Shown here piece after piece: positions 1 through 64,000 of a stretch of 64,000 nt of DNA. Source of the DNA: Archaeoglobus profundus DSM 5631. GTDB lineage: Archaea; Halobacteriota; Archaeoglobi; Archaeoglobales; Archaeoglobaceae. Within the stretch, counting starts at the first letter, position 1. Each line of letters starts with the position of its first letter. Location of the stretch: NCBI RefSeq assembly GCF_000025285.1, contig NC_013741.1, positions 1 to 64,000 on the forward strand, given 5' to 3'. The notes under the pieces are model-generated. The model searched no databases. It saw nothing but the letters and a program-made list of their open reading frames with translations, and was not told where the DNA came from. A program made the translations under genes and the position numbers.

Positions 1-15
1 TAGCAAGAAGATACC

Positions 16-1251
16 ATGAACGTCTTCGAGAGGATACTCTCATCTAGCAGAATATTTAAAAATAGGGATGTTTTACGTCACACCTACACTCCCGACGAGT
101 TACCGCACAGAGATGAGCAGATCAACGCCTTGGCAACGATATTAGCACCAGCTTTAAGATACGAAACTCCTTCAAACGTTTTGATATACGGTAAGACTGG
201 TACTGGTAAAACTGCTACGGTCAAGTTCGTTGCAAGACAGCTTGAGGAGATGAGTTCCAAGCTTGGAGTAAGATGCTTCATACACTACATAAACTGCGAG
301 TTGATCGATACTCAGTATAGGGTTTTCGCTTCGATAGCCAACGCTTTAGGTAGAAACATTCCCATGACGGGTTTACCTACGGATCACGTCTACGAAGAGA
401 TGAAGAAGGCGTTGGATTTGAGAAGACAGGTGGTTATAATTGTCTTGGATGAGATAGACAAGTTAGTTAAAAAGGGTGATGAAGCCCTCTACAACTTAAC
501 GAGGATAAACTCCGAATTGATCAATGCGAAGGTTAGTATAATAGGCATATCAAACGATTTGAAGTTCAAGAGCTTTTTAGACCCGCGTGTATTGAGTTCC
601 TTAAGCGAGGAAGAGCTTGTATTTCCCCCTTACAACGCCGAACAGCTTAGAGATATTCTCGAGCAGAGAGCAAAACTTGCGTTTCACGATGGTGTTTTAG
701 ATGACGATGTTATTCCGTTCTGCTCGGCTTTAGCTGCACAGGAACACGGAGATGCCAGAAAGGCTTTAGATTTGCTTAGGGTTAGTGGTGAAATAGCCGA
801 GAGAGAAGGTGCGGACAGGGTTACGAAGGAGCATGTGAAGAAAGCTGTTAAGAAGATTGAAAGCGATCAGATTGCAGAAACCGTAAGAACTTTGCCAACT
901 CATAGCAAAGTTCTGCTATTCGGAATGATCGTTCTTACGGAATCTGGTTACAGGAAGTTTACGACTGGTGAAGTTTACACAGTTTACAGAAACCTCTGTA
1001 AGAAAATTGGCTTAGACGCGCTAACTCAAAGAAGAGTAAGTGATTTGATTTCCGAACTCGATATGCTCGGGATAATAAACTCCATCATAATATCAAAAGG
1101 TAGATATGGGAGGACAAGAGAGATAAGGCTTGAGATGCCTGTCGATGATTTGAAAGCTGTTCTGTTGGAGGATTACAGGCTTGAGGCCTTGTCATCTTAT
1201 GAGAAGAATTTAAAGAGCCTTACCACCCTTGACACCTTCGGTGAAGCATGA
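16..1251 (+). CDS. orc1: Orc1/Cdc6-type replication initiator
   Basis: This 411-residue protein is an archaeal Orc1/Cdc6 AAA+ ATPase, which binds origin repeats and loads the MCM helicase. Walker A (GKTGTGKT) lies at residues 59-66. Walker B is the hydrophobic strand ending in DEID at 145-148. A winged-helix region follows in the C-terminal third (about 300-400), as expected for the family. The start is the first ATG after an in-frame TAG at the window edge. The stop overlaps the next gene by 4 bp, so the two are probably co-transcribed. Archaeal orc1 genes often sit beside a replication origin; any origin would lie upstream of this window and is not visible. Family assignment is firm. Confidence 0.96.
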
Positions 1252-1961
1252 TGTTTGGCAGGATACTACATAGAGGTGAGGTCTACGAGGGTTACTTTGA
1301 AGTTGAGGGGGGTAGGGTCGTTATAGATGGTTACGAAATCGAAGATTATAGATTTCTCCCGCCCATAAAACCTACAAAGATAGTCTGCATAGGCTTGAAC
1401 TACATGGATCATGCAGAGGAACTCAACATGGAAATTCCAGAAGAGCCTATAATTTTCTTAAAACCACCTTCAGCGGTGATAGGTCACGAAGATGTGATAG
1501 TCATGCCAAGGATTTCGAAGAGAGTTGATTATGAGGGGGAGATTGCCGTTGTTATTGGCAAAAGATGCAAGAACGTTAAAAAGGAGGACGCTATGGACTA
1601 CGTCTTGGGATATACATGCTTTAATGACGTAACTGCTAGAGACTTGCAGAGCAAAGACGGGCAATGGACTAGAGCAAAGAGCTTCGATACTTTTGCACCT
1701 ATAGGGCCATATGTAGTTACAGAGGTACCCGAGAAGCTTAAGATAGAGACGAGATTGAATGGTAAAGTCGTTCAGAAATCCGATACGTCAAATTTAATAT
1801 TCGATATCCCCACGCTTATCGAGTTCATATCCAACATTATGACACTCGAAAGAGGAGATGTAATTGCGACCGGAACTCCCGCTGGTGTGGGAATGTTGAA
1901 GAGTGGTGATGTCGTTGAGGTTGAGGTTAACGGACTAACTTTGAGAAACTACGTGAGGTGA
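1248..1961 (+). CDS. Fumarylacetoacetate hydrolase (FAH) family protein
   Basis: This 237-residue protein has the FAH fold shared by fumarylpyruvate hydrolases, oxaloacetate decarboxylases and 2-hydroxyhepta-2,4-diene-1,7-dioate isomerases. Visible hallmarks are a KPPSAVIGH loop at 72-80, the metal ligands in [10 protein letters not shown] (E96, E98), D127, and a C-terminal TGTPAGVG loop. The exact substrate cannot be read from sequence. It begins ATGATG, overlapping the orc1 stop by 4 bp, and ends 4 nt before valS, so it sits in the middle of a three-gene operon. No aromatic degradation genes are near, so a housekeeping role such as oxaloacetate or acylpyruvate clean-up is possible but unproven. 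Confidence 0.9.
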
Positions 1962-1965
1962 GATC

Positions 1966-4560
1966 GTGGAGAAGGAGTACAAGGCCAAAGAGGTTGAAGA
2001 AAAGTGGCTGAAGCTTTGGAAGGATGAAATGTATTACTTTGACTGGAACTCAAAGAAACCGCACTACATCATAGACACACCACCACCATACCCAACAGGC
2101 TCATTTCATCTTGGAAATGCTCTAAACTGGTGCTACATCGATTTCATAGCAAGGTACAGGAGGATGAAGGGTTATGAGGTGATGTTCCCACAGGGTTGGG
2201 ATTGCCATGGATTGCCAACGGAAGTTAAGGTTGAGGAAATTCATGGAATAAGTAAGAATGACGTGCCGAGAGAGGAGTTCAGAAGGCTTTGCATGGAATT
2301 CACCATGAAGAACATCGAAAAGATGAGAGAAACGATGAGAAGGTTGGGTTTCAGCATAGACTGGAGCAAGGAGTACATAACGATGTACCCCGAATACTAC
2401 ACCAAGACACAGCTGTCCTTCGTCAAAATGTACAAGAAGGGTTTGATCTACAAGGATTACCATCCAGTAGTCTTCTGCCCGAGATGTCAAACTACCATAG
2501 CTTTAGCTGAAATAGAGTACAAGAAAGGTAAGACCAAGCTGAATTACATAAGGTTTGGAGACGATGTTATAATCGCAACCACACGACCAGAATTAATTCC
2601 TGCATGTGTTGCAGTTGCAGTTCATCCTGAGGACGATAGATACAAACATTTAGTCAGTAAGAAAGTTGAAGTTCCACTCTTTGGTTATGAAGTACCGATA
2701 ATTGCCGATGAAGATGTTGACCCAGAATTTGGAACTGGAATCGTAATGATATGTACATTCGGTGATAAGCAGGATGTCAGGTGGTGGAAGAAGCATAAAC
2801 TTCCCTTAAGGGCTGTTTTGAACAAGGACGGTCGGTTGAATGAGTTGGCTGGCAAGTACCAAGGTTTGACGACGAGAGAAGCAAGAGAAAAGATTTTGGA
2901 GGACTTGGCCAAAGAGGGGAGGTTGCTTAAGCAGGAGGAAATCGAACAGAATGTAGGTGTATGCTGGAGATGTAAGACTCCAGTTGAGATAATTGCCGAA
3001 GATCAGTGGTTTGTTAAGGTTGAAAAGGAGAAGATAATCGAGAATGCAAAAAGAATAAGGTGGGTTCCAGAGCACATGCTTCAGAGATTGATAGACTGGG
3101 TTGACTCGATGGAGTGGGACTGGGTTATAAGTAGGCAGAGAATTTTTGCGACTCCTATTCCAGTCTGGTATTGCAAGAATTGCGGTGAGATAATTGTTGC
3201 TGAGGAGGAGTGGTTGCCCGTCGATCCAACGAAGGATATGCCTAAGAAGCCGTGTCCAAAGTGCGGTAGCAACGAGTTTGAAGGTGAAACGGATGTTTTG
3301 GACACTTGGATGGATTCATCCATTACGCCTCTCGTAATCTGCGGATGGCCAGACTTAAAGGAGTATCCCACACACTTGAGACCTCAGGGGCACGACATAA
3401 TCAGAACTTGGGCATTCTACACAATTCTGCGTTCTCTAGCCCTAGTTGATGAGATTCCTTGGCTTGAGATCGTCATAAACGGGATGGTGCTTGGAGAAGA
3501 CGGTAGGAAGATGAGTAAGAGCTTAGGTAACGTCATATCGCCAGAAGAGATAATTGAGAAATACGGTGCCGACGCTTTGAGGCAGTGGGCTGCTACTGGT
3601 GTAATTGGAGAGGATGTGGCCTTCAGCTGGAAAGAGGTTAAATCCGCTTACAGATTTGAACAGAAGTTCTGGAGCATAATCAGATTTGTAACAATGCATT
3701 TGAAGGAAAAACCACCATACAAGCCAGAATTGCTGAGGGATGCCGATAGGTGGATTCTTTCGAAGTTGATGAAGCTCGTGAGGGAAGTCGACGAATCCAT
3801 GAATGCTTACAGGTTTGACAAGGCTCTGAAAGCTATAAGAAGCTTCACTTGGTACGAGTTTGCTGATAACTATCTCGAGATAGTTAAGAACAGGCTCTAC
3901 TCTGGAACTGAAGAAGAGAAAATCCCAGCCAGATTTACTCTCTACAAGGTCGCCAGTACTCTTATCAAGTTGCTGGCACCGATAACACCATTTTTAGCTG
4001 AGGAATGCTGGCACAGATTGCACGAGGCTATGGGCGAAAAAGTGGAGAGCGTCCATTTGCAGAGCTATCCTGAGGTTGAGGGAGATTTGATAGATGAAGA
4101 AGCGGAGAGAAAAGGAGAGCTTATCAAAGAAATAGTTGTGGCTGTGAGAAGGTTCAAGCACGACAAGGGTATGGCTTTGAATGCACCCCTAAAATCTGTG
4201 AAGATTTACGCATCCATGGAAATCGATACTAGAGACGTAGCTGGTGCTTTGAATGCAAGTGTAGAGCTTTTGAAAGAAATGCCCAACATAGAAGTCAGGG
4301 TTAAGAGGTTGAAGCCGAGGTTTGGAGTGATCGGACCGATGTTCAAAGAGAAGGCTAAGGATTTGGTCAAAGCCGTTGAAAACTTGAGTGATGAGGAAAA
4401 GCTGAAGCTGTTTGAAGGGAAAAGTGTAACTGTCAGCTTGGATGGAAGGGATGTGGAAGTTAGTCCAGAGTGGTTCGATGTTGAAATCGAGAAGATAGTC
4501 AGAGGGGAGAATGTAGAAGTTCTTGAAACGGAAAATGCGATTGTTCTCGTAGAGGTTTGA
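1966..4560 (+). CDS. valS: Valyl-tRNA synthetase
   Basis: This 864-residue class I synthetase charges tRNA-Val. The HIGH-type signature is FHLGN near residues 46-50 and KMSKS lies near residue 515. The Rossmann fold is interrupted by an editing (CP1) domain, and a zinc-binding CxxC...CxxC region falls around residues 400-430. PPPYPTG and [11 protein letters not shown] fit archaeal ValRS rather than IleRS or LeuRS. The start is GTG, 4 nt after the previous stop. A T-rich run follows the stop directly and probably terminates the operon. Confidence 0.97.
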
Positions 4561-4575
4561 TTTTTTATTTTTATT
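4561..4575 (+). terminator. T-rich terminator after valS
   Basis: A run of 15 bases containing 13 T follows the valS stop immediately. Oligo-T tracts are the usual intrinsic termination signal in euryarchaea. No hairpin is needed or seen. Confidence 0.55.
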
Positions 4576-4623
4576 GCTCAATGTGTGGGAAAAACTTTAG
4601 CTGTCATATTGTATAAGCACATT

Positions 4624-4680
4624 GGAGATGATGAAGAGTGCGGGTTCTGAATCGTGATGAAGGACTGACGGGCTGATTAT
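4624..4680 (+). ncRNA. C/D box guide sRNA
   Basis: All four boxes are present and regularly spaced: C (ATGATGA) 4628-4634, D' (CTGA) 4647-4650, C' (GTGATGA) 4654-4660, and D (CTGA) 4673-4676. The two guides are 12 nt each, AGAGTGCGGGTT before D' and AGGACTGACGGG before D. The D'-C' spacer is 3 nt. This geometry is that of archaeal 2'-O-methylation guides bound by L7Ae, Nop5 and fibrillarin. By the N+5 rule the predicted targets are the fifth base in AACCCGCACTCT and in CCCGTCAGTCCT. I could not match these to an rRNA or tRNA by eye. The exact ends are estimates. Confidence 0.8.
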
Positions 4681-4836
4681 CTCAAAACGCTCGATGGTAT
4701 CCTAAATGTTTCATCCTTTCTTGTCTTAAAAACGATGTATCGTAAGATTCGAGATCGTTCCACCTGTAAAAAGCTGATCTAATTTCAGAAGTAGCACGCT
4801 AAGTTTATCGCCAGCACAGCCATCCATACACCTGAC

Positions 4837-4849
4837 GAAATTTATATAT
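4837..4849 (+). promoter_or_regulatory. BRE/TATA promoter of the aCPSF2-like gene
   Basis: GAAATTTATATAT is a BRE-TATA type element whose centre lies about 24 bp before the ATG at 4868. That spacing predicts a leaderless or nearly leaderless transcript. Confidence 0.6.
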
Positions 4850-4867
4850 TCACACGTTGAGTAGTTC

Positions 4868-6097
4868 ATGAGAATGACCGTGATACAGTTCCTGGGTGGA
4901 TGTAGGGAAGTCGGAAGATCGGCAATATTAGTTGACAGTATAATGCTCGACTATGGATTAAAGCCTTCGGAACCACCAGAATTTCCACTTAACGGTATAG
5001 CTCCAAAATCTGTAATAATATCGCACGGTCACTTGGATCACGTTGGAGTTGCACCTAACCTCGTAGACTACGATCCTAAGATTTACATGACTCCTCCAAC
5101 CCTCGATCTGTCGGATATAATTCTAAGGGATTCGATGAAACTTATGAGAAACCCACCCTACACACCGAGACAGTTTAGACAGTTCGAGAGCAACGTGATT
5201 GAAGTTGACTACGAAGAACCCATCTACATCGACGGATGGGAGGTTACACTCTTTAACGCTGGACACATACCCGGTAGCGCAAGCATACACATGAGCAAGG
5301 ATGTGAACATTCTTTACACAGGTGACATAAAGCTTGAGGAAACGAGGCTGTTGGAGCCAGCTTACACAGACTTCCCTGAAACGGACATACTGATAGTTGA
5401 GAGCACATACTTCGGTGTGGAGCATCCGGACAGAAAGGAGTTGGAAAAGGCGTTTGTAGAATCAATCTTAGAAACTTTGGATAACAAGGGTCACGCCATA
5501 ATACCCGCGTTTGCCGTTGGAAGAACTCAGGAGGTTTTGATGATTCTTGAGAGTTATGGAATTACACCTTACGTTGACGGAATGGGTAGAGACGTTTGCT
5601 CAATAATAGAGAGGTATCCCGATTACGTCAAGAGTGTTAGAGCCCTAAGAAGAGCTATAAAGAATGCCATCCCAGTTGAGAGGGGTATGAGGGAGAGAAT
5701 TCTTGAAGAGCCGAGCGTGATAGTAACAACTGCGGGAATGCTCAACGGAGGTCCCGCTTTATTTTACATCTCAAGGCTATACAATGACGAGAAATCCAAG
5801 ATTCTGCTTACGGGCTATCAAGTTGAGGGTACTAACGGTTACATGGCTTTGAATAACGGCATGATCGACTTGGGCAACAGAATTGTAAAGCTCAAGATGA
5901 AAGTTGAGCAGTACGACTTCTCAGCACACGCTGACGACAGACAGCTTAAAGAACTCGTTAGAAGGGTAGTTGATAGAGGAGCGGAGGTAGTGTTTACAGT
6001 TCACGGCGAAGATTGTGAGGGATTTGCAAATTGGATTAGGGAGGAGTTGGGTGTTGAAGCCCACGCACCGAAAAACGGAGACGTTTACGTAGTTTAG
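4868..6097 (+). CDS. Beta-CASP metallo-beta-lactamase RNase (aCPSF2-like)
   Basis: This 409-residue nuclease has the metallo-beta-lactamase motif HGHLDH at 53-58, a GDIKLEE metal-ligand segment, and a beta-CASP domain with late SAHAD and VHGE motifs. It lacks the N-terminal KH domains of the roughly 640-residue aCPSF1 terminator factor, so it fits the shorter archaeal aCPSF2-type family, which acts in RNA maturation and decay as endo- or 5'-3' exonuclease. The ATG at 4868 is favoured over the one at 4874 by TATA spacing. Its stop overlaps the convergent carboxyltransferase gene by 4 bp. Confidence 0.92.
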   Translation: MRMTVIQFLGGCREVGRSAILVDSIMLDYGLKPSEPPEFPLNGIAPKSVIISHGHLDHVGVAPNLVDYDPKIYMTPPTLDLSDIILRDSMKLMRNPPYTPRQFRQFESNVIEVDYEEPIYIDGWEVTLFNAGHIPGSASIHMSKDVNILYTGDIKLEETRLLEPAYTDFPETDILIVESTYFGVEHPDRKELEKAFVESILETLDNKGHAIIPAFAVGRTQEVLMILESYGITPYVDGMGRDVCSIIERYPDYVKSVRALRRAIKNAIPVERGMRERILEEPSVIVTTAGMLNGGPALFYISRLYNDEKSKILLTGYQVEGTNGYMALNNGMIDLGNRIVKLKMKVEQYDFSAHADDRQLKELVRRVVDRGAEVVFTVHGEDCEGFANWIREELGVEAHAPKNGDVYVV

Positions 6098-7524
6098 AGA
6101 GGTTTTACACTTATTTTCATCTTTTCTCCCTCTATCTCAACCTCAAACGTACCTTCGATTTTCCCACCGACCGGAATTGGTTCTTCTTTCGCTTCTCCCT
6201 TTAGGAACTTGAGACCCACCTGTGGGAATAAGGTGTATATTAAGACATCTTCATCGCTCGGATTTTCGAATCCCATCTCTATGAGTTCCTGTCTTCTCTT
6301 CTCAAACTCAGGCTCAAGTAAATCCGCTGGTCTACACTCTATCGGTTTTTCATCTCCCAAAATCTTTTTCCTAATCTCCTCCTTTATCGGTGTCGGTGTC
6401 TTACCGTACATACCCTTAACGAGGTCTTTCGTCTCCTTAGTAACTACTTTGTACCTCTCACCGGTTATGACGTTCAGAACCGCTTGAACACCAACTATTT
6501 GGCTCGTCGGTGTTACCAAAGGCACGTATCCCAAATCTTCTCTAACTTTCGGAACCTCCTTAAGGACTTCTGGAAGCTTGTCCAAGGCGTTGTACTCTTT
6601 GAGTTGCGCGATTAAGTTGGAAAACATTCCACCGGGTATCTGATATACCAAAACGTTAGTGTCTGGAATCGTCGAGCGCCAATCTATGTAGCCCTGATAC
6701 TTCTCCCTGATCTTCATAAAGTACTCCCTAACCTCAAGCAAAACGTCGAGCTTAACACCGGTTTCATACCCAAGTTCTTCCAAAGCGTAGACCATCGATT
6801 CCGTCGGAGGGTGGGAAGTACCCAAGCTCAGAGGAGAAATGACCGTATCTATCATCTTAGCTCCAGCTTCAACAGCCTTAAGCAGAGCCATAGATGCCAT
6901 TCCGCTCGTGTAATGGGAGTGAACGTCGATTGGTAAACCTACTTCCTTCTTGAGAGTTCTAACGAGGGTGTACGCCATCTTAGGTGATAAAAGACCAGCC
7001 ATGTCCTTTATGCATATGGAATCCACTTCCAAAACCGCTAACTCGTTCGCAATTTCAACGTACTTCTCTATGGTGTGAACGGGACTGATCGTGTAGCATA
7101 TAGTTCCTTGGACGTGAGCATCGCATTCCTTAGCAACCTTTATTGATGTTACGAGGTTCCTAACATCGTTTAAGGCGTCAAATATTCTAAATACGTCCAT
7201 TCCGTATTCCGCAGTTTTACGAACGAACTTCTCAACTACATCATCGGGATAGTGTCTGTAGCCTACGAGATTCTGACCTCTCAAAAGCATCGATATTAAA
7301 GAATTCTTTATTCTTTTCCTGATTTCTTTGAGTCTCTCCCATGGGTTCTCGTTTAAGTAACGGATGCAGGAGTCAAACGTGGCACCACCCCAAACTTCGA
7401 AGCAGTATATCCCAGCTTCATCAAATGTTTCGAGAATCGGAAGCATGTCTCTCGTCCTCAATCTTGTAGCCATTAAAGATTGATGCGCATCTCTAAGAGT
7501 TAGATCGACAATCTTAACCTTCAT
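6094..7524 (-). CDS. pycB: Pyruvate carboxylase subunit B / oxaloacetate decarboxylase alpha-type carboxyltransferase, no biotin domain
   Basis: This 476-residue protein is the carboxyltransferase of the PycB/OadA family, which moves CO2 between carboxybiotin and pyruvate. The DRE-type TIM barrel begins LTLRDAHQSL (D12 metal ligand). KDMAG carries the lysine that is carbamylated in homologues, and DVHSHYTSG supplies metal histidines. The conserved PxxExxR allosteric or linker domain follows. The protein stops just where a fused biotin carrier domain with its AMKM lysine would begin; none is present. The biotin carboxylase partner pycA is 23 kb away at 30271-31785, so the carrier must be a separate protein elsewhere. 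The gene follows the phosphoesterase by 31 nt. Confidence 0.9.
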   Translation of the reverse strand: MKVKIVDLTLRDAHQSLMATRLRTRDMLPILETFDEAGIYCFEVWGGATFDSCIRYLNENPWERLKEIRKRIKNSLISMLLRGQNLVGYRHYPDDVVEKFVRKTAEYGMDVFRIFDALNDVRNLVTSIKVAKECDAHVQGTICYTISPVHTIEKYVEIANELAVLEVDSICIKDMAGLLSPKMAYTLVRTLKKEVGLPIDVHSHYTSGMASMALLKAVEAGAKMIDTVISPLSLGTSHPPTESMVYALEELGYETGVKLDVLLEVREYFMKIREKYQGYIDWRSTIPDTNVLVYQIPGGMFSNLIAQLKEYNALDKLPEVLKEVPKVREDLGYVPLVTPTSQIVGVQAVLNVITGERYKVVTKETKDLVKGMYGKTPTPIKEEIRKKILGDEKPIECRPADLLEPEFEKRRQELIEMGFENPSDEDVLIYTLFPQVGLKFLKGEAKEEPIPVGGKIEGTFEVEIEGEKMKISVKPL

Positions 7525-7555
7525 TGAAGGGGAAATGAGAAGAAGGTATAAAAGC

Positions 7556-8086
7556 TTAAAGTTCGAACTTGAATCTCTTAAGACTGAGCTTATCCCTAAT
7601 TTCGTACAGATCGACCGTAATTTCCCTACCTTCGACGTTCAAAACCATGAAGCTTGGAATTCCGCTACCTCCACCACCTCCCCAAGCTCCAGTGGCTGAA
7701 CCCGGATTTAGGATTAAAACTTCTCCCTCGTAAACGTCTGGACTGTGAGTGTGTCCCGTTATAAGCACATCAACTCCCATCTCCAAGGCAATTTCGGTAA
7801 GCTGTCTTCTGTCTCCTCTTGGGTAAACACCGTGACCGTGATAGACACCAAACTTAAGGTTTCCAACTTCAAATGTCTCCTGCTTTGGAAGGGATAGGTA
7901 ATCCATGTTGCCCCTAACCGCTACAACCTTACCGAACGATTTCAAGGTATTTAGAACACTCTCTCCCGTCAAATCGCCAGCATGAACTATGAGATCAACT
8001 CCTCTCTTTAAAAAAGCTGTAATTTCATCGGGAATCTTTAAAGCTCTCTCAGGAATGTGAGTGTCACTCAACACCAGTATCTTCAT
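7556..8086 (-). CDS. YfcE/MJ0936-type metallophosphoesterase
   Basis: This 176-residue calcineurin-like phosphoesterase carries the metal-binding pattern D-x-H (SDTH, 7-10), GD near 37-38, GNMD near 59, GHTH near 110, and a preceding YHGH. This matches the YfcE/Vps29-like family of Mn/Ni-dependent phosphodiesterases. The natural substrate is unknown. A glycine-rich loop (GAWGGGGGSG) lies near residue 135. The gene starts 2 nt after the PhoH-like gene and is probably co-transcribed with it. Confidence 0.92.
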   Translation of the reverse strand: MKILVLSDTHIPERALKIPDEITAFLKRGVDLIVHAGDLTGESVLNTLKSFGKVVAVRGNMDYLSLPKQETFEVGNLKFGVYHGHGVYPRGDRRQLTEIALEMGVDVLITGHTHSPDVYEGEVLILNPGSATGAWGGGGGSGIPSFMVLNVEGREITVDLYEIRDKLSLKRFKFEL

Positions 8087-8088
8087 AC

Positions 8089-9195
8089 CTACACCTCAAC
8101 AGCCCTAACACCCACACCCATCAGCTTCCTTATAACCGCATCCAAGAACCTAACGTGCAAACCCCTCTGCCCTACGAATGCCCCTATCTCACCCTTAACT
8201 TCAACCGTCAAGTACTGCCCCACGAAGTCGACATCTCTTATGTGTTTCCAAATCCAAGAGACGGGATGAATCGATCTTATCAACTCCCTGAAATCTAAAG
8301 TAAGCTCAACACCTCTTATTCTTTTACCTACATCTTCCTCAATAGCCTTTATTCTCTCTCCCCCTCTCCCGACTAACCTTCCGTAGTGTCCCTGCTTGAC
8401 TATTATTAGTGCATCTGGTGTATGCTCGGAAGTAATCTCAAACCTCTCCTTCTCTTCACAGAATTCTACAACTGTTATTACGTCCGCATCTGGGGAATGG
8501 ACTTTTGCGGATTCAAAAATCTCCTTTTCCACCTCGCTAAGCTCCCTGCTCCTCATCCTGTACTCTATGAGTAACCTCAAGCCCCTCTTAGCTCCCTCCC
8601 TAACTATATCCTTTATACCTAAGTCGACTACCTTTGCATTTTCTTCTCCAGTGAGTATATCCCTGACCATACTGGCTGGATCCTGAGTCTCTTCCATCTT
8701 GAACGACTGAAATATAGGGTCACCAGCAACTATGAGCCTGCTGTTTCTTCCCATTCTTATCAGAATCTCTACTACACTCTCAGGTTTTAAGGTTTGTATC
8801 TCATCGAGGAAAACAACGGAATCGTCGAAAGTTCTTCCTTTGAGGTAGTGCGGATCGACGAACACTATTTTTCCATCCGAAATCAACCTCTCCACTTCAC
8901 TCCAATCCACGAACTGACCTATAACATCAAGCACGTAAGCCTTCGCCAACTCTAAAAACTTCTCTCCATCTGCAAGAGTTAACTCTTCTCCCGTAACTAC
9001 ATCTATGACAGGTTTAACTACAATGAAACGCTTGTAATCACTTGAAACTGCATCTATTCCGTAAGCTAAGCTGAAGAGAGACTTTCCAGTTCCAGTAGGT
9101 CCAAATATTCCAATTATCTCGTAATCGGGATTTTTTAGAGCTTTAACAATCTCCTTCTGACCTCTTGTGAGTGGTGTGATTTTCTCCAGTAGCAT
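8089..9195 (-). CDS. PhoH-like ATPase with KH RNA-binding domain
   Basis: This 368-residue protein couples a PhoH-type P-loop ATPase to an RNA-binding C-terminus. Walker A (GPTGTGKS) is at 32-39 and Walker B (FLDEIQ) at 129-134, with the PhoH motif AGDP at 157-160. The C-terminal third carries a KH GxxG loop (GRGG, about 276-279) and a second GxxG-like loop (GQRG) near 344, reminiscent of the tandem KH domains of NusA. An RNA remodelling or RNA-processing role is likely but not established. It heads a minus-strand operon with the phosphoesterase. Confidence 0.88.
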   Translation of the reverse strand: MLLEKITPLTRGQKEIVKALKNPDYEIIGIFGPTGTGKSLFSLAYGIDAVSSDYKRFIVVKPVIDVVTGEELTLADGEKFLELAKAYVLDVIGQFVDWSEVERLISDGKIVFVDPHYLKGRTFDDSVVFLDEIQTLKPESVVEILIRMGRNSRLIVAGDPIFQSFKMEETQDPASMVRDILTGEENAKVVDLGIKDIVREGAKRGLRLLIEYRMRSRELSEVEKEIFESAKVHSPDADVITVVEFCEEKERFEITSEHTPDALIIVKQGHYGRLVGRGGERIKAIEEDVGKRIRGVELTLDFRELIRSIHPVSWIWKHIRDVDFVGQYLTVEVKGEIGAFVGQRGLHVRFLDAVIRKLMGVGVRAVEV

Positions 9196-9277
9196 GAAAT
9201 ATTATAGATAAGGATGGATTTAAATACGTTTCCAACTTCGTAAACTCTAAATACTTTGATGGACTAACAATAACTGT

Positions 9278-9766
9278 ATGAATGAATCTCTACGCTTAAA
9301 GGAGCTGGCGAGACTTATAAGGGCTTTGGAAAATGCTGGCGTTTATAAATTTAGTATTGAGACCTTTGAAGATAGGTTAAAGCTACAGAAGATAGTTTAT
9401 ATTGCAAAACACTTCGGGATAGATTTAGGATACGAATTTAACGAATACATTAGAGGTCCGTACTCTCCAGATTTGGCTGACGATTACTATTCGCTCAATG
9501 AAAAATGGAGCGATCTTAGGTGTTTAGAAGAACCTTTAACTTGTGAAGAAGTAGAGAAGCTCATTGAATTCCTACGAGGTAAATCAACTGCAGAGCTTGA
9601 GGGTATAGCGACGGGATTGATGTTTTTGAAAATACTCAAGAGGAAAGGAATCTATGGGGAAAAGGACCTCAGGGAATTGCTTGTAGGTATAATCAAATCA
9701 AGAAAGCCGTTTTTATCAAATATAGCGGAACGGCTTGTAGATACGGTAATTGAAACCTTCAACTGA
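9278..9766 (+). CDS. YwgA/Panacea (DUF4065)-like protein
   Basis: This 162-residue protein has a segment reading RLKLQKIVYIAKHFGIDLGY, followed by YIRGPYSPDLADDYY at about residues 46-60. The pattern KLQKxxY...(W/Y)xxGPYS is typical of the YwgA and Panacea/SocA (DUF4065) families. Panacea domains serve as antitoxins in several bacterial and phage toxin-antitoxin pairs. No catalytic residues are apparent. The stop abuts, with no gap, the stop of a convergent PIN-domain gene, which suggests a linked pair. The antitoxin role is inference; the family link is moderately sure. Confidence 0.65.
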   Translation: MNESLRLKELARLIRALENAGVYKFSIETFEDRLKLQKIVYIAKHFGIDLGYEFNEYIRGPYSPDLADDYYSLNEKWSDLRCLEEPLTCEEVEKLIEFLRGKSTAELEGIATGLMFLKILKRKGIYGEKDLRELLVGIIKSRKPFLSNIAERLVDTVIETFN

Positions 9767-10378
9767 TTAAAATAGTTCGGCTAAGTCTTTAATCCTTTTT
9801 AACTTCGGATTGCGTTTAATCTTTTTATTTTCAATAATATCAACACTCACGCATTCAATCATTCTATCTTCTATCGTTAAAAGAGCTTCTGCATCTTTAT
9901 CACAAATAGCTTGTGCCAAAATCAAAGCATCATCTCCATCTAACATCTTACCGCCCCACCACTCGTTTTGATTGCTAAATTCATTTCTAACGATTTCCTC
10001 AGCTATTTTGAATATATTACATTCATCATTAAATCGATACGTTTGGTCATCGTATTTGCAAAAAGTATCTCTTTCGATTGGTAGAATATCTATGTTGTAT
10101 CTGTTTAGAAATTCCAATAACCATTCTACATATTCTTTCTTTTTTTCGCTCTCCGCTATGAATCTTACAACTTCACCGAGTGCCAGCGTTGATATTGTCA
10201 ACTTATACCTTGACTTGGCGATATTCAACTTACTTATGTTGCTCTCAAGGACTTCTAATTTATCTTTCTCCCTATTACCTCTACGTTTTTTACACAGACT
10301 TGGGCTTGTTTCAAATTTCATCAACTCGATCACAACACTCGCATCGAGGTATAATCTTCTCTTTGAATTCGAATCCAA
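9767..10378 (-). CDS. PIN-domain nuclease-like protein
   Basis: This 203-residue protein begins with a PIN-type strand (LYLDASVVIELM, D12). Further acidic candidates are E69 (LALGEVV), D147/D149/D150 (LDGDDALILAQA) and D171 (TIEDRM), which together form a plausible four-acid Mg-dependent RNase site. It is longer than VapC toxins (about 130 residues) because of insertions at about 25-55 and 100-140. The region is AT-richer than its surroundings. No VapB-like antitoxin precedes it; instead a YwgA/Panacea-like gene converges on it. It could be a free-standing RNase or a toxin. Confidence 0.75.
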   Translation of the reverse strand: MDSNSKRRLYLDASVVIELMKFETSPSLCKKRRGNREKDKLEVLESNISKLNIAKSRYKLTISTLALGEVVRFIAESEKKKEYVEWLLEFLNRYNIDILPIERDTFCKYDDQTYRFNDECNIFKIAEEIVRNEFSNQNEWWGGKMLDGDDALILAQAICDKDAEALLTIEDRMIECVSVDIIENKKIKRNPKLKRIKDLAELF

Positions 10379-10421
10379 AAACTATCACCTCAAAAAAATC
10401 TAATAAAATATAATTAAATAA

Positions 10422-12509
10422 TTAAAATCTAACTCTCTTTCTGTCGAACAACTCTTGCACCTTACCGTCGTTCCAACCGCTCACCCTCTGATAGTAACCG
10501 GTAACACGGGAGTACCATTCCACATCGTTACTATTGCAGAACGGACAGTTCCTGTTAATACCACCACTCAACTTTCCACAACTCCTGCAGAACGTCATGT
10601 CCTTCGTGTAAGCCCAGTAGCCTATCAGAGTCTTTGTGGCAATCTTTTTGGTAAGCTCCCATAATAGTTCGGGGTTCGGTGAACTCTCTCCAATCCAAAC
10701 GTGAGCCATCATACCTCCATTGCAGAGGGGATGGAACGAACCCTCTACCTTCAACCTCTCGAACAACGGCACGTCCGCACTAACCCTGACGTGGGAGCTG
10801 TTCGTGTAGTAAACAGCACCAGTTTTCACGTTACCCTGAACTATGGCTTTTCCGTTGAACTCCTTCAAGTCGAGCAAAGCCAATCTATGCGCACATGATT
10901 CGGCTGGTGTTTGCGTTATGACCCATCTCTGCCCAGTTTCGATGCTCCATTCCATCGCTATATCCATCATCCTCTTTATAACTTCCAAACCGAACTTCCA
11001 TGCATCTCTGCTCTCGTGCAATTCCTGACCTATGTGTGCCTTCAGCATCTCGTTCAATCCGACGAAGCCTATAGACCTAACAACCTTATCAACCCTGTAG
11101 TAAGGCTCTCCATCAACATCCTGCGTTAGGAACGGTAAAGCTCCTTGCTTCATCCTCTTTATGATTATCTCCCTCTTTAGCTCTATAACCTCTCTTGCCA
11201 AGTTCATCCTCTGCTCGAGGATTTCAAACAATCTCTCGTCATCCCCATTCGCTTCGTAAGCTATCCTCGGCAAGTTTATGGTTACAACTTGCAAACTTCC
11301 CGTTCTCATGCAACCCTTCCGGAAGTCCTCCCAGTCCTGATTGTCCGGAGCTAAGACCAGTCTGCAACACTGAGCGAACACGTTATCTGGCAAGTATCCA
11401 GCCAATAGATTAAGGAAGTACGGCGATCCGAACTTAGCAACAACCTTATGAACGAGAATCATGAATTCATCGAATCCCTCTTTCTTGAAGCACTCCTTTC
11501 TCAACTTGTAGTTTGGCTTGGGGAAGAAGAAAGGCTTTCCGAGGTAGTCTCCCTCTAAGTATACCTCTGTCAAGGCTTTAGCAAACATTATTGCTTCCTC
11601 TTCGAAATCTCCGTATGTAACAGATTCCTTGACAACACCACCCGGTAAAACAGCTGGTAAGTCTTGGCAAATTTTAGGAACGCCGTATTCTATGTCTATA
11701 TCGCTGAAAACGGTCTGACCTCCTCTTGCGACATACATCTGAGACATTTCGTAAACGAACATCTGAGCCAACTGCTTTATCTTCTCGTAGCTCAATCCCT
11801 GCATATATGGTGCGAGCCAGACGTTGAAGAAGTCCAGACCTTGCCCACCGGCGAAATTAGTCTGAGCAGCAGCTAAAGCCTTTGCTGCATGTAAAATTGC
11901 AACCTCTGGATGCTTTGCAGGTCCAGCTACAGCTGTGTTTTCACCAGTTCCATCAACCTTAAGCCCGTTCTTCAAGAACCATCTGAGATCGTGCTGGAAG
12001 CAGTACGGACGAGTAGCGAAGTATTCGAGGTCGTGAATGTGAATTTCACCACGCATGTGAGCATCGGCCAAATGCAGAGGTAGAACTTTGAGTAAAGCGT
12101 ATTCCTTCATAACCCAATCTGCAACGAGCTTGTGAATTGTTTCTGGATTGTGCTGGAGGTTTGCGTTTTCCCTAACACCCTTCTCGATTATCTGGGTTAC
12201 GTCGTAAACCGGTAAGCCTAAACGTGTGTAGTTAGCTCTCTCTTTCTCCAAACCCCTCTCCAAAAGCTTAACGTTTACGATTTCTCTAATGAGAGGTGCG
12301 GAGATGAAGTTCAGCTTCAATCTCTTAATGGTCTCTTCAACCTCTAGGGCAATCTCCTCAGCAGTCTTTCTATCCAATCCCGTCTCCTTAACGAGCGACT
12401 TAACTATCCTTTCTCTATCGAACTTCTCGATGGTGTTTCTAGATGTTCTAACCGTTAGGTATTCCTTATTATGGTCAAACATCTCAGTATCGACAGAAAC
12501 TTCGTCCAT
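10422..12509 (-). CDS. nrdD: Anaerobic ribonucleoside-triphosphate reductase
   Basis: This 695-residue class III ribonucleotide reductase makes dNTPs anaerobically through a glycyl radical. An ATP-cone regulatory domain occupies about residues 18-110 (VRTSRNTIEKFDRERI). The long barrel follows. The C-terminus has a zinc site (CRSC...CPFC) and the glycyl radical loop SRVTGYY. The activating SAM enzyme NrdG is not adjacent. A BRE/TATA-like stretch (GAAAAACTTAAAA on the minus strand, near 12532-12545) lies about 27 bp upstream. It fits a strictly anaerobic host. Confidence 0.96.
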   Translation of the reverse strand: MDEVSVDTEMFDHNKEYLTVRTSRNTIEKFDRERIVKSLVKETGLDRKTAEEIALEVEETIKRLKLNFISAPLIREIVNVKLLERGLEKERANYTRLGLPVYDVTQIIEKGVRENANLQHNPETIHKLVADWVMKEYALLKVLPLHLADAHMRGEIHIHDLEYFATRPYCFQHDLRWFLKNGLKVDGTGENTAVAGPAKHPEVAILHAAKALAAAQTNFAGGQGLDFFNVWLAPYMQGLSYEKIKQLAQMFVYEMSQMYVARGGQTVFSDIDIEYGVPKICQDLPAVLPGGVVKESVTYGDFEEEAIMFAKALTEVYLEGDYLGKPFFFPKPNYKLRKECFKKEGFDEFMILVHKVVAKFGSPYFLNLLAGYLPDNVFAQCCRLVLAPDNQDWEDFRKGCMRTGSLQVVTINLPRIAYEANGDDERLFEILEQRMNLAREVIELKREIIIKRMKQGALPFLTQDVDGEPYYRVDKVVRSIGFVGLNEMLKAHIGQELHESRDAWKFGLEVIKRMMDIAMEWSIETGQRWVITQTPAESCAHRLALLDLKEFNGKAIVQGNVKTGAVYYTNSSHVRVSADVPLFERLKVEGSFHPLCNGGMMAHVWIGESSPNPELLWELTKKIATKTLIGYWAYTKDMTFCRSCGKLSGGINRNCPFCNSNDVEWYSRVTGYYQRVSGWNDGKVQELFDRKRVRF

Positions 12510-12613
12510 AAGTTTGAATCGCTCGAACTCGTTTTAAGTTTTTCGCTGTTAATATATTTAAGCGTTGATATAACTTTTGGTAGATATTATGGAAGTTCGA
12601 CAATTCAACGCCC

Positions 12614-12620
12614 TTTTAAA
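12614..12620 (+). promoter_or_regulatory. TATA element before the C/D box RNA
   Basis: TTTTAAA lies about 25-30 bp before the C box of the guide RNA at 12644, a fitting distance for its own promoter. Confidence 0.4.
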
Positions 12621-12639
12621 CAATTCTGTTGATGTTCGA

Positions 12640-12697
12640 TGGGATGATGAAACATCTCTCACCTGAGATGTGATGAAGGGCATACGGTGCTGACCAA
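12640..12697 (+). ncRNA. C/D box guide sRNA
   Basis: The boxes are C (ATGATGA) 12644-12650, D' (CTGA) 12663-12666, C' (GTGATGA) 12670-12676, and D (CTGA) 12690-12693. The guides are 12 and 13 nt (AACATCTCTCAC and AGGGCATACGGTG), and the D'-C' spacer is 3 nt. This is the canonical archaeal layout for a 2'-O-methylation guide. Predicted methylation sites are the fifth bases of GTGAGAGATGTT and CACCGTATGCCCT; the target RNAs were not identified. Flanking bases GATG...TGACC may form the terminal stem. Ends are approximate. Confidence 0.82.
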
Positions 12698-12710
12698 GAT
12701 GCTCAGCAAA

Positions 12711-12720
12711 CTTAAGTATT
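12711..12720 (+). promoter_or_regulatory. TATA element of the nicotinamidase gene
   Basis: CTTAAGTATT is centred about 25 bp before the ATG at 12741, consistent with leaderless transcription. It begins just downstream of the guide RNA. Confidence 0.4.
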
Positions 12721-12740
12721 CAAAAGTCGTGTAGAAACGT

Positions 12741-13280
12741 ATGAAGGCTTTGATAGTTGTGGATATGCAGAAGGACTTCTGCTATCCGGAAGGAGCGTTG
12801 TATATCGGTGATCATGTGAGAAAGATAATTAGTACCACTAAGGAAGTTTTGGAAGTTGCAAGAGGTAAGATACCCATAGTATTCACTCAGGATTGGCACA
12901 GAAAGGACGATCCGGAATTTAACATATGGCCAAAGCACTGCATTCAGAATACGTGGGGTGCTGAAATCATAGACGAGCTGAACCCGTCGGAAGTAGATTA
13001 CTTTGTCAAAAAGCGTAGATATTCCGCATTCTTCGGAACCGATTTGGATCTGCTACTCAGAGAACTCGGTGTGAACGAGTTGATAGTTTGCGGTGTCGTT
13101 ACAAACATCTGCGTTTTGCACACCGTAGCTGATGCGGTTATGAGGGGTTACAAGGTAACTGTTCTTAAGGATTGTACGACCGCTTTAAATGAATACGATT
13201 ACGAGTATGGAATCAAACACATGAAAGAAGTTCTAAGAGCAAAAATCACTTCATCCAAAGATTTGAAAACTTCTTTCTAG
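12741..13280 (+). CDS. pncA: Nicotinamidase (isochorismatase family)
   Basis: This 179-residue hydrolase converts nicotinamide to nicotinate. The cysteine-hydrolase triad is visible: D8 (VVDMQKDF), K90 or K91, and C124 (VVTNICVLHT). Metal ligands D51, H53 and H66 (QDWH, WPKHC) match archaeal nicotinamidases rather than isochorismatases. A nicotinate phosphoribosyltransferase is encoded at 16625-17770, so the two may run NAD salvage. The 3' end overlaps a convergent small membrane protein gene by 35 bp. Confidence 0.92.
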   Translation: MKALIVVDMQKDFCYPEGALYIGDHVRKIISTTKEVLEVARGKIPIVFTQDWHRKDDPEFNIWPKHCIQNTWGAEIIDELNPSEVDYFVKKRRYSAFFGTDLDLLLRELGVNELIVCGVVTNICVLHTVADAVMRGYKVTVLKDCTTALNEYDYEYGIKHMKEVLRAKITSSKDLKTSF

Positions 13281-13428
13281 CCGTAAGGTACGTTAAAACA
13301 CCTGCTATCAGTGATGCTAAGAGTGATAGGGTTACAGATTCCGTTAAGATGTAAGATACTAGAAACGTGAAAAATGCTATAGACAGCGCGAGTGTAGGAG
13401 GGTATATGCTCGCTACAACCTCCTTCAT
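13246..13428 (-). CDS. Small membrane protein (60 aa)
   Basis: This 60-residue protein has two hydrophobic helices, at about residues 10-28 and 31-49, and a basic C-terminus. I do not recognise the family. Its start overlaps the stop of the upstream membrane protein by 4 bp (ATGA), which supports translational coupling and a real gene. It converges on and overlaps pncA. Possibly an accessory subunit of its neighbour. Confidence 0.55.
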   Translation of the reverse strand: MKEVVASIYPPTLALSIAFFTFLVSYILTESVTLSLLASLIAGVLTYLTARKKFSNLWMK

Positions 13429-13751
13429 CTGTACATCATCCTTCTAATGTCATTTATACTTTCTTCGATATCTCTAAGACCTTTTGAGAGTTTAGTTTCT
13501 AATCTCTCCTCAATTTCCTTGTAGCCTATTGAAACCACTCTTTTCGCATTCTCAATCTCCTCTACAGTTCTTCTCATTATGTATAGGGTATTGAGCAAGA
13601 GCAGTCCAAGGGATAGTGTAAGTAGAAATGCGCATAAAATAATGTATGGATCCACTTCACCGTGTACAACTGAAAACCACCTCCAAGTTAGCAGAACCGA
13701 CGATATTACCATTATCGCACTTAAAATTGCGCCTATAAGGTTTTGATACAT
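13425..13751 (-). CDS. Membrane protein with cytoplasmic coiled coil (108 aa)
   Basis: Two transmembrane helices (about 5-24 and 35-58) are followed by a charged amphipathic region (60-108) rich in E, K and R that is likely a coiled coil. The family is not recognised. It overlaps the 60-residue membrane gene by 4 bp. Two small membrane proteins made together, one with a long cytoplasmic helix, could form a hetero-oligomer; the function is unknown. Confidence 0.65.
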   Translation of the reverse strand: MYQNLIGAILSAIMVISSVLLTWRWFSVVHGEVDPYIILCAFLLTLSLGLLLLNTLYIMRRTVEEIENAKRVVSIGYKEIEERLETKLSKGLRDIEESINDIRRMMYR

Positions 13752-13788
13752 GTATCGAATTGATCCTGTAAGATATAAATTTAACGAA

Positions 13789-14733
13789 TTAATCCTTCAA
13801 GTTTGCGACACTGTAAAGTGTTAAAATCTCGACACCCAATTCTTCGGAAACTTCTCTCTTAAAATCCTCTATTTTTTCCCTTTCGCTGGCATGAACCATG
13901 AAGTAAATAGGATACTTCCAATTTTCTGGCACACCTCTCTCAACCAAGTGCGTTATCTGTGGATACTTCAGAAGTTTTCTTGCGATTTTTTCAGGTTCAT
14001 CTGTCCTTACGAGATTCATACCGTTCTCTTTAAAACCAATAGCCCTTTCCCTCAAAACTCCGTAAAAATCTCTAAAAACTCCCTTTTTTATCATTTCTTT
14101 TATTATATCTACAACCTCAGTTTCGGAGTATCCTTCAAACTTAAAGGGTCTTTCCAGTATCGGTATGTTCTGTAATCTTATGATCAGATCTATCAGGTCT
14201 CTGTCTTCGACAGTCTCAGGATCTCTTTCAACCCCGTAACTCCAAGATATGCCCTTGTAAAGGTCGTACTTAACACTCATCTTGTAAACTCTCTTACTCG
14301 GCAAGATCAAGTAATCTTTAACATCGCAAGCCTTTGCAACTCTCTCTACCTCTTCAAAAATTTTCTCCAAGCTTTCTCCTTTGACAGTGAACCACACCTT
14401 ATACCTTTCATGATCTCTCAGGTAATTGTGCTTCAGATTTATGTCTGGAAAGCTTTCATTTATAACCCTTGCAATCCTCTGAACATCATTGTCCTTGCAT
14501 GCAAAAGCGACAAGACATGCTACCTTTATGAATCCTATAGCCTTGTAGTTTAGATTAGCTCCAACTCTCTTTATTATTCCAATCTTTTTGAAATTTGAGA
14601 GTTTAGAAATTACAGAGTCTGGATCCAAATCCAGTCTGTAAGCCAGATCGGTGTATGGAGTCTCGCTTATGGGGAAGTTGTATTGCAACTCCATTAGAAG
14701 CTCCAAGTCTTCAGAACTCAATTCCCTTGACAT
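13789..14733 (-). CDS. Siroheme decarboxylase, AhbA-AhbB fused
   Basis: This 314-residue protein contains two Lrp/AsnC-like halves, each with a winged-helix part (1-60 and about 170-220) and an alpha/beta sandwich. It belongs to the AhbA/AhbB (NirD/L-like) siroheme decarboxylase family, which removes two acetate carboxyls from siroheme to give didecarboxysiroheme, the precursor of heme in sulfate reducers and archaea. The usual enzyme is a heterodimer of two roughly 160-residue chains; here both are in one chain. It follows sirC with a 23 bp overlap, which agrees with substrate flow from precorrin-2 to siroheme to heme. Confidence 0.85.
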   Translation of the reverse strand: MSRELSSEDLELLMELQYNFPISETPYTDLAYRLDLDPDSVISKLSNFKKIGIIKRVGANLNYKAIGFIKVACLVAFACKDNDVQRIARVINESFPDINLKHNYLRDHERYKVWFTVKGESLEKIFEEVERVAKACDVKDYLILPSKRVYKMSVKYDLYKGISWSYGVERDPETVEDRDLIDLIIRLQNIPILERPFKFEGYSETEVVDIIKEMIKKGVFRDFYGVLRERAIGFKENGMNLVRTDEPEKIARKLLKYPQITHLVERGVPENWKYPIYFMVHASEREKIEDFKREVSEELGVEILTLYSVANLKD

Positions 14734-15406
14734 TTAACTCCCTCTTCCCACTTACATATTCATCAACAAGCTTTTCAGCCCATTTCTTGGCAGATTCGAC
14801 ATCTCCTTCTTTAACGAGTTTTCTAAACTGCTCGTCATCACTTACGGCGAAATAAAGTTTCATTCTAAGCTGTATGGGTATGTTTCTAGATTTCATATAC
14901 TTCTTCAAGTGATCCATAGCCTTTAGGAAGAAAACGACATCTTCGTCCTCCTCTAGAGCTTTCAGAAAGAGATCTTTCACCCTTCTCGCAACTATACCAC
15001 TCTTGCCTTCAGTCGTCACTGCGAACCTTATCCCCTCAAATTCACCTTCGAAGGGAATGACTACTTCAGTCTTCTTTGCATCGTTAGCAAGGTTTACGAG
15101 TGTTTTGTACTTCTTCGCAAGCTCCACAATTGTGTCGTTGAGATCCGTGAAAGGTAATGCAACAACTACCAGATTTGATTTCTCTATCAATCTCTCAAGC
15201 CTTTCAAGGTCTCTAACATCCCCTTTTACCAGTTCCACTTTCCCTTCTCTCTGCAACTCCTTCAGCTCATCGCTGAATTCCAGACTCAGCACCTTTACGT
15301 TTGCGCCAGCATTGAGAAATTTCTTTGCTCTGAAAGTTCCAACTCCTCCTCCCCCTATTACCAGAACGTTCTTTCCCTCGAACTCAACGTATATTGGGAC
15401 TCTCAT
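14711..15406 (-). CDS. sirC: Precorrin-2 dehydrogenase / siroheme synthase N-terminal type
   Basis: This 231-residue protein has an N-terminal NAD-binding Rossmann motif (VIGGGGVGTFRA, about 16-27) and an all-helical C-terminal part, as in the SirC/Met8/CysG N-terminal domain family that oxidises precorrin-2 to sirohydrochlorin and can add iron. No methyltransferase domain is attached. It sits between thioredoxin and the fused siroheme decarboxylase, with 4 bp and 23 bp overlaps, forming a siroheme-heme operon. Confidence 0.92.
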   Translation of the reverse strand: MRVPIYVEFEGKNVLVIGGGGVGTFRAKKFLNAGANVKVLSLEFSDELKELQREGKVELVKGDVRDLERLERLIEKSNLVVVALPFTDLNDTIVELAKKYKTLVNLANDAKKTEVVIPFEGEFEGIRFAVTTEGKSGIVARRVKDLFLKALEEDEDVVFFLKAMDHLKKYMKSRNIPIQLRMKLYFAVSDDEQFRKLVKEGDVESAKKWAEKLVDEYVSGKRELNVKGIEF

Positions 15407-15795
15407 AGATACTTTTCAATCCATCTCTTTAGTTCAGACTTTGGATAGGCCCCGACTATCATGCTGACAGCCTTACCTTTCTTAAAGAATATCAGCGTTG
15501 GAATTGCAGATATTCCGTACTGCATTGCAATCGTTCTGTCTTCATCGATATTGAGCTTACCAAACGCTACCTTACCGGCGTACTCCTTTGCGAGTTCATC
15601 TATTATTGGAGAAATGAGCTTGCAAGGTCCACACCATTCAGCCCAAAAATCTACAACAACGTTCTCGTTCTCCTCTATGAACTTTTTGAAGTTTGTTGAA
15701 TCTAACTTTACCGGTTTCCCAACCATCCTGTCACCCCTTATCTTTTTTGCTAACTTTTCCAACTTTTTTCTTCTAATCTCCTCTATATCGTCCAT
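15403..15795 (-). CDS. Thioredoxin
   Basis: This 130-residue thioredoxin has the active site WCGPC (about 54-58) and a cis-proline loop SAIPT. A basic, probably helical N-terminal extension of about 30 residues precedes the fold; no signal peptide is seen, so it is cytoplasmic. It is the first gene of the sirC/siroheme decarboxylase operon (4 bp overlap). Its link to tetrapyrrole synthesis may be redox maintenance, which is inference. Confidence 0.92.
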   Translation of the reverse strand: MDDIEEIRRKKLEKLAKKIRGDRMVGKPVKLDSTNFKKFIEENENVVVDFWAEWCGPCKLISPIIDELAKEYAGKVAFGKLNIDEDRTIAMQYGISAIPTLIFFKKGKAVSMIVGAYPKSELKRWIEKYL

Positions 15796-15872
15796 GCTCT
15801 CGTAAAGACTTTTTACTGTAGAATTTTAAGTTTGTGGTGTATTGCCAAAATGGAAAAATCGATGGTGTTGAT

Positions 15873-16508
15873 ATGATTGCTGGGATAGACGAAGCTGGAA
15901 AAGGACCTGTAATAGGCCCTCTTGTAATATGCGGAGTACTGTGCGATGAAGAGACCGTAGAATACTTGAAGAGCGTAGGCGTTAAAGATTCAAAGAAGCT
16001 GGATAGGAGGAAGAGAGAGGAACTTTACAATATCATAAAATCGCTTTGCAAGGTTAAGGTATTGAAAATATCTGTCGAGGATTTGAACAGGTTAATGGAA
16101 TACATGAGTATAAATGAAATCTTGAAGAGAGCTTACGTTGAAATAATAAGGTCTTTGATGCCTAAAGTTGTGTACATAGACTGTCCAGATATTAATGTGG
16201 AGAGATTTAAGCACGAAATAGAGGAGAGAACGGGAGTGGAGGTATTTGCGAGCCATAAAGCGGACGAGATATATCCAATAGTATCTATAGCTTCGATAGT
16301 CGCAAAAGTTGAAAGGGATTTTGAAATAGACAAGCTGAAGAAGATTTATGGAGACTTTGGGAGTGGATATCCATCAGATCTAAGAACCATCGAATTTTTA
16401 AGGAGTTATCTAAGGGAACACAAAAGTTTTCCACCAATCGTAAGAAAGAGATGGAAAACTCTCAAAAGATTGACAACGCACACTTTAAGCGATTTCTTTG
16501 AAGTTTAG
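15873..16508 (+). CDS. rnhB: Ribonuclease HII
   Basis: This 211-residue enzyme cleaves RNA in RNA-DNA hybrids, removing primers and misincorporated ribonucleotides. The acidic residues are visible: D6 and E7 (GIDEAGKG), D103 (YIDCPD) and D131 (HKADEIYP). I chose the ATG at 15873, preceded by GGTG, over the in-frame GTG at 15834 because family members begin with M-x-AGIDEAGKG. The conserved RWKT near the C-terminus is also present. tRNA-Arg follows 38 bp downstream. Confidence 0.93.
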   Translation: MIAGIDEAGKGPVIGPLVICGVLCDEETVEYLKSVGVKDSKKLDRRKREELYNIIKSLCKVKVLKISVEDLNRLMEYMSINEILKRAYVEIIRSLMPKVVYIDCPDINVERFKHEIEERTGVEVFASHKADEIYPIVSIASIVAKVERDFEIDKLKKIYGDFGSGYPSDLRTIEFLRSYLREHKSFPPIVRKRWKTLKRLTTHTLSDFFEV

Positions 16509-16515
16509 CAGAAGG

Positions 16516-16524
16516 TTTATATTT
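16516..16524 (+). promoter_or_regulatory. TATA element of tRNA-Arg
   Basis: TTTATATTT is centred about 27 bp before the first base of the tRNA gene, right after the rnhB stop. Confidence 0.5.
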
Positions 16525-16546
16525 CGTAAAATCCTCCCAACTTAAA

Positions 16547-16621
16547 GGACCCGTAGCCTAGCTTGGACAGGGCGTGGGCCTCCTAAGCCCAAGGTCGCGG
16601 GTTCAAATCCCGCCGGGTCCG
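16547..16621 (+). tRNA. tRNA-Arg (anticodon CCT)
   Basis: A complete cloverleaf can be drawn. The acceptor GGACCCG pairs with CGGGTCC, discriminator G. The anticodon stem TGGGC/GCCCA encloses loop CTCCTAA with anticodon CCT, reading AGG. The T arm is CGCGG-GTTCAAAT-CCCGC type. CCA is not encoded and there is no intron. Length is 75 nt. Confidence 0.95.
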
Positions 16622-16624
16622 CTT

Positions 16625-17770
16625 CTATTCGTTTAAAAATCTATCTTCAATTCCCAGCTCCCTTATTATTTCAATTTGCTTAAGCACCAACTCCCTTGCC
16701 TCGTGCATGTTAAACGTTTTCAGTATCTTTCCGTTTTCCATGACCTTCTGAATGAGCGGTTCTCCTTCACCCTTCTCGTTGAAGAGCTTAATCTCATCTC
16801 TCAACTCATCCCAAATCCTGTAAACCTGCTTCATTCCACCCCTCTTGCCTCTCTTCGCAACGAACTTACCCTCCCTTTCAACTATGTCCATGGCAAAATC
16901 TATTGGCTTTGCTCCAGCTATCGCAGTTCCCACTCCGAAAGCATCAACTAAATCCCTCAGCTCCATAACGTCTCTCAAGCTCAATCCGCCACTGACGACT
17001 ATTTTCACATCTCTCTTTCCCCTTATATCCAGTTCCCACCTGACCTCCTCGACAATCTTTCTCATGTTTCCCCTTCTGGATGAAGGAGTATCCAATCTGA
17101 CTCCGTCAACCCTATCAACATTTTCAACAGCCAAAATCGCTTCGGTTTTCTCGTCGTAATAAGTATCGACGAGCATGACTCTTGGAATACTTTTATCCAC
17201 AACCTCATCGTACGCTCTCCAAGCCTCAACTTGATTTCCGAAGCAGATTATGAGTGCATGGGGCATCGTCCCAATACTTTCAATTCCCAAGTACTTTTCT
17301 GCAGAAACGTTGCTGACTCCATCAACTCCACCTATGTATGCCGATCTCTCTATTACTGCTGAGATGGCCGGATGCATTCTCCTAGTTCCGAAGGAAAGTA
17401 TCCTTTTCCCACCACTCGCCAATTTGAACTTGAAGGCTTCCGTTGCTACGGCTGAGGGATGGCATATGAATCCCAAAATTGCGGTCTCAAACCTCGCAAA
17501 ATCCAAATACCTTCCAACAATCGTTATCACTGGCTCGTGCGGGAAGAATAAACAGCCCTCTGGCATCGCATAGACATCAACTGGCTTTCCCTCCAAGAGC
17601 TTCAGAACGTCGTTGATCCCTACAAATATTCCCCAACTAGATGTTGTAATCTCTGCAACAACTTTTGGATTCACTCCCTTAGCCTTTAGAACCTGCTCCG
17701 TCCATAGAAAGTACTTGTCGGTAGTAAGCCCGTGCTTTATATCCTCCTCTTCAACTATTAGAAATCTCAT
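16625..17770 (-). CDS. pncB: Nicotinate phosphoribosyltransferase
   Basis: This 381-residue type II phosphoribosyltransferase makes nicotinate mononucleotide from nicotinate and PRPP. Family features include the N-terminal LTTDKYF, FGTRRMHP near 127-134, the barrel segment VRLDTPSSRRGN near 225-236, and VSGGLSL near 259-265. A late FGVGTAIAG phosphate-binding loop closes the barrel. It overlaps mazG by 4 bp in a hisF-mazG-pncB transcription unit. With the nicotinamidase at 12741 it would complete nicotinamide salvage. Confidence 0.9.
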   Translation of the reverse strand: MRFLIVEEEDIKHGLTTDKYFLWTEQVLKAKGVNPKVVAEITTSSWGIFVGINDVLKLLEGKPVDVYAMPEGCLFFPHEPVITIVGRYLDFARFETAILGFICHPSAVATEAFKFKLASGGKRILSFGTRRMHPAISAVIERSAYIGGVDGVSNVSAEKYLGIESIGTMPHALIICFGNQVEAWRAYDEVVDKSIPRVMLVDTYYDEKTEAILAVENVDRVDGVRLDTPSSRRGNMRKIVEEVRWELDIRGKRDVKIVVSGGLSLRDVMELRDLVDAFGVGTAIAGAKPIDFAMDIVEREGKFVAKRGKRGGMKQVYRIWDELRDEIKLFNEKGEGEPLIQKVMENGKILKTFNMHEARELVLKQIEIIRELGIEDRFLNE

Positions 17771-18057
17771 CTTTCATCACACTCGCACGGAATTCTACCA
17801 CATTTTATACATCTTCCGGGATATTTTTCTTTGACTGCACTCTCCAAATCGACATCATACAGATTTGCTAAACTAACGAGCCAAGCGAAGACGTCTGCCA
17901 TCTCTTCCCTTATTGAGTTGAGATCGTTTTTTCTTACAGCTTCGGCCAACTCACCAATTTCTTCAACTAACCAGAGCATAGTCTTCTCCTTTCCTCTCTT
18001 CAAATCCCTTTCGTAGTAGAGCTCCTTTATGAGTTTCTGAAAGTCTCCTATCCTCAA
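17767..18057 (-). CDS. MazG-type nucleotide pyrophosphohydrolase with C-terminal cysteines
   Basis: This 96-residue all-alpha NTP pyrophosphatase-like protein carries the EExxE...ExxD pattern (VEEIGELAEAV, 31-41, and REEMADVFAWL, 49-59). A zinc-ribbon-like tail follows (CIKCGRIPCEC). It lies 1 nt after hisF and overlaps pncB by 4 bp. A role in phosphoribosyl-ATP pyrophosphohydrolysis for histidine synthesis is possible given hisF, but house-cleaning of nucleotides is the safer call. A related gene lies at 21287-21565. Confidence 0.85.
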   Translation of the reverse strand: MRIGDFQKLIKELYYERDLKRGKEKTMLWLVEEIGELAEAVRKNDLNSIREEMADVFAWLVSLANLYDVDLESAVKEKYPGRCIKCGRIPCECDER

Positions 18058-18058
18058 C

Positions 18059-18874
18059 TTACCACCTCACTGGAATGCCCCTCTCTGCCAGATACTCCTT
18101 TACCTCCGCTATAGAAATTTCTCTGTAGTGGAATATCGAAGCTGCTAAACAAGCATCAGCTTTCCCCTCAACAAATCCCTCATAAAAGTGTTCCGGCTTC
18201 CCAGCACCACCGGAAGCTATCACTGGAATATTTACGGCTTCACTTATCGCCCTCGTTATGGGTATGTCGTAACCGAGCTTCGTTCCATCTCTATTCATTG
18301 AAGTTAGAAGTATTTCTCCTGCCCCGAGCTCCTCAACTTTTTTTGCCCAACTTATAGCATCAATTCCAGTTGGCTTTCTCCCACCGTAGATAACTACCTC
18401 ATACCAAGCTTTTCTGCCGTCTTCAAGTGTCACTACGTTCTCACCTTTACTCAAATCGAAGTTCCTTCTGCAGTCGATGGCTATAACTATGCACTGGCTA
18501 CCAAAGATTTCGCTCGCCTCTCTAACAAGCTCTGGATTCTTAACGGCGGATGTGTTTATCGTAACTTTATCGGCACCAGCTGAAAGTATAGCGTTAATAT
18601 CATCAATACTCCTTATACCTCCTCCAACCGTAAAAGGTATGAATACTTGTTCAGCTGTTCTTTCAATAACATCGATCATCATCCTCCTACCTTCTGGCGA
18701 TGCGGTTATATCAAGAAAAACAAGTTCATCTGCTCCCTCTTCATCGTACCTTTTGGCCAGCTCCACAGGATCGCCAGCCTCTCTTAAATTGACAAACTCA
18801 ACACCTTTAACAACCATAGCTCCTTTCTCGTTGAGTGTGACATCTAAGCAAGGTATTATCCTTTTGGCAAGCAT
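18059..18874 (-). CDS. hisF: Imidazole glycerol phosphate synthase subunit HisF
   Basis: This 271-residue (beta/alpha)8 barrel cyclises the histidine pathway intermediate PRFAR with ammonia from HisH, giving IGP and AICAR. The catalytic aspartates are D11 (IIPCLDV) and the one in VIAIDCRR. Phosphate loops include GGGIRS and [11 protein letters not shown]. The HisH partner is not in the window. A TATA-like TTTAAATAAG on the minus strand lies near 18890-18900. Confidence 0.96.
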
Positions 18875-19045
18875 AGCTCAAAATCCGTAAAACTTATTTA
18901 AACACTTCCGCATAGGTACGCAACTAAATATGGCACTTCAAATTTTCAAATTACTCCATCATTTACATTAACTTAGATGAATTTCTCATCAACAATTTCT
19001 GAACTTATAGAAAATTTTATTAACAGACTACGGAAGGTTCATTGT

Positions 19046-19702
19046 ATGAAGACGGTTCATCTGATACCCCTTGGTAAGAGATGTGAAATAATATTGGAAA
19101 GTGTGAGAATGAGCGGTAAGCCCATTCAAAAGGCTTACCTGATAGTTAGTAGGGATGGTAATTGCTTAAAGGAAGTTGAAAACGCTCTAAAGAATTTCAT
19201 TGAAGTTGAAGTTGTTAAGCTCAGTAATGATGTCTACGAAGCGGCTATAGAACTACTGAAAATTATAAAGAGAGAGCTGGATGAAGGGAACGACGTCTAC
19301 ATTAACTTGTCAGATGCTCCTAAGGAGCTCTGCATAGCTGGGCTTATATCAGCGCAGATATCAAGGTCTAAGGTATACATGGCGATTACATCGAACGGAA
19401 AGGTTGAGAAAGTAATAGATCTGAAAGTGCCACCCATAAAGAGCTTGGGAGAAGATAAGATTGCATTGATAAAAGCTTTGGAAGAGAACGGAGGTGAAGT
19501 AGAATCCATAAACAGGCTAATAGAGATAATAGAGGGCAAGACCGATGATCAAAAGAAGTACATGGCTCAGAGAGCCAGAATGAGCTACCATCTAAAGGGA
19601 TTGGAGACGGATGGATTGATAGAGATGAAACGAGAGGGCAAGAACGTTCGAATAAGGTTGACTCCTCTGGGAAAGGCCTATGCTATAATGCTTCTACAGT
19701 GA
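19046..19702 (+). CDS. CARF-like/winged-helix regulator (HFX_2341/DUF6293-type)
   Basis: This 218-residue protein has an N-terminal Rossmann-like domain (KTVHLIPLGKRCEIILESVR and INLSDAPKELCIAG near residue 95) and a C-terminal winged helix (about 140-218, ending SYHLKGLETDGLI...RLTPLGKAYA). This architecture resembles CARF-wHTH regulators such as Csa3 and the HFX_2341 family, which sense nucleotide ligands. No CRISPR array or cas gene is in the window. The ATG at 19046 is preferred to 18977 because the family begins at KTVHLIP and AAGGT lies 9 nt before it. Confidence 0.7.
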   Translation: MKTVHLIPLGKRCEIILESVRMSGKPIQKAYLIVSRDGNCLKEVENALKNFIEVEVVKLSNDVYEAAIELLKIIKRELDEGNDVYINLSDAPKELCIAGLISAQISRSKVYMAITSNGKVEKVIDLKVPPIKSLGEDKIALIKALEENGGEVESINRLIEIIEGKTDDQKKYMAQRARMSYHLKGLETDGLIEMKREGKNVRIRLTPLGKAYAIMLLQ

Positions 19703-19718
19703 TTTTTTATTCTCTTTT
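19703..19718 (+). terminator. T-rich terminator after the CARF-like gene
   Basis: A T-rich run (TTTTTTATTCTCTTTT) begins 2 nt after the TGA and ends just before the convergent rnp3 stop. Confidence 0.45.
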
Positions 19719-19722
19719 ACCG

Positions 19723-20325
19723 TTAGGGATCGTCACCAACTATTTCGAGTCCATCCATTATGTAGTTTGGATCGGTATACCTTCTAACCAGTCTTCTTAT
19801 CCAGTACTCGGCTCTTTCAACATCTGCACCTAGGTATTCAAAGAATTCGATTATCTGTCTCTTCGGTCTCAATTCATAGAAGTCGTTCGCGCCTGAAGTT
19901 AGGACGAAAGGAGTATCAAACTTCTTTATAATTTTGAGAGTTTCTATGACTTCTTCAAAAAGTTGGGATCTCTCAAACCCCTTACACCTCAGAAACTTGG
20001 AAAAGGATACTTCTATAGCGACATCCTTTTCCTTTGCGATTTTAATCAGACTGTAATCGAGCTCTCTACCATCGAAGTCGAGTATTAAATCTACCCTCCA
20101 CCTCATCACAGCATACTTTAAAACCTTAAGATTTCCAACAACACCTACGAACCAATCTCTCTTTGCCCTCCTCAACTTCTGCAAAAGCTCCTTGGGGCTA
20201 TCGGCTCTTATGAGGTATCCCTTCAAAAAATCTCCTTTCAAATCATCTGGATTCTCGCTAAACACAACAAAGTTGTCGTAATCGTATTTGATTTCTGGAC
20301 AGAACCTGACAAAATCCACATTCAT
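19723..20325 (-). CDS. rnp3: RNase P protein component 3 (Rpp30)
   Basis: This 200-residue PHP-like TIM barrel is the Rpp30 subunit of archaeal RNase P, which trims tRNA 5' leaders. Recognisable segments are KRDWFVGVVG, VDLILDFDGRELDYS near 80-94, AIEVSFSKFL and TPFVLTSGA. PHP metal ligands are not conserved, as usual for Rpp30. It overlaps the COG1325 gene by 4 bp; this pairing recurs in archaea near exosome and ribosomal genes. Confidence 0.9.
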   Translation of the reverse strand: MNVDFVRFCPEIKYDYDNFVVFSENPDDLKGDFLKGYLIRADSPKELLQKLRRAKRDWFVGVVGNLKVLKYAVMRWRVDLILDFDGRELDYSLIKIAKEKDVAIEVSFSKFLRCKGFERSQLFEEVIETLKIIKKFDTPFVLTSGANDFYELRPKRQIIEFFEYLGADVERAEYWIRRLVRRYTDPNYIMDGLEIVGDDP

Positions 20326-20759
20326 TTGTACCCCTTCTCCAAAATCTCTCTAGCAAATTCGATTATTTTCTCCTTCTTAGCTGGGTACGTGACTAGTTTA
20401 GCTTTAACGACTATCGCATCTCCCTTATCCGTAACGTATATTTCACCTAGGTAAGCCTTCTGCTTGTCAAACCTTATGTACAGCTGTCCCTGATCATCTA
20501 TTCTCTCTTCAAGCGTATTTATTATGTACTCCTTCTGATCACCCAAAAGCTTGATCAGGTTGTTCCAGAACTCCTTTATCTGTTTTTTCTTCGTTATTTC
20601 GACTTCTAAGTACTCTATGGGATTTCCGAAGTGACCTGTTGCAGGAACTCTTACAATTTCAAATTCGAACGGAAACAAAGTAGCCATTGCCATGGCAACC
20701 TTTTCCCTATCTTCCGTACTGTAAACTACTGCTGAAACTAGTATTCTTTCAATCTTCAC
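20322..20759 (-). CDS. COG1325 (DUF54) exosome-associated RNA-binding protein
   Basis: This 145-residue protein fits the COG1325 family of predicted RNA-binding proteins encoded with RNase P or exosome subunits. Visible signatures are VRVPATGHFGNPIEYLEVE (about 36-54) and IDDQGQLYIRFDKQKAYLGE (about 86-105). It is likely an accessory of RNA processing; biochemical function is not established. It is the promoter-proximal gene of a pair with rnp3. Confidence 0.85.
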   Translation of the reverse strand: MKIERILVSAVVYSTEDREKVAMAMATLFPFEFEIVRVPATGHFGNPIEYLEVEITKKKQIKEFWNNLIKLLGDQKEYIINTLEERIDDQGQLYIRFDKQKAYLGEIYVTDKGDAIVVKAKLVTYPAKKEKIIEFAREILEKGYK

Positions 20760-20797
20760 AACGAATCGTTTTAAATTCGATTTAAAACATTTCTTTA

Positions 20798-21298
20798 ATG
20801 AGGGTTGGACTTGTCAACGCTCTACTGCTCGCTGGAATCTCTTTAACTGTCGTTGCAGCTTACGAGTGTAGGACTTTATCCAATCCCTTAAGGCTAATCG
20901 CTTTAACGGTATGCTGGTTTGCTATGATCTACTTCCCTCACTGCCTAGCCCACTACATTGTCGGAAGATTTTTGGGCGTGGAATTTAGCCATTATACGAT
21001 ATCGAAATCTATGCTGTCTAAGGTGGGAATACCTATAATTTCAAAGCTGTTTTCTGCTAGGATTTTTCTAACACTCAGGATAAAGAAGAGAGCTGGAAAG
21101 AGGGCAATGTTTGCAATGTTCTTAGCTGGACCTTTGGCATCAATGCTCTGTCCTTTAGTAGTCGTTTACATCGCATATTCGTACGATAGAGTTTCGGCAA
21201 CCTTACTGGCCATTCTGACTATTTTCAACATCTTATTTGCAGGATACTTTAGCTGTAAGCACGGTTGCATAAGAAAGGCCTTGAACTCACTCCGGTAG
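20798..21298 (+). CDS. Site-2-protease (M50)-like membrane protein, degenerate active site
   Basis: This 166-residue membrane protein has about four hydrophobic helices. It reads HCLAHYIVGRFLGVEF at 48-63, where active M50 proteases have HExxH, and FLAGPLAS at 108-115, resembling their AGP loop. Glutamate is replaced by cysteine (HCLAH), and no NxxPxxxxDG segment is seen, so peptidase activity is unlikely. It could be a pseudoprotease chaperone or regulator. It stands alone, with its 3' end overlapping a convergent mazG gene by 12 bp. The relationship is my reading of the motif pattern. Confidence 0.6.
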   Translation: MRVGLVNALLLAGISLTVVAAYECRTLSNPLRLIALTVCWFAMIYFPHCLAHYIVGRFLGVEFSHYTISKSMLSKVGIPIISKLFSARIFLTLRIKKRAGKRAMFAMFLAGPLASMLCPLVVVYIAYSYDRVSATLLAILTIFNILFAGYFSCKHGCIRKALNSLR

Positions 21299-21565
21299 AT
21301 CCCACCTTCCGCTTGGGTCACCCTTTATGTACTTCTCGACCAATCTTGATTCGATGTCGACGTTGAAGTAGTTTGCCAAGCTTAGGACCATGAATAAGAC
21401 ATCTGTCAATTCCTCCTCAATGGCTTTGACATCTCTCTTTCTAACAGCCTCAGCCAATTCGCCAACCTCTTCAAAGAGTACAGCGAGCAAGAATAGCTCA
21501 CCAGACCTCGCATCGATCTCGTAATACTTCTCCTTTATAGCTTTTCTCACCTCTTTTAAGTCCAT
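21287..21565 (-). CDS. MazG-type nucleotide pyrophosphohydrolase
   Basis: This 92-residue MazG-like protein carries LFEEVGELAEAVRKRD (29-44) and EEELTDVLFMVLSLANYF (50-67), the metal-binding EExxE and ExxD helices. It is clearly related to the protein at 17767-18057 but lacks its cysteine tail and instead ends in a short GDPSGRWDLPE. The cell therefore has two short MazG paralogues 3 kb apart. Likely substrates are non-canonical or excess NTPs. Confidence 0.85.
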   Translation of the reverse strand: MDLKEVRKAIKEKYYEIDARSGELFLLAVLFEEVGELAEAVRKRDVKAIEEELTDVLFMVLSLANYFNVDIESRLVEKYIKGDPSGRWDLPE

Positions 21566-21604
21566 AGGTTAGCTTTAAATATCTTTTATTTACCCTTTTC
21601 TGAG

Positions 21605-23029
21605 ATGGAAGAGAAATTCAGTCACGAATACATAGTCATAGGTTGTGGTGCGACCGGGTTTAGCGTTGTCAAAGAACTCGTTAGGAAGGGAAAGAAAGTT
21701 TTGGCAATAGACATATCAAAGGAAAGGGTCGAAGTTCTCAGAGATGAAAATTACGATGCAATTGTTGGTGACGCTACCGACGAATCTCTCTATCAAGACA
21801 TAGATTTTAGCAAAGTTTCGATAGTTATGGTACTGACATCCGATACCGAGGCTAACAAGAGGGCTGTTGAAATAGTGAGAAGTATAAGCAAAGATGTCTT
21901 TATAATTGCAAGATCGCAGAGTTCAAAGACTAAAGAGGAACTGGAGCAAGCTGGAGCAGATTTCGTCGTTGTTCCTAGTGAAGCTATGAAAACTATCGTC
22001 TTGGAAGTTATAAGGAAGGCTGACACCTACAGAAAGTTGAAGTTGCTGGCAAAGGTTATAGAAAGCTGTAGGGGGAGATTGGGAATATTCACACACGACA
22101 ATCCGGATCCCGATGCAATTTCATCCGCTTTAGCTTTGAAGGAGATAGCGAGGTATTACGGAGTAGAGGCTGACATACTCTACTACGGAGACATAATGCA
22201 TCAGGAAAACAGAGCAATGGTCAACCTTCTAGAAATAGAGATGCTTAAGGCTGACGAAGTGGATTTGAGCATTTACGATAAGTTTGCGATTGTTGATTGT
22301 TCAAAGCCGGGAGTTAACAACTCCATACCTCAAAACATCCATATAAGCATCGTAATAGATCATCACCCAGCTGAAGATGTTATGGCGGATTTCGTGGACA
22401 TAAGGACTGATGTTGGTGCATGCGCAACCATTCTGACCGAATACCTCAAGGAGATGAGGATAACACCGAGCAGAACCTTGGCTACTGCTCTCTTCTTTGG
22501 AATAAAAACTGAAACAAACAACTTTAAGAAAAATACAAGAACTGCCGATTTCTTAGCCGCAGCATTCCTCTATCCGTTCGTAGATCACGAACTCATAGAG
22601 AAGATGGAGGGCCCCGCAATTTCAACAGAAACTCTTGACGTTTTGGCTACCGCTATAAAGAACAGACAAGTCTATTCGAGCTTTTTAATATCTTTCGCCG
22701 GATATATAACTAACCGTGATGTCTTGCCGCAAGCGGCAGACTTCCTTCTTAGGCTGGAAGGAATATCCACAGTTTTAGTTTTCGGAATTCTCAAGGATAA
22801 GGTCTACATATCCGCTAGAAATAAGGACGTTAGAATAAACATTGGTGAAGTTTTGAAGAGAGCCTTTGGCGATGTGGGTAGTGCTGGTGGGCATGCTCAC
22901 TCTGGTGGTGCACAAATACCATTAGGAATATTTGGAGAGGTTACGGATAGAGATGCACTTGCCAAGCTCGTTACAGAGGCCATAAAGAAGAGGTTTTTAA
23001 ACGCCTTGGGAGTTGAGGTAAAGGAGTAA
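21605..23029 (+). CDS. RCK (TrkA-N) and DHH/DHHA1 phosphoesterase fusion
   Basis: This 474-residue soluble protein starts with a TrkA-N/RCK NAD-binding domain (IGCGATGFSV, 12-21; VGDATDESL, 54-62). From about 150 on it is a DHH phosphoesterase. Motif I is THDNPDPDAIS (163-172), the DHH motif is IDHHP (251-255), and the DHHA1 ending is GGHAHSGG (428-435). DHH-DHHA1 enzymes cleave short RNAs, pAp or cyclic dinucleotides such as c-di-AMP. RCK domains regulate potassium channels and bind NAD(H) or nucleotides. A nucleotide-controlled phosphodiesterase is likely; substrate unknown. All DHH metal ligands are present. Confidence 0.88.
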   Translation: MEEKFSHEYIVIGCGATGFSVVKELVRKGKKVLAIDISKERVEVLRDENYDAIVGDATDESLYQDIDFSKVSIVMVLTSDTEANKRAVEIVRSISKDVFIIARSQSSKTKEELEQAGADFVVVPSEAMKTIVLEVIRKADTYRKLKLLAKVIESCRGRLGIFTHDNPDPDAISSALALKEIARYYGVEADILYYGDIMHQENRAMVNLLEIEMLKADEVDLSIYDKFAIVDCSKPGVNNSIPQNIHISIVIDHHPAEDVMADFVDIRTDVGACATILTEYLKEMRITPSRTLATALFFGIKTETNNFKKNTRTADFLAAAFLYPFVDHELIEKMEGPAISTETLDVLATAIKNRQVYSSFLISFAGYITNRDVLPQAADFLLRLEGISTVLVFGILKDKVYISARNKDVRINIGEVLKRAFGDVGSAGGHAHSGGAQIPLGIFGEVTDRDALAKLVTEAIKKRFLNALGVEVKE

Positions 23030-23059
23030 GTTTATTAACATTCAAAACTAGGAAAATCT

Positions 23060-23242
23060 ATGAGAACTTTTGACTGGAAGTCCTGGAAGAACAAGGGGCT
23101 AGAAAAGGAGAAGCTGAAGGAAGAGAAGGAGCTTAAGGACGAACTCGAAGGACTCAAAGAAGATGCTAAGCACCCAGAGACTGATCTGGAGAAGGTTGCG
23201 AATGAGGTTTTGAAGGAGGATGAAGAAGAGCATGAAGGTTAA
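23060..23242 (+). CDS. Small highly charged protein (60 aa)
   Basis: This 60-residue protein is mostly E, K, D and L after an N-terminal RTFDWKSWKNKG. It should be helical and acidic. I do not recognise it. It overlaps the following ubiquitin-like gene, and its tail carries that gene's GGAGG ribosome-binding site, so translational coupling is likely. It might be a partner or target of the ubiquitin-like protein, which is inference. Confidence 0.6.
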   Translation: MRTFDWKSWKNKGLEKEKLKEEKELKDELEGLKEDAKHPETDLEKVANEVLKEDEEEHEG

Positions 23243-23441
23243 AATCAAATTTTTAGGTGGTTTTGACAAGACCGAGGAGGAGGTTGAGGTAGAGAAGGGG
23301 AAAAGATATTCAGACTTGCTCAAGATGTTGGGCATAAATCCCGAAACCGTTGTAGTAGTTAGAAATGGTAAGCCAGTTCCCGTAGACGACTTCGTTGAAG
23401 AAGGAGAAATCGTTGTAATGAGAGTTATATCGGGCGGTTAG
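23232..23441 (+). CDS. MoaD/ThiS/SAMP-like ubiquitin-fold protein
   Basis: This 69-residue beta-grasp protein ends in the free Gly-Gly (VISGG) required for adenylation by an E1-like enzyme. It may carry sulfur for molybdopterin, thiamine or tRNA thiolation, or act as an archaeal protein modifier (SAMP). I prefer the ATG at 23232, 12 nt after the GGAGG at 23215-23219, over the ATG at 23220 that touches that site. It overlaps the preceding small acidic gene. No E1-like or MoaE gene is adjacent. Confidence 0.88.
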   Translation: MKVKIKFLGGFDKTEEEVEVEKGKRYSDLLKMLGINPETVVVVRNGKPVPVDDFVEEGEIVVMRVISGG

Positions 23442-23450
23442 TCTGGCAAT

Positions 23451-23460
23451 TTTTTTATAG
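23451..23460 (+). promoter_or_regulatory. T-run/TATA element between the SAMP-like and pilin-like genes
   Basis: TTTTTTATAG follows the stop of the SAMP-like gene and lies about 25 bp before the GTG start at 23481. It can serve both as a terminator T-run and as the TATA box of a leaderless pilin-like transcript. Confidence 0.4.
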
Positions 23461-23480
23461 GTCTCTCGCAATTTCAGAGC

Positions 23481-25637
23481 GTGGACAGTAAAGGTGTTAC
23501 ACCTCTCATAGGATTTATACTGCTGTTGCTTATAGGTATGGTTTTCCTTTCCTTAGTTCAAACTAAGCTTGTCCCCTCTATCTTGAAAGACGTCGAAATG
23601 AAGCACATGAACAAGGTGATTGAAGAGATTTACGAGTTTGATAGAGATGTAATCAAAGGTGAAGAAGGTATAGTTAGTTTCGATTTGGGTGTTGAATATC
23701 CGAATTATCTTTTTCTAATGACTCCCACAACAGGTGCCAGTTCAATTTCGATTGAACAGATGACAATCAATGTGAGTGGTGAAATTAGGATCGATGATAG
23801 AGTCATCAATAAACTCTCATATAACACGAACAGAATCACAGTGGGGCTCAATTACTTTGCAAATCCAAATTACAAGATTATTTACGAGAATACGGCAATA
23901 TTCAAAATGTTTGATCACACGATAATGGTTTCTGGGGAGCAGAAGATGTTTTGTAGAAGGTATGTGAACATCTACATGATTAATACAAGCTTTAGTTCTA
24001 TCTCTTCAAACAGGCCCACAAGTGTTGTAATCGTTCCAATATCTGTTCCAAAAGATGTCGGTGGGGCTTGGATCTCCAATGCAAATCTGACATTTAAATC
24101 TGTTTACCCTGAGTATTGGAATAGCACTCTGAAAGGTTTGAATTACAGCGTGGATGTAAACGAAAGCAATGGAACTATCAGTGCGACGCTGAAAAATGTA
24201 ACCCTAAGAGTATACTATCTTTACGTGATGACTGGCGTAGGTCTCTCCGCCGAGCAGGTTGAAGAAGCTTATAGAAGCTTGAGGAGTGAAACATTACATC
24301 CAAGTTACGTGGTTAGACTAAACCCAAGCGAAATTACTCTAAGCCAAGGAGAGAGCATTGTTTTGGGCGTTAGAGTTTTGGATCAGTATTTCAATCCTAT
24401 GGGTAATGTTAACTTGAGCGTGAGTGCAAGTGGAGGGAGTGTGAATCCTCAAAATGCATTTACGAATGAGAGGGGCGAAGCTTACTTTACATTCACTGCT
24501 AGTAATGCTGGTACTGCTACCGTGAAGATAGAATGCGTAGAGAACAAATCTGTTAGCGTCACTTACACAATTAAAGTAACTCCTGTTGGATCTGCTCCAT
24601 GTCCGTATTCAATCAAATGGAATGTTAACAGCTACGATTGGAATGTGAGTTTGGAAGGAAACACGAAATCTTTCTTCTTGCACGCCGAATATGAAAACAG
24701 TCCTCTAATCGGAGCAAATATAGATTTATCTAAGAACTCTACAATAGTTGCGATACCCGATAGCGTTACGACAAACGAAAGCGGAGACGCGGAGGTGTCA
24801 ATTACAGCTAACGACAACGGCTCTGTAGCAGTGGTAGCATCGTACAGCTGTGCATACGCCATTTTGCATTTAAACATATACGGATTTGGAATAAACGAGC
24901 AACCCGTAGCGATTTTCACATACACTCCCTCATATCCAGCTGTTGGTGAAGTAATTACCTTTGATGCTTCTTCAAGCTACGATCCAGATGGTGTTATAGT
25001 TGAATACAGATGGGACTTTGGTGATGGCAACGCTGTAACAACTACTTCTCCTACTGTAACGCACACCTACAGCAATTGGGGGGCATACAAAGTGACTCTA
25101 ACTGTTGTGGACAACGGATCTCTTGTTAATTCAACGTCGGTGTGGATATGGGTTGGTGATTTGATATACAACAACGATGCTTTAGCGTTGGATGGGCCAG
25201 ACAGTCCTTGGCCGAGGCGGGATAGGGCGGGTGGAGTAGAGTTTACAATTACAAACAGATTTAACACAACAGTTGAAATAGATTATATATATATTGAACC
25301 TCAAAGTGCACAGATTACCACATTAAGTGACGAGGTATTTCCTAACAATCAACCAAGATATTGTGAAGTGTATGTAGATGCAAGTATACCTAGTTATGTA
25401 GATTACTATGGTGGAACGTCTTTACCAGTTAAGGTCGATTTAGGTGTTAGTGGAGATGAGAACAGTGGCACAGATGCATATATGAATGCAGATTCAACAG
25501 CCAAGATATATCTATACGAATTTTATAATCGGCATGGTGGGAATATAGATATGTCGGGAGAAACTATCTATATCGAAATAGGGTACAGTGCGAACGGTGA
25601 GCACAAGGTTAAGTCGTTCACGATCACACCTCAATAG
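23481..25637 (+). CDS. Large surface protein with archaeal pilin-like N-terminus, Ig-like and PKD domains
   Basis: This 718-residue protein begins DSKGVTPLIGFILLLLIG, like archaeal type IV pilins cleaved after K-G by a PibD/EppA-type peptidase, so residues 5-28 would form the assembly helix. The body holds an Ig-like Big_1-type region (about 285-370), a second Ig-like region (about 385-475), and a PKD domain (about 482-560, with SSSYDPDG and WDFGDG). A C-terminal beta-rich domain follows. Many NxS/T sequons suggest S-layer style glycosylation. It is far larger than a normal pilin and is probably an adhesin or S-layer-associated protein. The start is GTG. Confidence 0.8.
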   Translation: MDSKGVTPLIGFILLLLIGMVFLSLVQTKLVPSILKDVEMKHMNKVIEEIYEFDRDVIKGEEGIVSFDLGVEYPNYLFLMTPTTGASSISIEQMTINVSGEIRIDDRVINKLSYNTNRITVGLNYFANPNYKIIYENTAIFKMFDHTIMVSGEQKMFCRRYVNIYMINTSFSSISSNRPTSVVIVPISVPKDVGGAWISNANLTFKSVYPEYWNSTLKGLNYSVDVNESNGTISATLKNVTLRVYYLYVMTGVGLSAEQVEEAYRSLRSETLHPSYVVRLNPSEITLSQGESIVLGVRVLDQYFNPMGNVNLSVSASGGSVNPQNAFTNERGEAYFTFTASNAGTATVKIECVENKSVSVTYTIKVTPVGSAPCPYSIKWNVNSYDWNVSLEGNTKSFFLHAEYENSPLIGANIDLSKNSTIVAIPDSVTTNESGDAEVSITANDNGSVAVVASYSCAYAILHLNIYGFGINEQPVAIFTYTPSYPAVGEVITFDASSSYDPDGVIVEYRWDFGDGNAVTTTSPTVTHTYSNWGAYKVTLTVVDNGSLVNSTSVWIWVGDLIYNNDALALDGPDSPWPRRDRAGGVEFTITNRFNTTVEIDYIYIEPQSAQITTLSDEVFPNNQPRYCEVYVDASIPSYVDYYGGTSLPVKVDLGVSGDENSGTDAYMNADSTAKIYLYEFYNRHGGNIDMSGETIYIEIGYSANGEHKVKSFTITPQ

Positions 25638-26646
25638 AAAACCTAAGCAAAGCTCCAATCCCTCCCAAGCTCATCAGCATCTTTCCTGGCTCGAACTCCG
25701 AACTGACGATAACAACCTTACCTCCCAAGCTCTCCACATCCCTCAGAAAGTTATCTATGTCCCACCTCTCCCTTTCTTCCCTCAAAAACTCGTCAACCAC
25801 AAGCAAGACTTCGATAGCTCCGTATTCGTATGCCTTCTTCACTTCATCAAGTCCGTAAGCAACCCTATCACCTTTAGCAATACCTTCAAGCAACCTTTCA
25901 ACGTATTCCGCTTCCTCCTTTAACCTGATTTCCCTCCCAATTCTGTCGAGAACACCCCTCTTGAGAACTTCTATAAATCCTCTAACGCCTATGCTCGATG
26001 CATCGCACGTTAAAATTTTCCACTCTGGCTTTTTCTCCTTTAAAAACTCCGCAAAGTCCTCCTTAGTAAAGCCGGGTCCAGCAATAACCAAGTAGTTGAA
26101 TTCCAAATTCTCAAGCTGTCTCATGATCTCGTGGAAGAATTCTATCCTCTCACTGCTATCCTTTCCGTAACTCTTTCTAACGTTGAATATCTCCTCAACC
26201 CCCCACTCCCTCACAACACCAACAACAGCCTCTCCCTCCTCAATCGTGACGATTGCTACCTCTGGCTTTTTTTGCGTAGCCTCTCTAAGCCTTTTCAACT
26301 GCTCTTCCTTCCACTCCTCTTTGATTATGCTGAGCTCCTTGCCTACGGTAATGCTTAGGGTGTGGTATCCTGAGTCCTCAACTCCCCCCACAATCCTCCC
26401 AGTAATCCTTAACCTGTTCGCAAACCTATGAAACTCGACCTTCTCAACTTCAACCCCCAATCTAACAGTAACCTTCTCCTTATCACTCCTAAGCTTATCT
26501 CCGCTTTCTCTGATCCTCTTGGTCCAAGAGTAGACTACATCCTTAGGCTCGATGATGTATTTGAGATGCCATAGATCATCCAAGCTTTCTGGGATGACCT
26601 TTATCTCCCCCTTTCTTCCCTTCAAAGACTCTTCAACAATCCTCAC
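25624..26646 (-). CDS. pelA: Pelota (Dom34) mRNA surveillance protein
   Basis: This 340-residue protein is archaeal pelota, an eRF1 paralogue that works with aEF1A/ABCE1 to release stalled ribosomes. The N-terminal Sm-like domain (1-130; WHLKYIIEPKDVV), the middle domain (130-265) and the C-terminal L7Ae-like domain (270-340; EYGAIEVLLVVDEFL) are in order. The GGQ loop of eRF1 is absent, as expected. The 3' end overlaps the pilin-like gene by 14 bp, converging. Confidence 0.95.
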   Translation of the reverse strand: MRIVEESLKGRKGEIKVIPESLDDLWHLKYIIEPKDVVYSWTKRIRESGDKLRSDKEKVTVRLGVEVEKVEFHRFANRLRITGRIVGGVEDSGYHTLSITVGKELSIIKEEWKEEQLKRLREATQKKPEVAIVTIEEGEAVVGVVREWGVEEIFNVRKSYGKDSSERIEFFHEIMRQLENLEFNYLVIAGPGFTKEDFAEFLKEKKPEWKILTCDASSIGVRGFIEVLKRGVLDRIGREIRLKEEAEYVERLLEGIAKGDRVAYGLDEVKKAYEYGAIEVLLVVDEFLREERERWDIDNFLRDVESLGGKVVIVSSEFEPGKMLMSLGGIGALLRFSIEV

Positions 26647-26695
26647 TCCCGAAGCTAAGACAAAGGGTTAAAATAGTTTGATGAAAATTCGTAGT

Positions 26696-27352
26696 ATGAG
26701 AATTTGAGATCCTTTCCAAGCCGAGTTACAGCTTCCTCGAGCTTAAGCTGAATATGGGGGAAGTTCTTGCCGAAACTGGCGCAATGATATACATGAGGGG
26801 AGTAAAGCTTAAAACCGAAGCTAAGGGTAGTTTTTTAGGTGGATTGAAGAGGATTATAGCCGGAGAAAGCTTTTTCGTCAACAGATTTGTTGCCGTTGAA
26901 AGCGATGCTGTTGTCGGGTTGGCTCCTTCCTACCAAGGTGATATAATCCACATTCCTTTGAACGGTGTCGTTTACGCTCAGAGTGGTGCTTTTTAGCCTC
27001 AACACCCAACGTTGATATCGATGCAAAGTGGGGAAAAGCGAGGAGCTTCTTTGCTGGAGAGGGGTTGATACTCCTGAAAATTAGTGGTAGCGGTGACCTC
27101 TTCCTTTCATCCTTTGGTGGGATTGTTGAGATGCATGTGAAGATCGGTTTGTGGTAGATACTGGGCACATCGTTGCTTTTGAAGACGGCTTAGACTTTAA
27201 CGTTAGGAAAGTTGGAGGTCTGAAGGCAACGATTTTGAGTGGAGAGGGGTTAGTCGCTGAGTTTAGAGGTGAAGGAAGGCTATGGATTCAGACAAGATCG
27301 ATAAGCGATTTTCGTCGGCTGGCTTTCGTCTTTACTTCCTAAAAGGGATTGA
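26696..27352 (+). pseudogene. Decayed AIM24/TIGR00266-family gene, several frameshifts
   Basis: Consecutive pieces in different frames join into one protein of about 218 residues. It opens EILSKPSYSFLELKLNMGE, continues MIYMRGVKLKTEAKGSFLG and GESFFVNRFV, then PSYQGDIIHIPLNG, VVDTGHIVAFEDGLDF, KVGGLKATILSGEG and IQTRSI. This is the TIGR00266/AIM24 beta-helix family. At least four frame changes are needed, near 26699-26702, 26990-26996, 27135-27150 and 27303-27312. The coding signal is otherwise well kept, so decay is recent. The remnant ends directly at the pcm stop codon. Confidence 0.85.
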
Positions 27353-28018
27353 TCATTCCCATTCTTTAAACCCGTACTCGCCAACGAGCGGTACAAACCT
27401 TACGGGTCCCCAAACTCTTTTGTGAATCTTTCCACTCTCATCTTTATCAACTACGTAGAGATGCTGCTCATATCTGCCTATTGGAATAACCATCCTCCCT
27501 CCCGGCTTCAACTGCTCGATGAGAGGTTTTGGAATGTCTGGTGCGGATGCGGTAACGTATATTTTATCGTAGGGAGCTTCCTCAGGGTAACCCTTAGTTC
27601 CATCGCCAACGACTATCTTGACGTTGTCGTAACCTAAGAGCCTCAAAACCTCCTTAGCTCTTTCAGCGAGCTCGGGAATTCTTTCTATTGCAATAACTTT
27701 CCCCTTCTTTCCAACAATCTCCGCAACGACTGCAGCGTGATACCCACTTCCGCCTCCTACTTCCAAAACCTTCTCTCCCTCTTTGAGATCGAGCAGATCG
27801 CACATTATCGCAACCATGTGAGGAGCACTTATAGTCTGTCCGAATCCTATTGGAAGGGGAGTATCGACGTAAGCTTCCCTCTCGTAAGCCTTGGGAACGA
27901 AGAGGTGACGGGGAACCTTCAACATAGCCTTTGCAACTTTGTCGCTTATTCCCAACTCCTCCTTTAGCCTCTCAACCATCCTTCTCCTTTTCTCCTCAAA
28001 AGGATCCATAAAAGTCAT
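27353..28018 (-). CDS. pcm: Protein-L-isoaspartate O-methyltransferase
   Basis: This 221-residue SAM-dependent enzyme methylates isoaspartyl residues to start their repair. Motif I is [13 protein letters not shown] (about 84-96), and the substrate segment [17 protein letters not shown] lies at about 53-69. The C-terminal [11 protein letters not shown] is typical. Repair of damaged proteins fits a hyperthermophile. The start is the first of two nearby ATGs and could be 3 codons later. Confidence 0.95.
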
Positions 28019-28056
28019 TAGGACAAAGTCTTAATAACTCTAATCCCATTCCCATC

Positions 28057-28911
28057 GTGAAGGCCCAAGCCTACTCAGCGGGAACTATAATCAACGCCCT
28101 AGCTACGGGCTACGGCTGTGCCTTCGGCTTGGATTTAAAGCTGAAGGTTAGAGTTGATTTCGAAGTAAACGATAACGTTGTGGTTGAGAACGGAATTGAA
28201 CGAAGGAGTATAGTTCTCGATACCGTATTAAATCACTTCGGACTCAATGCAGTTGTTGAAGTTGAGAGCGAGATACCGAAGGGGAGTGGATTGGGTAGCA
28301 GTTCAGCCTTTTTGAATGCACTGCTGTTGGCAGTTTATAAGTATATCTCGAAATCCCTCAATGCTGGAGATATTCTCAGGCTAAATGCTAAGCTCTCTCT
28401 TGAATGCGGTATAAGCTACACTGGAGCCTTTGACGATGCTTCGGCATCTCTATTGGGAGGAATAGTATTAACGGACAACACGAGTATGCAAATGCTCAGA
28501 TGGGAGTTTAAGAGAGCTAAAGCTGTGATTCTCATTCCAGAGTTCGGAAGAGGTAGGATAGACTTAAATGAGATTAGGAGGGACTTAACTCTTGTCAGAA
28601 AAGCCTTAAAGTTTGCAAGAAGGGGAGATTACAAGAGTGCTATGTATTACAACACCCTGCACTACTGCAAAGCGATAGGCTATCCTATTGAGGTCGTGGA
28701 GATCGTAAAGGATTCCAACTGCTGTTGCGGTCTCTCTGGAAACGGACCTTGTTTTGTTGCTTTTGGTGATGTAAAGGAAGTTAAGAAAGTTTGGGAGGCT
28801 TACGGAAATGTAATCGAAACGAAGATAGTCAACGAACCTTGCGATGATATCGTGATAACGCACGATCTGTTTTCGTACTCAGAACTGCAGTCAAGGCAAT
28901 CAGATGAATGA
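28057..28911 (+). CDS. aroK: Archaeal shikimate kinase (GHMP type)
   Basis: This 284-residue GHMP-family kinase phosphorylates shikimate in aromatic amino acid synthesis. It is unrelated to bacterial AroK. The ATP loop EIPKGSGLGSSSAF is at about 71-84 and the family start KAQAYSAGTIINALATG is clear. SGNGPC near 228 is the third GHMP motif. The start is GTG. Its last 83 bp overlap the convergent VKOR-like gene, an unusually long overlap here. Confidence 0.93.
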   Translation: MKAQAYSAGTIINALATGYGCAFGLDLKLKVRVDFEVNDNVVVENGIERRSIVLDTVLNHFGLNAVVEVESEIPKGSGLGSSSAFLNALLLAVYKYISKSLNAGDILRLNAKLSLECGISYTGAFDDASASLLGGIVLTDNTSMQMLRWEFKRAKAVILIPEFGRGRIDLNEIRRDLTLVRKALKFARRGDYKSAMYYNTLHYCKAIGYPIEVVEIVKDSNCCCGLSGNGPCFVAFGDVKEVKKVWEAYGNVIETKIVNEPCDDIVITHDLFSYSELQSRQSDE

Positions 28912-29158
28912 ATGTGCAGTAAAGGCAGAAACCCTCAAATAATTCTCTTATAACAAAGTATGCAATTCCTAAGAGCCCTGCCAAAGCCCAAATTTGCAAA
29001 CCCCTTTCTTTTAATATTAAGCCAATCAGGAACCAAGCTAAGCCCAAAGAGTAGTTGAATGGATCGCAGTGATCCAAGCAGATTCCAACGTATTCAGTCA
29101 GATAAAGTAGGTATCCACATACAACCAACCCCACCGCACAGATCACTTTCCGCAGCAT
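28829..29158 (-). CDS. Small VKOR-like membrane oxidoreductase
   Basis: This 109-residue protein has about four hydrophobic segments and two cysteine pairs: GICLDHC (C27, C31) and GFCLYCTFIHL (C78, C81, H85). The second matches the CxxC-xxx-H motif of the VKOR family, which re-oxidises a thioredoxin-like partner with quinone. It overlaps by 16 bp a lipoprotein thioredoxin gene, an obvious partner. The chain is shorter than most VKORs and the first cysteine pair is closely spaced. The last 83 bp overlap shikimate kinase on the other strand. Confidence 0.7.
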   Translation of the reverse strand: MLRKVICAVGLVVCGYLLYLTEYVGICLDHCDPFNYSLGLAWFLIGLILKERGLQIWALAGLLGIAYFVIRELFEGFCLYCTFIHLIALTAVLSTKTDRALSRYHRKVR

Positions 29159-29526
29159 GCTAAACTCCTAATTAAGTTCTCAAGTCCTATTATATCTCTA
29201 TCTCCCGCGAGAGCGGTTGTTACATTCCCAGCATGTACCACAACCGTTGGCACACCGATTACGTAGTAGGCGTAGGTGTAGCAAGCTTTGGAAATGTTCT
29301 TATCGGAAACGTTGCAGTAGATGAATTTCACATCCTTGTATTTCTCTCTAAGCTTGTCTATGTACGGCTTTACCTTCTCGCAATGCGGGCATGTAGGAGA
29401 GTAGTAGAAGTAGACTTCGATATTGGAGTAATTACAGGCCTTACTTCCAGTTTCTAATGCGGACTTCTGAGAACAGCCCAACAATGCAATTGTCAGGACT
29501 AAGAGTAGTGCAATTAGCTTTTTCAT
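29143..29526 (-). CDS. Thioredoxin-fold lipoprotein (extracytoplasmic)
   Basis: This 127-residue protein has a lipoprotein-type signal (KKLIALLLVLTIALLGC, lipidation cysteine C18). The mature thioredoxin fold has active site CPHC (46-49) and a cis-proline segment IGVPT. Extra cysteines occur at 31, 61, 72 and in a C-terminal CC pair. It would be tethered outside the membrane and act in disulfide formation, with the VKOR-like protein as its recycling partner (16 bp overlap, same strand). Confidence 0.85.
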   Translation of the reverse strand: MKKLIALLLVLTIALLGCSQKSALETGSKACNYSNIEVYFYYSPTCPHCEKVKPYIDKLREKYKDVKFIYCNVSDKNISKACYTYAYYVIGVPTVVVHAGNVTTALAGDRDIIGLENLIRSLACCGK

Positions 29527-29595
29527 AAAAGGTACTCACATTTCGAAATAAAACGTTTGCGAAAGTTTTTTACTCGATGAATTCTACGATTTACC

Positions 29596-30270
29596 ATGAA
29601 GATAACTTGGCTCGGACATGCGTGCTTTCTGCTTGAAGGAACGAAGAAGATCATAATCGATCCCTTCCTAACGGGAAACCCCACAGCCCCAGTAAAGCCA
29701 GAGGAGATTGATGTGGATCTTATACTCGTAACTCACGGACACGGAGATCACTTAGGCGATGCTGAAGCCATTTCTAAGAGATGCAAGGCTCCTATAGTTG
29801 CAGTTTACGAGCTTGCGGTTTATCTGGCTAAGAGGGGTTGCGAGACCATAGGGATGAACATCGGTGGGACTCTCGACTACGAAGGCGTTAAGGTGAGCAT
29901 GGTTAACGCCGTGCATTCAGCTGATATAGTGGGAAATGAAATCGTGAGTGGTGGAAAGGCCGTGGGTTACGTGGTTGAAGATGGTGTTTCAGTTTATCAT
30001 GCTGGCGATACGGATGTTTTCATGGATATGCAACTGATTGGAGAGATATACAAGCCGAAGGTGGCACTTTTGCCAATAGGTGGATTTTACACCATGTCAC
30101 CGAAAACCGCTTTGAAAGCCATCGAGTTGCTCAAACCCGAAATAGTTGTTCCCATGCACTACAACACTTTCCCTCCGATAAAGCAGGATCCTGAGGAGTT
30201 TAAGAGAGAAGCGGAGAAATTGGGAGTTAAGGTGGTAATTCTCAAGCCGGGAGAAAGTTTTGAAGTTTAA
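29596..30270 (+). CDS. UPF0173 metal-dependent hydrolase
   Basis: This 224-residue metallo-beta-lactamase fold protein belongs to the UPF0173 (YtkL-like) family. Signatures are WLGHACFLLEG (5-15), LVTHGHGDHLGDA (the HxHxDH metal site, about 44-56), YHAGDTDVF and VPMHYNTFPPI. Substrate unknown. Its stop codon abuts the pycA stop on the opposite strand with no spacer. Confidence 0.92.
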   Translation: MKITWLGHACFLLEGTKKIIIDPFLTGNPTAPVKPEEIDVDLILVTHGHGDHLGDAEAISKRCKAPIVAVYELAVYLAKRGCETIGMNIGGTLDYEGVKVSMVNAVHSADIVGNEIVSGGKAVGYVVEDGVSVYHAGDTDVFMDMQLIGEIYKPKVALLPIGGFYTMSPKTALKAIELLKPEIVVPMHYNTFPPIKQDPEEFKREAEKLGVKVVILKPGESFEV

Positions 30271-31785
30271 TTATTTAACGTTTTCAAGCCTTGCGTGCAT
30301 CTTCCAAGTGCTGATCCTTGGCTCCTCATACCTCTGATACTCTGCAAGAGCTAAAGCTACGGCTATGTCCTCCTCCTTAATTTCTTCCCTGAAAACCTCA
30401 TCGAGCCTCTTCATTATCGGATGATACTTAACCATGTATGTTCTGACCTCCTCCCTTATGTCCTGCTCGTCCACAAACTTCGTATGCGTTTCTCCTCTCA
30501 CAAAGGCATCGTTGTGCATCACCGCTAAGTGGAAGGGTATGTTAGTCTCAACTCCAACTATTACGTACTCCCAAAGAGCCCTCCTCATCCTGTATATAGC
30601 TTCAAGTCTGTTCTCTCCCCAGACGCAGAGTTTCGAGATCATCGGATCGTACTCCTTCGGAATGACGTAACCCATGTGAACACCGCTGTCAACCCTAACG
30701 CCAATACCACCGGGACTCCTGTAATGGACAATCCTACCGCTCCTCGGCAGGAACTCTATCGGATCTTCGGCGTTTATTCTACACTCTATTGCATGTCCCC
30801 TCATTACAACATCCTCCTGATCGTGATAAAGCTCTTCTCCATAAGCGATCTTTATCTGATATTTCACTATGTCTATCCCCGTTACGAGTTCGGTGATCGT
30901 GTGCTCAACCTGCAGACGGGTATTCATCTCGAGGAAGTAGAACTTCCCGTCCTGATAAAGGAATTCCATAGTTCCGGCGTTAGTGTATCCGATATACTTG
31001 GTACCCTTTACAACCAACTTTCCCATCTCCTCCCTAGTCTCATCATCAACTGCGGGAGAAGGACACTCCTCTATCAACTTCTGATGCCTCCTCTGAATAC
31101 TGCACTCCCTCTCCCCCAAATGAATGACGTTTCCATGCTCATCTGCCAACACTTGGAACTCTATGTGTCTGGGTTTCGGTAGATACTTCTCTATGTAGAC
31201 GGTCGCATCTCCAAAGTACTTTTCTCCCAATTTCTTCGACTTGTAAAAAGCCTGTTCAAGTTCATCTTCGCTGTTGACTATCGTGATACCTATACCTCCT
31301 CCACCGCCAGAAGCCTTAATCGCCACTGGATAACCTATCTTTTCAGCCCATTTGAAGGCGGAATCTACATCCTCCAAAGCTGGAGAACCGGGAACCACAG
31401 GTAATCCTGCTTCCTGCATCAACTTTCTTGCCATGACCTTAGAACCCATCTTTGCGATGACATCCGAGCTTGGACCTATGAAAACTATCCCTTCCTCCTC
31501 ACACCTCTTTGCAAACTCGGGATTCTCGGCTAAGAATCCGTAACCGGGATGTATTGCATCGACATCCGCCTTTTTAGCAACCTCTATGATTCGATCTATG
31601 TTTAGGTAGCTTTCTCTGGCATCTGCCTTACCTATGTAGTAACTCTCATCCGCGTAAAGTCTGTGCAAAGCCCTTCTATCAGCAGAACTGTACACTGCAA
31701 CAGTCCTTATGCCGAGTTCTCTACACGCTCTCATCACCCTTATAGCAATCTCTCCCCTGTTTGCAACGAGAACCTTTTCGAACAT
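30271..31785 (-). CDS. pycA: Pyruvate carboxylase subunit A (biotin carboxylase)
   Basis: This 504-residue ATP-grasp enzyme carboxylates biotin with bicarbonate. Visible features are the N-terminal [17 protein letters not shown], the glycine-rich ATP loop [11 protein letters not shown] (about 158-168), the catalytic [10 protein letters not shown] (about 286-295) and the C-terminal archaeal extension (450-504) found in PycA proteins. Partner pycB is at 6094-7524. Neither subunit here carries the biotin domain. The PYC reaction feeds oxaloacetate to biosynthesis. TATA lies at the end of scpB. Confidence 0.93.
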
Positions 31786-31807
31786 TTGCTTTGAGAGAAC
31801 TTGAGAG

Positions 31808-31816
31808 TTTATAAAT
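31808..31816 (-). promoter_or_regulatory. TATA element of pycA, overlapping the scpB stop
   Basis: On the minus strand TTTATAAAC sits about 25 bp before the pycA ATG at 31785 and shares bases with the scpB stop codon. Confidence 0.45.
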
Positions 31817-32303
31817 TTAAACTTTCTAATCTCCTTCTCAAAACATCTTTAATCTCGTCGATACTACTCACATTCAAGCCGAAGTACTTTATGAAAGCCT
31901 CGGTAGTTGTTAAAATCTTTGTTCTTCCTTTCTTCTCGGACTTAACCAAGCCAAGCTCTTCCAACCTCTTGACCTGCTCGTAGCATCTGTTTCCTCTCAT
32001 TTTCGCAAGCTTCGAGAGCTCTATCGGCTGATTTACTGCTATTATTGCGAGAGTTCTTAGGGTTGATCTATCTAAGTCTCTCTCCCCAGAAACGAGATGC
32101 TGATACTTCGGCTTGACTCTCATGAGTACCCTGTTTCCAAGCCTTATTATCTCCAAGGCTGTGGATCTACTTTCATAGTCCTTTATCAGCTCATTAACAG
32201 CTTCCTCCACATCCTCAACTTTCGTTCTCAAAATCTTGGCTATATCTCTAACATCTACGGGCTCTGGGGATGAGAACAAAATTGCTTCAATCTCCTCTTT
32301 CAT
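31809..32303 (-). CDS. scpB: Segregation and condensation protein ScpB
   Basis: This 164-residue tandem winged-helix protein is the kite subunit that binds the ScpA kleisin of the SMC condensin. Typical segments are [20 protein letters not shown] (5-24) and [14 protein letters not shown] (about 82-95). It is shorter than most bacterial ScpB. The start overlaps scpA by 17 bp, and it is the last gene of the smc operon. Confidence 0.9.
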
Positions 32304-32898
32304 TCAAGATCACCCTTATATCCTCGTACGGCTTTTCCTGCTCAACTTTCAACTTTTTCCTGTATGCGAGATGGAGTATCGATATGTAGTACGTCACCTT
32401 CTTGGGCTTATCGAAACCTCTCACGAGATTTAGAAAAGATATCTCTTTCATTCCAAGACTCAGAAGACTCTTGTAAACCTCTACAATTTTCTCCTCCACA
32501 TCCTCCTCATGTGGAACATTTTCAAAGCTTACAATTCTTTTCTCAACTCTCTTTCTCTTTGCTCTTCTTTCCTTTAGCCTTTCAATCCTTCTAAGCTCAC
32601 GAACAAGCTCATCCAACGTCGTGTACCTCTTAACCTTTCTCCTGACAATGGGGATATCTATTCTTACATCATTGAATAAATCAACATTATTTAAATCAGA
32701 ATTGAAATCGAGTTCGTAATCTTCATCCTCCTCACCGTAAATCTCGTTCAGCAAGACCTCTGACTTCATTCTGAGTAGGATCGATGCATACAGTATTATC
32801 CTCCCAGAAACCCTTAGATCCTCTATCTTCTGGAGAAATTTGTCGGTTAGATCAACTATGTCTATATTCCAAGGGTCTATCTCACCCTTCTTCGCCAT
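32287..32898 (-). CDS. scpA: Segregation and condensation protein ScpA (kleisin)
   Basis: This kleisin bridges the SMC heads. From the ATG at 32898 it has 203 residues and begins AKKGEIDPWNIDIVDLTDKFL, the conserved N-terminal kleisin segment. The codons just upstream, in frame, read DPIEIIVD, which also looks conserved, but no ATG, GTG or TTG exists in that frame after the preceding stop. Either initiation is at a rare codon (ATC or ATT) or the protein is slightly short. The C-terminal winged helix (about 145-203) is intact. It lies 8 nt after the smc stop. Confidence 0.88.
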   Translation of the reverse strand: MAKKGEIDPWNIDIVDLTDKFLQKIEDLRVSGRIILYASILLRMKSEVLLNEIYGEEDEDYELDFNSDLNNVDLFNDVRIDIPIVRRKVKRYTTLDELVRELRRIERLKERRAKRKRVEKRIVSFENVPHEEDVEEKIVEVYKSLLSLGMKEISFLNLVRGFDKPKKVTYYISILHLAYRKKLKVEQEKPYEDIRVILNERGD

Positions 32899-32906
32899 GT
32901 CAACTA

Positions 32907-35900
32907 TTATCTCAATTGGATCGCGGTCACTATCGATTCCTCCTCACCTCCCCTCGTAACCCCAATCACGTGGTCTGCCTCTTGAAGCATTGGCTTTCTC
33001 AGAGAGACAACTATGAACTGTGCATCCTTTGAAAGCTTCTTTATCATCTTTGCCAACCTTCCAACGTTCACGCCGTCCAAGAACATATCCACCTCATCGA
33101 AAGCGTAGAAAGGAGCGGGCTTGTACCTTTGTATTGCAAATATGAAGGCTAAGGTCAGCAAACTCTTCTCTCCTCCACTCATAGCTTCCAACCTTTGAAT
33201 GGGCTTTCCGAAAGGCTTGAACCTGATATGTAATCCACTCTGGAACGGATCATCTTTATCCAAGTATATCTCACCCTCACCATCGGCCAACTCTTTCACT
33301 ATCTCCTTGAATTTCTCGTTTATGGAGTTAAAAGTGGATAGGAAAGCCTCTTTCTTCATCTTCTCAATTCTTTTTATCTTCTCAATGATCTCTTTCCTTT
33401 CCCTCTCAAGCGTTTTCTTCTTTTCAATCAGTTCGTCCAATCTCTTCTTAACATCCTCGTACTCTTGAATAGCTTTCATATTGATTTCGCCGAAACTCTT
33501 CAACTCCTCTTCAACTTGCAGAAGCTTCCTCTCAACGTATTCTAGAGATGGGAGATCCTTCGGAATCTCGATGTCGTAAGATTCAAGAGTTTTCTCAACA
33601 TCAGCCAGTTTTTCCTTCAAATCTTTAATACGCTCCTCCAAGAGCTTTTCAGCAAGCGTCTTCTGAGATTTCTCCTTTTCGAGCTTGTCTATCTCCTTTA
33701 GGAGTTCGTCCCTCTTTTCCCTGAGATCTCCAACCTCCTTGTTAATTCTCCTTTCTTCCTCTCTTAAACTCTCCAAACGCCTTTCAAGCTCCAAAATCTT
33801 AGCTTTAGCATCCTCGATACCGTTCAATCTCTCCGTAATCTTCTTTTCCAAGTCATTCAGGCTTGACTTGTATTCTTCTATCGCTTTAATTAGCTGTTCT
33901 CTCTTAGCAACTAAACTGCTCTGCTTTGATGAAAGAACTGATTTGAGATCTTTCAACCTTTCTATCTCTCCTCTAATTTCTTCAATTTTTGTATTTAATT
34001 TAACGATCCTGTCATCCTTCAACTTCGACTCTAACTCTTTAACTTCTCTTTCGATGCATCTGATATTTTCCTCTATTTTGTTTATTTCCTCCTCAACTTC
34101 CAAAGCTTTCGAGTTCAGAATTTCGGCTTCTCTTCTCTTTTCTTTTAATTTCTCTTCGATATCTTTCAAAAGTTTGCTAAACTCATCAACCTTAGCTCCG
34201 CTTGTTGATATCTTACTCTTGAGGCTCGTAATGTCTTCATTCAACTTTTCAATTCTTTTCTCCAAATCCTTTCTTTCAAGCTCAACTTCCGAAAGTTTTG
34301 ACTCAAGCTCTGACCTACTTCTCTTTAGATTCTCGATATCTTCTCTCAATCTTCTCTCTCTGTCAAACAAACCCAGAGTCGCTTTCTTTTTGATTGATCC
34401 ACCAGTTATTACACCGCTCTTCTCTATTAGATCTCCGTCAAGGGTAACTACTCTGAACTTGTTCATGAATTTCTTTGCCGTATCAATATCTTCAACTACG
34501 AGTGCATCCTTGTAAACGAGCTCAAAGACTTTCCTGAACTTTCTATCGCACTCGATAAGATTGACTGCGTAATCTATTACTCCTTCAACACTTAAAACGG
34601 ATTTGTCGAGATTTAGACTGATGTTAATCCTGTTAAGGGGTATGAAGCTTGCTCTCCCTCCATCAACGTCCTTTAAATACTTGACAGCCCTTATAGCCTT
34701 GTCCTCGTCTTCAACAACTATGAAGTTTAAGGCGTTTCCTCCAGCAATTTCCAGAGCTAGAGCGTATTTTTCATCAACACTGCAAAGCTGTGAAACAGTT
34801 CCGTATATTCCTTCAAGCTTGCCCTCCTCTTTAGCTTTCAAAACAACTTCAACAGCTCTTGGCTTTTGAATTGCCGATACCTTAGCAAGCTCGATCTCCT
34901 TTTCCCTTATCTCCTTATCGATCTTGGCAATCTCATCTCTCAGCTTGAATATCTCTCCATCAATCTCGAACAACTTTAGCTTCAACTTGTCCATTTCATT
35001 CTTAAGAATAGCTAAATTCCTTTCATCTTCAGCAATCTCATCGAAAATTCTGCTTAGATCAATCTTCTCTCTGCTTAACTCCATATCATCTATTTCCATT
35101 CCAATTCTTCTCAGCCCTTCCAGTATTTTTTCTCTCTCCTTCAGAAGAGAAGTTCTCTTTTCTTTAAGCTCGTTCAACAAATTCAACTTACTCTCTAACT
35201 CCTCTCTTTGAGCTCTGAATCTTGATGTAATCTCATCGTATTTAATTTTCAATGCGTTTAGATAGCTAATCTTCTCATTCAGAATGTTCTCAAGACTCTC
35301 CATTTTGACATCTATATCTCTGAGTTCCTCGTTAATTCTCTTTATCTCCTCCTCAGCCCTTTGAAGGGATATTAGAGTCTTCTCTTTTTCCCTGTTCAAA
35401 TCTTCTACTTCAGAACTGAATAGACTTATCAACTTTTTAAGCCCGCTAATCTCGTTGCTTACAACGTTTATCTCTTCGTTTATCCTTTTCAGTCTACTGT
35501 CTTTGAATGATTCAATTCTATCAACTATCTCCTTAACTTCTTCATTCAGATTAACGAGTCTGGAGTTTATATCCGTAATAGCCTTCAAAATTTGGTCTCT
35601 CTCCTCATTTAGCTCTTCCAACCTCTTTCTCAAACTGTTTGCCGTATTAACCAGCCTGAGGTACTCGTGAATTCTCTTGTAATTCAGAAGTAGCTCCCTT
35701 TCCTCTACGAGATTCTTGTACTTTATAGCCTCTTCTCTCTCAACCTTTAGCTGGGATAACCTGTCATCGACCTCCTTTATTGTTATCTCTACCTTTTCTA
35801 TGTTCCTCTTAACCTCCTCAAGTTCCTCAAGTGCCTTCTCCTTTTTTTCCTCGAACTCCGAAATTCCAGCTATATCTTCGATTATTTTCCTTCTCTGAAT

Positions 35901-36323
35901 TGGTGTCATCTCTGCAACTCTCGTAACGTCTCCCTGCATGACGATGTTGTACTCTGTGTTTAGCCCGAGCTTTTCAATTAGCCTTTCGATGTCAGAGTAA
36001 CTAACACTCTTACCGTTTATGTAGTAATAGCTGTAATAGCCTTTGTCTGTCTTCTTCACTCTTCTCCTAACTATATATCCGTCAAGTTCTATCGTAACTT
36101 CTGCCTCTTTCTGCCCGTGCTTTATTAGATCAGTTAGCTTGTCCGCTCTGAGTGTTTTTGAAGAACTTATGCCAAAACAAAAGAGTATGGAGTCGATTAT
36201 GTTGGATTTACCGCTACCGTTGGGTCCTGTTATCACTGTAAAGTTGTCTCTGAACTCTATTTCGGCTTTTTTGAATGATTTAAAGTTTCTAAGCTTTATT
36301 TTCCTTATGAACATCTCAATCAA
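32907..36323 (-). CDS. smc: Chromosome partition protein SMC
   Basis: This 1138-residue condensin ATPase has Walker A GPNGSGKS (about 33-40), a long coiled coil (about 165-480), a hinge (about 490-660, with GIYGTVSQL and ITGGSIKK), and a second coiled coil (about 665-1000). The C-terminal head follows (signature SGGEKSLLTLAF, then FYAFDEVD Walker B). Start may be M1 or M4. The N-terminus overlaps by 8 bp a small coiled-coil gene; scpA and scpB follow, so the full complex is one operon. Confidence 0.97.
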   Translation of the reverse strand: MIEMFIRKIKLRNFKSFKKAEIEFRDNFTVITGPNGSGKSNIIDSILFCFGISSSKTLRADKLTDLIKHGQKEAEVTIELDGYIVRRRVKKTDKGYYSYYYINGKSVSYSDIERLIEKLGLNTEYNIVMQGDVTRVAEMTPIQRRKIIEDIAGISEFEEKKEKALEELEEVKRNIEKVEITIKEVDDRLSQLKVEREEAIKYKNLVEERELLLNYKRIHEYLRLVNTANSLRKRLEELNEERDQILKAITDINSRLVNLNEEVKEIVDRIESFKDSRLKRINEEINVVSNEISGLKKLISLFSSEVEDLNREKEKTLISLQRAEEEIKRINEELRDIDVKMESLENILNEKISYLNALKIKYDEITSRFRAQREELESKLNLLNELKEKRTSLLKEREKILEGLRRIGMEIDDMELSREKIDLSRIFDEIAEDERNLAILKNEMDKLKLKLFEIDGEIFKLRDEIAKIDKEIREKEIELAKVSAIQKPRAVEVVLKAKEEGKLEGIYGTVSQLCSVDEKYALALEIAGGNALNFIVVEDEDKAIRAVKYLKDVDGGRASFIPLNRINISLNLDKSVLSVEGVIDYAVNLIECDRKFRKVFELVYKDALVVEDIDTAKKFMNKFRVVTLDGDLIEKSGVITGGSIKKKATLGLFDRERRLREDIENLKRSRSELESKLSEVELERKDLEKRIEKLNEDITSLKSKISTSGAKVDEFSKLLKDIEEKLKEKRREAEILNSKALEVEEEINKIEENIRCIEREVKELESKLKDDRIVKLNTKIEEIRGEIERLKDLKSVLSSKQSSLVAKREQLIKAIEEYKSSLNDLEKKITERLNGIEDAKAKILELERRLESLREEERRINKEVGDLREKRDELLKEIDKLEKEKSQKTLAEKLLEERIKDLKEKLADVEKTLESYDIEIPKDLPSLEYVERKLLQVEEELKSFGEINMKAIQEYEDVKKRLDELIEKKKTLERERKEIIEKIKRIEKMKKEAFLSTFNSINEKFKEIVKELADGEGEIYLDKDDPFQSGLHIRFKPFGKPIQRLEAMSGGEKSLLTLAFIFAIQRYKPAPFYAFDEVDMFLDGVNVGRLAKMIKKLSKDAQFIVVSLRKPMLQEADHVIGVTRGGEEESIVTAIQLR

Positions 36324-36678
36324 CGATTATTATCTCATCGTCATCGAGCTCGTACCGCTTTTCCTCCTTCTTTTCCGCAACCTCTATTTCTGACTCCTCC
36401 TTTTCGAGAGGTATGTCAACTATTTCAGTTTCCTTCTTCTCATACGACTTAATCTCCGACTTGATAAAGAGAACTTCGTTCATTAAAGCTTCAACGCTCT
36501 TCGATAGCTCAGCAACTTTTGCTTCGATAGCTTTGAGATCTTTCTTGAACTCCTCCCTAAGTTCATTCTTCAAATCCTCCAAGGCTTTGGAAGACAGCAT
36601 TTTTCTCAACTCCTCAACCTCCTTCTCCTTTTCCGCGAGTTTCTTCTCAAGTCTTTCAAGTAGTATATCCCTCTCCAT
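36316..36678 (-). CDS. Coiled-coil protein preceding smc (120 aa)
   Basis: This 120-residue charged protein is helical over about 1-85 with heptad-like leucines, and has an acidic tail (YELDDDEIIIVD). I do not recognise it. It overlaps smc by 8 bp and is first in the smc-scpA-scpB operon, so it could be an SMC accessory or simply a co-transcribed protein. No enzymatic motif is visible. Confidence 0.7.
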   Translation of the reverse strand: MERDILLERLEKKLAEKEKEVEELRKMLSSKALEDLKNELREEFKKDLKAIEAKVAELSKSVEALMNEVLFIKSEIKSYEKKETEIVDIPLEKEESEIEVAEKKEEKRYELDDDEIIIVD

Positions 36679-36768
36679 TTCATCGAAATTAATTTAGGAA
36701 GTTCATATACTTTTTCATCTTTAACGAACTACTTTCAAAATTCTCAAATAACTAAAAGACACCCATAG

Positions 36769-37734
36769 CTAACGCTCTAACCCCAGCTCCTTCCTAACCT
36801 CGTTAGTTGCTTGAACCATCACCTTGAGCTTCTCAAACGCAATATCCCTTGGCAGGAGCTTCAATCCACAATCTGGATCGACGTAGAGTTGATCTGGTTT
36901 AACTATTTCCAGAGCCATGTATATTGCCCTTTTAACCTCTTCAACTGTCTCGACTCTCTTACTGTGAACGTCTATGCAACCAAATCCCAAATCCTTGTCG
37001 TAGTCATATTCTTTCAGTATTGCCAAATCTTCGAAGTTTCTGTTTGCAAATTCAAAATCTATCTGATCAACTTTGAAGTCCAGAATTTCCGGAAATATCG
37101 CCCTGTAATTTCCGTAGCACATGTGCATACCTATGTAAGCTTTTACTCCCTTCACCATTATCTCAACGGCATTTTTAGCAATCTCTATCTCTTCCGGATG
37201 TGTGGGAATTGCCGGCTCGTCGATCTGGATGTAGTTCGCTCCGACCTTCACAAGCTCTCTGAACTCCTTGTTCAAAACCTCAGCCAGAGCATATACAGCT
37301 TCTTCTTTGCTCGGATAATACTCGTTGAAGCTCCAGTCAACTATTGTGTACGCTCCAGTTATTGGAACTTTGATCTCCTTGTCGGTCACACTTCTGAGGT
37401 ATAGAAAATCCTTGATGGCTAGCTCGTCTCTGTATCTAAGCTCGCCGACTATCGAAGGCTTCGGGTAGTAAGCGTTACCCCAAACTCTAACCTCACCGTA
37501 TATTACAAAACCGTCTATTCTCTCGGCGAAGTATGATGTCATCTCCTCTCTACGCATCTCTCCATCCCAGATTATATCGACACCAGCAATCTCATGATCC
37601 TTAACTACAGCTTTCACAGCATCCTTGTAGGCTTCATCCATCACTTTGTCATCGACTTTGCCCTCTTTATGGAGTCTGATCATCCTGAGAAGCCACTTTG
37701 GTTTTGGATAACTTCCAACTACTGTGGTTTTCAT
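36769..37734 (-). CDS. Core MetE-type methionine synthase (zinc site intact)
   Basis: This 321-residue protein is one MetE-like (beta/alpha)8 barrel, equivalent to the C-terminal half of cobalamin-independent methionine synthase. Zinc ligands are seen: H204 and C206 (GMHMCYG), probably E228, and C289 (DPDCGLKLLPR). The homocysteine-binding segment IQIDEPAIPTHP lies at 169-180. Short archaeal MetE proteins are thought to take methyl groups from a corrinoid protein rather than folate. It overlaps a paralogue by 4 bp. Confidence 0.9.
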   Translation of the reverse strand: MKTTVVGSYPKPKWLLRMIRLHKEGKVDDKVMDEAYKDAVKAVVKDHEIAGVDIIWDGEMRREEMTSYFAERIDGFVIYGEVRVWGNAYYPKPSIVGELRYRDELAIKDFLYLRSVTDKEIKVPITGAYTIVDWSFNEYYPSKEEAVYALAEVLNKEFRELVKVGANYIQIDEPAIPTHPEEIEIAKNAVEIMVKGVKAYIGMHMCYGNYRAIFPEILDFKVDQIDFEFANRNFEDLAILKEYDYDKDLGFGCIDVHSKRVETVEEVKRAIYMALEIVKPDQLYVDPDCGLKLLPRDIAFEKLKVMVQATNEVRKELGLER

Positions 37735-38678
37735 TCTACCACCCCCTTGAGCTTAGCAACCAACTGCATCTTTTCAAATGCTTTGATACGAGGTAAGAAT
37801 TCCAGTCCAGTGTTTGGAGAGATGTAAACTTTCTTGAAGTTACCTTTCGAAGTTATCTCCTCGAACTTGACTTTCAACTCCTCCAAACTCTCCATCTTCG
37901 TGTTTCTTCCGTCTATCAACCCTACGTTTATCGCACTGAAGTCGTATTCCTCAACTACCTTCAAATTCTCCTCGTATCCTTCGACAAAATCCAATCCGAT
38001 AACGTCGAAGCCGAAGTCTAGGACTTCTGGAAAAATTCTTTCAGCAGAATCAAAGTATGTCATGAGTATAGTTTCCATTTTGGTGTTCGTAAGCTCTTTG
38101 TAAACGTCTTTAAGAACTTCAAGCTCCGATTTCTCAGCGTAAAGCAACGCAGGTTCGTCTATCTGAATGTACTTAACACCTCTTTCTTCGAGTTCTTTAA
38201 TCTCCTCCTTAATAGCCTCACAGATATCCCATAGGAAATCTTCAAACTTCGGATAGAACTCGTTCCTCGAAAGCTTCGCCACGGTGTAACAGCTCAAAAC
38301 GGCCTTAATATTCTTCTCAATCTCAAAAGCTATCTCGAAGTCGTAGAGAATTTTCTTTGTCCTTTTAATCTTACTTTTCGCGATCGGTATCCTGTAGTAC
38401 AGGTTGTTATCGAAATACCTAACGAGACCGTTCATTTCAAATCCTTCCAATCTTGAAGCGATCGTTAGTAGGAAGTCATGCCAGATCAGTTGTCCATCGG
38501 TGTATAGCTCGATTCCTGCTTTCTTCTGCTCGTCAATAACCTCAGCTATAGCCTTCCTTAAAACTTCTCTCTCAACTTCGACATCCAAATCCTTCTGCAA
38601 ACCCTCAACCTTTCGCAAATACTCCCTGAACCACTCGGGTCTTGGGTAGTTACCAACGACAGTCGCAACAACATCCAT
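37731..38678 (-). CDS. MetE-like barrel lacking zinc ligands
   Basis: This 315-residue protein is a paralogue of the downstream gene: same start (VVGNYPRPEW versus VVGSYPKPKW) and YIQIDEPALLYAE near 168-180. The zinc residues are lost, with MTYFDS replacing HMCYG and SPNTGLEFLPR replacing DPDCGLKLLPR. It probably cannot activate homocysteine. By analogy with the N-terminal half of long MetE, it may bind the methyl donor or form a heterodimer with its neighbour (4 bp overlap). Confidence 0.85.
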   Translation of the reverse strand: MDVVATVVGNYPRPEWFREYLRKVEGLQKDLDVEVEREVLRKAIAEVIDEQKKAGIELYTDGQLIWHDFLLTIASRLEGFEMNGLVRYFDNNLYYRIPIAKSKIKRTKKILYDFEIAFEIEKNIKAVLSCYTVAKLSRNEFYPKFEDFLWDICEAIKEEIKELEERGVKYIQIDEPALLYAEKSELEVLKDVYKELTNTKMETILMTYFDSAERIFPEVLDFGFDVIGLDFVEGYEENLKVVEEYDFSAINVGLIDGRNTKMESLEELKVKFEEITSKGNFKKVYISPNTGLEFLPRIKAFEKMQLVAKLKGVVE

Positions 38679-38682
38679 AACA

Positions 38683-39504
38683 TCACCCTATATGCTCCCT
38701 GACAAAATTACCCTCTCCACCTAGCCTCTTTATCGTTTTTAAGACCGTATCGACCACGGATTTCAAAGCCTTCTCGGCAACCTTATAGTCGTCAGCTTCA
38801 AGTACAATCCTGTATCTCGGTGCACCAACGTATTCAATTTCAGCTTTAATATTTGGAAACTTCTTTATCACGTCATAGGCTTTCATCAGCGCCTTCTTTA
38901 TTCTTTCAACGCCATCACCAGCATAGCTCTTGAGCTCAAAGTACCCTCTCACCTTAACTCTGGGCGGTTTGATGTTTTCTCTCGCAATTTCTGCCATCTC
39001 TTTTGCAAATTCCTCTCCAACTATTTTCGCAAGAACTTCGTAGCCTTCGTAGGCACACTCAACAAAAGCCTCGTATACGCTGTCATACTCTTTAATCAAT
39101 TTCTTTCCTATCTCGATAAGTTGCTCCCTACTCAACCCCAACTTTTCACCGATGATTTCAAGCCATTTAAATGCCTTGAGCTCGTTCTTCCACTCCTGCC
39201 ACTTTTCCCTCTTTTGCCTTTCTGTAACGTCTTTGATCGACAAATCGATGTGTCCTCTCTTCGGATTTACGCCTAGAACCTTGCAGACGACCTTTTGTCC
39301 CTTCTTGACATGGTCCCTTATATCCTTTATCCATCCCGGTGCGACTTCGCTTATGTGAACCATTCCCTCTTTGTTCTCGTACTCATCGAGCGAAACGAAT
39401 GCTCCGAAGTCCATTACTCTTGTGACAGTCCCTATTACAATTTCTCCGGGAGAAGGATAGCCGTCTCTCTTAATAATCAGCCTTTCCTCTTTCTCCTCAC
39501 TCAT
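38683..39504 (-). CDS. eif2a: Translation initiation factor aIF2 subunit alpha
   Basis: This 273-residue factor is the alpha subunit of the heterotrimer that delivers initiator tRNA. An S1/OB domain occupies about 15-85 (GEIVIGTVTRVMDFGAFVSLDEYENKEGMVH...). A helical middle domain (about 90-175) and the C-terminal alpha/beta domain that binds the gamma subunit (about 180-273) follow. It ends 5 nt before the MetE-like gene and starts 42 nt after TFB. Confidence 0.95.
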   Translation of the reverse strand: MSEEKEERLIIKRDGYPSPGEIVIGTVTRVMDFGAFVSLDEYENKEGMVHISEVAPGWIKDIRDHVKKGQKVVCKVLGVNPKRGHIDLSIKDVTERQKREKWQEWKNELKAFKWLEIIGEKLGLSREQLIEIGKKLIKEYDSVYEAFVECAYEGYEVLAKIVGEEFAKEMAEIARENIKPPRVKVRGYFELKSYAGDGVERIKKALMKAYDVIKKFPNIKAEIEYVGAPRYRIVLEADDYKVAEKALKSVVDTVLKTIKRLGGEGNFVREHIG

Positions 39505-39545
39505 TGAAAGATGTAAAATGGATGGAATTTAAAGCTATTCAAAAA

Positions 39546-40535
39546 TTAGAGAATGATGTCAATTCCCAACTTTTCAGCCAATTCTTTGTATCTGTTCCTT
39601 ATGGTGACTTCGGTAACGCCAGCGACTTCGGCGACCTCTCTCTGAGTTCTCCTCTCTCCGCACAGAATTGAAGCTATGTATATAGCCGCTGCAGCAACTC
39701 CAGTTGGACCTCTTCCGCTTGTCAATTCTCTCTCTTCGGCCTTCTTGATTATCTCAATAGCCTTTCTCTGCACCTCACCACTTAGACCTAGAGCAGCGCA
39801 GAATCTTGGAACGTAGTCCGCTGGGCTTGTGGGCATGAGCTTTAAGCCCAATTCTCTCGCAATGAACCTGTACGTTCTTCCTATCTCCTTTCTATCAACT
39901 CTCGAATACTGTGCAATCTCGTCCAAAGTTCTAGGCACACCAGCCTGCCTGCAAGCAGCGTATAAAGCTGCAGCAACAACTCCCTCAATACTCCTACCCC
40001 TGATAAGGTTTTTCTCAATGGCCTTTCTGTAAATGACTGCAGCTGTTTCTCTAACGCTCTTAGGCAGTCCTAAGGCTGATGCCATTCTGTCTAGTTCACT
40101 CAAAGCGAATGCAAGGTTTCTTTCAGTAGCGTTGCTTATTCTAATCCTCCTCTGCCACTTTCTAAGCCTAAACAGCTGTGCTCTAGTCCTTACGGAGATT
40201 GCCTTTCCATAATAGTCCTTGTTGTTCCAGTCGATGATCGTAGTTAGACCTTTATCGTGGATAGTATATGTTATAGGAGCTCCAACTCTGCTCCTCTTCT
40301 CTCTCTGCTCGCTGTCAAATGCTCTCCACTCAGGTCCAGCATCGATATATCTTTCTTCGATAACGTAACCGCAATCCTGACAGATTAATTCACCCCTCTT
40401 GTAGTCTCTAACTATCCTCGGGCTACCACATTCAGGGCAGACTTCAATTATTTCCTCTTTTTCTATCTCTTTTACCTCTTCCTTTTCCTTCTCCTTTTCC
40501 TTTTCTACCTCCCTTACCTTCTCCTTTTCTACCAT
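39546..40535 (-). CDS. tfb: Transcription initiation factor TFB
   Basis: This 329-residue archaeal TFIIB binds TBP-DNA and recruits RNA polymerase. After a Lys/Glu-rich leader (about 1-28), a zinc ribbon (CPECGSPR...CQDCGYV) and the B-reader region ([21 protein letters not shown]) are followed by two cyclin repeats (about 135-225 and 230-325). I start it at the ATG at 40535, which has GGTGA 5 nt upstream, not at the TTG at 40553. The charged leader overlaps the Gar1 gene tail by 92 bp in another frame. Confidence 0.95.
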
Positions 40536-40776
40536 AATCCTCACCCCCTTCAATTACAAACAATTCATCGTCAAACCTTCTCAACACCTTCCTATCTTTT
40601 GGACGGATTAGAATGAACGGTGATTTTACTGGCCCAATTATGTCATAAACGTAACCTATTTTCTCGAGCTTTCTGTTACAAACTTCAGAACCAATTTTTG
40701 GGAGTTCCTTGGCTTTTACTACTATGAATCCTGACTTCGACACATGACTAACTTTACCGATTTTCTTCAGCCTCAT
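40444..40776 (-). CDS. gar1: H/ACA RNA-protein component Gar1
   Basis: This 110-residue protein is archaeal Gar1, which with Cbf5, Nop10 and L7Ae forms the pseudouridylation complex. The six-stranded barrel is residues 1-75 ([20 protein letters not shown]). The C-terminal tail is rich in G, K and R ([20 protein letters not shown]), similar to eukaryal RGG tails, and is encoded by the same DNA as the charged TFB N-terminus in another frame. It is first in a gar1-tfb-aIF2-alpha-MetE run. Confidence 0.9.
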
Positions 40777-40806
40777 GGTCGATCCTATTTAAGTTTTGCG
40801 AAAGCC

Positions 40807-40845
40807 AATTTATATGTGTGTTGACTCTGGTATATAAATTTTTTG
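40807..40845 (-). promoter_or_regulatory. Promoter region of gar1-tfb
   Basis: On the minus strand two TATA-like elements occur before gar1: AAATTTATATACC (about 40829-40841) and CATATAAATT (about 40808-40817). The second is nearer the expected distance from the ATG at 40776. A perfect 13-bp palindrome (40849-40861) abuts the upstream element. Confidence 0.4.
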
Positions 40846-40848
40846 GTC

Positions 40849-40861
40849 GAACCAGTGGTTC
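40849..40861. repeat. Inverted repeat GAACC-AGT-GGTTC
   Basis: A 5-bp perfect arm with a 3-nt centre lies just upstream of the AT-rich gar1 promoter. It could be an operator or a transcript hairpin; one copy only was noticed. Confidence 0.3.
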
Positions 40862-40886
40862 ACAAATTAGCATAGTTGAAGGGTAG

Positions 40887-41666
40887 CTAGAATCTGCTGT
40901 AGCCTTCCAAATTTAGTGTAACGTACTTGTAACCCAAATCCTTTAAACTCTTTGAGAGGTAATCCATCAAATCAACATTGAAAAACTTAGATCTCTCTTC
41001 TCTACCAACTTCTACAATTGCTATATCTCCATAATCCCTTACCCTTACAACCTTGAAGTCGAGATCCCTTACGATGCTTTCAGCTTTTTCAATTCTCCTC
41101 AACCTCTCATGCGTTATTCTATGTCCAAAAGGTATCCTCGTGGCTAGGCAAGTCGTTGGGGGGTTGTCGTGCACACTCAGACCTAGCTTCTTTGCAATCG
41201 ATCTAATCTCCTCCTTATCAATTCCCACTTCGATCCACGGACTGTATACACCTTCTTCAACAACAGCCCTATAGCCCGGTCTGTATTCATTCAATTCGCT
41301 TACGTTGGTTCCCTCGACTATACATTCTACACCGACTGCACTCGCAAACTCCTTCACCATCCTTATCATTTTCTTTTTGCAGAAGTAACATCTGTTTTCG
41401 TCATTCCTTACAAAGTTTTCATCGTTGAGTAGATCAATTTCAAGAATGTAATGGTCAACTCCAATCTCTTTGGCAACAGACTTCGCATATTCAACATCGT
41501 ATTTTGATAAAACTTCCGATACTACCGTTACAGCAAAAACTCTCTTAATAACATCTTTGCAAAGCTTGGTAAGCGTAACACTGTCAACTCCTCCGGAGAA
41601 CATCACAACTACGCCGTTCTTCCCAATTTTCGATATGAATTCCTTTAGTTTTTCAATTTTTGACAC
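40887..41666 (-). CDS. larE: LarE-type ATP-pyrophosphatase sulfur transferase, three-cysteine form
   Basis: This 259-residue PP-loop enzyme has MFSGGVDSVTLT (22-33) and LarE-type cysteines: C93 and C96 (NRCYFCK) and C173 (PPTTCLATR). LarE delivers sulfur for the nickel-pincer cofactor of lactate racemase-type enzymes. Proteins with three such cysteines are believed to bind a 4Fe-4S cluster and act catalytically instead of sacrificing one cysteine. LarA, LarB and LarC are not in the window, so the product could be used in another thiolation. Confidence 0.88.
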   Translation of the reverse strand: MSKIEKLKEFISKIGKNGVVVMFSGGVDSVTLTKLCKDVIKRVFAVTVVSEVLSKYDVEYAKSVAKEIGVDHYILEIDLLNDENFVRNDENRCYFCKKKMIRMVKEFASAVGVECIVEGTNVSELNEYRPGYRAVVEEGVYSPWIEVGIDKEEIRSIAKKLGLSVHDNPPTTCLATRIPFGHRITHERLRRIEKAESIVRDLDFKVVRVRDYGDIAIVEVGREERSKFFNVDLMDYLSKSLKDLGYKYVTLNLEGYSRF

Positions 41667-41747
41667 GAATTCTCAGATGTCTTTCTGGAATATCACAATT
41701 TCGCAGAATTAGAAAAACCTTTAATTTAAGGGTTTTAACCTAAGCTT

Positions 41748-42329
41748 GTGGAAAGGGTTGAGGAGTACCTCGAGGCCATACTCGATATACAGGAGAAGGA
41801 GAAGAGAGTTGTTAGGACGAGTGATATAGCTAAGAGACTAAACGTTAAGCCGTCAAGCGTTACGGAGATGTTTATTAAACTGAAAGATATGGGCTACGTT
41901 GATTATGTTCCTTACAGAGGTGTTGTTCTAACTGAGGATGGAAGACGGATAGCAGAAAAAATAAAGAGATATTATAAGATATTTGAAAAGTTTTTCAAGT
42001 TTCTAGGCGTTGATGAGGAAAAGGCAAAAGAGTTGAGTTGCGAACTGGAGCATCACGCTGATGAGAAAGTTGTTGAAAGGATATGCACAATAATATCGAG
42101 CGTATGCGACATCTGCGATGAGTGCAAGTTTGAAGAGTTGCCTCTTTCGGAGGCTGGAAAGGGTAAGTATGTAGTTCTGATCGCACCTAAGAGCGCGAAA
42201 GATCTAATCAAAGTTGGAGATAGAATCGAGGTTATAGAAAACAATGATACAATAAAAATTAAAGTTGGTGAAGAAATCTTTGAACTTTCGAAAGACTTTG
42301 GTAAGAAGATAATTGTTAGGAAGGCTTAA
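41748..42329 (+). CDS. DtxR/MntR-family metal-dependent repressor
   Basis: This 193-residue regulator has an N-terminal winged helix (VEEYLEAILDIQEKEKRV; RLNVKPSSVTEMFIKL near 25-45), a dimerisation and metal-binding domain (LSCELEHHADEKVVERI near 83-100), and a C-terminal FeoA/SH3-like domain (about 130-193). CDICDEC at about 120-126 is an added cysteine cluster. It probably represses iron or manganese uptake genes. The start is GTG. The 3' end overlaps the DUF5371-type gene by 4 bp. Confidence 0.92.
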   Translation: MERVEEYLEAILDIQEKEKRVVRTSDIAKRLNVKPSSVTEMFIKLKDMGYVDYVPYRGVVLTEDGRRIAEKIKRYYKIFEKFFKFLGVDEEKAKELSCELEHHADEKVVERICTIISSVCDICDECKFEELPLSEAGKGKYVVLIAPKSAKDLIKVGDRIEVIENNDTIKIKVGEEIFELSKDFGKKIIVRKA

Positions 42330-42520
42330 GACTTCTTTTTCTTTTTGATAATCTCTTCTATCTTCTTCTCAAACGTATCTTCGTGGATGTACGGGCACCT
42401 CAAGTAGTGCTCAACGGCTTTAGCCAGCGCATCCTTTGTAGTACTCTCTCCCGTTTTTCTCTTCAACTCTTCTAAAACGTCTTCAGGCAAGACGGTTTGA
42501 GCGTGGACGATCTTCGTCAA
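42326..42520 (-). CDS. DUF5371-type small protein
   Basis: This 64-residue protein starts MTKIVHAQTVLPEDVLEELK, which I recognise as the DUF5371 family of euryarchaea. A ribbon-helix-helix-like N-terminus with TTKDALAKAVEHYL is followed by a lysine-rich tail; function unknown, possibly DNA binding. The start is TTG with GGTGAT about 6 nt upstream. It lies downstream of the tRNA on the same strand. Confidence 0.75.
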   Translation of the reverse strand: MTKIVHAQTVLPEDVLEELKRKTGESTTKDALAKAVEHYLRCPYIHEDTFEKKIEEIIKKKKKS

Positions 42521-42638
42521 GGCTCATCACCTCTAATCATTATTATGGCAAGTGGTATATAAGCTTTGCTCATGATTGTGATGAATATGTATTGAAGATA
42601 GCTATTAGCTGTCTTAGGAAGTATTTTGGAAGAAGTAG

Positions 42639-42713
42639 TGGGCCCGGAGGGATTTGAACCCTCGACCGCCCGGTTATGAGCCGGGCGCTCTGACCTGGCT
42701 AAGCTACGGGCCC
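42639..42713 (-). tRNA. tRNA with CAU anticodon (probably tRNA-Ile2; elongator Met possible)
   Basis: The cloverleaf is complete on the minus strand. Acceptor GGGCCCG pairs with CGGGCCC, discriminator A. Anticodon stem CCCGG/CCGGG encloses loop CTCATAA, anticodon CAT. The T loop is TTCAAAT. Initiator features are not evident. The GGGCCC acceptor resembles archaeal tRNA-Ile2, whose C34 is changed to agmatidine by TiaS to read AUA. Elongator Met cannot be excluded. The first 10 bases overlap the 3' end of the upstream gene. Confidence 0.9.
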
Positions 42714-43228
42714 TTAATCGTATTACTCAACTCAAGATTTAAATTTTTCTCTAACTCGTTGAGCTTAAGAAAGGCGGCGAGTTCTTCTTTACTCGGCTCC
42801 AAGCTTATGAAGAGTTCGTAGAATTTCATTGGTATTTTAACAGGCTTGATATCTTTTTCATCAACCTTGTATTCAACCTTATCGGGATTAAACGCCTTCA
42901 AGAATTTATTAAAAGATCTCAGGGCTGGACAATTCACACCTAAATCACCCGTCAAAAGTGGATACTCCCTACAGCTTTTTGGTCTAATCTCGTGTATCGT
43001 GCATTTGTTATCCTTCAAAAATGGACAGGGCACTTTGATAGGGTGAGAAAATTCCTTAAATTCATCAAGACCGTCTATACAATCCAATTCGATACCTTCT
43101 ACGTACACTTTACCAGTTTTTGGATCGTAAACGACTTTACTGAGCTTTTTACAACACTCCCCGCACATCCTACAAACAAAAGGAATTCTGACCTTCAAAC
43201 CCCTCACAACGCATTCTGCATACATCAT
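42704..43228 (-). CDS. YkgJ-type cysteine-cluster protein
   Basis: This 174-residue protein has the zinc/iron-chelating CxxCGxCC pattern (VCRMCGECCKKL, about 18-29), followed by CPFLKDNKCTIHEIRPKSCREYPL (about 68-91) typical of the YkgJ family. A metal or Fe-S cluster is expected; function unknown. The stop codon TAG lies inside the first ten bases of the downstream tRNA gene, so mRNA and tRNA compete for the same transcript. It overlaps its upstream neighbour by 4 bp. Confidence 0.88.
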   Translation of the reverse strand: MMYAECVVRGLKVRIPFVCRMCGECCKKLSKVVYDPKTGKVYVEGIELDCIDGLDEFKEFSHPIKVPCPFLKDNKCTIHEIRPKSCREYPLLTGDLGVNCPALRSFNKFLKAFNPDKVEYKVDEKDIKPVKIPMKFYELFISLEPSKEELAAFLKLNELEKNLNLELSNTIKGP

Positions 43229-43584
43229 GCGTAACCTTTCCTCAACTCTTCCTCAGCATACGTTTCTTCCAAAATATCTTTTTCAAGAGTCTTTACAAGT
43301 TCATCTCTACCCTTCTCCTCAAGAATTCTAACGAGCCTTGAGAAATCCGCAACTATCATCCTTGCCTTTTCGATGTCTTGCAAGGCTAAACTCATACCGG
43401 TGATCCTACCTATCATGAGAATTGCAAACAGGAGCTTGTCACCACTGTATTTGCTCTTTAGGAATTCAACGGCCTTTTCATCGTCGAGCTTACGCCTTAT
43501 TATCTCAACGACATCTGCTGTTATCTCAGCGGCCTCTCTTGCGCTGAGTCCAAACTGTTTATAAAGTATCATGGTAAACAACAA
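43225..43584 (-). CDS. Hypothetical helical protein (119 aa)
   Basis: This 119-residue protein is predicted all-helical, with LSAREAAEITADVVEIIRRKL near 13-33 and an acidic C-terminus. I do not recognise the family. The start could be the fifth codon (MILYKQ). It overlaps the YkgJ-type gene by 4 bp, which supports it as a real, co-translated gene. Confidence 0.65.
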   Translation of the reverse strand: MLFTMILYKQFGLSAREAAEITADVVEIIRRKLDDEKAVEFLKSKYSGDKLLFAILMIGRITGMSLALQDIEKARMIVADFSRLVRILEEKGRDELVKTLEKDILEETYAEEELRKGYA

Positions 43585-43654
43585 TGTTTCGAAATATTAA
43601 GGTTTTTTGAAATTAAACGAAAGCGTGATTAATGGCCCTGTAAGATTGTAACTC

Positions 43655-44065
43655 ATGATAAAAGTCGTAGAAGTTGAATTGGACACGAACGAAATGGCGG
43701 ATATAACGGATGAAGTCAGAAGGTTCGTTAAAGAGAGCGGAAAGGATGAAGGAGCAGTCTTAGTCTTCTCGAAGGGATCAACTGGCGCGGTAACAACGAT
43801 TGAGTACGAGCCGGGCTTGAAGAAAGATTTTCCAAGGGTGATGGAGAGAATAGCTCCCTACGACGATTACTACGAACATCATAAGACGTGGGGTGATGAT
43901 AACGGTTCAAGTCACGTGAAATCTGCAATAGTCGGAACGAGCTTGGTTGTTCCCTTTAAGAACGGAGAACTCTTGCTTGGAACTTGGCAACAGATAGTCG
44001 TAATAAACTTCGATACAAGAAGGAGAAGAAGAGAAGTAATCCTCCAGCTACTTCAAGCTCTTTAG
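43655..44065 (+). CDS. YjbQ (UPF0047) family protein
   Basis: This 136-residue protein carries the UPF0047 signatures [15 protein letters not shown] (about 47-61), [15 protein letters not shown] (about 88-102) and [15 protein letters not shown] (about 106-120). Members have weak thiamine-phosphate synthase activity, but the physiological role is unsettled. The 3' end overlaps rdgB by 18 bp, converging. Confidence 0.92.
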
Positions 44066-44593
44066 ATACTCGAAGAAACTTTCGAGAGCTCTTCTCCTAT
44101 GAGAAACTTCATTTTTCTCCTCACCCATCTCGGCAAAAGTCCTATCACCGTATTCAAATATTGGATCAAACCCAAATCCCTTATCTCCTCTCATCTCTCT
44201 AGCAATTTTCCCATCTACCCTTCCCTTGAATGTTAAAACCTTTTCACCATCCCAAAATGCTATAACCGCTAGGAAATATGCTCTCCTATCTTCAACACCC
44301 TCCATGAGTTTTAGAATTCCCTCATTGCCTATGGTTTTGAAAACGTATGATGAGTACGGTCCGGGAAATCCCTTCAAGGCCTCGATAAATAGACCGCTAT
44401 CCTCCAAAAAGAACGGTTCTTTAATTTCCTCAGCTAAAAGCTGAGCGCTTATCCTAGCAATTTCTTCCAAATCGCTCCCCTGCGGTTCCAAGTACTTCCT
44501 TCTTATCCAATCAATTTCAATCCCATATTTCTTTCCTATCTCTCTAACTTCTCTAAACTTCCCTTCGTTCGATGTTACGAAGTATACCTTCAT
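44048..44593 (-). CDS. rdgB: XTP/dITP pyrophosphatase
   Basis: This 181-residue Ham1-family enzyme removes deaminated purine nucleotides from the pool. The start [14 protein letters not shown] (3-16), [23 protein letters not shown] (about 61-83), GFGFDPIF (about 137-144) and SHRRRAL (about 164-170) are the family landmarks, with the catalytic aspartate in EDSG. It is a stand-alone gene with an AT-rich upstream. Confidence 0.95.
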
Positions 44594-44639
44594 GTAGGAA
44601 GTTTGATCAACGTTTTATAGACCTTTGCAAATTCGTTTT

Positions 44640-45260
44640 ATGCTCGTACTAATACCTTTCAAACCCGTTAACCCTAAGACGAGGCTGAGTAAGGTTATGA
44701 GAAAAAATGAAAGAGAAAATTTTGCGAGGTGCATGCTCTTGGATGTTTTAGACGCTTTGAGTAGCTTCGATTGTGATATAAAAATCATCTCAACGCATCC
44801 CTTCAAAATTGAAAGTTATGATGTTGTAGTTGACAGCAGAGAGCTCGATGATGCCATAAATTCAAGGATTGAAGGAGAGACAGCTGTGATAATGTCTGAC
44901 ATCCCTTTAATAAATTCCAGAATACTCAGAAGGTTTTTCGAAAGCGAGGGAGATGTGGTCATAGCTCCGGGGAGAAAGGGAGGAACAAACATGATAATCA
45001 TCAGAGATAGGAAATTTAAGGTCAGATACTACTACTGTAGCTTCTTAAGACATTTGGAGTTTGCAAAGAGTTTGGATCTGAAATGTACAGTCTTTGACTC
45101 GTTCTATGCAAGCGTTGACATAGATACGCCAGACGATTTACTCGAGCTGATGATACATGGAGAGGGAAAGAAATCTTACGAGTTCCTCTACTCTATCGGT
45201 TTCAGGATAAAATATGAGAAAGAACCAAAGCTTGTCAGGATCTCGAATACTTTCCCATGA
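44640..45260 (+). CDS. cofC: 2-phospho-L-lactate guanylyltransferase CofC
   Basis: This 206-residue nucleotidyltransferase activates 2-phospholactate (or PEP) with GTP for coenzyme F420 synthesis. LVLIPFKPVNPKTRLSKVM (about 2-20), VIMSDIPLI and APGRKGGTNMI (about 110-120) are characteristic. I use the ATG at 44640 rather than the TTG at 44625. CofD and CofE are not in the window. The 3' end overlaps the PEBP gene by 26 bp. Confidence 0.92.
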   Translation: MLVLIPFKPVNPKTRLSKVMRKNERENFARCMLLDVLDALSSFDCDIKIISTHPFKIESYDVVVDSRELDDAINSRIEGETAVIMSDIPLINSRILRRFFESEGDVVIAPGRKGGTNMIIIRDRKFKVRYYYCSFLRHLEFAKSLDLKCTVFDSFYASVDIDTPDDLLELMIHGEGKKSYEFLYSIGFRIKYEKEPKLVRISNTFP

Positions 45261-45756
45261 TTTCACCATACTGAATCACATGATTCTCAATAGCCCTCTT
45301 AAGCTCGTCCTTACTGTATTCCTTCCATTCCAAAACCGTATCGAGAACGTAGACTTTGAAGTAGTACCTGTGAACGCCGGAAGGTGGGCAAGGCCCTCCG
45401 TAACCGTAGAATCCGAAGTCGTTTTTACCTTGCATGGCCTTAAAGGGTTTCTCTATTAACTTACCTCTTGGAATTCCTTCAGGGATTTCGCTTATGGGAG
45501 GTACGTTGTATATTATCCAGTGTGTGAATGTTCCCATGGGAGCATCGGGGTCTTCAACTATGATGACAATACTTTTGGCTTTAGGATCCAAATTTTTCAA
45601 AATCAAAGGCGGATTTATGTCGTCTCCGTCACATGTATACTTTTTTGGGATGAATTCACCGTTCTCGAAGACTGATTTAACATCTACTTTTTCAACACTC
45701 TTCTGAGCACATCCAAAGATGAGGAAAGCCAAAATTAAAGCTGTAATCCACCTCAT
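45235..45756 (-). CDS. PEBP-family (YbhB-like) lipoprotein
   Basis: This 173-residue protein has a lipoprotein signal (ALILAFLIFGC, lipidation cysteine C16) and a phosphatidylethanolamine-binding/Raf kinase inhibitor-like domain. Landmarks are IPKKYTCDGDDINPPL (about 36-51), VEDPDAPMGTFTHWIIYNVP (about 67-86) and YGGPCPPSGVHRYYF (about 118-132). It is likely membrane-anchored outside the cell; ligand unknown. Convergent with cofC. Confidence 0.9.
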   Translation of the reverse strand: MRWITALILAFLIFGCAQKSVEKVDVKSVFENGEFIPKKYTCDGDDINPPLILKNLDPKAKSIVIIVEDPDAPMGTFTHWIIYNVPPISEIPEGIPRGKLIEKPFKAMQGKNDFGFYGYGGPCPPSGVHRYYFKVYVLDTVLEWKEYSKDELKRAIENHVIQYGEIMGKYSRS

Positions 45757-45779
45757 CGCAACTTAATTAAACTTGGTAA

Positions 45780-46907
<1,128 letters not shown>

Positions 46908-46942
46908 CGACTCTTAAAAAGTTGTTGGGAGCTTGCAGCTGC

Positions 46943-47353
46943 TCATCCCAAAACTCTCTTCAAAAATCTTAAGACGTCTTCGAACTCTTCCTCCTTGTCG
47001 AAGTAGAGAGTCCTAACGGCGAATATTTTAGGTCTCTTTAACTTTAACCTGATTACCATGTTATCTCTATCGACTTCGTATCCCTCCACATCTTCAATTT
47101 TTGTTCTGAAGGGCTTGTAGACGATCTCGTTGCCCTCAATGAAGTAGTACCTTACTTTTCCAAGCGTTATTATGGTGTAAAGGAAGACCATCAGAGCAAA
47201 GATCGTGAAAATTGCCAAAGAAGAAATGAGTTTGCTACTGTAGATGATTCTAAAAATCGTGTAAATTAGCCCGACAACTATTAGTCCAAAACCCAATGCG
47301 AGCCATTTCTTTCTAGCAACTCTATTGTTTACAGCTCTGTAACTCCAGATCAT
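46943..47353 (-). CDS. Two-helix membrane protein with PH-like tail
   Basis: This 136-residue protein has two transmembrane helices (about 18-36 and 42-64) followed by a short beta-rich domain (about 65-136, [23 protein letters not shown]) that resembles the bacterial PH-like domains after two helices. Function unknown. Its start overlaps the tbp stop by 4 bp, so it is likely co-transcribed with tbp, an unexpected partner. Confidence 0.7.
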
Positions 47354-47904
47354 AGCAATCCTAAGCTTTCAAGCTCCTCCGCTATTTTTTCAACTGCTCT
47401 TCTCGCATCGTCAGGAGTTTTGCCTCCAGTAACGACCATCTTACCAGAGCCAAATATCAGAACTACAACTCTAGGATCTCTAAGTCTGTAAACTAAGCCG
47501 GGAAACTGTTCGGGCTCGTATTCCACATTTTCTAAACCTAAACCTATCGCTATTGCATTCAAATTCAAATCTGTTCCCAAATCTGCCGATGCTACTATGT
47601 TCTGAACTTTCACTTCAGGCTCTTCTATGACAGGTATTCCCAAACTTCCTACGATCTTGACTATCTGCTTTACGACCCTTCTAGCATCCTCAACACTCTT
47701 AGATCCGGTACATACAACCTTCCCGCTTCTGAAAATTAAGGCTGCAGCTTTAGGTTCCTTAGTTCTTAAAACCAAGCCGGGGAACTGCTTTGGCTTGTAA
47801 TCAGCATCTGGTATTTCCCTCGCAATCTTGTTCAAATCGATGTTTTCTCCTATCTGAGTCGATGCTACTACATTCTCAATTTTTATCTTAAAATCTCTCG
47901 TCAT
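47350..47904 (-). CDS. tbp: TATA-binding protein
   Basis: This 184-residue protein is archaeal TBP with two direct repeats of about 90 residues ([11 protein letters not shown]... and [11 protein letters not shown]...), each with a QFPGLVxR segment that makes the DNA-bending saddle. I use the ATG at 47904 (AGGGTG 6 nt upstream) rather than the GTG three codons before. A short acidic tail is absent. TATA-like TTTAAAAG lies near 47927-47934 on this strand. Confidence 0.97.
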
Positions 47905-47937
47905 AATTAACACCCTTTTTAAACTGCTTTTAAACCC

Positions 47938-47945
47938 TATATATA
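47938..47945 (+). promoter_or_regulatory. TATA element of mre11-rad50-nurA
   Basis: TATATATA is followed by a predicted start of transcription near 47968. This makes the in-frame GTG at 47961 unlikely and supports GTG 47991 as the mre11 start. The tbp promoter reads the other way in the same 86 bp. Confidence 0.5.
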
Positions 47946-47990
47946 CTTTGCTCGCAAAAAGTGTTTATACATCGTAAACGTTCGAATGTC

Positions 47991-49259
47991 GTGAAATTCG
48001 CACATCTGGCAGATGCCCACTTAGGATACGAACAGTATCACTTACCATTTAGGGCTGAAGACTTTGCAAAATCGTTTAAATTTGCTGTAGAGAAAGCAAT
48101 TGAAGAGGATGTAGATTTTGCGATAATATCCGGCGATCTCTTCCACAGAAGCAATCCCAACCCGAAGACGATCAAGCAAGCCATAGATATCCTTTCTATG
48201 CTGAAAGAGGAGAACATACCGATCTTTGCAATTGAAGGCAATCACGATAAGACTGTTAAAGACGTATCGATATACGATCTGCTTGAATCTCTCGGTCTAC
48301 TGTACAAACTCGGTCTGAGAAGGAAGCTTGTCGAAGGTGAGTTTGTCAGATCTAAATCTTTTGGAGATTACAACTTAGTTTATGGTGTTTTCGAAGATTT
48401 CAAGATATTTGGCGATACACACCGCTCATCTCATCAGTTTAAATCGCTCATGGAAGAAAAATACATACCAAGCTGCGATATCGCAGTTTTGCATCTATCT
48501 GTGAAGGAGGTAGTCGATTTGGATATCAAAGACGATTACGTAACCATCAGCGATCTTCCTAGGGCTAAGTACTACGCTTTGGGCCATGTCCACATACCTA
48601 TAAAGAAGAACGTGAACGGCTCTTGGTTTGTCTATCCCGGTTGTCCAGAAAGAAGTGATGCGAGAGAGTATTCCATCAAAATAGACTATTTCGATGATTT
48701 TTGTGTCTCTGAAGGTTGTAAGAAAGGACTATTCATAGTTGAAAACTTTAAGCCGAGATTTGTTGAAGTTAGCTGTAGGGACTTAATATCTGCAAACATT
48801 TCCGCGAAAGATCAAAGAGATGCCGTGAATAGGGTTAAAGAGATTTTGGACTACTTGAATTCAGAATCCATCTTAATACTAAGAATCTTCAGCGAGAGCG
48901 TAATAGATTTGGAAGATTTGGTTAAGATTGTTGAAAGAAGGGTTAGACACGTTAAGATTAGTCTCGAAAGAATTTCGAAGGAGAGAGAAATTAAAATAGA
49001 AAGGCCAAGCGAGTTCTTTACGGAATTCGAGCTGAGTCTTCTAGAATTTCTGAAAAGGCCCGACTTCGACAACTTCATCAATACTGTAATAGGTTTAATC
49101 GAGAAGGAGTTTAAATTGAGGGATTTCAAGGTTTTAGATGATTTTAAAGTCAAGAGCGTTGGCGTTGAAAATGAAGATAAGAAAGAAGATAAAAAAGATG
49201 AAAAGAAAAAGTTGGTTAGGAAGAACAGAAGAACTCTTTTCGATTTCGTGGAGGGGTAG
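47991..49259 (+). CDS. mre11: DNA double-strand break repair nuclease Mre11
   Basis: This 422-residue Mn-dependent nuclease processes DNA ends with Rad50. Phosphoesterase motifs are [10 protein letters not shown] (3-12), [10 protein letters not shown] (about 44-53), EGNHDK (about 80-85), VLHLS and LGHVHIP (about 193-199). The C-terminal third binds Rad50 and ends in a lysine-rich tail. It starts at GTG 47991 because the HLADAHLG segment lies at the N-terminus in the family. Rad50 starts 2 nt after its stop. Confidence 0.95.
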
Positions 49260-49261
49260 GG

Positions 49262-51868
49262 ATGCTCATAAAGTATGTGGAAATTGAGAACTTCAAATCA
49301 CACAGAAGTTCGAGGGTGGAATTTGATAGAGGTGTAAATCTCATAGTTGGTAGGAACGGTGCTGGTAAGACATCTATTCTTGAAGCCATAGCCGTAGCAC
49401 TTTACGGTGTTAAACACGGTGTTAAACCTTCTGGGGTTAAGAAAGACGATCTGATCAGAGATTCTGCAAGCAGATACGAGATAAGACTAGGTTTCGATTT
49501 TAACGGTCGCGATTGTCTGATAGTGAGAAGTAGCGACGGAAACTCCTACTTGAGATGTGACAAACTCCTCGAAGGTGATGAAAGGATCAGAGAGTGGGTG
49601 GAAAGAAACGTAGCTCCCTCTCACGTGTGGTTGAACGCCATATACGTTAGACAGGGAGAGATTGATGAGATAGTCAAGGATGACGAGAGGAGGGAGAAGA
49701 TAATCAAGAGAATAACGCAGATAGAGGATTACGAAAGGGCTTGGGAAAATCTGGGTAAGGTGATCAAGCACTTCAAGGAAGAGAAAAGTAGGCTCGAAAA
49801 GGAGATTAAAGCTGAAAGCGATGTAGAAAACAGGATCAAAGAAGTGAAAGAGGAGCTTGAAGCAAAGAAAAGAGAGCTTGATAAAAAAATGATTGAGCTA
49901 AGAGATGTTGAAGAAAAATTAGCTGAAGCTGAGGCTGAGAAGGAGAGAGTTGAAAAGTTGAGAGAGAAGTTCGAAGAGCTGAATAGAGAGAAGGAAAGCA
50001 TTGAGAAACACGCTGGAAAGATTGAAGAAAGAATCAGAGGTCTTAGGGAGAGAAGAAACGGCTTAAAGAAGGAAATTGAGGAGCTTAAATCGAGGGTTAG
50101 GAGGCTTGAGGAAATAAGGGGATATGCTGAAAAATACATTGAGCTTAGAGAGGAGTACGAGAAAACTTTGAAAGTGGAAAGGGAGCTTAAGGAAACCTTG
50201 GCAAGACTTGAGTCGGAAAGGAATGGAGTAATCAGATTGTTAAGCGATCTTGAGAATAAAAAGAAGAGATTGAACGAATTGAAAGGTAAGCTTGAGGAAG
50301 TTGAAAAAAGGAAGTCTGAAATCGAAGGCAAGGCTTTGAAATACGAGGAGATAAAGGTAAAACTTGAAAGATTGAGGGAGCTTGAAAAAACTTGTAGACC
50401 TTTAGAGGAGATCGAAAGAGAGCTTGAGGAAGTTGAAAGAGCTAAGTTGAAGCTTAAAGATGTTGAGAAAGATGAAAGGAATTTGCTGGATATGAAAGCA
50501 AGATTAGAAAGCGAAATTGAGAGGTTGAAAGAAGCTTTGAATGCATTAAAATCCGCGAAAGGTGTTTGTCCGACATGTGGTAGGCTTCTGAGTGAAGATG
50601 ATCGCTTAAATCTCATAAAAAGTTACACGAAGAAGTTAGAAAACGTTAGAAAAGATTTGATTGAAATCGAGAATAAATTGGAGGATATAAAGAACGTAAA
50701 GAAAGAACTTGAAAGCGTAATTTCGGAGGAAAGCAGGATTTTAAGGGAATATGAGCTTGCTAAGGAGTTGGAAAATTTAAAGAAGTCTACTAAGGGTTTC
50801 GAAGAAGCTGAAGCTGCTTGGAAGGAGTACAGAAAGCTAGAAGAGTTGGCCTTGAAGCTGTCTGCTGACATATCAGTAATAGAATCTGATCTTAAATCTG
50901 AACAGGAGTTGAACTCAAAGTTGATTGAGCTAAACTCGAAGATTGATGAAGTTGAAGAAAAATTGAGCAATCTGAAAAAAATTGATGAAAGCACTTTGAA
51001 AGAGCTTGAGTCTTATTACAACGAGTTTAACAGACTTGTAAGTGCGAAGCACGATTTGGAGAGAAAGCTTGAGGAACTGAAATCTTGTGAATCTGAAATC
51101 GTCAAAGCTGAAGATGAACTTTCAGAAACCCTAAAAAGGCTGGAAAGCTTGAAAAATGAGATAGAAGCTCTTGGCTATAGTGATGAAACTTACAGGAATG
51201 TTTACAACCTATATACTGAACTGAGGAGTAGATACTTCGGTCTTAGAGAGGGCGTTGAGAGACTCAAAGATCATATAAAAACCCTCGAGAAAAGTGCTGA
51301 GGATTTGGAAAATAGGGTGAAGAAGCTTAGGGAAAAGAGGGAGAGAGTTGAGAAGATAGGCAGAGAAGTGTTACCAAAGCTTGAAGAGATAAGAGAAAAA
51401 TTCAGAAAGTACAAGGTAAGTCTGACGGAATACGCTTTCAAAGAAGTTGAGAAAATAGCAAGTGAAATTTTTGAGGAAATGACCGATGGAAAGTATTCGG
51501 GAATAGTTCTTAAGAGAGAGGAAAAAAGGAAAGAGAAGGTCACAGTAAAGGTGTTGTATCAGGGTGCTGAGAGGGACATAAGCTTCCTAAGTGGTGGAGA
51601 ACTTATTGCTCTCGGCTTAGCCTTCAGGTTGGCTCTTTCGGTTTTCATGATTCAGGGGAAGATTCCACTGCTTATTCTGGATGAACCGACTCCATTCTTG
51701 GACGATGAGAGAAGGAGAAAGCTCGTGGATATAATGAACCGCTATCTAAAGAAGATTCCACAGGTTATAGTGGTTACTCACGATGAAGAACTTAGAGACG
51801 TTGCTGACAAAGTTATAAGGGTGGAGTTGCACGGCGGAGTTTCTAAGGTTATGGAGGGTTTTGAATGA
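49262..51868 (+). CDS. rad50: DNA double-strand break repair ATPase Rad50
   Basis: This 868-residue SMC-like protein has Walker [10 protein letters not shown] (about 30-38), a Q-loop (VRQGEIDEI), coiled coils flanking a zinc hook (CPTC, about 437-440), the signature [10 protein letters not shown], and Walker [13 protein letters not shown]. It overlaps nurA by 4 bp. The length is typical for archaea. Confidence 0.96.
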
Positions 51869-52977
51869 GGAGGCTGAGCGATGCGATATTTCAAGATCTA
51901 CCCGATAGATTGGAGGAGATACTAAAGAGCGTTGAAAATGCGATATTATCATTTGAAGACCTCTTTCACTGGAATGAATTGCCAAATGCAAGGAAATGCA
52001 AGGCTTTTGGAGTTGATGGAAGTAGAAGCATGGAAAAAAGATGCGGTGTTGTTGTTTACGCTGTCTCAAGTGTTGGGGTTGGAGATAGGATACTTGAGCT
52101 CCACGATCTTTCTGTTGTAGAACCTATCAAACACATTGAGAAGAGAGTTGAGATGCACATGCAAACAAATGAAGCTAGAATAGGAATATTTGCTGATGGA
52201 CTGATTCTCCTTGATGGTGCTTTGAGCAACTTACTCTTTCTCATAAAAAGGCCTAGAATAACGGAGCTTTACGATATAGAGAAGCAGATAAACGATAAAA
52301 CGATGAACATACTCAAAGATTTTGCAAATGAACTCGATGAATGGATTGATAGCTTGAATGAGGGAATTTCCAAAGGACTGTTCCAGAGAAGGACTCTTCT
52401 GAGCAGGGATAAGGATAGCGATCTCAGAATACTTTTTGAATTTGTAGAATTCTTGCATGCTTACGACAGATTACTTGAGAAAGAAGTTGTTTCGATTGCC
52501 AAAAACGTCTACGAGAGTAGACTCTCAATGCTCAAGAACAACTTTGAATACTATAGGGTGACAGATCAGGCTGTTGTGGATTATCTCGTTGCAAAGGAGT
52601 TTGGATTCGAGAAGGCGGGATTTTTCAAGTTCTCCTACAACGTTAGAGGGGAGGAGAGTATGATAGCAGATCTCGTGAAGGAGCTTGAATTTAAGAACAT
52701 TGAGAAGTTAAGGGTCTATCCGTGTTACGTGAGGTTTAGGGATTACGGTAACGTGTACTTGATGGAATCTAACGTTGAAATTGAGAAGGTCTTACCGATG
52801 GTGGTTGGGCTGGAGGTGGACGGTTACCCCTTCCCTCTCATTCACGCACACAGATATGCGGAAATTAAAAAGGCTGAAATGAAGGCTATGATGGTAACGC
52901 TGATGAACGCTCTTGCAAATAAGCCCGAGTTCAGAATACTCTTGAAACACCCTAGAAGCTCACTTGAGGGACACTAG
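51865..52977 (+). CDS. nurA: NurA 5'-3' nuclease
   Basis: This 370-residue protein is NurA, a nuclease that resects DNA ends with the HerA helicase. The first metal motif is [12 protein letters not shown] (about 48-59), the second aspartate lies in [10 protein letters not shown] (about 113-122), and a C-terminal [14 protein letters not shown] (about 313-326) is typical. HerA, often in the same operon, is not in the window. It overlaps a convergent Mer-like gene by 18 bp. Confidence 0.92.
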
Positions 52978-53826
52978 AATTTTTTCGAACTGTTCAACGG
53001 AGTTTGGATCCCTAAAGAAGGGATCACCCAAAACGACGTGATCGCAGATTTTGAGTACTTCCTTTAAACGTCCAACTAAGCTTTCAAAATCTCCGGCTAT
53101 GGCAAATTTGTCTATTAAAACATCTTTGTACCTCTTTATCTCATCGGGAATTACATTCAAACTCTTTCTATCAGCTATAACTCTCAGGAAATCAAGTTTG
53201 GAAATTTCTCTGCACATGCCGTCGTACTTGAAAGTCTTTACGAAATTCCTATTGCTACACGAGACCATGGCACATGCTATGAGCAAATCAAATTCGAATT
53301 CGCTTGGAAGTATTAGTGAAGGGGCGTAAGCGACCTTGTAAACTTCTCTCTTCAGAAAACCGATTATCCAACTCAAATGCTCCGGATGAGCATAGTTGAA
53401 GAGAATTCCATCGACAATCTTTGATGCTTCTGAGGTTATCTTTGGCCCAGAACAACCACAGAAGAGGAGATCTACTTCCTTTCTCAAAGATTTCAGGCAG
53501 TCTAGAACAGCTTTCAAGCCGGAATAACCTCTCAACTCTCCAGCACCTATTCCGAGTGCAAAAGTAGTGTCTCTATGCTCCTCTACGAGATTTCTAAATC
53601 TTCTAAGAATATCCTTACAGCCAAAATCTACCGTTACAACACCGAAACCTACGAAATCGACATAATCGGCAATAAGATCGGCAACGTAAAATGGGTCCTT
53701 AAACAACGGATTGTAACCTACCCACACAGCCTTAAAACGCTTTGCAATCCTAACAATCTCCTTATCTTCAAGATCTCCGTTTATATTTACGCTTAGAATG
53801 TCAAGTAACCCTTTCTCTCCAACCAT
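52960..53826 (-). CDS. Luciferase-like/Mer-type F420-dependent oxidoreductase homologue
   Basis: This 288-residue TIM-barrel protein resembles bacterial luciferase-like enzymes and methylene-H4MPT reductase (Mer): [23 protein letters not shown] (about 34-56), [15 protein letters not shown] (about 90-104), and a late [11 protein letters not shown] (about 268-278). It is shorter and divergent, so a true Mer is not claimed. Start overlaps aIF1A by 34 bp. A flavin- or F420-dependent redox reaction is the safest inference, consistent with CofC nearby. Confidence 0.75.
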
Positions 53827-54083
53827 TCAACCTGTGGATTAGTGTACCTCCAGATTATGTCACATCTGTCATCCTGAAACGGCCAAGGAACGATTATAAC
53901 AACATCGCCTTCTCTAATCCATATTCTCTTTCTCAGTTTACCCGGTATCCTTCCGAGTCTCTCCTTCCCATCCTCACACTTAACTTTGACGTGTCCACCC
54001 CCGAGCATTGCCGTAACTATTCCGAACATTTCACCTTTACTTCTATCTGGCAACCTTACCCTTACTACCTCCTCTTCCGCCAG
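53793..54083 (-). CDS. eif1A: Translation initiation factor aIF1A, apparent CTG start
   Basis: This OB-fold factor ([20 protein letters not shown]) assists start-codon selection on the 30S subunit. From the TTG at 54053 it would be 86 residues beginning at PDRSK. The in-frame codons upstream, from CTG at 54083, read (L/M)[15 protein letters not shown], which matches the usual aIF1A N-terminus. No ATG, GTG or TTG precedes it in that frame. GGTGAT lies about 4 nt before the CTG. I therefore give 96 residues with a CTG start. It begins 4 nt after the tyrS stop. Confidence 0.85.
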
Positions 54084-54087
54084 TTTA

Positions 54088-55056
54088 TCACCCCCTTTCG
54101 AGTTTTTCCCTTACACCTTCGAGTATTTTGTTTAAATACTTTGCTACAGCCTTCTTCAAATCTAACGGGTGAAGCTTGCCCGATTTAAAGTCCGAAATAA
54201 GTTCATCAGGAGTTTTGTATGTAACATCCCCTCCGTACTTTTCCTCCCTCTCAACCTTAAATTCTCCAAAGCGGGGGAAGATATGGTAGAGAGCTATCTG
54301 AATTATAGGGTTGTTCTCTACTTCTCCAGCCGGACAGAACGCTTTCCTTATCTTCTTCTCAACCTCCTCAGCCGAGTCCCTGACGGATATGTAGTTACCC
54401 TTTGAAGAACTCATCTTTTGCCCATCTAAACCGAGTAAGATCGGTGTGTGAAGACAAATCGGAGCTTTGTAACCCAATCTTGGCAGATTTTCCCTTGCAA
54501 GCATGTGTATCTTTCTCTGGTCAGTTCCACCAACAGCCAAATCAACACCTAAATGTGCTATATCCAAAGCCTGCATGAGAGGATAGATCATCTGAGAAAC
54601 CATCGGATCCTCCTTCCTCCTACTAACCTCGTCCATACTCCTTCTCGCTCTGTTTACAGTTGTGATCCTCGCCATCTTTAACACATCCAAGACGTAATCC
54701 CTCTCAAGCTGATATTCACTACCCAAAACGAACTTAGCCTTGCTTTCATCCAAGCCCAAAGCTATGAACGCTTTTTTATTGAAGTCAGCGATTTTTCTAA
54801 TCTCGTCAAAATCACCTTTCTCGTTGAGATAAGCGTGAACGTCTGCCAAAAGAACTACAATCTCGAAACCAGCCTGCTGTAAGTCTATAAGCTTCTGCAC
54901 GGTCATCATATGACCGAGGTGAATCTCTCCGCTCGGCTCGTATCCAACGTAAGCCCTCGGTTTCTCCTTAGTTTGTAGAAGCTCCAACAGTTCCTCCTCT
55001 GTAACTATCTCGACTGCATTCCTCTTGATCAGCTGAAGTTTGGATTCCAAGTCCAT
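54088..55056 (-). CDS. tyrS: Tyrosyl-tRNA synthetase
   Basis: This 322-residue class I synthetase charges tRNA-Tyr. HIGH is HLGH (EIHLGHMM), KMSKS is [10 protein letters not shown], and [14 protein letters not shown] and GGTDQRKIH are typical of archaeal and eukaryal TyrRS. I use the ATG at 55056; the TTG at 55095 is upstream of a TATA element (55078-55085) that places the transcript start near 55056. It heads an operon with aIF1A and the Mer-like gene. Confidence 0.95.
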
Positions 55057-55077
55057 GAGAGCAAAAGGGGGAGTTGG

Positions 55078-55085
55078 ATTTAAAA
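55078..55085 (-). promoter_or_regulatory. TATA element of tyrS-aIF1A
   Basis: TTTTAAAT on the minus strand is about 25 bp before the tyrS ATG, pointing to a leaderless transcript. It lies just downstream of the rpl15e stop. Confidence 0.5.
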
Positions 55086-55111
55086 GACTACGCAAAGAGG
55101 TAAAAATAGCT

Positions 55112-55699
55112 TTAATCTTTCTTCTTTCTGAAGTTAGCTCTCAAGGACGGTCTAATTTTCTCAGCACCCTTACCTTTCCTCCTTAAACCTCTCGCCCTCC
55201 TTCCAGCTGAAGTGAGACCTCTGTAAACCCTTCCCCTCTGCTTTGCAATTTGACTCAGCTGAGGATCGCTTAGAATTGCTGGATGGCTTCTGTCAACGAG
55301 AATAACTTCGAACCACTTGTACCTACCGTCCTCTCCAACCCAGTATGAGTTCAGCACTTCCATGTTCGGATACTTCCTGTTTGCCCTCTCTTCTGCAATC
55401 CACTGCAAGTTCTTCTTGGGCGTTTTCCTGTTTACCATGAGGTTTCCGACCTTTCTTCCCTTGTTAGGCCTTGTAGCCCTCCTTCCTCCCCTCCTAACTC
55501 TCACTCTCACGACTATGACTCCCTGCTTAGCTTTGTAACCTAAGGCTCTCGCTCTATCCAACCTTGTAGGTCTTTCAATCCTGACAACAGCTGGTTCTCT
55601 CCTCCACTTCTGCAACCTTTCCCACATTAGCTGTCCAACTATGCCTTCCCAAGGTCTCTTCCACATCTCCCTTATGTAAGCGTACATTGACGATGCCAT
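55112..55699 (-). CDS. rpl15e: 50S ribosomal protein L15e
   Basis: This 195-residue basic protein is archaeal/eukaryal L15e: [13 protein letters not shown] (4-16), [20 protein letters not shown] (about 63-82), [20 protein letters not shown] (about 114-133) and [18 protein letters not shown] start at ATG 55699, since family members begin M-A-x-SMYAYIRE; the TTG five codons earlier is less likely. Confidence 0.96.
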
Positions 55700-55737
55700 C
55701 TTTAGGGCATTCAAAACGGTGTTAATAAATCTTGCCT

Positions 55738-56472
55738 TCAGACTTCAACTACTCTCCATCTCTCTTCCCAAGCCTCACCTTTAACATAATTTCCAGCGAC
55801 CCATTTCGCAACGCTCTCCATTACAATCCCATATTCCCTCAGCCTGTGACCGCCGTTTCTTACTTCCAGGAAGTAGGCATCCTTCGCATTCTCATAAAGC
55901 CTTTTGCTACTCTCAAACGGAATTACATCATCTTTATCACCGTGAACGAGCAAAATCGGACACCTAACTTTATCAATCCACTTAATAGGTGCGAAATCCT
56001 CAACATCTCTTTTGAAGTTCTCGTAGAACTCTTCAAAACTTCCAACACCCTTCAAACTCTTTCTTATGATTGCATGATCGTACGCTTTCTTAATCAAATC
56101 TTTTCTCATCACATCAAAGCAACAGGGCGTAGCCAAAAGAGCTAGGCTTTTCACAGCTTTCAACCTCGCAACGTACGTTGCGGGCACACCACCTAAGCTG
56201 AAGGCAACGAGATGAACGCTCTTAAACTTTTCAACGATTTCTATTAGATCCTCAACCCAATTTAGAATCTCGAACTTCCCCTTACTCAAACCCGTTCCAG
56301 AAAAATCGAATATTATAGAATTCAAACCTTTTTCACCAAAAAATTCTGCCAATTCGTCGTAACCCTTAGCTATAACCGGTAGAGGTTCATAAGGTAAACC
56401 GTGACAGATCACAACCACGTTTTCAGCGTAAATTCTAACGAAGTTTCTGCCGATTGTCGTGTCTAAGAACAT
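55738..56472 (-). CDS. Alpha/beta hydrolase
   Basis: This 244-residue hydrolase has an early [13 protein letters not shown] (about 20-32) oxyanion loop, nucleophile elbow AFSLGG (S at about residue 92), aspartate in [12 protein letters not shown] (about 181-192), and histidine in NGGHRLRE (about 213-220). The full triad is present, so it should be an active esterase, lipase or peptidase; the substrate is unknown. Single gene between rpl15e and a divergent AT-rich locus. Confidence 0.88.
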
Positions 56473-56526
56473 CAGTATAAGTTTTGATTTAAAATACTAA
56501 TAAAGTCTTCGACGAAATAACAAAAA

Positions 56527-56535
56527 TTATTTAAT
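56527..56535 (+). promoter_or_regulatory. TATA-like element of the TIM-barrel locus
   Basis: ATTATTTAA lies about 29 bp before the ATG at 56560 in a very AT-rich spacer. Confidence 0.35.
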
Positions 56536-56559
56536 CCATCATAATTAACAAAACGACTG

Positions 56560-57413
56560 ATGCGTTATAGATTAAATTGGACTTATCCGAATTTAGGTAG
56601 TTATCATGGTTACAAACCTCCTCTAAGAGGCAGTCTAAAGGAAAGACTTAGAGATGCATTAAGTTTAGGTATCATGCGAATTGAAGTGCCATTCGACTTA
56701 ATTAGAAGAGAAAATAAAGAATTCATAAAGTTAAACAAAAACGTTGGAGATATTCCAACAAAGGATGATTTTTCTATCCTTTACGATGTTTCAGGCTTTG
56801 ATGGGAATTACATTTTGCATACCGATCCTGAGTTAAAACCGTATCACAAGTTATACTGGAATAAGAGGGAATGGAGGCAAAAATACCTCGGATCAATTAT
56901 AGATTTTGTAGATTTTGTAGGAACAAATCCATCTGCAATCGAGTTCCATCCAAGCAGTAAAAAAAGAAGTAATGGATTATTACCCTTAATATTGGAATCT
57001 TTTGATATATTCGATAGTCACGGCATTTCATCAGTAATTTTGATTGAAAACAGAACAAGAAAGTATATATATCTACGATTTCTGATATGCTTAAATTCTA
57101 TGAATTGTTAAAAATTAATTTATCTGAAAAAGAATTAAAGCTGTTTGGATTTTGTATTGATGTATCACAACTTTATAAACAAATAAAATCTGATCCAACA
57201 GAAGAATTAAAGGAATTTCCCAAAGAACTCATTAAGGCTTGGCATTTACACTTTGAACATAAATGTCCATCCGATCACGACCCTATAAACTGGAGAGAAA
57301 TTATTCGTTTAATACATCCTGAAGATTTTTGTTTGCCTGAAGTTTTGAGTTCTAAGAGGAATGTAGTAAAGACAATAAAATACTTCGAAAATTTAGTCTC
57401 GAAAACGTTTTGA
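56560..57413 (+). pseudogene. Xylose-isomerase/AP-endonuclease-like TIM barrel interrupted by a frameshift
   Basis: Two reading frames join into one protein of about 283 residues. The first (56560-57111, 183 residues as read) matches a TIM barrel up to IENRTRKY. The second, in another frame, continues STISDMLKFYELLK, GFCIDVSQLY, AWHLHFEHKCPSDHDPINW and ends at 57413. Segments such as IEFHPSS, DVSQ and HxHxxH...W resemble the AP endonuclease 2/xylose isomerase-like fold. The frame change falls in a TATATATAT run (57064-57072); removing one TA restores the frame. The locus is AT-richer than its flanks. It may be a pseudogene, a slippage-switched gene or a sequencing error. Confidence 0.7.
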
Positions 57414-57435
57414 AATGTAGCAATCACAAGGTTTC

Positions 57436-57678
57436 ATGATTGCTGAGGTCTTCATCGAACTAAAAAAAGGAGTCATGGATGCTGAAGGAGAAGCAGTTAA
57501 AAAAGCTTTGAGGCTCTTGGGCTTTAAAAAGGTCAAAGGGGTTTCAAGTGTTAAAGTTTACAGGATTGAGATAGACACAAATAGCAAGGAGGAGGCGGAG
57601 AGGGAAGTTAGGGAGATGTGTGAAAAACTCTTAGCTAATCCCGTAATTCAAAACTATAGAATAGTTCTTAAGGAGTGA
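57436..57678 (+). CDS. purS: Phosphoribosylformylglycinamidine synthase subunit PurS
   Basis: This 80-residue protein is PurS, the small structural subunit of the three-part FGAM synthase. It starts [20 protein letters not shown], the family pattern, and ends in [11 protein letters not shown]. The stop overlaps the purL region by 3 bp, so translation is coupled. It appears to begin the purine operon here. Confidence 0.93.
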
Positions 57679-57683
57679 TAGGC

Positions 57684-59969
57684 ATGTATAGGGAGATATA
57701 CCCTCAGGTTTACGAGATCAACGTTATTAATGCAGGTGACGAAGATTTGATGAAGATAAGCGATGAGTTGGGCTTAGCACTGAATCTGAATGAAATGCGT
57801 AAGATTAAGGATTACTTTACCAAAAAGGGCAGAAATCCTACCGATATAGAACTTCAGTCCATAGCCCAAGCTTGGAGTGAGCACTGTTGCTACAAAAGCT
57901 CGAAGTGCTATCTGAGGGAGTACCTCTTCGGTATTGAGAAGGATTACGTAATCTCAGCCATAAAAGAGGATGCTGGAGTCGTGGAATTCGATAATGAATA
58001 CGCTTACGTTGTAGCTTTGGAATCACACAATCACCCCTCAGCCATTGAGCCTTACGGTGGTGCTTCAACGGGTATAGGGGGAATTTTGAGAGATGTTCTT
58101 TGCATGGGTGCTCAGCCAATCGCTTTAGTCGATCCCCTCTTTTTCGGAAATTTGGACATTAAAGATTTGCCTAAGGGTGTTAAGCATCCTCTCTACCTGC
58201 TCTTCGGAGTCGTTGCTGGAATAAGGGATTATGGAAATAGAGTTGGAATTCCAACCGTTGGAGGAATGGTATTCTTCGATGAGAGCTACGTAACGAACTG
58301 TTTGGTTAACGTGGGTTGTGTCGGGATAGTTAGAAAGGATAGAATCGTCCATTCGAGAGTTGGAAACGTAGGAGATTTGTTTGTGCTTGTGGGTGGAGCA
58401 ACTGGGAGAGACGGAATTCACGGTGTTACGTTTGCATCGAAGGAGTTGAGTGAAAAAAGTGAGGAGGAAAGAGGAGCTGTTCAGCTTGGTAATCCTATAA
58501 TGAAGGAGCCTCTAATTCACGCTTGCTTGGAAGTTGTTGAGAAGGGTCTCGTAACGGGAATGAAGGATTTGGGAGGAGGAGGCTTGAGTTGTGTTATTAG
58601 TGAAATGTCCTACGCTGCAAATTGCGGTGCTGAGGTTTACTTAGACAAGGTTCATCTAAAAGAGGAGGGAATGGCTCCTTGGGAAATATACATATCAGAA
58701 AGTCAGGAGAGGATGATGCTGACGGTCAATCCGAAGCATGTGGATGAAGTCTTGGATGTCTTCAAGAAATGGGATGTTCCGGCTGTTGTTGTGGGAAAGG
58801 CTATTCCGGATAAGGTTGTTAGGGTATATTGGAAAGGCTACAAGATTTACGAACTCGATCTAGATTTCTTACTTGGAGCTGTAGAATACTGCAGACCGTA
58901 TGTGGTCAAGAGGATTGAGAGAATTGATGAGACTTCCAAGCCGAGCGATCTCAAAGGGGTTTTGCTCAAGATGCTGGAACATCCGAATGTTGCTTGTAGA
59001 GAGTGGGTTATAAGGCAATACGATCACGAAGTTAGAGCTTGCACGGTTTTAAAGCCTCTGCAGGGTAGAATCAACAGGGAAACGCACGGAGATTGTGCTG
59101 TGATAAAGCCGACAGATTCTTGGAGGGGTTTGGCATTAACGACGGATGTAAATCCTTGGATGACTAAAATGGATCCTTTCTGGGGAACAGCAAGTAGCTT
59201 TGACGAGATGGTAAGAAATTTGGTAGCCGTTAATTCAATCCCGCATAGCTTTGCTGACTGCTTAAACTTCGGAAATCCAGAAAAGCCTGAGAGGATGGGT
59301 GAATTCGTTCAGAGTGTCAGAGCTCTGGGATGGATGGCTAGGGGTTTTGGTTTGCCTTGCGTTAGCGGAAACGTGAGCTTCTACAACGAAACTCCGTACA
59401 GTGCTGTAGCTCCAACACCGACACTCATGGGAATTGGTATAGTTGAAGACATTCGCAAAGTCGTGAGCTCGAACTTCAAGGGGAAGGGAGAAATCGTATT
59501 GGTGGGAGAAACATTGAAGGAATTCGGTGGAAGCTTGTACTGTGCCGTAACAGGACAGAGAAGCACAGTAGTGCCGAAAACTTCTCCGAAGAGACTTAAG
59601 AGATACGTAAATGCCATGCTCCAAGCTTTTAAGGAGTTCAAGGTCTATGCTTGTCACGATCTTGCTGAAGGAGGATTGGCAGTAGCTTTGGCTGAGATGT
59701 GCATAGGCGGATTCGGTTGCAAGGTAGATTTGAGCGAATTGAGGGGAGAGGACTACGTGAAGCTGTTTTCGGAATCCAATACAAGATGGCTTGTTGAAGT
59801 TGACAATGCCGAGGATTTTGTTAAATTCATGAAGTCTAAGGGATTGAGTGTCTACGCAATAGGAGTTGTTGAGGGTGATGAAATTGTCGTAAAGAACTGC
59901 TTCAGAGTGAGTGTTGAAGAGGTTGAGAAAGTTTGGAGAAACGGCCTCGTTAGGTTTACTGGGTGGTGA
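57684..59969 (+). CDS. purL: Phosphoribosylformylglycinamidine synthase subunit PurL
   Basis: This 761-residue ATP-dependent synthase converts FGAR to FGAM in purine synthesis. Signature segments are [12 protein letters not shown] (about 64-75), [18 protein letters not shown] (about 112-129), [11 protein letters not shown] and [13 protein letters not shown] start at ATG 57684, which has GGAG 8 nt upstream, instead of GTG 57675. The glutaminase subunit PurQ is not in the window. A minus-strand C/D box RNA follows the stop directly. Confidence 0.96.
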
Positions 59970-60027
59970 ACCTCAGGAACGGGTGGAGTCATCACAGGTC
60001 AGTTCGCCCTCGTTTCCTCATCGGTAA
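59969..60027 (-). ncRNA. C/D box guide sRNA (minus strand)
   Basis: Read on the minus strand: C (CCGATGA, a weak form) 60018-60024, D' (CTGA) 59999-60002, C' (GTGATGA) 59989-59995, D (CTGA) 59973-59976. Guides are GGAAACGAGGGCGAA (15 nt) and CTCCACCCGTTC (12 nt), and the D'-C' spacer is 3 nt. Three boxes are perfect and the first is off at two positions, so the call is slightly less sure. The D end lies 3-4 nt past the purL stop on the opposite strand. Targets not identified. Confidence 0.7.
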
Positions 60028-60046
60028 AGTGAGTTTGCCTGATAGC

Positions 60047-60598
60047 TTATAAACTTTCAATCTTCAAAGCGTAAAGCTCCTCGAAGAAGAGGTACCTCTT
60101 GGCTACGATCTTCCATCTGAATCCCCTCTTTTCAATCTTTTCGAAGACGTGCGGAACATTGAATGACGAAACTATTAGTATTATTCTACCCCTTTCATCC
60201 AAAACATCTCTCACCAAATCCAAAAATCTGCAAATAACTTCAATGCCCCCTTTACCACCATCTATAGCTTTCTCAAGCCAGTCACCCTTCCTTTCAATCT
60301 CATCGAGCTCCAAGTATGGCGGGTTAAAAAGAATGAGTGTAAACTTCTTCCTAATCCCCTTAACGAGATCAGTCCTAACGACATCGATCCCCTTTTCCCT
60401 AGCCATTTTGCATGCAAATGGGTTTATATCTGTCGCAAGCAAAAACTGACATTTCTCCTTAATTTTTTCTGCGACAAAACCGCTCCCGACACCTACCTCC
60501 AAAACCTCATCATCTTCTCTAACTTCTCTCAAAGCTACTTCAAGCAAGAGTTCCGAATCTTCTGCCGGCGGATATACGGTATCTAACGTAAAATCCAT
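60047..60598 (-). CDS. HemK/Mtq2-like methyltransferase
   Basis: This protein (183 residues from the ATG at 60598; ATGs at 60613 and 60631 are also in frame) has the N-terminal [16 protein letters not shown] motif [12 protein letters not shown], and catalytic NPPYLE. This matches Mtq2, the archaeal/eukaryal enzyme that methylates the GGQ glutamine of release factor aRF1. Its 5' part overlaps the preceding small gene. Confidence 0.88.
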
Positions 60599-60803
60599 CC
60601 TCTCTCTCTTCATATCCCTCAATCTCCGCATCCAAATCGGAAAGCCAAATCAAGTCTTCGAAGTAGTCGTAAAGTCCACACGAGTAATAAAGAATTCTAC
60701 CGCTGAATTTCACAATGAAGTAATTTTCTCCCTTCTCAACTAACTCAGCCCTAACTTCAGGCTCATGAATTCTGTTAAATTTCTTGACAGCTTCCTCGAT
60801 CAT
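60540..60803 (-). CDS. Hypothetical protein between rsmA and the Mtq2-like gene (87 aa)
   Basis: This 87-residue protein has a beta-rich middle ([24 protein letters not shown], about 28-51) and ends in a basic [15 protein letters not shown] do not recognise the family. It overlaps rsmA by 4 bp and the methyltransferase gene by 59 bp or more, so it is the middle of a three-gene operon and likely a real gene. Confidence 0.65.
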
Positions 60804-61555
60804 GCTACCTCATCCGCAATCTTTGCATAGACCTTAGCTGGAATTTCTTCAGGTCTTTTGTCTCTATATTCCTCAGGAACTTCTGCCTTATAACCCCTCT
60901 CCTTACACCACTCCTCAACTATCTTTCCAAACTTCTTCCTTCTCCTCGAAAATGCAAATCTAACCAAATCCTCAAAAATCTCTTTATTTTCAACAACTAC
61001 TTCAGGCTCTGGAAATATTCGAACAATGGCAGATTCGACTTTTGGTCTGGGTCTGAAAGCTTTTGGAGGAATGATGTCTAGGATTTCTGCTCTGCAGTAG
61101 GCTTTAGCTACAACGCTCAGTCTTCCATACTTCTTGCTACCTTCCCTTGCAACCAATCTTTCCGCAAATTCTTTCTGATACGTAACCACCGCCAACTTGA
61201 AGTCATGCTTGAGCAGTTTAAAAGTGAGAGGTGAGGAAATTTGATAAGGTATGTTCGCCACAAACTTGTCAAACTTGGGAAAATCAACCTTCAAAGCATC
61301 CCCCTCAATCAGTACAAACCTTCCACTTTCTATCTCATCAGCAAATTTCTCTCTAAGTATCTTACAGAATCTCGAATCGATCTCAATTCCGTAAACTTTC
61401 TTCACACTCCTTAGAAGAAGTCTTGTCAAATTACCTAGGCCACATCCAACCTCTAAGACTACATCGTTGTAGCTCAAATCTGCATAGCGAACTATCTTGT
61501 AAAGGTACTTTTTGTCTACGAGTATGTGCTGCCCTTTGGATTTTAGGAGTTTCAT
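60800..61555 (-). CDS. rsmA: 16S rRNA dimethyladenosine transferase RsmA/KsgA
   Basis: This 251-residue enzyme dimethylates two adjacent adenosines at the 3' end of 16S rRNA. The start [20 protein letters not shown] (7-26), SAM motif [12 protein letters not shown] (about 34-45), catalytic [10 protein letters not shown] (about 99-108) and [12 protein letters not shown] (about 163-174) are clear. It is first in an operon of RNA and translation factor methylation genes. Confidence 0.95.
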
Positions 61556-61689
61556 GCTATCGACCTAGGTACTGCTTCGATGTTAAACTTTTTTAAGGCT
61601 ATTTCAAGTGCCAAACTGTCCAAAATTAGTTTCTTGCTATACATGATCTTTCCTCGTAACCTTAATTTTAGTTGAATTAACGTAACTTC
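61556..61689. other. Divergent promoter spacer rsmA / AsnB-like
   Basis: A 134-bp AT-rich spacer separates two divergent genes and presumably holds both promoters. I see no guide RNA or repeat in it. Confidence 0.4.
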
Positions 61690-62817
61690 ATGTCAATTTA
61701 CGCCTTTGCAGAGATGGAGGAGGGAAGAGCTAAGAGAATTTATGCAAGTACGAGGTATCCTTCAAAGCAAATCGGCAATATATTTGCGGATTGCGATGAC
61801 GAAATCAATTTGAAATACGCTGACGAGTTACCGCTCAGAATTCAGGGTTGCTATGCTCTAGTAGCTTTTCGCCCATCTCACATTCTGCTTTCGAGAGATG
61901 TTCTAGCTGGAAAACCCCTTTACTTTGATAACACAACTTTGACGTTCTCCTCATTCAAGCACTACTTCGAAGAGGAGCCTTTAGAGGTTCTAGGTGGAGA
62001 AGTAGTTAAGATAAGTTACGAAGGATACGTTCTGGAGAGAAAGCGTTTCAAGTTTGAAGATGTCTTCAAGCCAGCCGAGATTGAAATTGAAGAAGCTAAA
62101 GAGAGAATTTTAAGATTGCTCGAAAGCTATCGGAGTAAGATAAAGAATGGCTGTATAGCGTTTTCTGGCGGAGTAGATTCGTCACTTTTGGCAGGTCTTT
62201 ACGATCTTCCACTTGTAACTGTTACAGCATCGAAGGAAGAAAAGGAGTGGGTAAAGGAGTGCGCGAGGAAGCTCGGCAGGGAGATAGAGATTTACGAGTT
62301 CGATGAAAATGTCGTTAAAGAGGTTCTACCCGATGTTATGAAAGCTATAGAGATGCAGGATAAGTTGCAGTTATCTATAGCTGTTCCGGTTTACCTCTGC
62401 ATGAGATTTGCAAAGTCCTTGGGATTTAGCGAGATCGTTTTTGGGCAGGGAGCAGATGAGCTTTTCGGGGGATACAAGCGGTATGAGAGTATGGATTACA
62501 GAGATCTCGAGTTCGAGTTAAGGAAGGATTTAATGGAGATTGGAGAGAAGAACCTTGTGAGGGACAACAAAATAGCCTACACGAACGAGATAAAATTACA
62601 TACGCCATATCTCCAATGGGATTTGATAAGGATCGCCATGTCCATTCCAGTCGAGCTTAAGATAAAGAGGAATGGTGAGGTAATTAGAAAGCTCATATTG
62701 AGAGAAGTAGCAAAGGAGGTAATTCCAGAGGAGATGGCATACAGAGATAAGAAGGCGATACAGTATTCAACTAAAACTGCAAAGATGCTAAAAAAGGTAT
62801 TGAGAGATTTGCAGTAA
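61690..62817 (+). CDS. AsnB-like synthetase domain protein without glutaminase cysteine
   Basis: This 375-residue protein resembles asparagine synthetase B. An N-terminal Ntn-like part (about 1-125, with LSRDVLAGKPLYF) precedes the PP-loop synthetase (SGGVDSS 159-165, GQGADELFGGY about 256-266). Residue 2 is Ser, not the Cys2 nucleophile of glutaminase, and the chain is much shorter than AsnB (about 500). It may use ammonia or another amine and a different acid substrate. A fit to asparagine synthesis is uncertain. Confidence 0.8.
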   Translation: MSIYAFAEMEEGRAKRIYASTRYPSKQIGNIFADCDDEINLKYADELPLRIQGCYALVAFRPSHILLSRDVLAGKPLYFDNTTLTFSSFKHYFEEEPLEVLGGEVVKISYEGYVLERKRFKFEDVFKPAEIEIEEAKERILRLLESYRSKIKNGCIAFSGGVDSSLLAGLYDLPLVTVTASKEEKEWVKECARKLGREIEIYEFDENVVKEVLPDVMKAIEMQDKLQLSIAVPVYLCMRFAKSLGFSEIVFGQGADELFGGYKRYESMDYRDLEFELRKDLMEIGEKNLVRDNKIAYTNEIKLHTPYLQWDLIRIAMSIPVELKIKRNGEVIRKLILREVAKEVIPEEMAYRDKKAIQYSTKTAKMLKKVLRDLQ

Positions 62818-62888
62818 GCAATACTGGGAAGTAGATCTATGGTTGGACGATTAAATCTTTATTGCGCCTGATTTTTAGATGGATAGCC

Positions 62889-63275
62889 ATGATCAAGATT
62901 AACTGTACAGTTGGAGGAAAGTTTTGCGGTAAATGCTGTCACGATACGGAGATGCCACTGACTGAAGAAGATATTGAAAGGATAGAGTCCATTGGATATA
63001 ACAGGAGAGATTTCACCATAAAAATTGACGGCATCTACAGGTTGAGAAATGTGAACGGAAAGTGCTTCTTTCTCGACGAGAACAACAGATGCAAAATATA
63101 CGAACACCGTCCTTTAGGCTGTAGGATCTATCCGTTAGTTCTTGATTTGGATAGAGGAGTCGTAGTTGTTGACAAGTTATGCCCAAAAGGGGATGAAGTT
63201 AGCGAGGAGAACATTAGGAGGGCTGAACCAATTCTCAGAGAGCTTGTAAGAAAGATCTATGGTCTAAAAGTTTAG
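62889..63275 (+). CDS. YkgJ-type cysteine-cluster protein
   Basis: This 128-residue protein has FCGKCCHDTEMPLTEEDIERI (about 12-32), CFFLDENNRCKIYEHRPLGCRIYP (about 56-79) and a late KLCPKG. This is the YkgJ pattern, probably an Fe-S or zinc site; function unknown. The start ATG at 62889 is preferred over the TTG at 62862 because the family starts just before the first cysteine cluster. The 3' end overlaps taw3 by 41 bp, converging. It is a second member besides 42704-43228. Confidence 0.85.
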   Translation: MIKINCTVGGKFCGKCCHDTEMPLTEEDIERIESIGYNRRDFTIKIDGIYRLRNVNGKCFFLDENNRCKIYEHRPLGCRIYPLVLDLDRGVVVVDKLCPKGDEVSEENIRRAEPILRELVRKIYGLKV

Positions 63276-63819
63276 CCTTAAAGCGTTCGAGCTTTTCCTT
63301 ACCCCTTAAGAGTTTCTCGTTTGCAAAATCCGCTAAAAGCCTAATGTATTCTTCGCTTACAACAATTCTACCGTCAACAGCCAGAGGAGCTTCAAGCCTT
63401 TCGAAGGAAGTTATCTCGACAACAAGTCTGGTGAGCGAAATTAATCCGCACCTCCTAAAGCCAGAATCATTCGCAATCTTCATCAAAGCCTTAGCACACT
63501 CCAAGTCTCTACATGCTACATGTATAATCGGTGGATCTGAGATTAGCCAAGCTGTTCTAATCGATCCCTCGAGTGCCTTCACAATCTCTTTCCAATCAAT
63601 GGGTTGGTGCCACTTATCCAAAAACTTAGCGTTTAATTTATCCCCTATCTTCGGCACGTCTAAGACCACTATCCTACCGGAACAGCTCGACGTAGTTACA
63701 AAGCAGTCCAATGAGTTGATCAAATCCAGTAAGGGGATTATGTCTTCATCAACTTCCTTCCTCTCCTTAGCCTTCTCAAGCCTCTCAAGTTTTGATCTCT
63801 TGAACTCATTCCAATTCAC
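63235..63819 (-). CDS. taw3: tRNA wybutosine-synthesis methyltransferase Taw3 (TYW3-like)
   Basis: This 194-residue protein matches the TYW3 family, which methylates the wyosine base at position 37 of tRNA-Phe. The start NWNEFKRSKLERLEKAKE, the FVTTSSCSGRIVVLD segment (about 40-54), LISDPPIIHVACRDLECAKAL (about 92-112) and the C-terminal ANEKLLRGKEKLERF are recognisable. It is divergent from alaS. Confidence 0.9.
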   Translation of the reverse strand: MNWNEFKRSKLERLEKAKERKEVDEDIIPLLDLINSLDCFVTTSSCSGRIVVLDVPKIGDKLNAKFLDKWHQPIDWKEIVKALEGSIRTAWLISDPPIIHVACRDLECAKALMKIANDSGFRRCGLISLTRLVVEITSFERLEAPLAVDGRIVVSEEYIRLLADFANEKLLRGKEKLERFKAKLLDHRSFLQAL

Positions 63820-63900
63820 ACAGCGATCTCAATATCCACTTATAAAAATCCTGCCGACGAGACACGAAAAGTTCAAAAGTTGGCGGACTTTCAAAAACTT

Positions 63901-64000
63901 ATGCCCAACGCTCTTGAGAAAGAGTATCTCGACATAACTTTCCTCAAGGAGAACGGCTTTATCAGAAAGAAGTGCCCGAAGTGTGGAAAGTACTTCTGGA
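63901..64000 (+). CDS. alaS: Alanyl-tRNA synthetase, 5' part only
   Basis: Only the first 33 codons lie in the window: EYLDITFLKENGFIRKKC then PKCGKYFW. This N-terminal segment with a CxxC is typical of archaeal AlaRS. The gene runs past the right edge, so nothing can be said of the rest. The ATG is at 63901. Confidence 0.85.
   Translation, partial: MPNALEKEYLDITFLKENGFIRKKCPKCGKYFW

Follow-up and report, generated by a model that had tools for sequence, protein, structure and literature searches.

Some widely used searches for toxin-antitoxin (TA) systems require the two genes to lie on the same strand. As far as the accessible parts of the papers state, TAfinder 2.0 demands same-strand genes (PMC10767807), the second approach of Makarova 2009 relied on co-directed neighbours within 100 bp (PMC2701414), the HEPN survey applied an operon rule and also admitted head-to-head pairs (PMC3710099), and in NetFlax a type II TA is by definition a bicistronic operon (PMC10440598). 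A conserved tail-to-tail module would therefore be passed over by searches with a same-strand requirement. Within the same accessible parts, the YwgA family is absent from the PIN antitoxins listed by Makarova 2009 (PMC2701414), and the words YwgA and convergent appear neither in NetFlax (PMC10440598) nor in the text of the Panacea paper. A precedent for convergent toxin and immunity genes is provided by SdpC and its immunity operon, according to the part of that article available (PMC1626106). The accessible literature that was covered contained nothing linking YwgA to an antitoxin and no tail-to-tail protein TA of the YwgA/PIN type.

Here we describe a pair of genes for a YwgA/Panacea-like protein and a PIN-domain protein found in a stretch of 64,000 nucleotides from Archaeoglobus profundus DSM 5631 (hereafter the window). 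Judging by its homologues, the pair is kept on opposite strands in distantly related archaea. We consider it probable that the pair forms a type II-like module in which the YwgA-like protein serves as antitoxin by binding and blocking a VapC-fold RNase, with the genes arranged tail to tail and not as an operon.

Results

Layout of the locus

A sequence-only reading of the window had described a Panacea/YwgA-like gene and a gene for a long PIN nuclease meeting without a spacer in locally AT-rich DNA. Each of these points was borne out. The coordinates and stop codons were confirmed (Table 1); GC content was 0.380 in the YwgA-like gene and 0.342 in the PIN gene, against 0.420 for the whole window; and the PIN protein is longer than the VapC chains that it matched, most of which have 123-147 residues. 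Both genes of the pair in a second genome of the genus (G004) had a GC content of 0.333, with flanking genes at 0.453 and 0.481. No second copy of either gene was found in the A. profundus genome at E<=0.001. The position of TCTAAATACTTT would fit a leaderless mRNA for the YwgA-like gene.

Table 1 Features of the YwgA-like/PIN locus, in window coordinates; the Shine-Dalgarno-like and TATA-like elements were read from the sequence.
Feature	Coordinates	Strand	Details
YwgA/Panacea-like gene	9278..9766	+	162 aa; ATG start, TGA stop; predicted antitoxin
PIN-domain (VapC-fold) gene	9767..10378	-	203 aa; TTG start, TAA stop; predicted RNase toxin
Convergent stop codons TGA (+) / TAA (-)	9764..9769	.	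0 nt spacer; TGA ends at 9766, TAA starts at 9767
Shine-Dalgarno-like GAGGTGAT	10384..10391	-	5 nt upstream of the PIN TTG; putative function
TATA-like TCTAAATACTTT	9246..9257	+	~27 nt upstream of the YwgA-like ATG
PhoH-KH protein gene	8089-9195	-	flank of the pair
Anaerobic ribonucleotide reductase (nrdD) gene	10422-12509	-	other flank of the pair

The abutting stop codons to which the earlier reading had drawn attention are no evidence by themselves because such ends are common in the window: 9 of its 15 convergent neighbouring ORF pairs had a gap of 0 nt or less, a count made on mechanically called ORFs of at least 90 aa, some of them possibly spurious. The evidence lies in conserved linkage.

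The phoH-like and nrdD genes flank the pair both in the window and in G004. Close matches to the phoH-like gene were present in 6 of 40 genomes of the family, and its neighbours differ in the four outside the genus. Separately, the anaerobic ribonucleotide reductase of G004 (L032:2085-3557) carries an apparent intein-like stretch before TVFSDIDIEYG that the window copy lacks.

The YwgA-like protein

The AF2 model of the YwgA-like protein (pLDDT 94.9, pTM 0.90) comprised seven helices and a short two-strand hairpin, within which the conserved RGPYSP motif sits. Residues F30, Q37, K38, G60, Y62 and L66 were invariant in 44 YwgA-like sequences. When the model was compared with solved structures using VIA-align, the best match was the C-terminal domain of DarG bound to DarT (PDB 7yk3; Z 11.9, rmsd 3.0, 142 residues aligned), a value to be read with the tool's warning that Z below ~13 can reflect an arrangement common among helical proteins. 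The runner-up structure reached Z 6.3 over 59 residues, and no Panacea structure was listed among the matches, an absence that carries no weight against that family. Foldseek also aligned the model with DarG, though only at E 0.16-0.21 (prob 0.97-0.98).

Sequence profiles were then compared. PADLOC matched residues 21-76 to DarG at E 2.4e-5; the DarG profile score was 17.3, short of the 250-bit cut-off, and concerned the C-terminal part only. A profile search of the PDB with the YwgA-like family recovered 7yk3 at E 0.031, and the YwgA-like profile A3 detected a pair of DarG proteins (at 2e-7 and 5e-4) when run on a small set of ORFs. The Panacea profile (PF13274) matched none of 17 YwgA-like homologues at E<=0.1 and nothing in the A. 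profundus genome. Alignment of the YwgA-like family with the Panacea alignment by hhalign, however, gave 96.2% (E 2e-9, 108 columns around LQK...GPYS), compared with 0.1% for a control alignment of PIN with Panacea. The YwgA/Panacea label of the earlier reading is thus upheld by hhalign, and by structure the protein resembles the C-terminal domain of DarG. Judging by profiles and predicted fold, the YwgA-like protein is distantly related to Panacea and to the DarT-binding domain of DarG; remote homology and a seven-helix, two-strand core place it in the Panacea superfamily in the broad sense.

None of the 17 antitoxin homologues matched a DNA-binding Pfam family. The sole Pfam match of the protein was to the Death effector domain (E 7.4e-4, below cut-off), which we took as chance since it was present in only one of the 17 homologues. 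As a separate observation, the proteins at L111 and L114 (and L150) score above the Panacea cut-off and also match the C-terminal part of DarG and the YwgA profile, forming a bridge between the three families.

The PIN protein

The AF2 model of the PIN protein (pLDDT 87.7, pTM 0.84) matched VapC 3zvk in Foldseek (E 1.6e-5, prob 1.0), a structure that the PIN profile recovered by sequence too (E 5.7e-4). Taken alone, the window protein matched the Pfam PIN family at E 0.011, under the cut-off; PF01850 matched 7 of 10 members of the family at E<=0.1. Among 21 complete homologues, D12, E69 and D150 were conserved in all, D160 in 20, and position 170 was D or E in all. We take these acids to be the metal ligands of PIN domains. 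The PIN label holds through the VapC fold of the model. With the fold and the acidic active-site residues both indicated, the protein is predicted to be a VapC-fold metal-dependent RNase and the toxin of the pair.

Conserved linkage of the two genes

Single-sequence searches with the PIN protein missed most relatives, finding them in 3 of 294 genomes with none confirmed among the wider genome contigs, and a profile was needed. A profile built from 16 PIN homologues and run against 294 genomes of the same phylum returned 37 rows at E<=1e-5. Strong matches (E<1e-20) occurred at 15 places, a patchy presence of 15 in 294 genomes. At 14 of these the PIN gene was convergent to a YwgA-profile match only a few bases away; the PIN gene was broken in two of the 14 (G051, G273), and in a third (G174) the YwgA gene was cut by a contig end. 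At the fifteenth place (G141), the PIN gene was interrupted by three stops and the genome had no YwgA match. The weaker rows numbered 22. Four were fragments beside YwgA (G088 twice, G058 and G194); the remaining 18 (E 1e-9 to 1e-5), among them a stretch of just 78 bases where a contig ends (G015), had no YwgA match nearby and look like ordinary VapC relatives, the border between strong and weak being our own choice.

An independent search, again starting from PIN, covered 29 genomes of a second phylum (that of Methanodesulfokora and an Aegir Thermoproteota bin) and yielded three new places, all with the partner: two convergent, with overlaps of 20 nt (L176) and 15 nt (L177), and one co-directional with a broken PIN gene (L178). 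In the PIN-led searches of the 294 and 29 genomes, none of the complete strong PIN matches lacked YwgA. Co-occurrence in other archaea, which the sequence-only reading had put forward as a check, is therefore seen in 14 of 15 and 3 of 3 cases.

Starting from the YwgA alignment, 44 loci were retrieved from GTDB genomes. A PIN-profile match adjoined the YwgA-like gene at 27 of them, broken copies included, in convergent orientation at 22 and co-directionally at five (L054, L058, L060, L061 and L062). The other 17 comprised two with MazF and a winged-helix gene, three with a second PemK type, two with an HD gene, and ten without a PIN, MazF, PemK or HD profile match (L044 and L075 among the ten lying at contig ends); given these ten, the protein may have other roles. 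Within the 294-genome sample, 17 of 39 genomes with YwgA had a convergent PIN match by profile.

We compiled 19 complete convergent pairs, to which L176 and L177 are additional. Gaps in the 19 spanned -24 to +18 nt, with a median of 0 and ten pairs at 0 or less. The PIN proteins were 20-43% identical to that of the window and the YwgA proteins 28-64%.

Orientation, mobility and decay

Complete co-directional pairs, with the antitoxin gene first, were found at L054 (4 nt overlap) and L058 (23 nt gap); L060 and L061 match part of the PIN model only and were left out. Since two complete antitoxin-first operons exist, convergence is dispensable. In both protein trees L054 and L058 group as sisters, which suggests that it was the pair that changed orientation. 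The PIN and YwgA trees resemble each other: their distance matrices correlated with r=0.72 over 21 pairs and r=0.55 over the 16 that remained once five near-duplicates or partial rows had been taken out; none of 5000 permutations reached either value, a procedure that leaves shared species history in. A different neighbourhood was seen in G075, where the pair has an archaeal phage integrase (PF16795, 5.2e-32) on one side and a DDE transposase (PF13610, 1.5e-6) on the other, and we read this as suggesting that the pair is mobile as a unit.

A PIN gene that was broken, deleted or shifted in frame, next to an intact YwgA gene, was seen in G051, G058, G088, G273, G112, L040, L046 and L178, with large parts of it absent in G058, G088 and G273; both genes were broken in G194. 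The frameshifts in metagenome assemblies (G051, L040, L046, L178) are possibly assembly errors. One-sided decay of this kind would be expected of a PIN protein that is harmful without its partner.

Other partners of YwgA-like proteins

A MazF-profile match adjoined a YwgA-like gene in 21 rows, corresponding to 18 distinct loci, all with a winged-helix gene upstream; no winged-helix gene was found beside the PIN-matched rows. The second PemK type was the neighbour at three loci and an HD gene at others. PemK_toxin (PF02452), HD (PF01966) and HTH_34 were confirmed on example loci. Plasmids and phages, queried with the YwgA protein of the window alone, gave no match.

Several further arrangements were observed. 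HD-domain genes adjoin YwgA-like or Panacea-like genes co-directionally at L121:657-2438 (same family), L031, L066, L071, L080 and L128, spanning archaea, bacteria and viral contigs, and the HD protein may be a further toxin partner of these proteins. At L123:1779-3000 and L124:607-1906 the YwgA-like gene is followed by a co-directional gene of 129-130 aa that matches no Pfam family. A PIN gene of another kind is convergent with this small gene and overlaps it by ~47 nt, possibly a second tail-to-tail PIN system that was assembled separately. Related YwgA-like genes at L053:3893-5329 and L057:148-1572 are each followed by a similar gene of 261-276 aa, a candidate toxin. YwgA-like genes at L064:3-1226 and L068:1500-2795 (an archaeal and a bacterial bin, respectively) precede a similar small protein with a hydrophobic start, a candidate membrane partner.

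Discussion

That the two genes form a TA pair had been proposed in the sequence-only reading, and the proposal stands in part: it is supported by one-sided decay and partner swapping and draws nothing from the abutting stops. Gene order and its conservation, the folds, the intact acids, the decay and the exchange of partners form the observed basis of the type II-like module that we favour; toxicity, binding, RNase activity, separate promoters and any trigger we infer. According to this model, the PIN protein would be a metal-dependent RNase of the VapC fold that arrests growth when active, and the YwgA-like protein would bind and mask it, analogous to the blocking of DarT by the C-terminal domain of DarG. 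With each gene under a separate promoter, neither a shared operon mRNA nor the antitoxin acting at a shared promoter would fix the proportion of the two proteins. Were the antitoxin lost or inactivated, for example disturbed by something sensed, the RNase would be freed.

The YwgA-like protein might instead be chiefly a sensor of viruses, with the PIN nuclease as an effector released upon infection. We think such abortive infection possible, although we lean against it. In the accessible part of their paper, the NetFlax authors prefer the view that Panacea senses cues which activate TAs (PMC10440598), and both the patchy distribution and the position of the G075 pair between integrase and transposase genes are compatible with a defence role. 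Set against this, PADLOC named no system beyond the weak DarG match, and a search of IMG/VR yielded only four YwgA-like relatives, with no PIN-profile match at any of them.

Convergent genes have no shared promoter, and the balance of a TA pair so arranged would therefore have to be achieved through separate promoters, the stability of the proteins or 3' ends that overlap. This third option would amount to a hybrid, excludon-like control combining type I and type II features, in which protein neutralisation is joined by mutually antisense 3' ends, each transcript lowering the other. The gaps of -24 to +18 nt in the 19 complete pairs mean that untranslated 3' tails must enter the coding strand of the partner. 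In 15 of 17 loci no more than 180 nt separate the YwgA stop from the first run of at least 5 T, which mostly falls in the PIN gene, an uncontrolled count of little weight. Precedents, as given in the accessible parts of the articles, are overlapping transcripts and noncontiguous operons in bacteria (PMC7154746) and antisense RNAs in Halobacterium type II TAs (PMC6523106). The complete co-directional pairs at L054 and L058, however, manage without overlapping convergent ends, and short convergent gaps are common in the window (9 of 15); we regard hybrid control as rather unlikely. A broader conjecture, which we judge unlikely, is that archaea widely carry a non-operonic class of protein TA in which convergence is itself functional, with own promoters, an antitoxin without a DNA-binding part and overlapping 3' ends that mutually restrain the mRNAs, dosage being set by convergent transcription together with protein masking.

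It is very unlikely that the pair consists of a PIN RNase and a regulator of ordinary RNA metabolism, inherited together by happenstance. The PhoH-KH neighbour in the window and G004, possibly RNA-related, would suit such a role; the presence in only 15 of 294 genomes, the different neighbourhood in G075, the decay confined to PIN, and the MazF and PemK toxins adjoining relatives of the YwgA-like partner all argue against it. Finally, that these are chance neighbours in compact DNA, where 9 of 15 convergent window ORF pairs touch or overlap, has a negligible likelihood, as the same two families abut in the other neighbourhood of G075 and in lineages with PIN proteins 20-43% identical to that of the window, and the partner is present in 14 of 15 and 3 of 3 PIN-led cases; by these comparisons, retention of the pair across other families and phyla is beyond chance.

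If the type II-like reading is correct, the Panacea/DarG-C-terminal antitoxin superfamily would gain, in archaea, a YwgA-like branch whose own toxin partners are PIN, MazF/PemK and possibly HD, and the pair raises the question of how a TA maintains its balance without a shared promoter.

Comparison with known systems

Conserved linkage, as in type II TA systems, characterises the pair (14 of 15 strong PIN places; 3 of 3 in the second phylum), whereas the co-directional operon typical of that class is seen at L054 and L058 and not in the window. The predicted PIN toxin resembles that of VapBC in its VapC fold and conserved acids; the YwgA-like antitoxin, however, falls outside the PIN-linked antitoxin families in the accessible part of Makarova 2009 (PMC2701414), showed no DNA-binding Pfam match among 17 homologues, and is encoded convergently. 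The wHTH-YwgA-MazF operons of other archaea likewise combine a YwgA-like homologue with a toxin from an RNase-type family (PF02452), but are co-directional with a winged-helix gene upstream, a match that the PIN loci do not show. The Panacea/SocA (PF13274) antitoxins of PanAT systems share promiscuous partners and, following the part of the NetFlax description available (PMC10440598), seven helices and two strands; they differ in that the PF13274 profile matched 0 of 17 homologues at E<=0.1 and that the window layout is convergent. With respect to DarTG, the window pair has neither a macrodomain nor DarT, its partner being a PIN nuclease in mostly convergent orientation, while the model of the YwgA-like protein matches the C-terminal domain of DarG (7yk3) along nearly its whole length.
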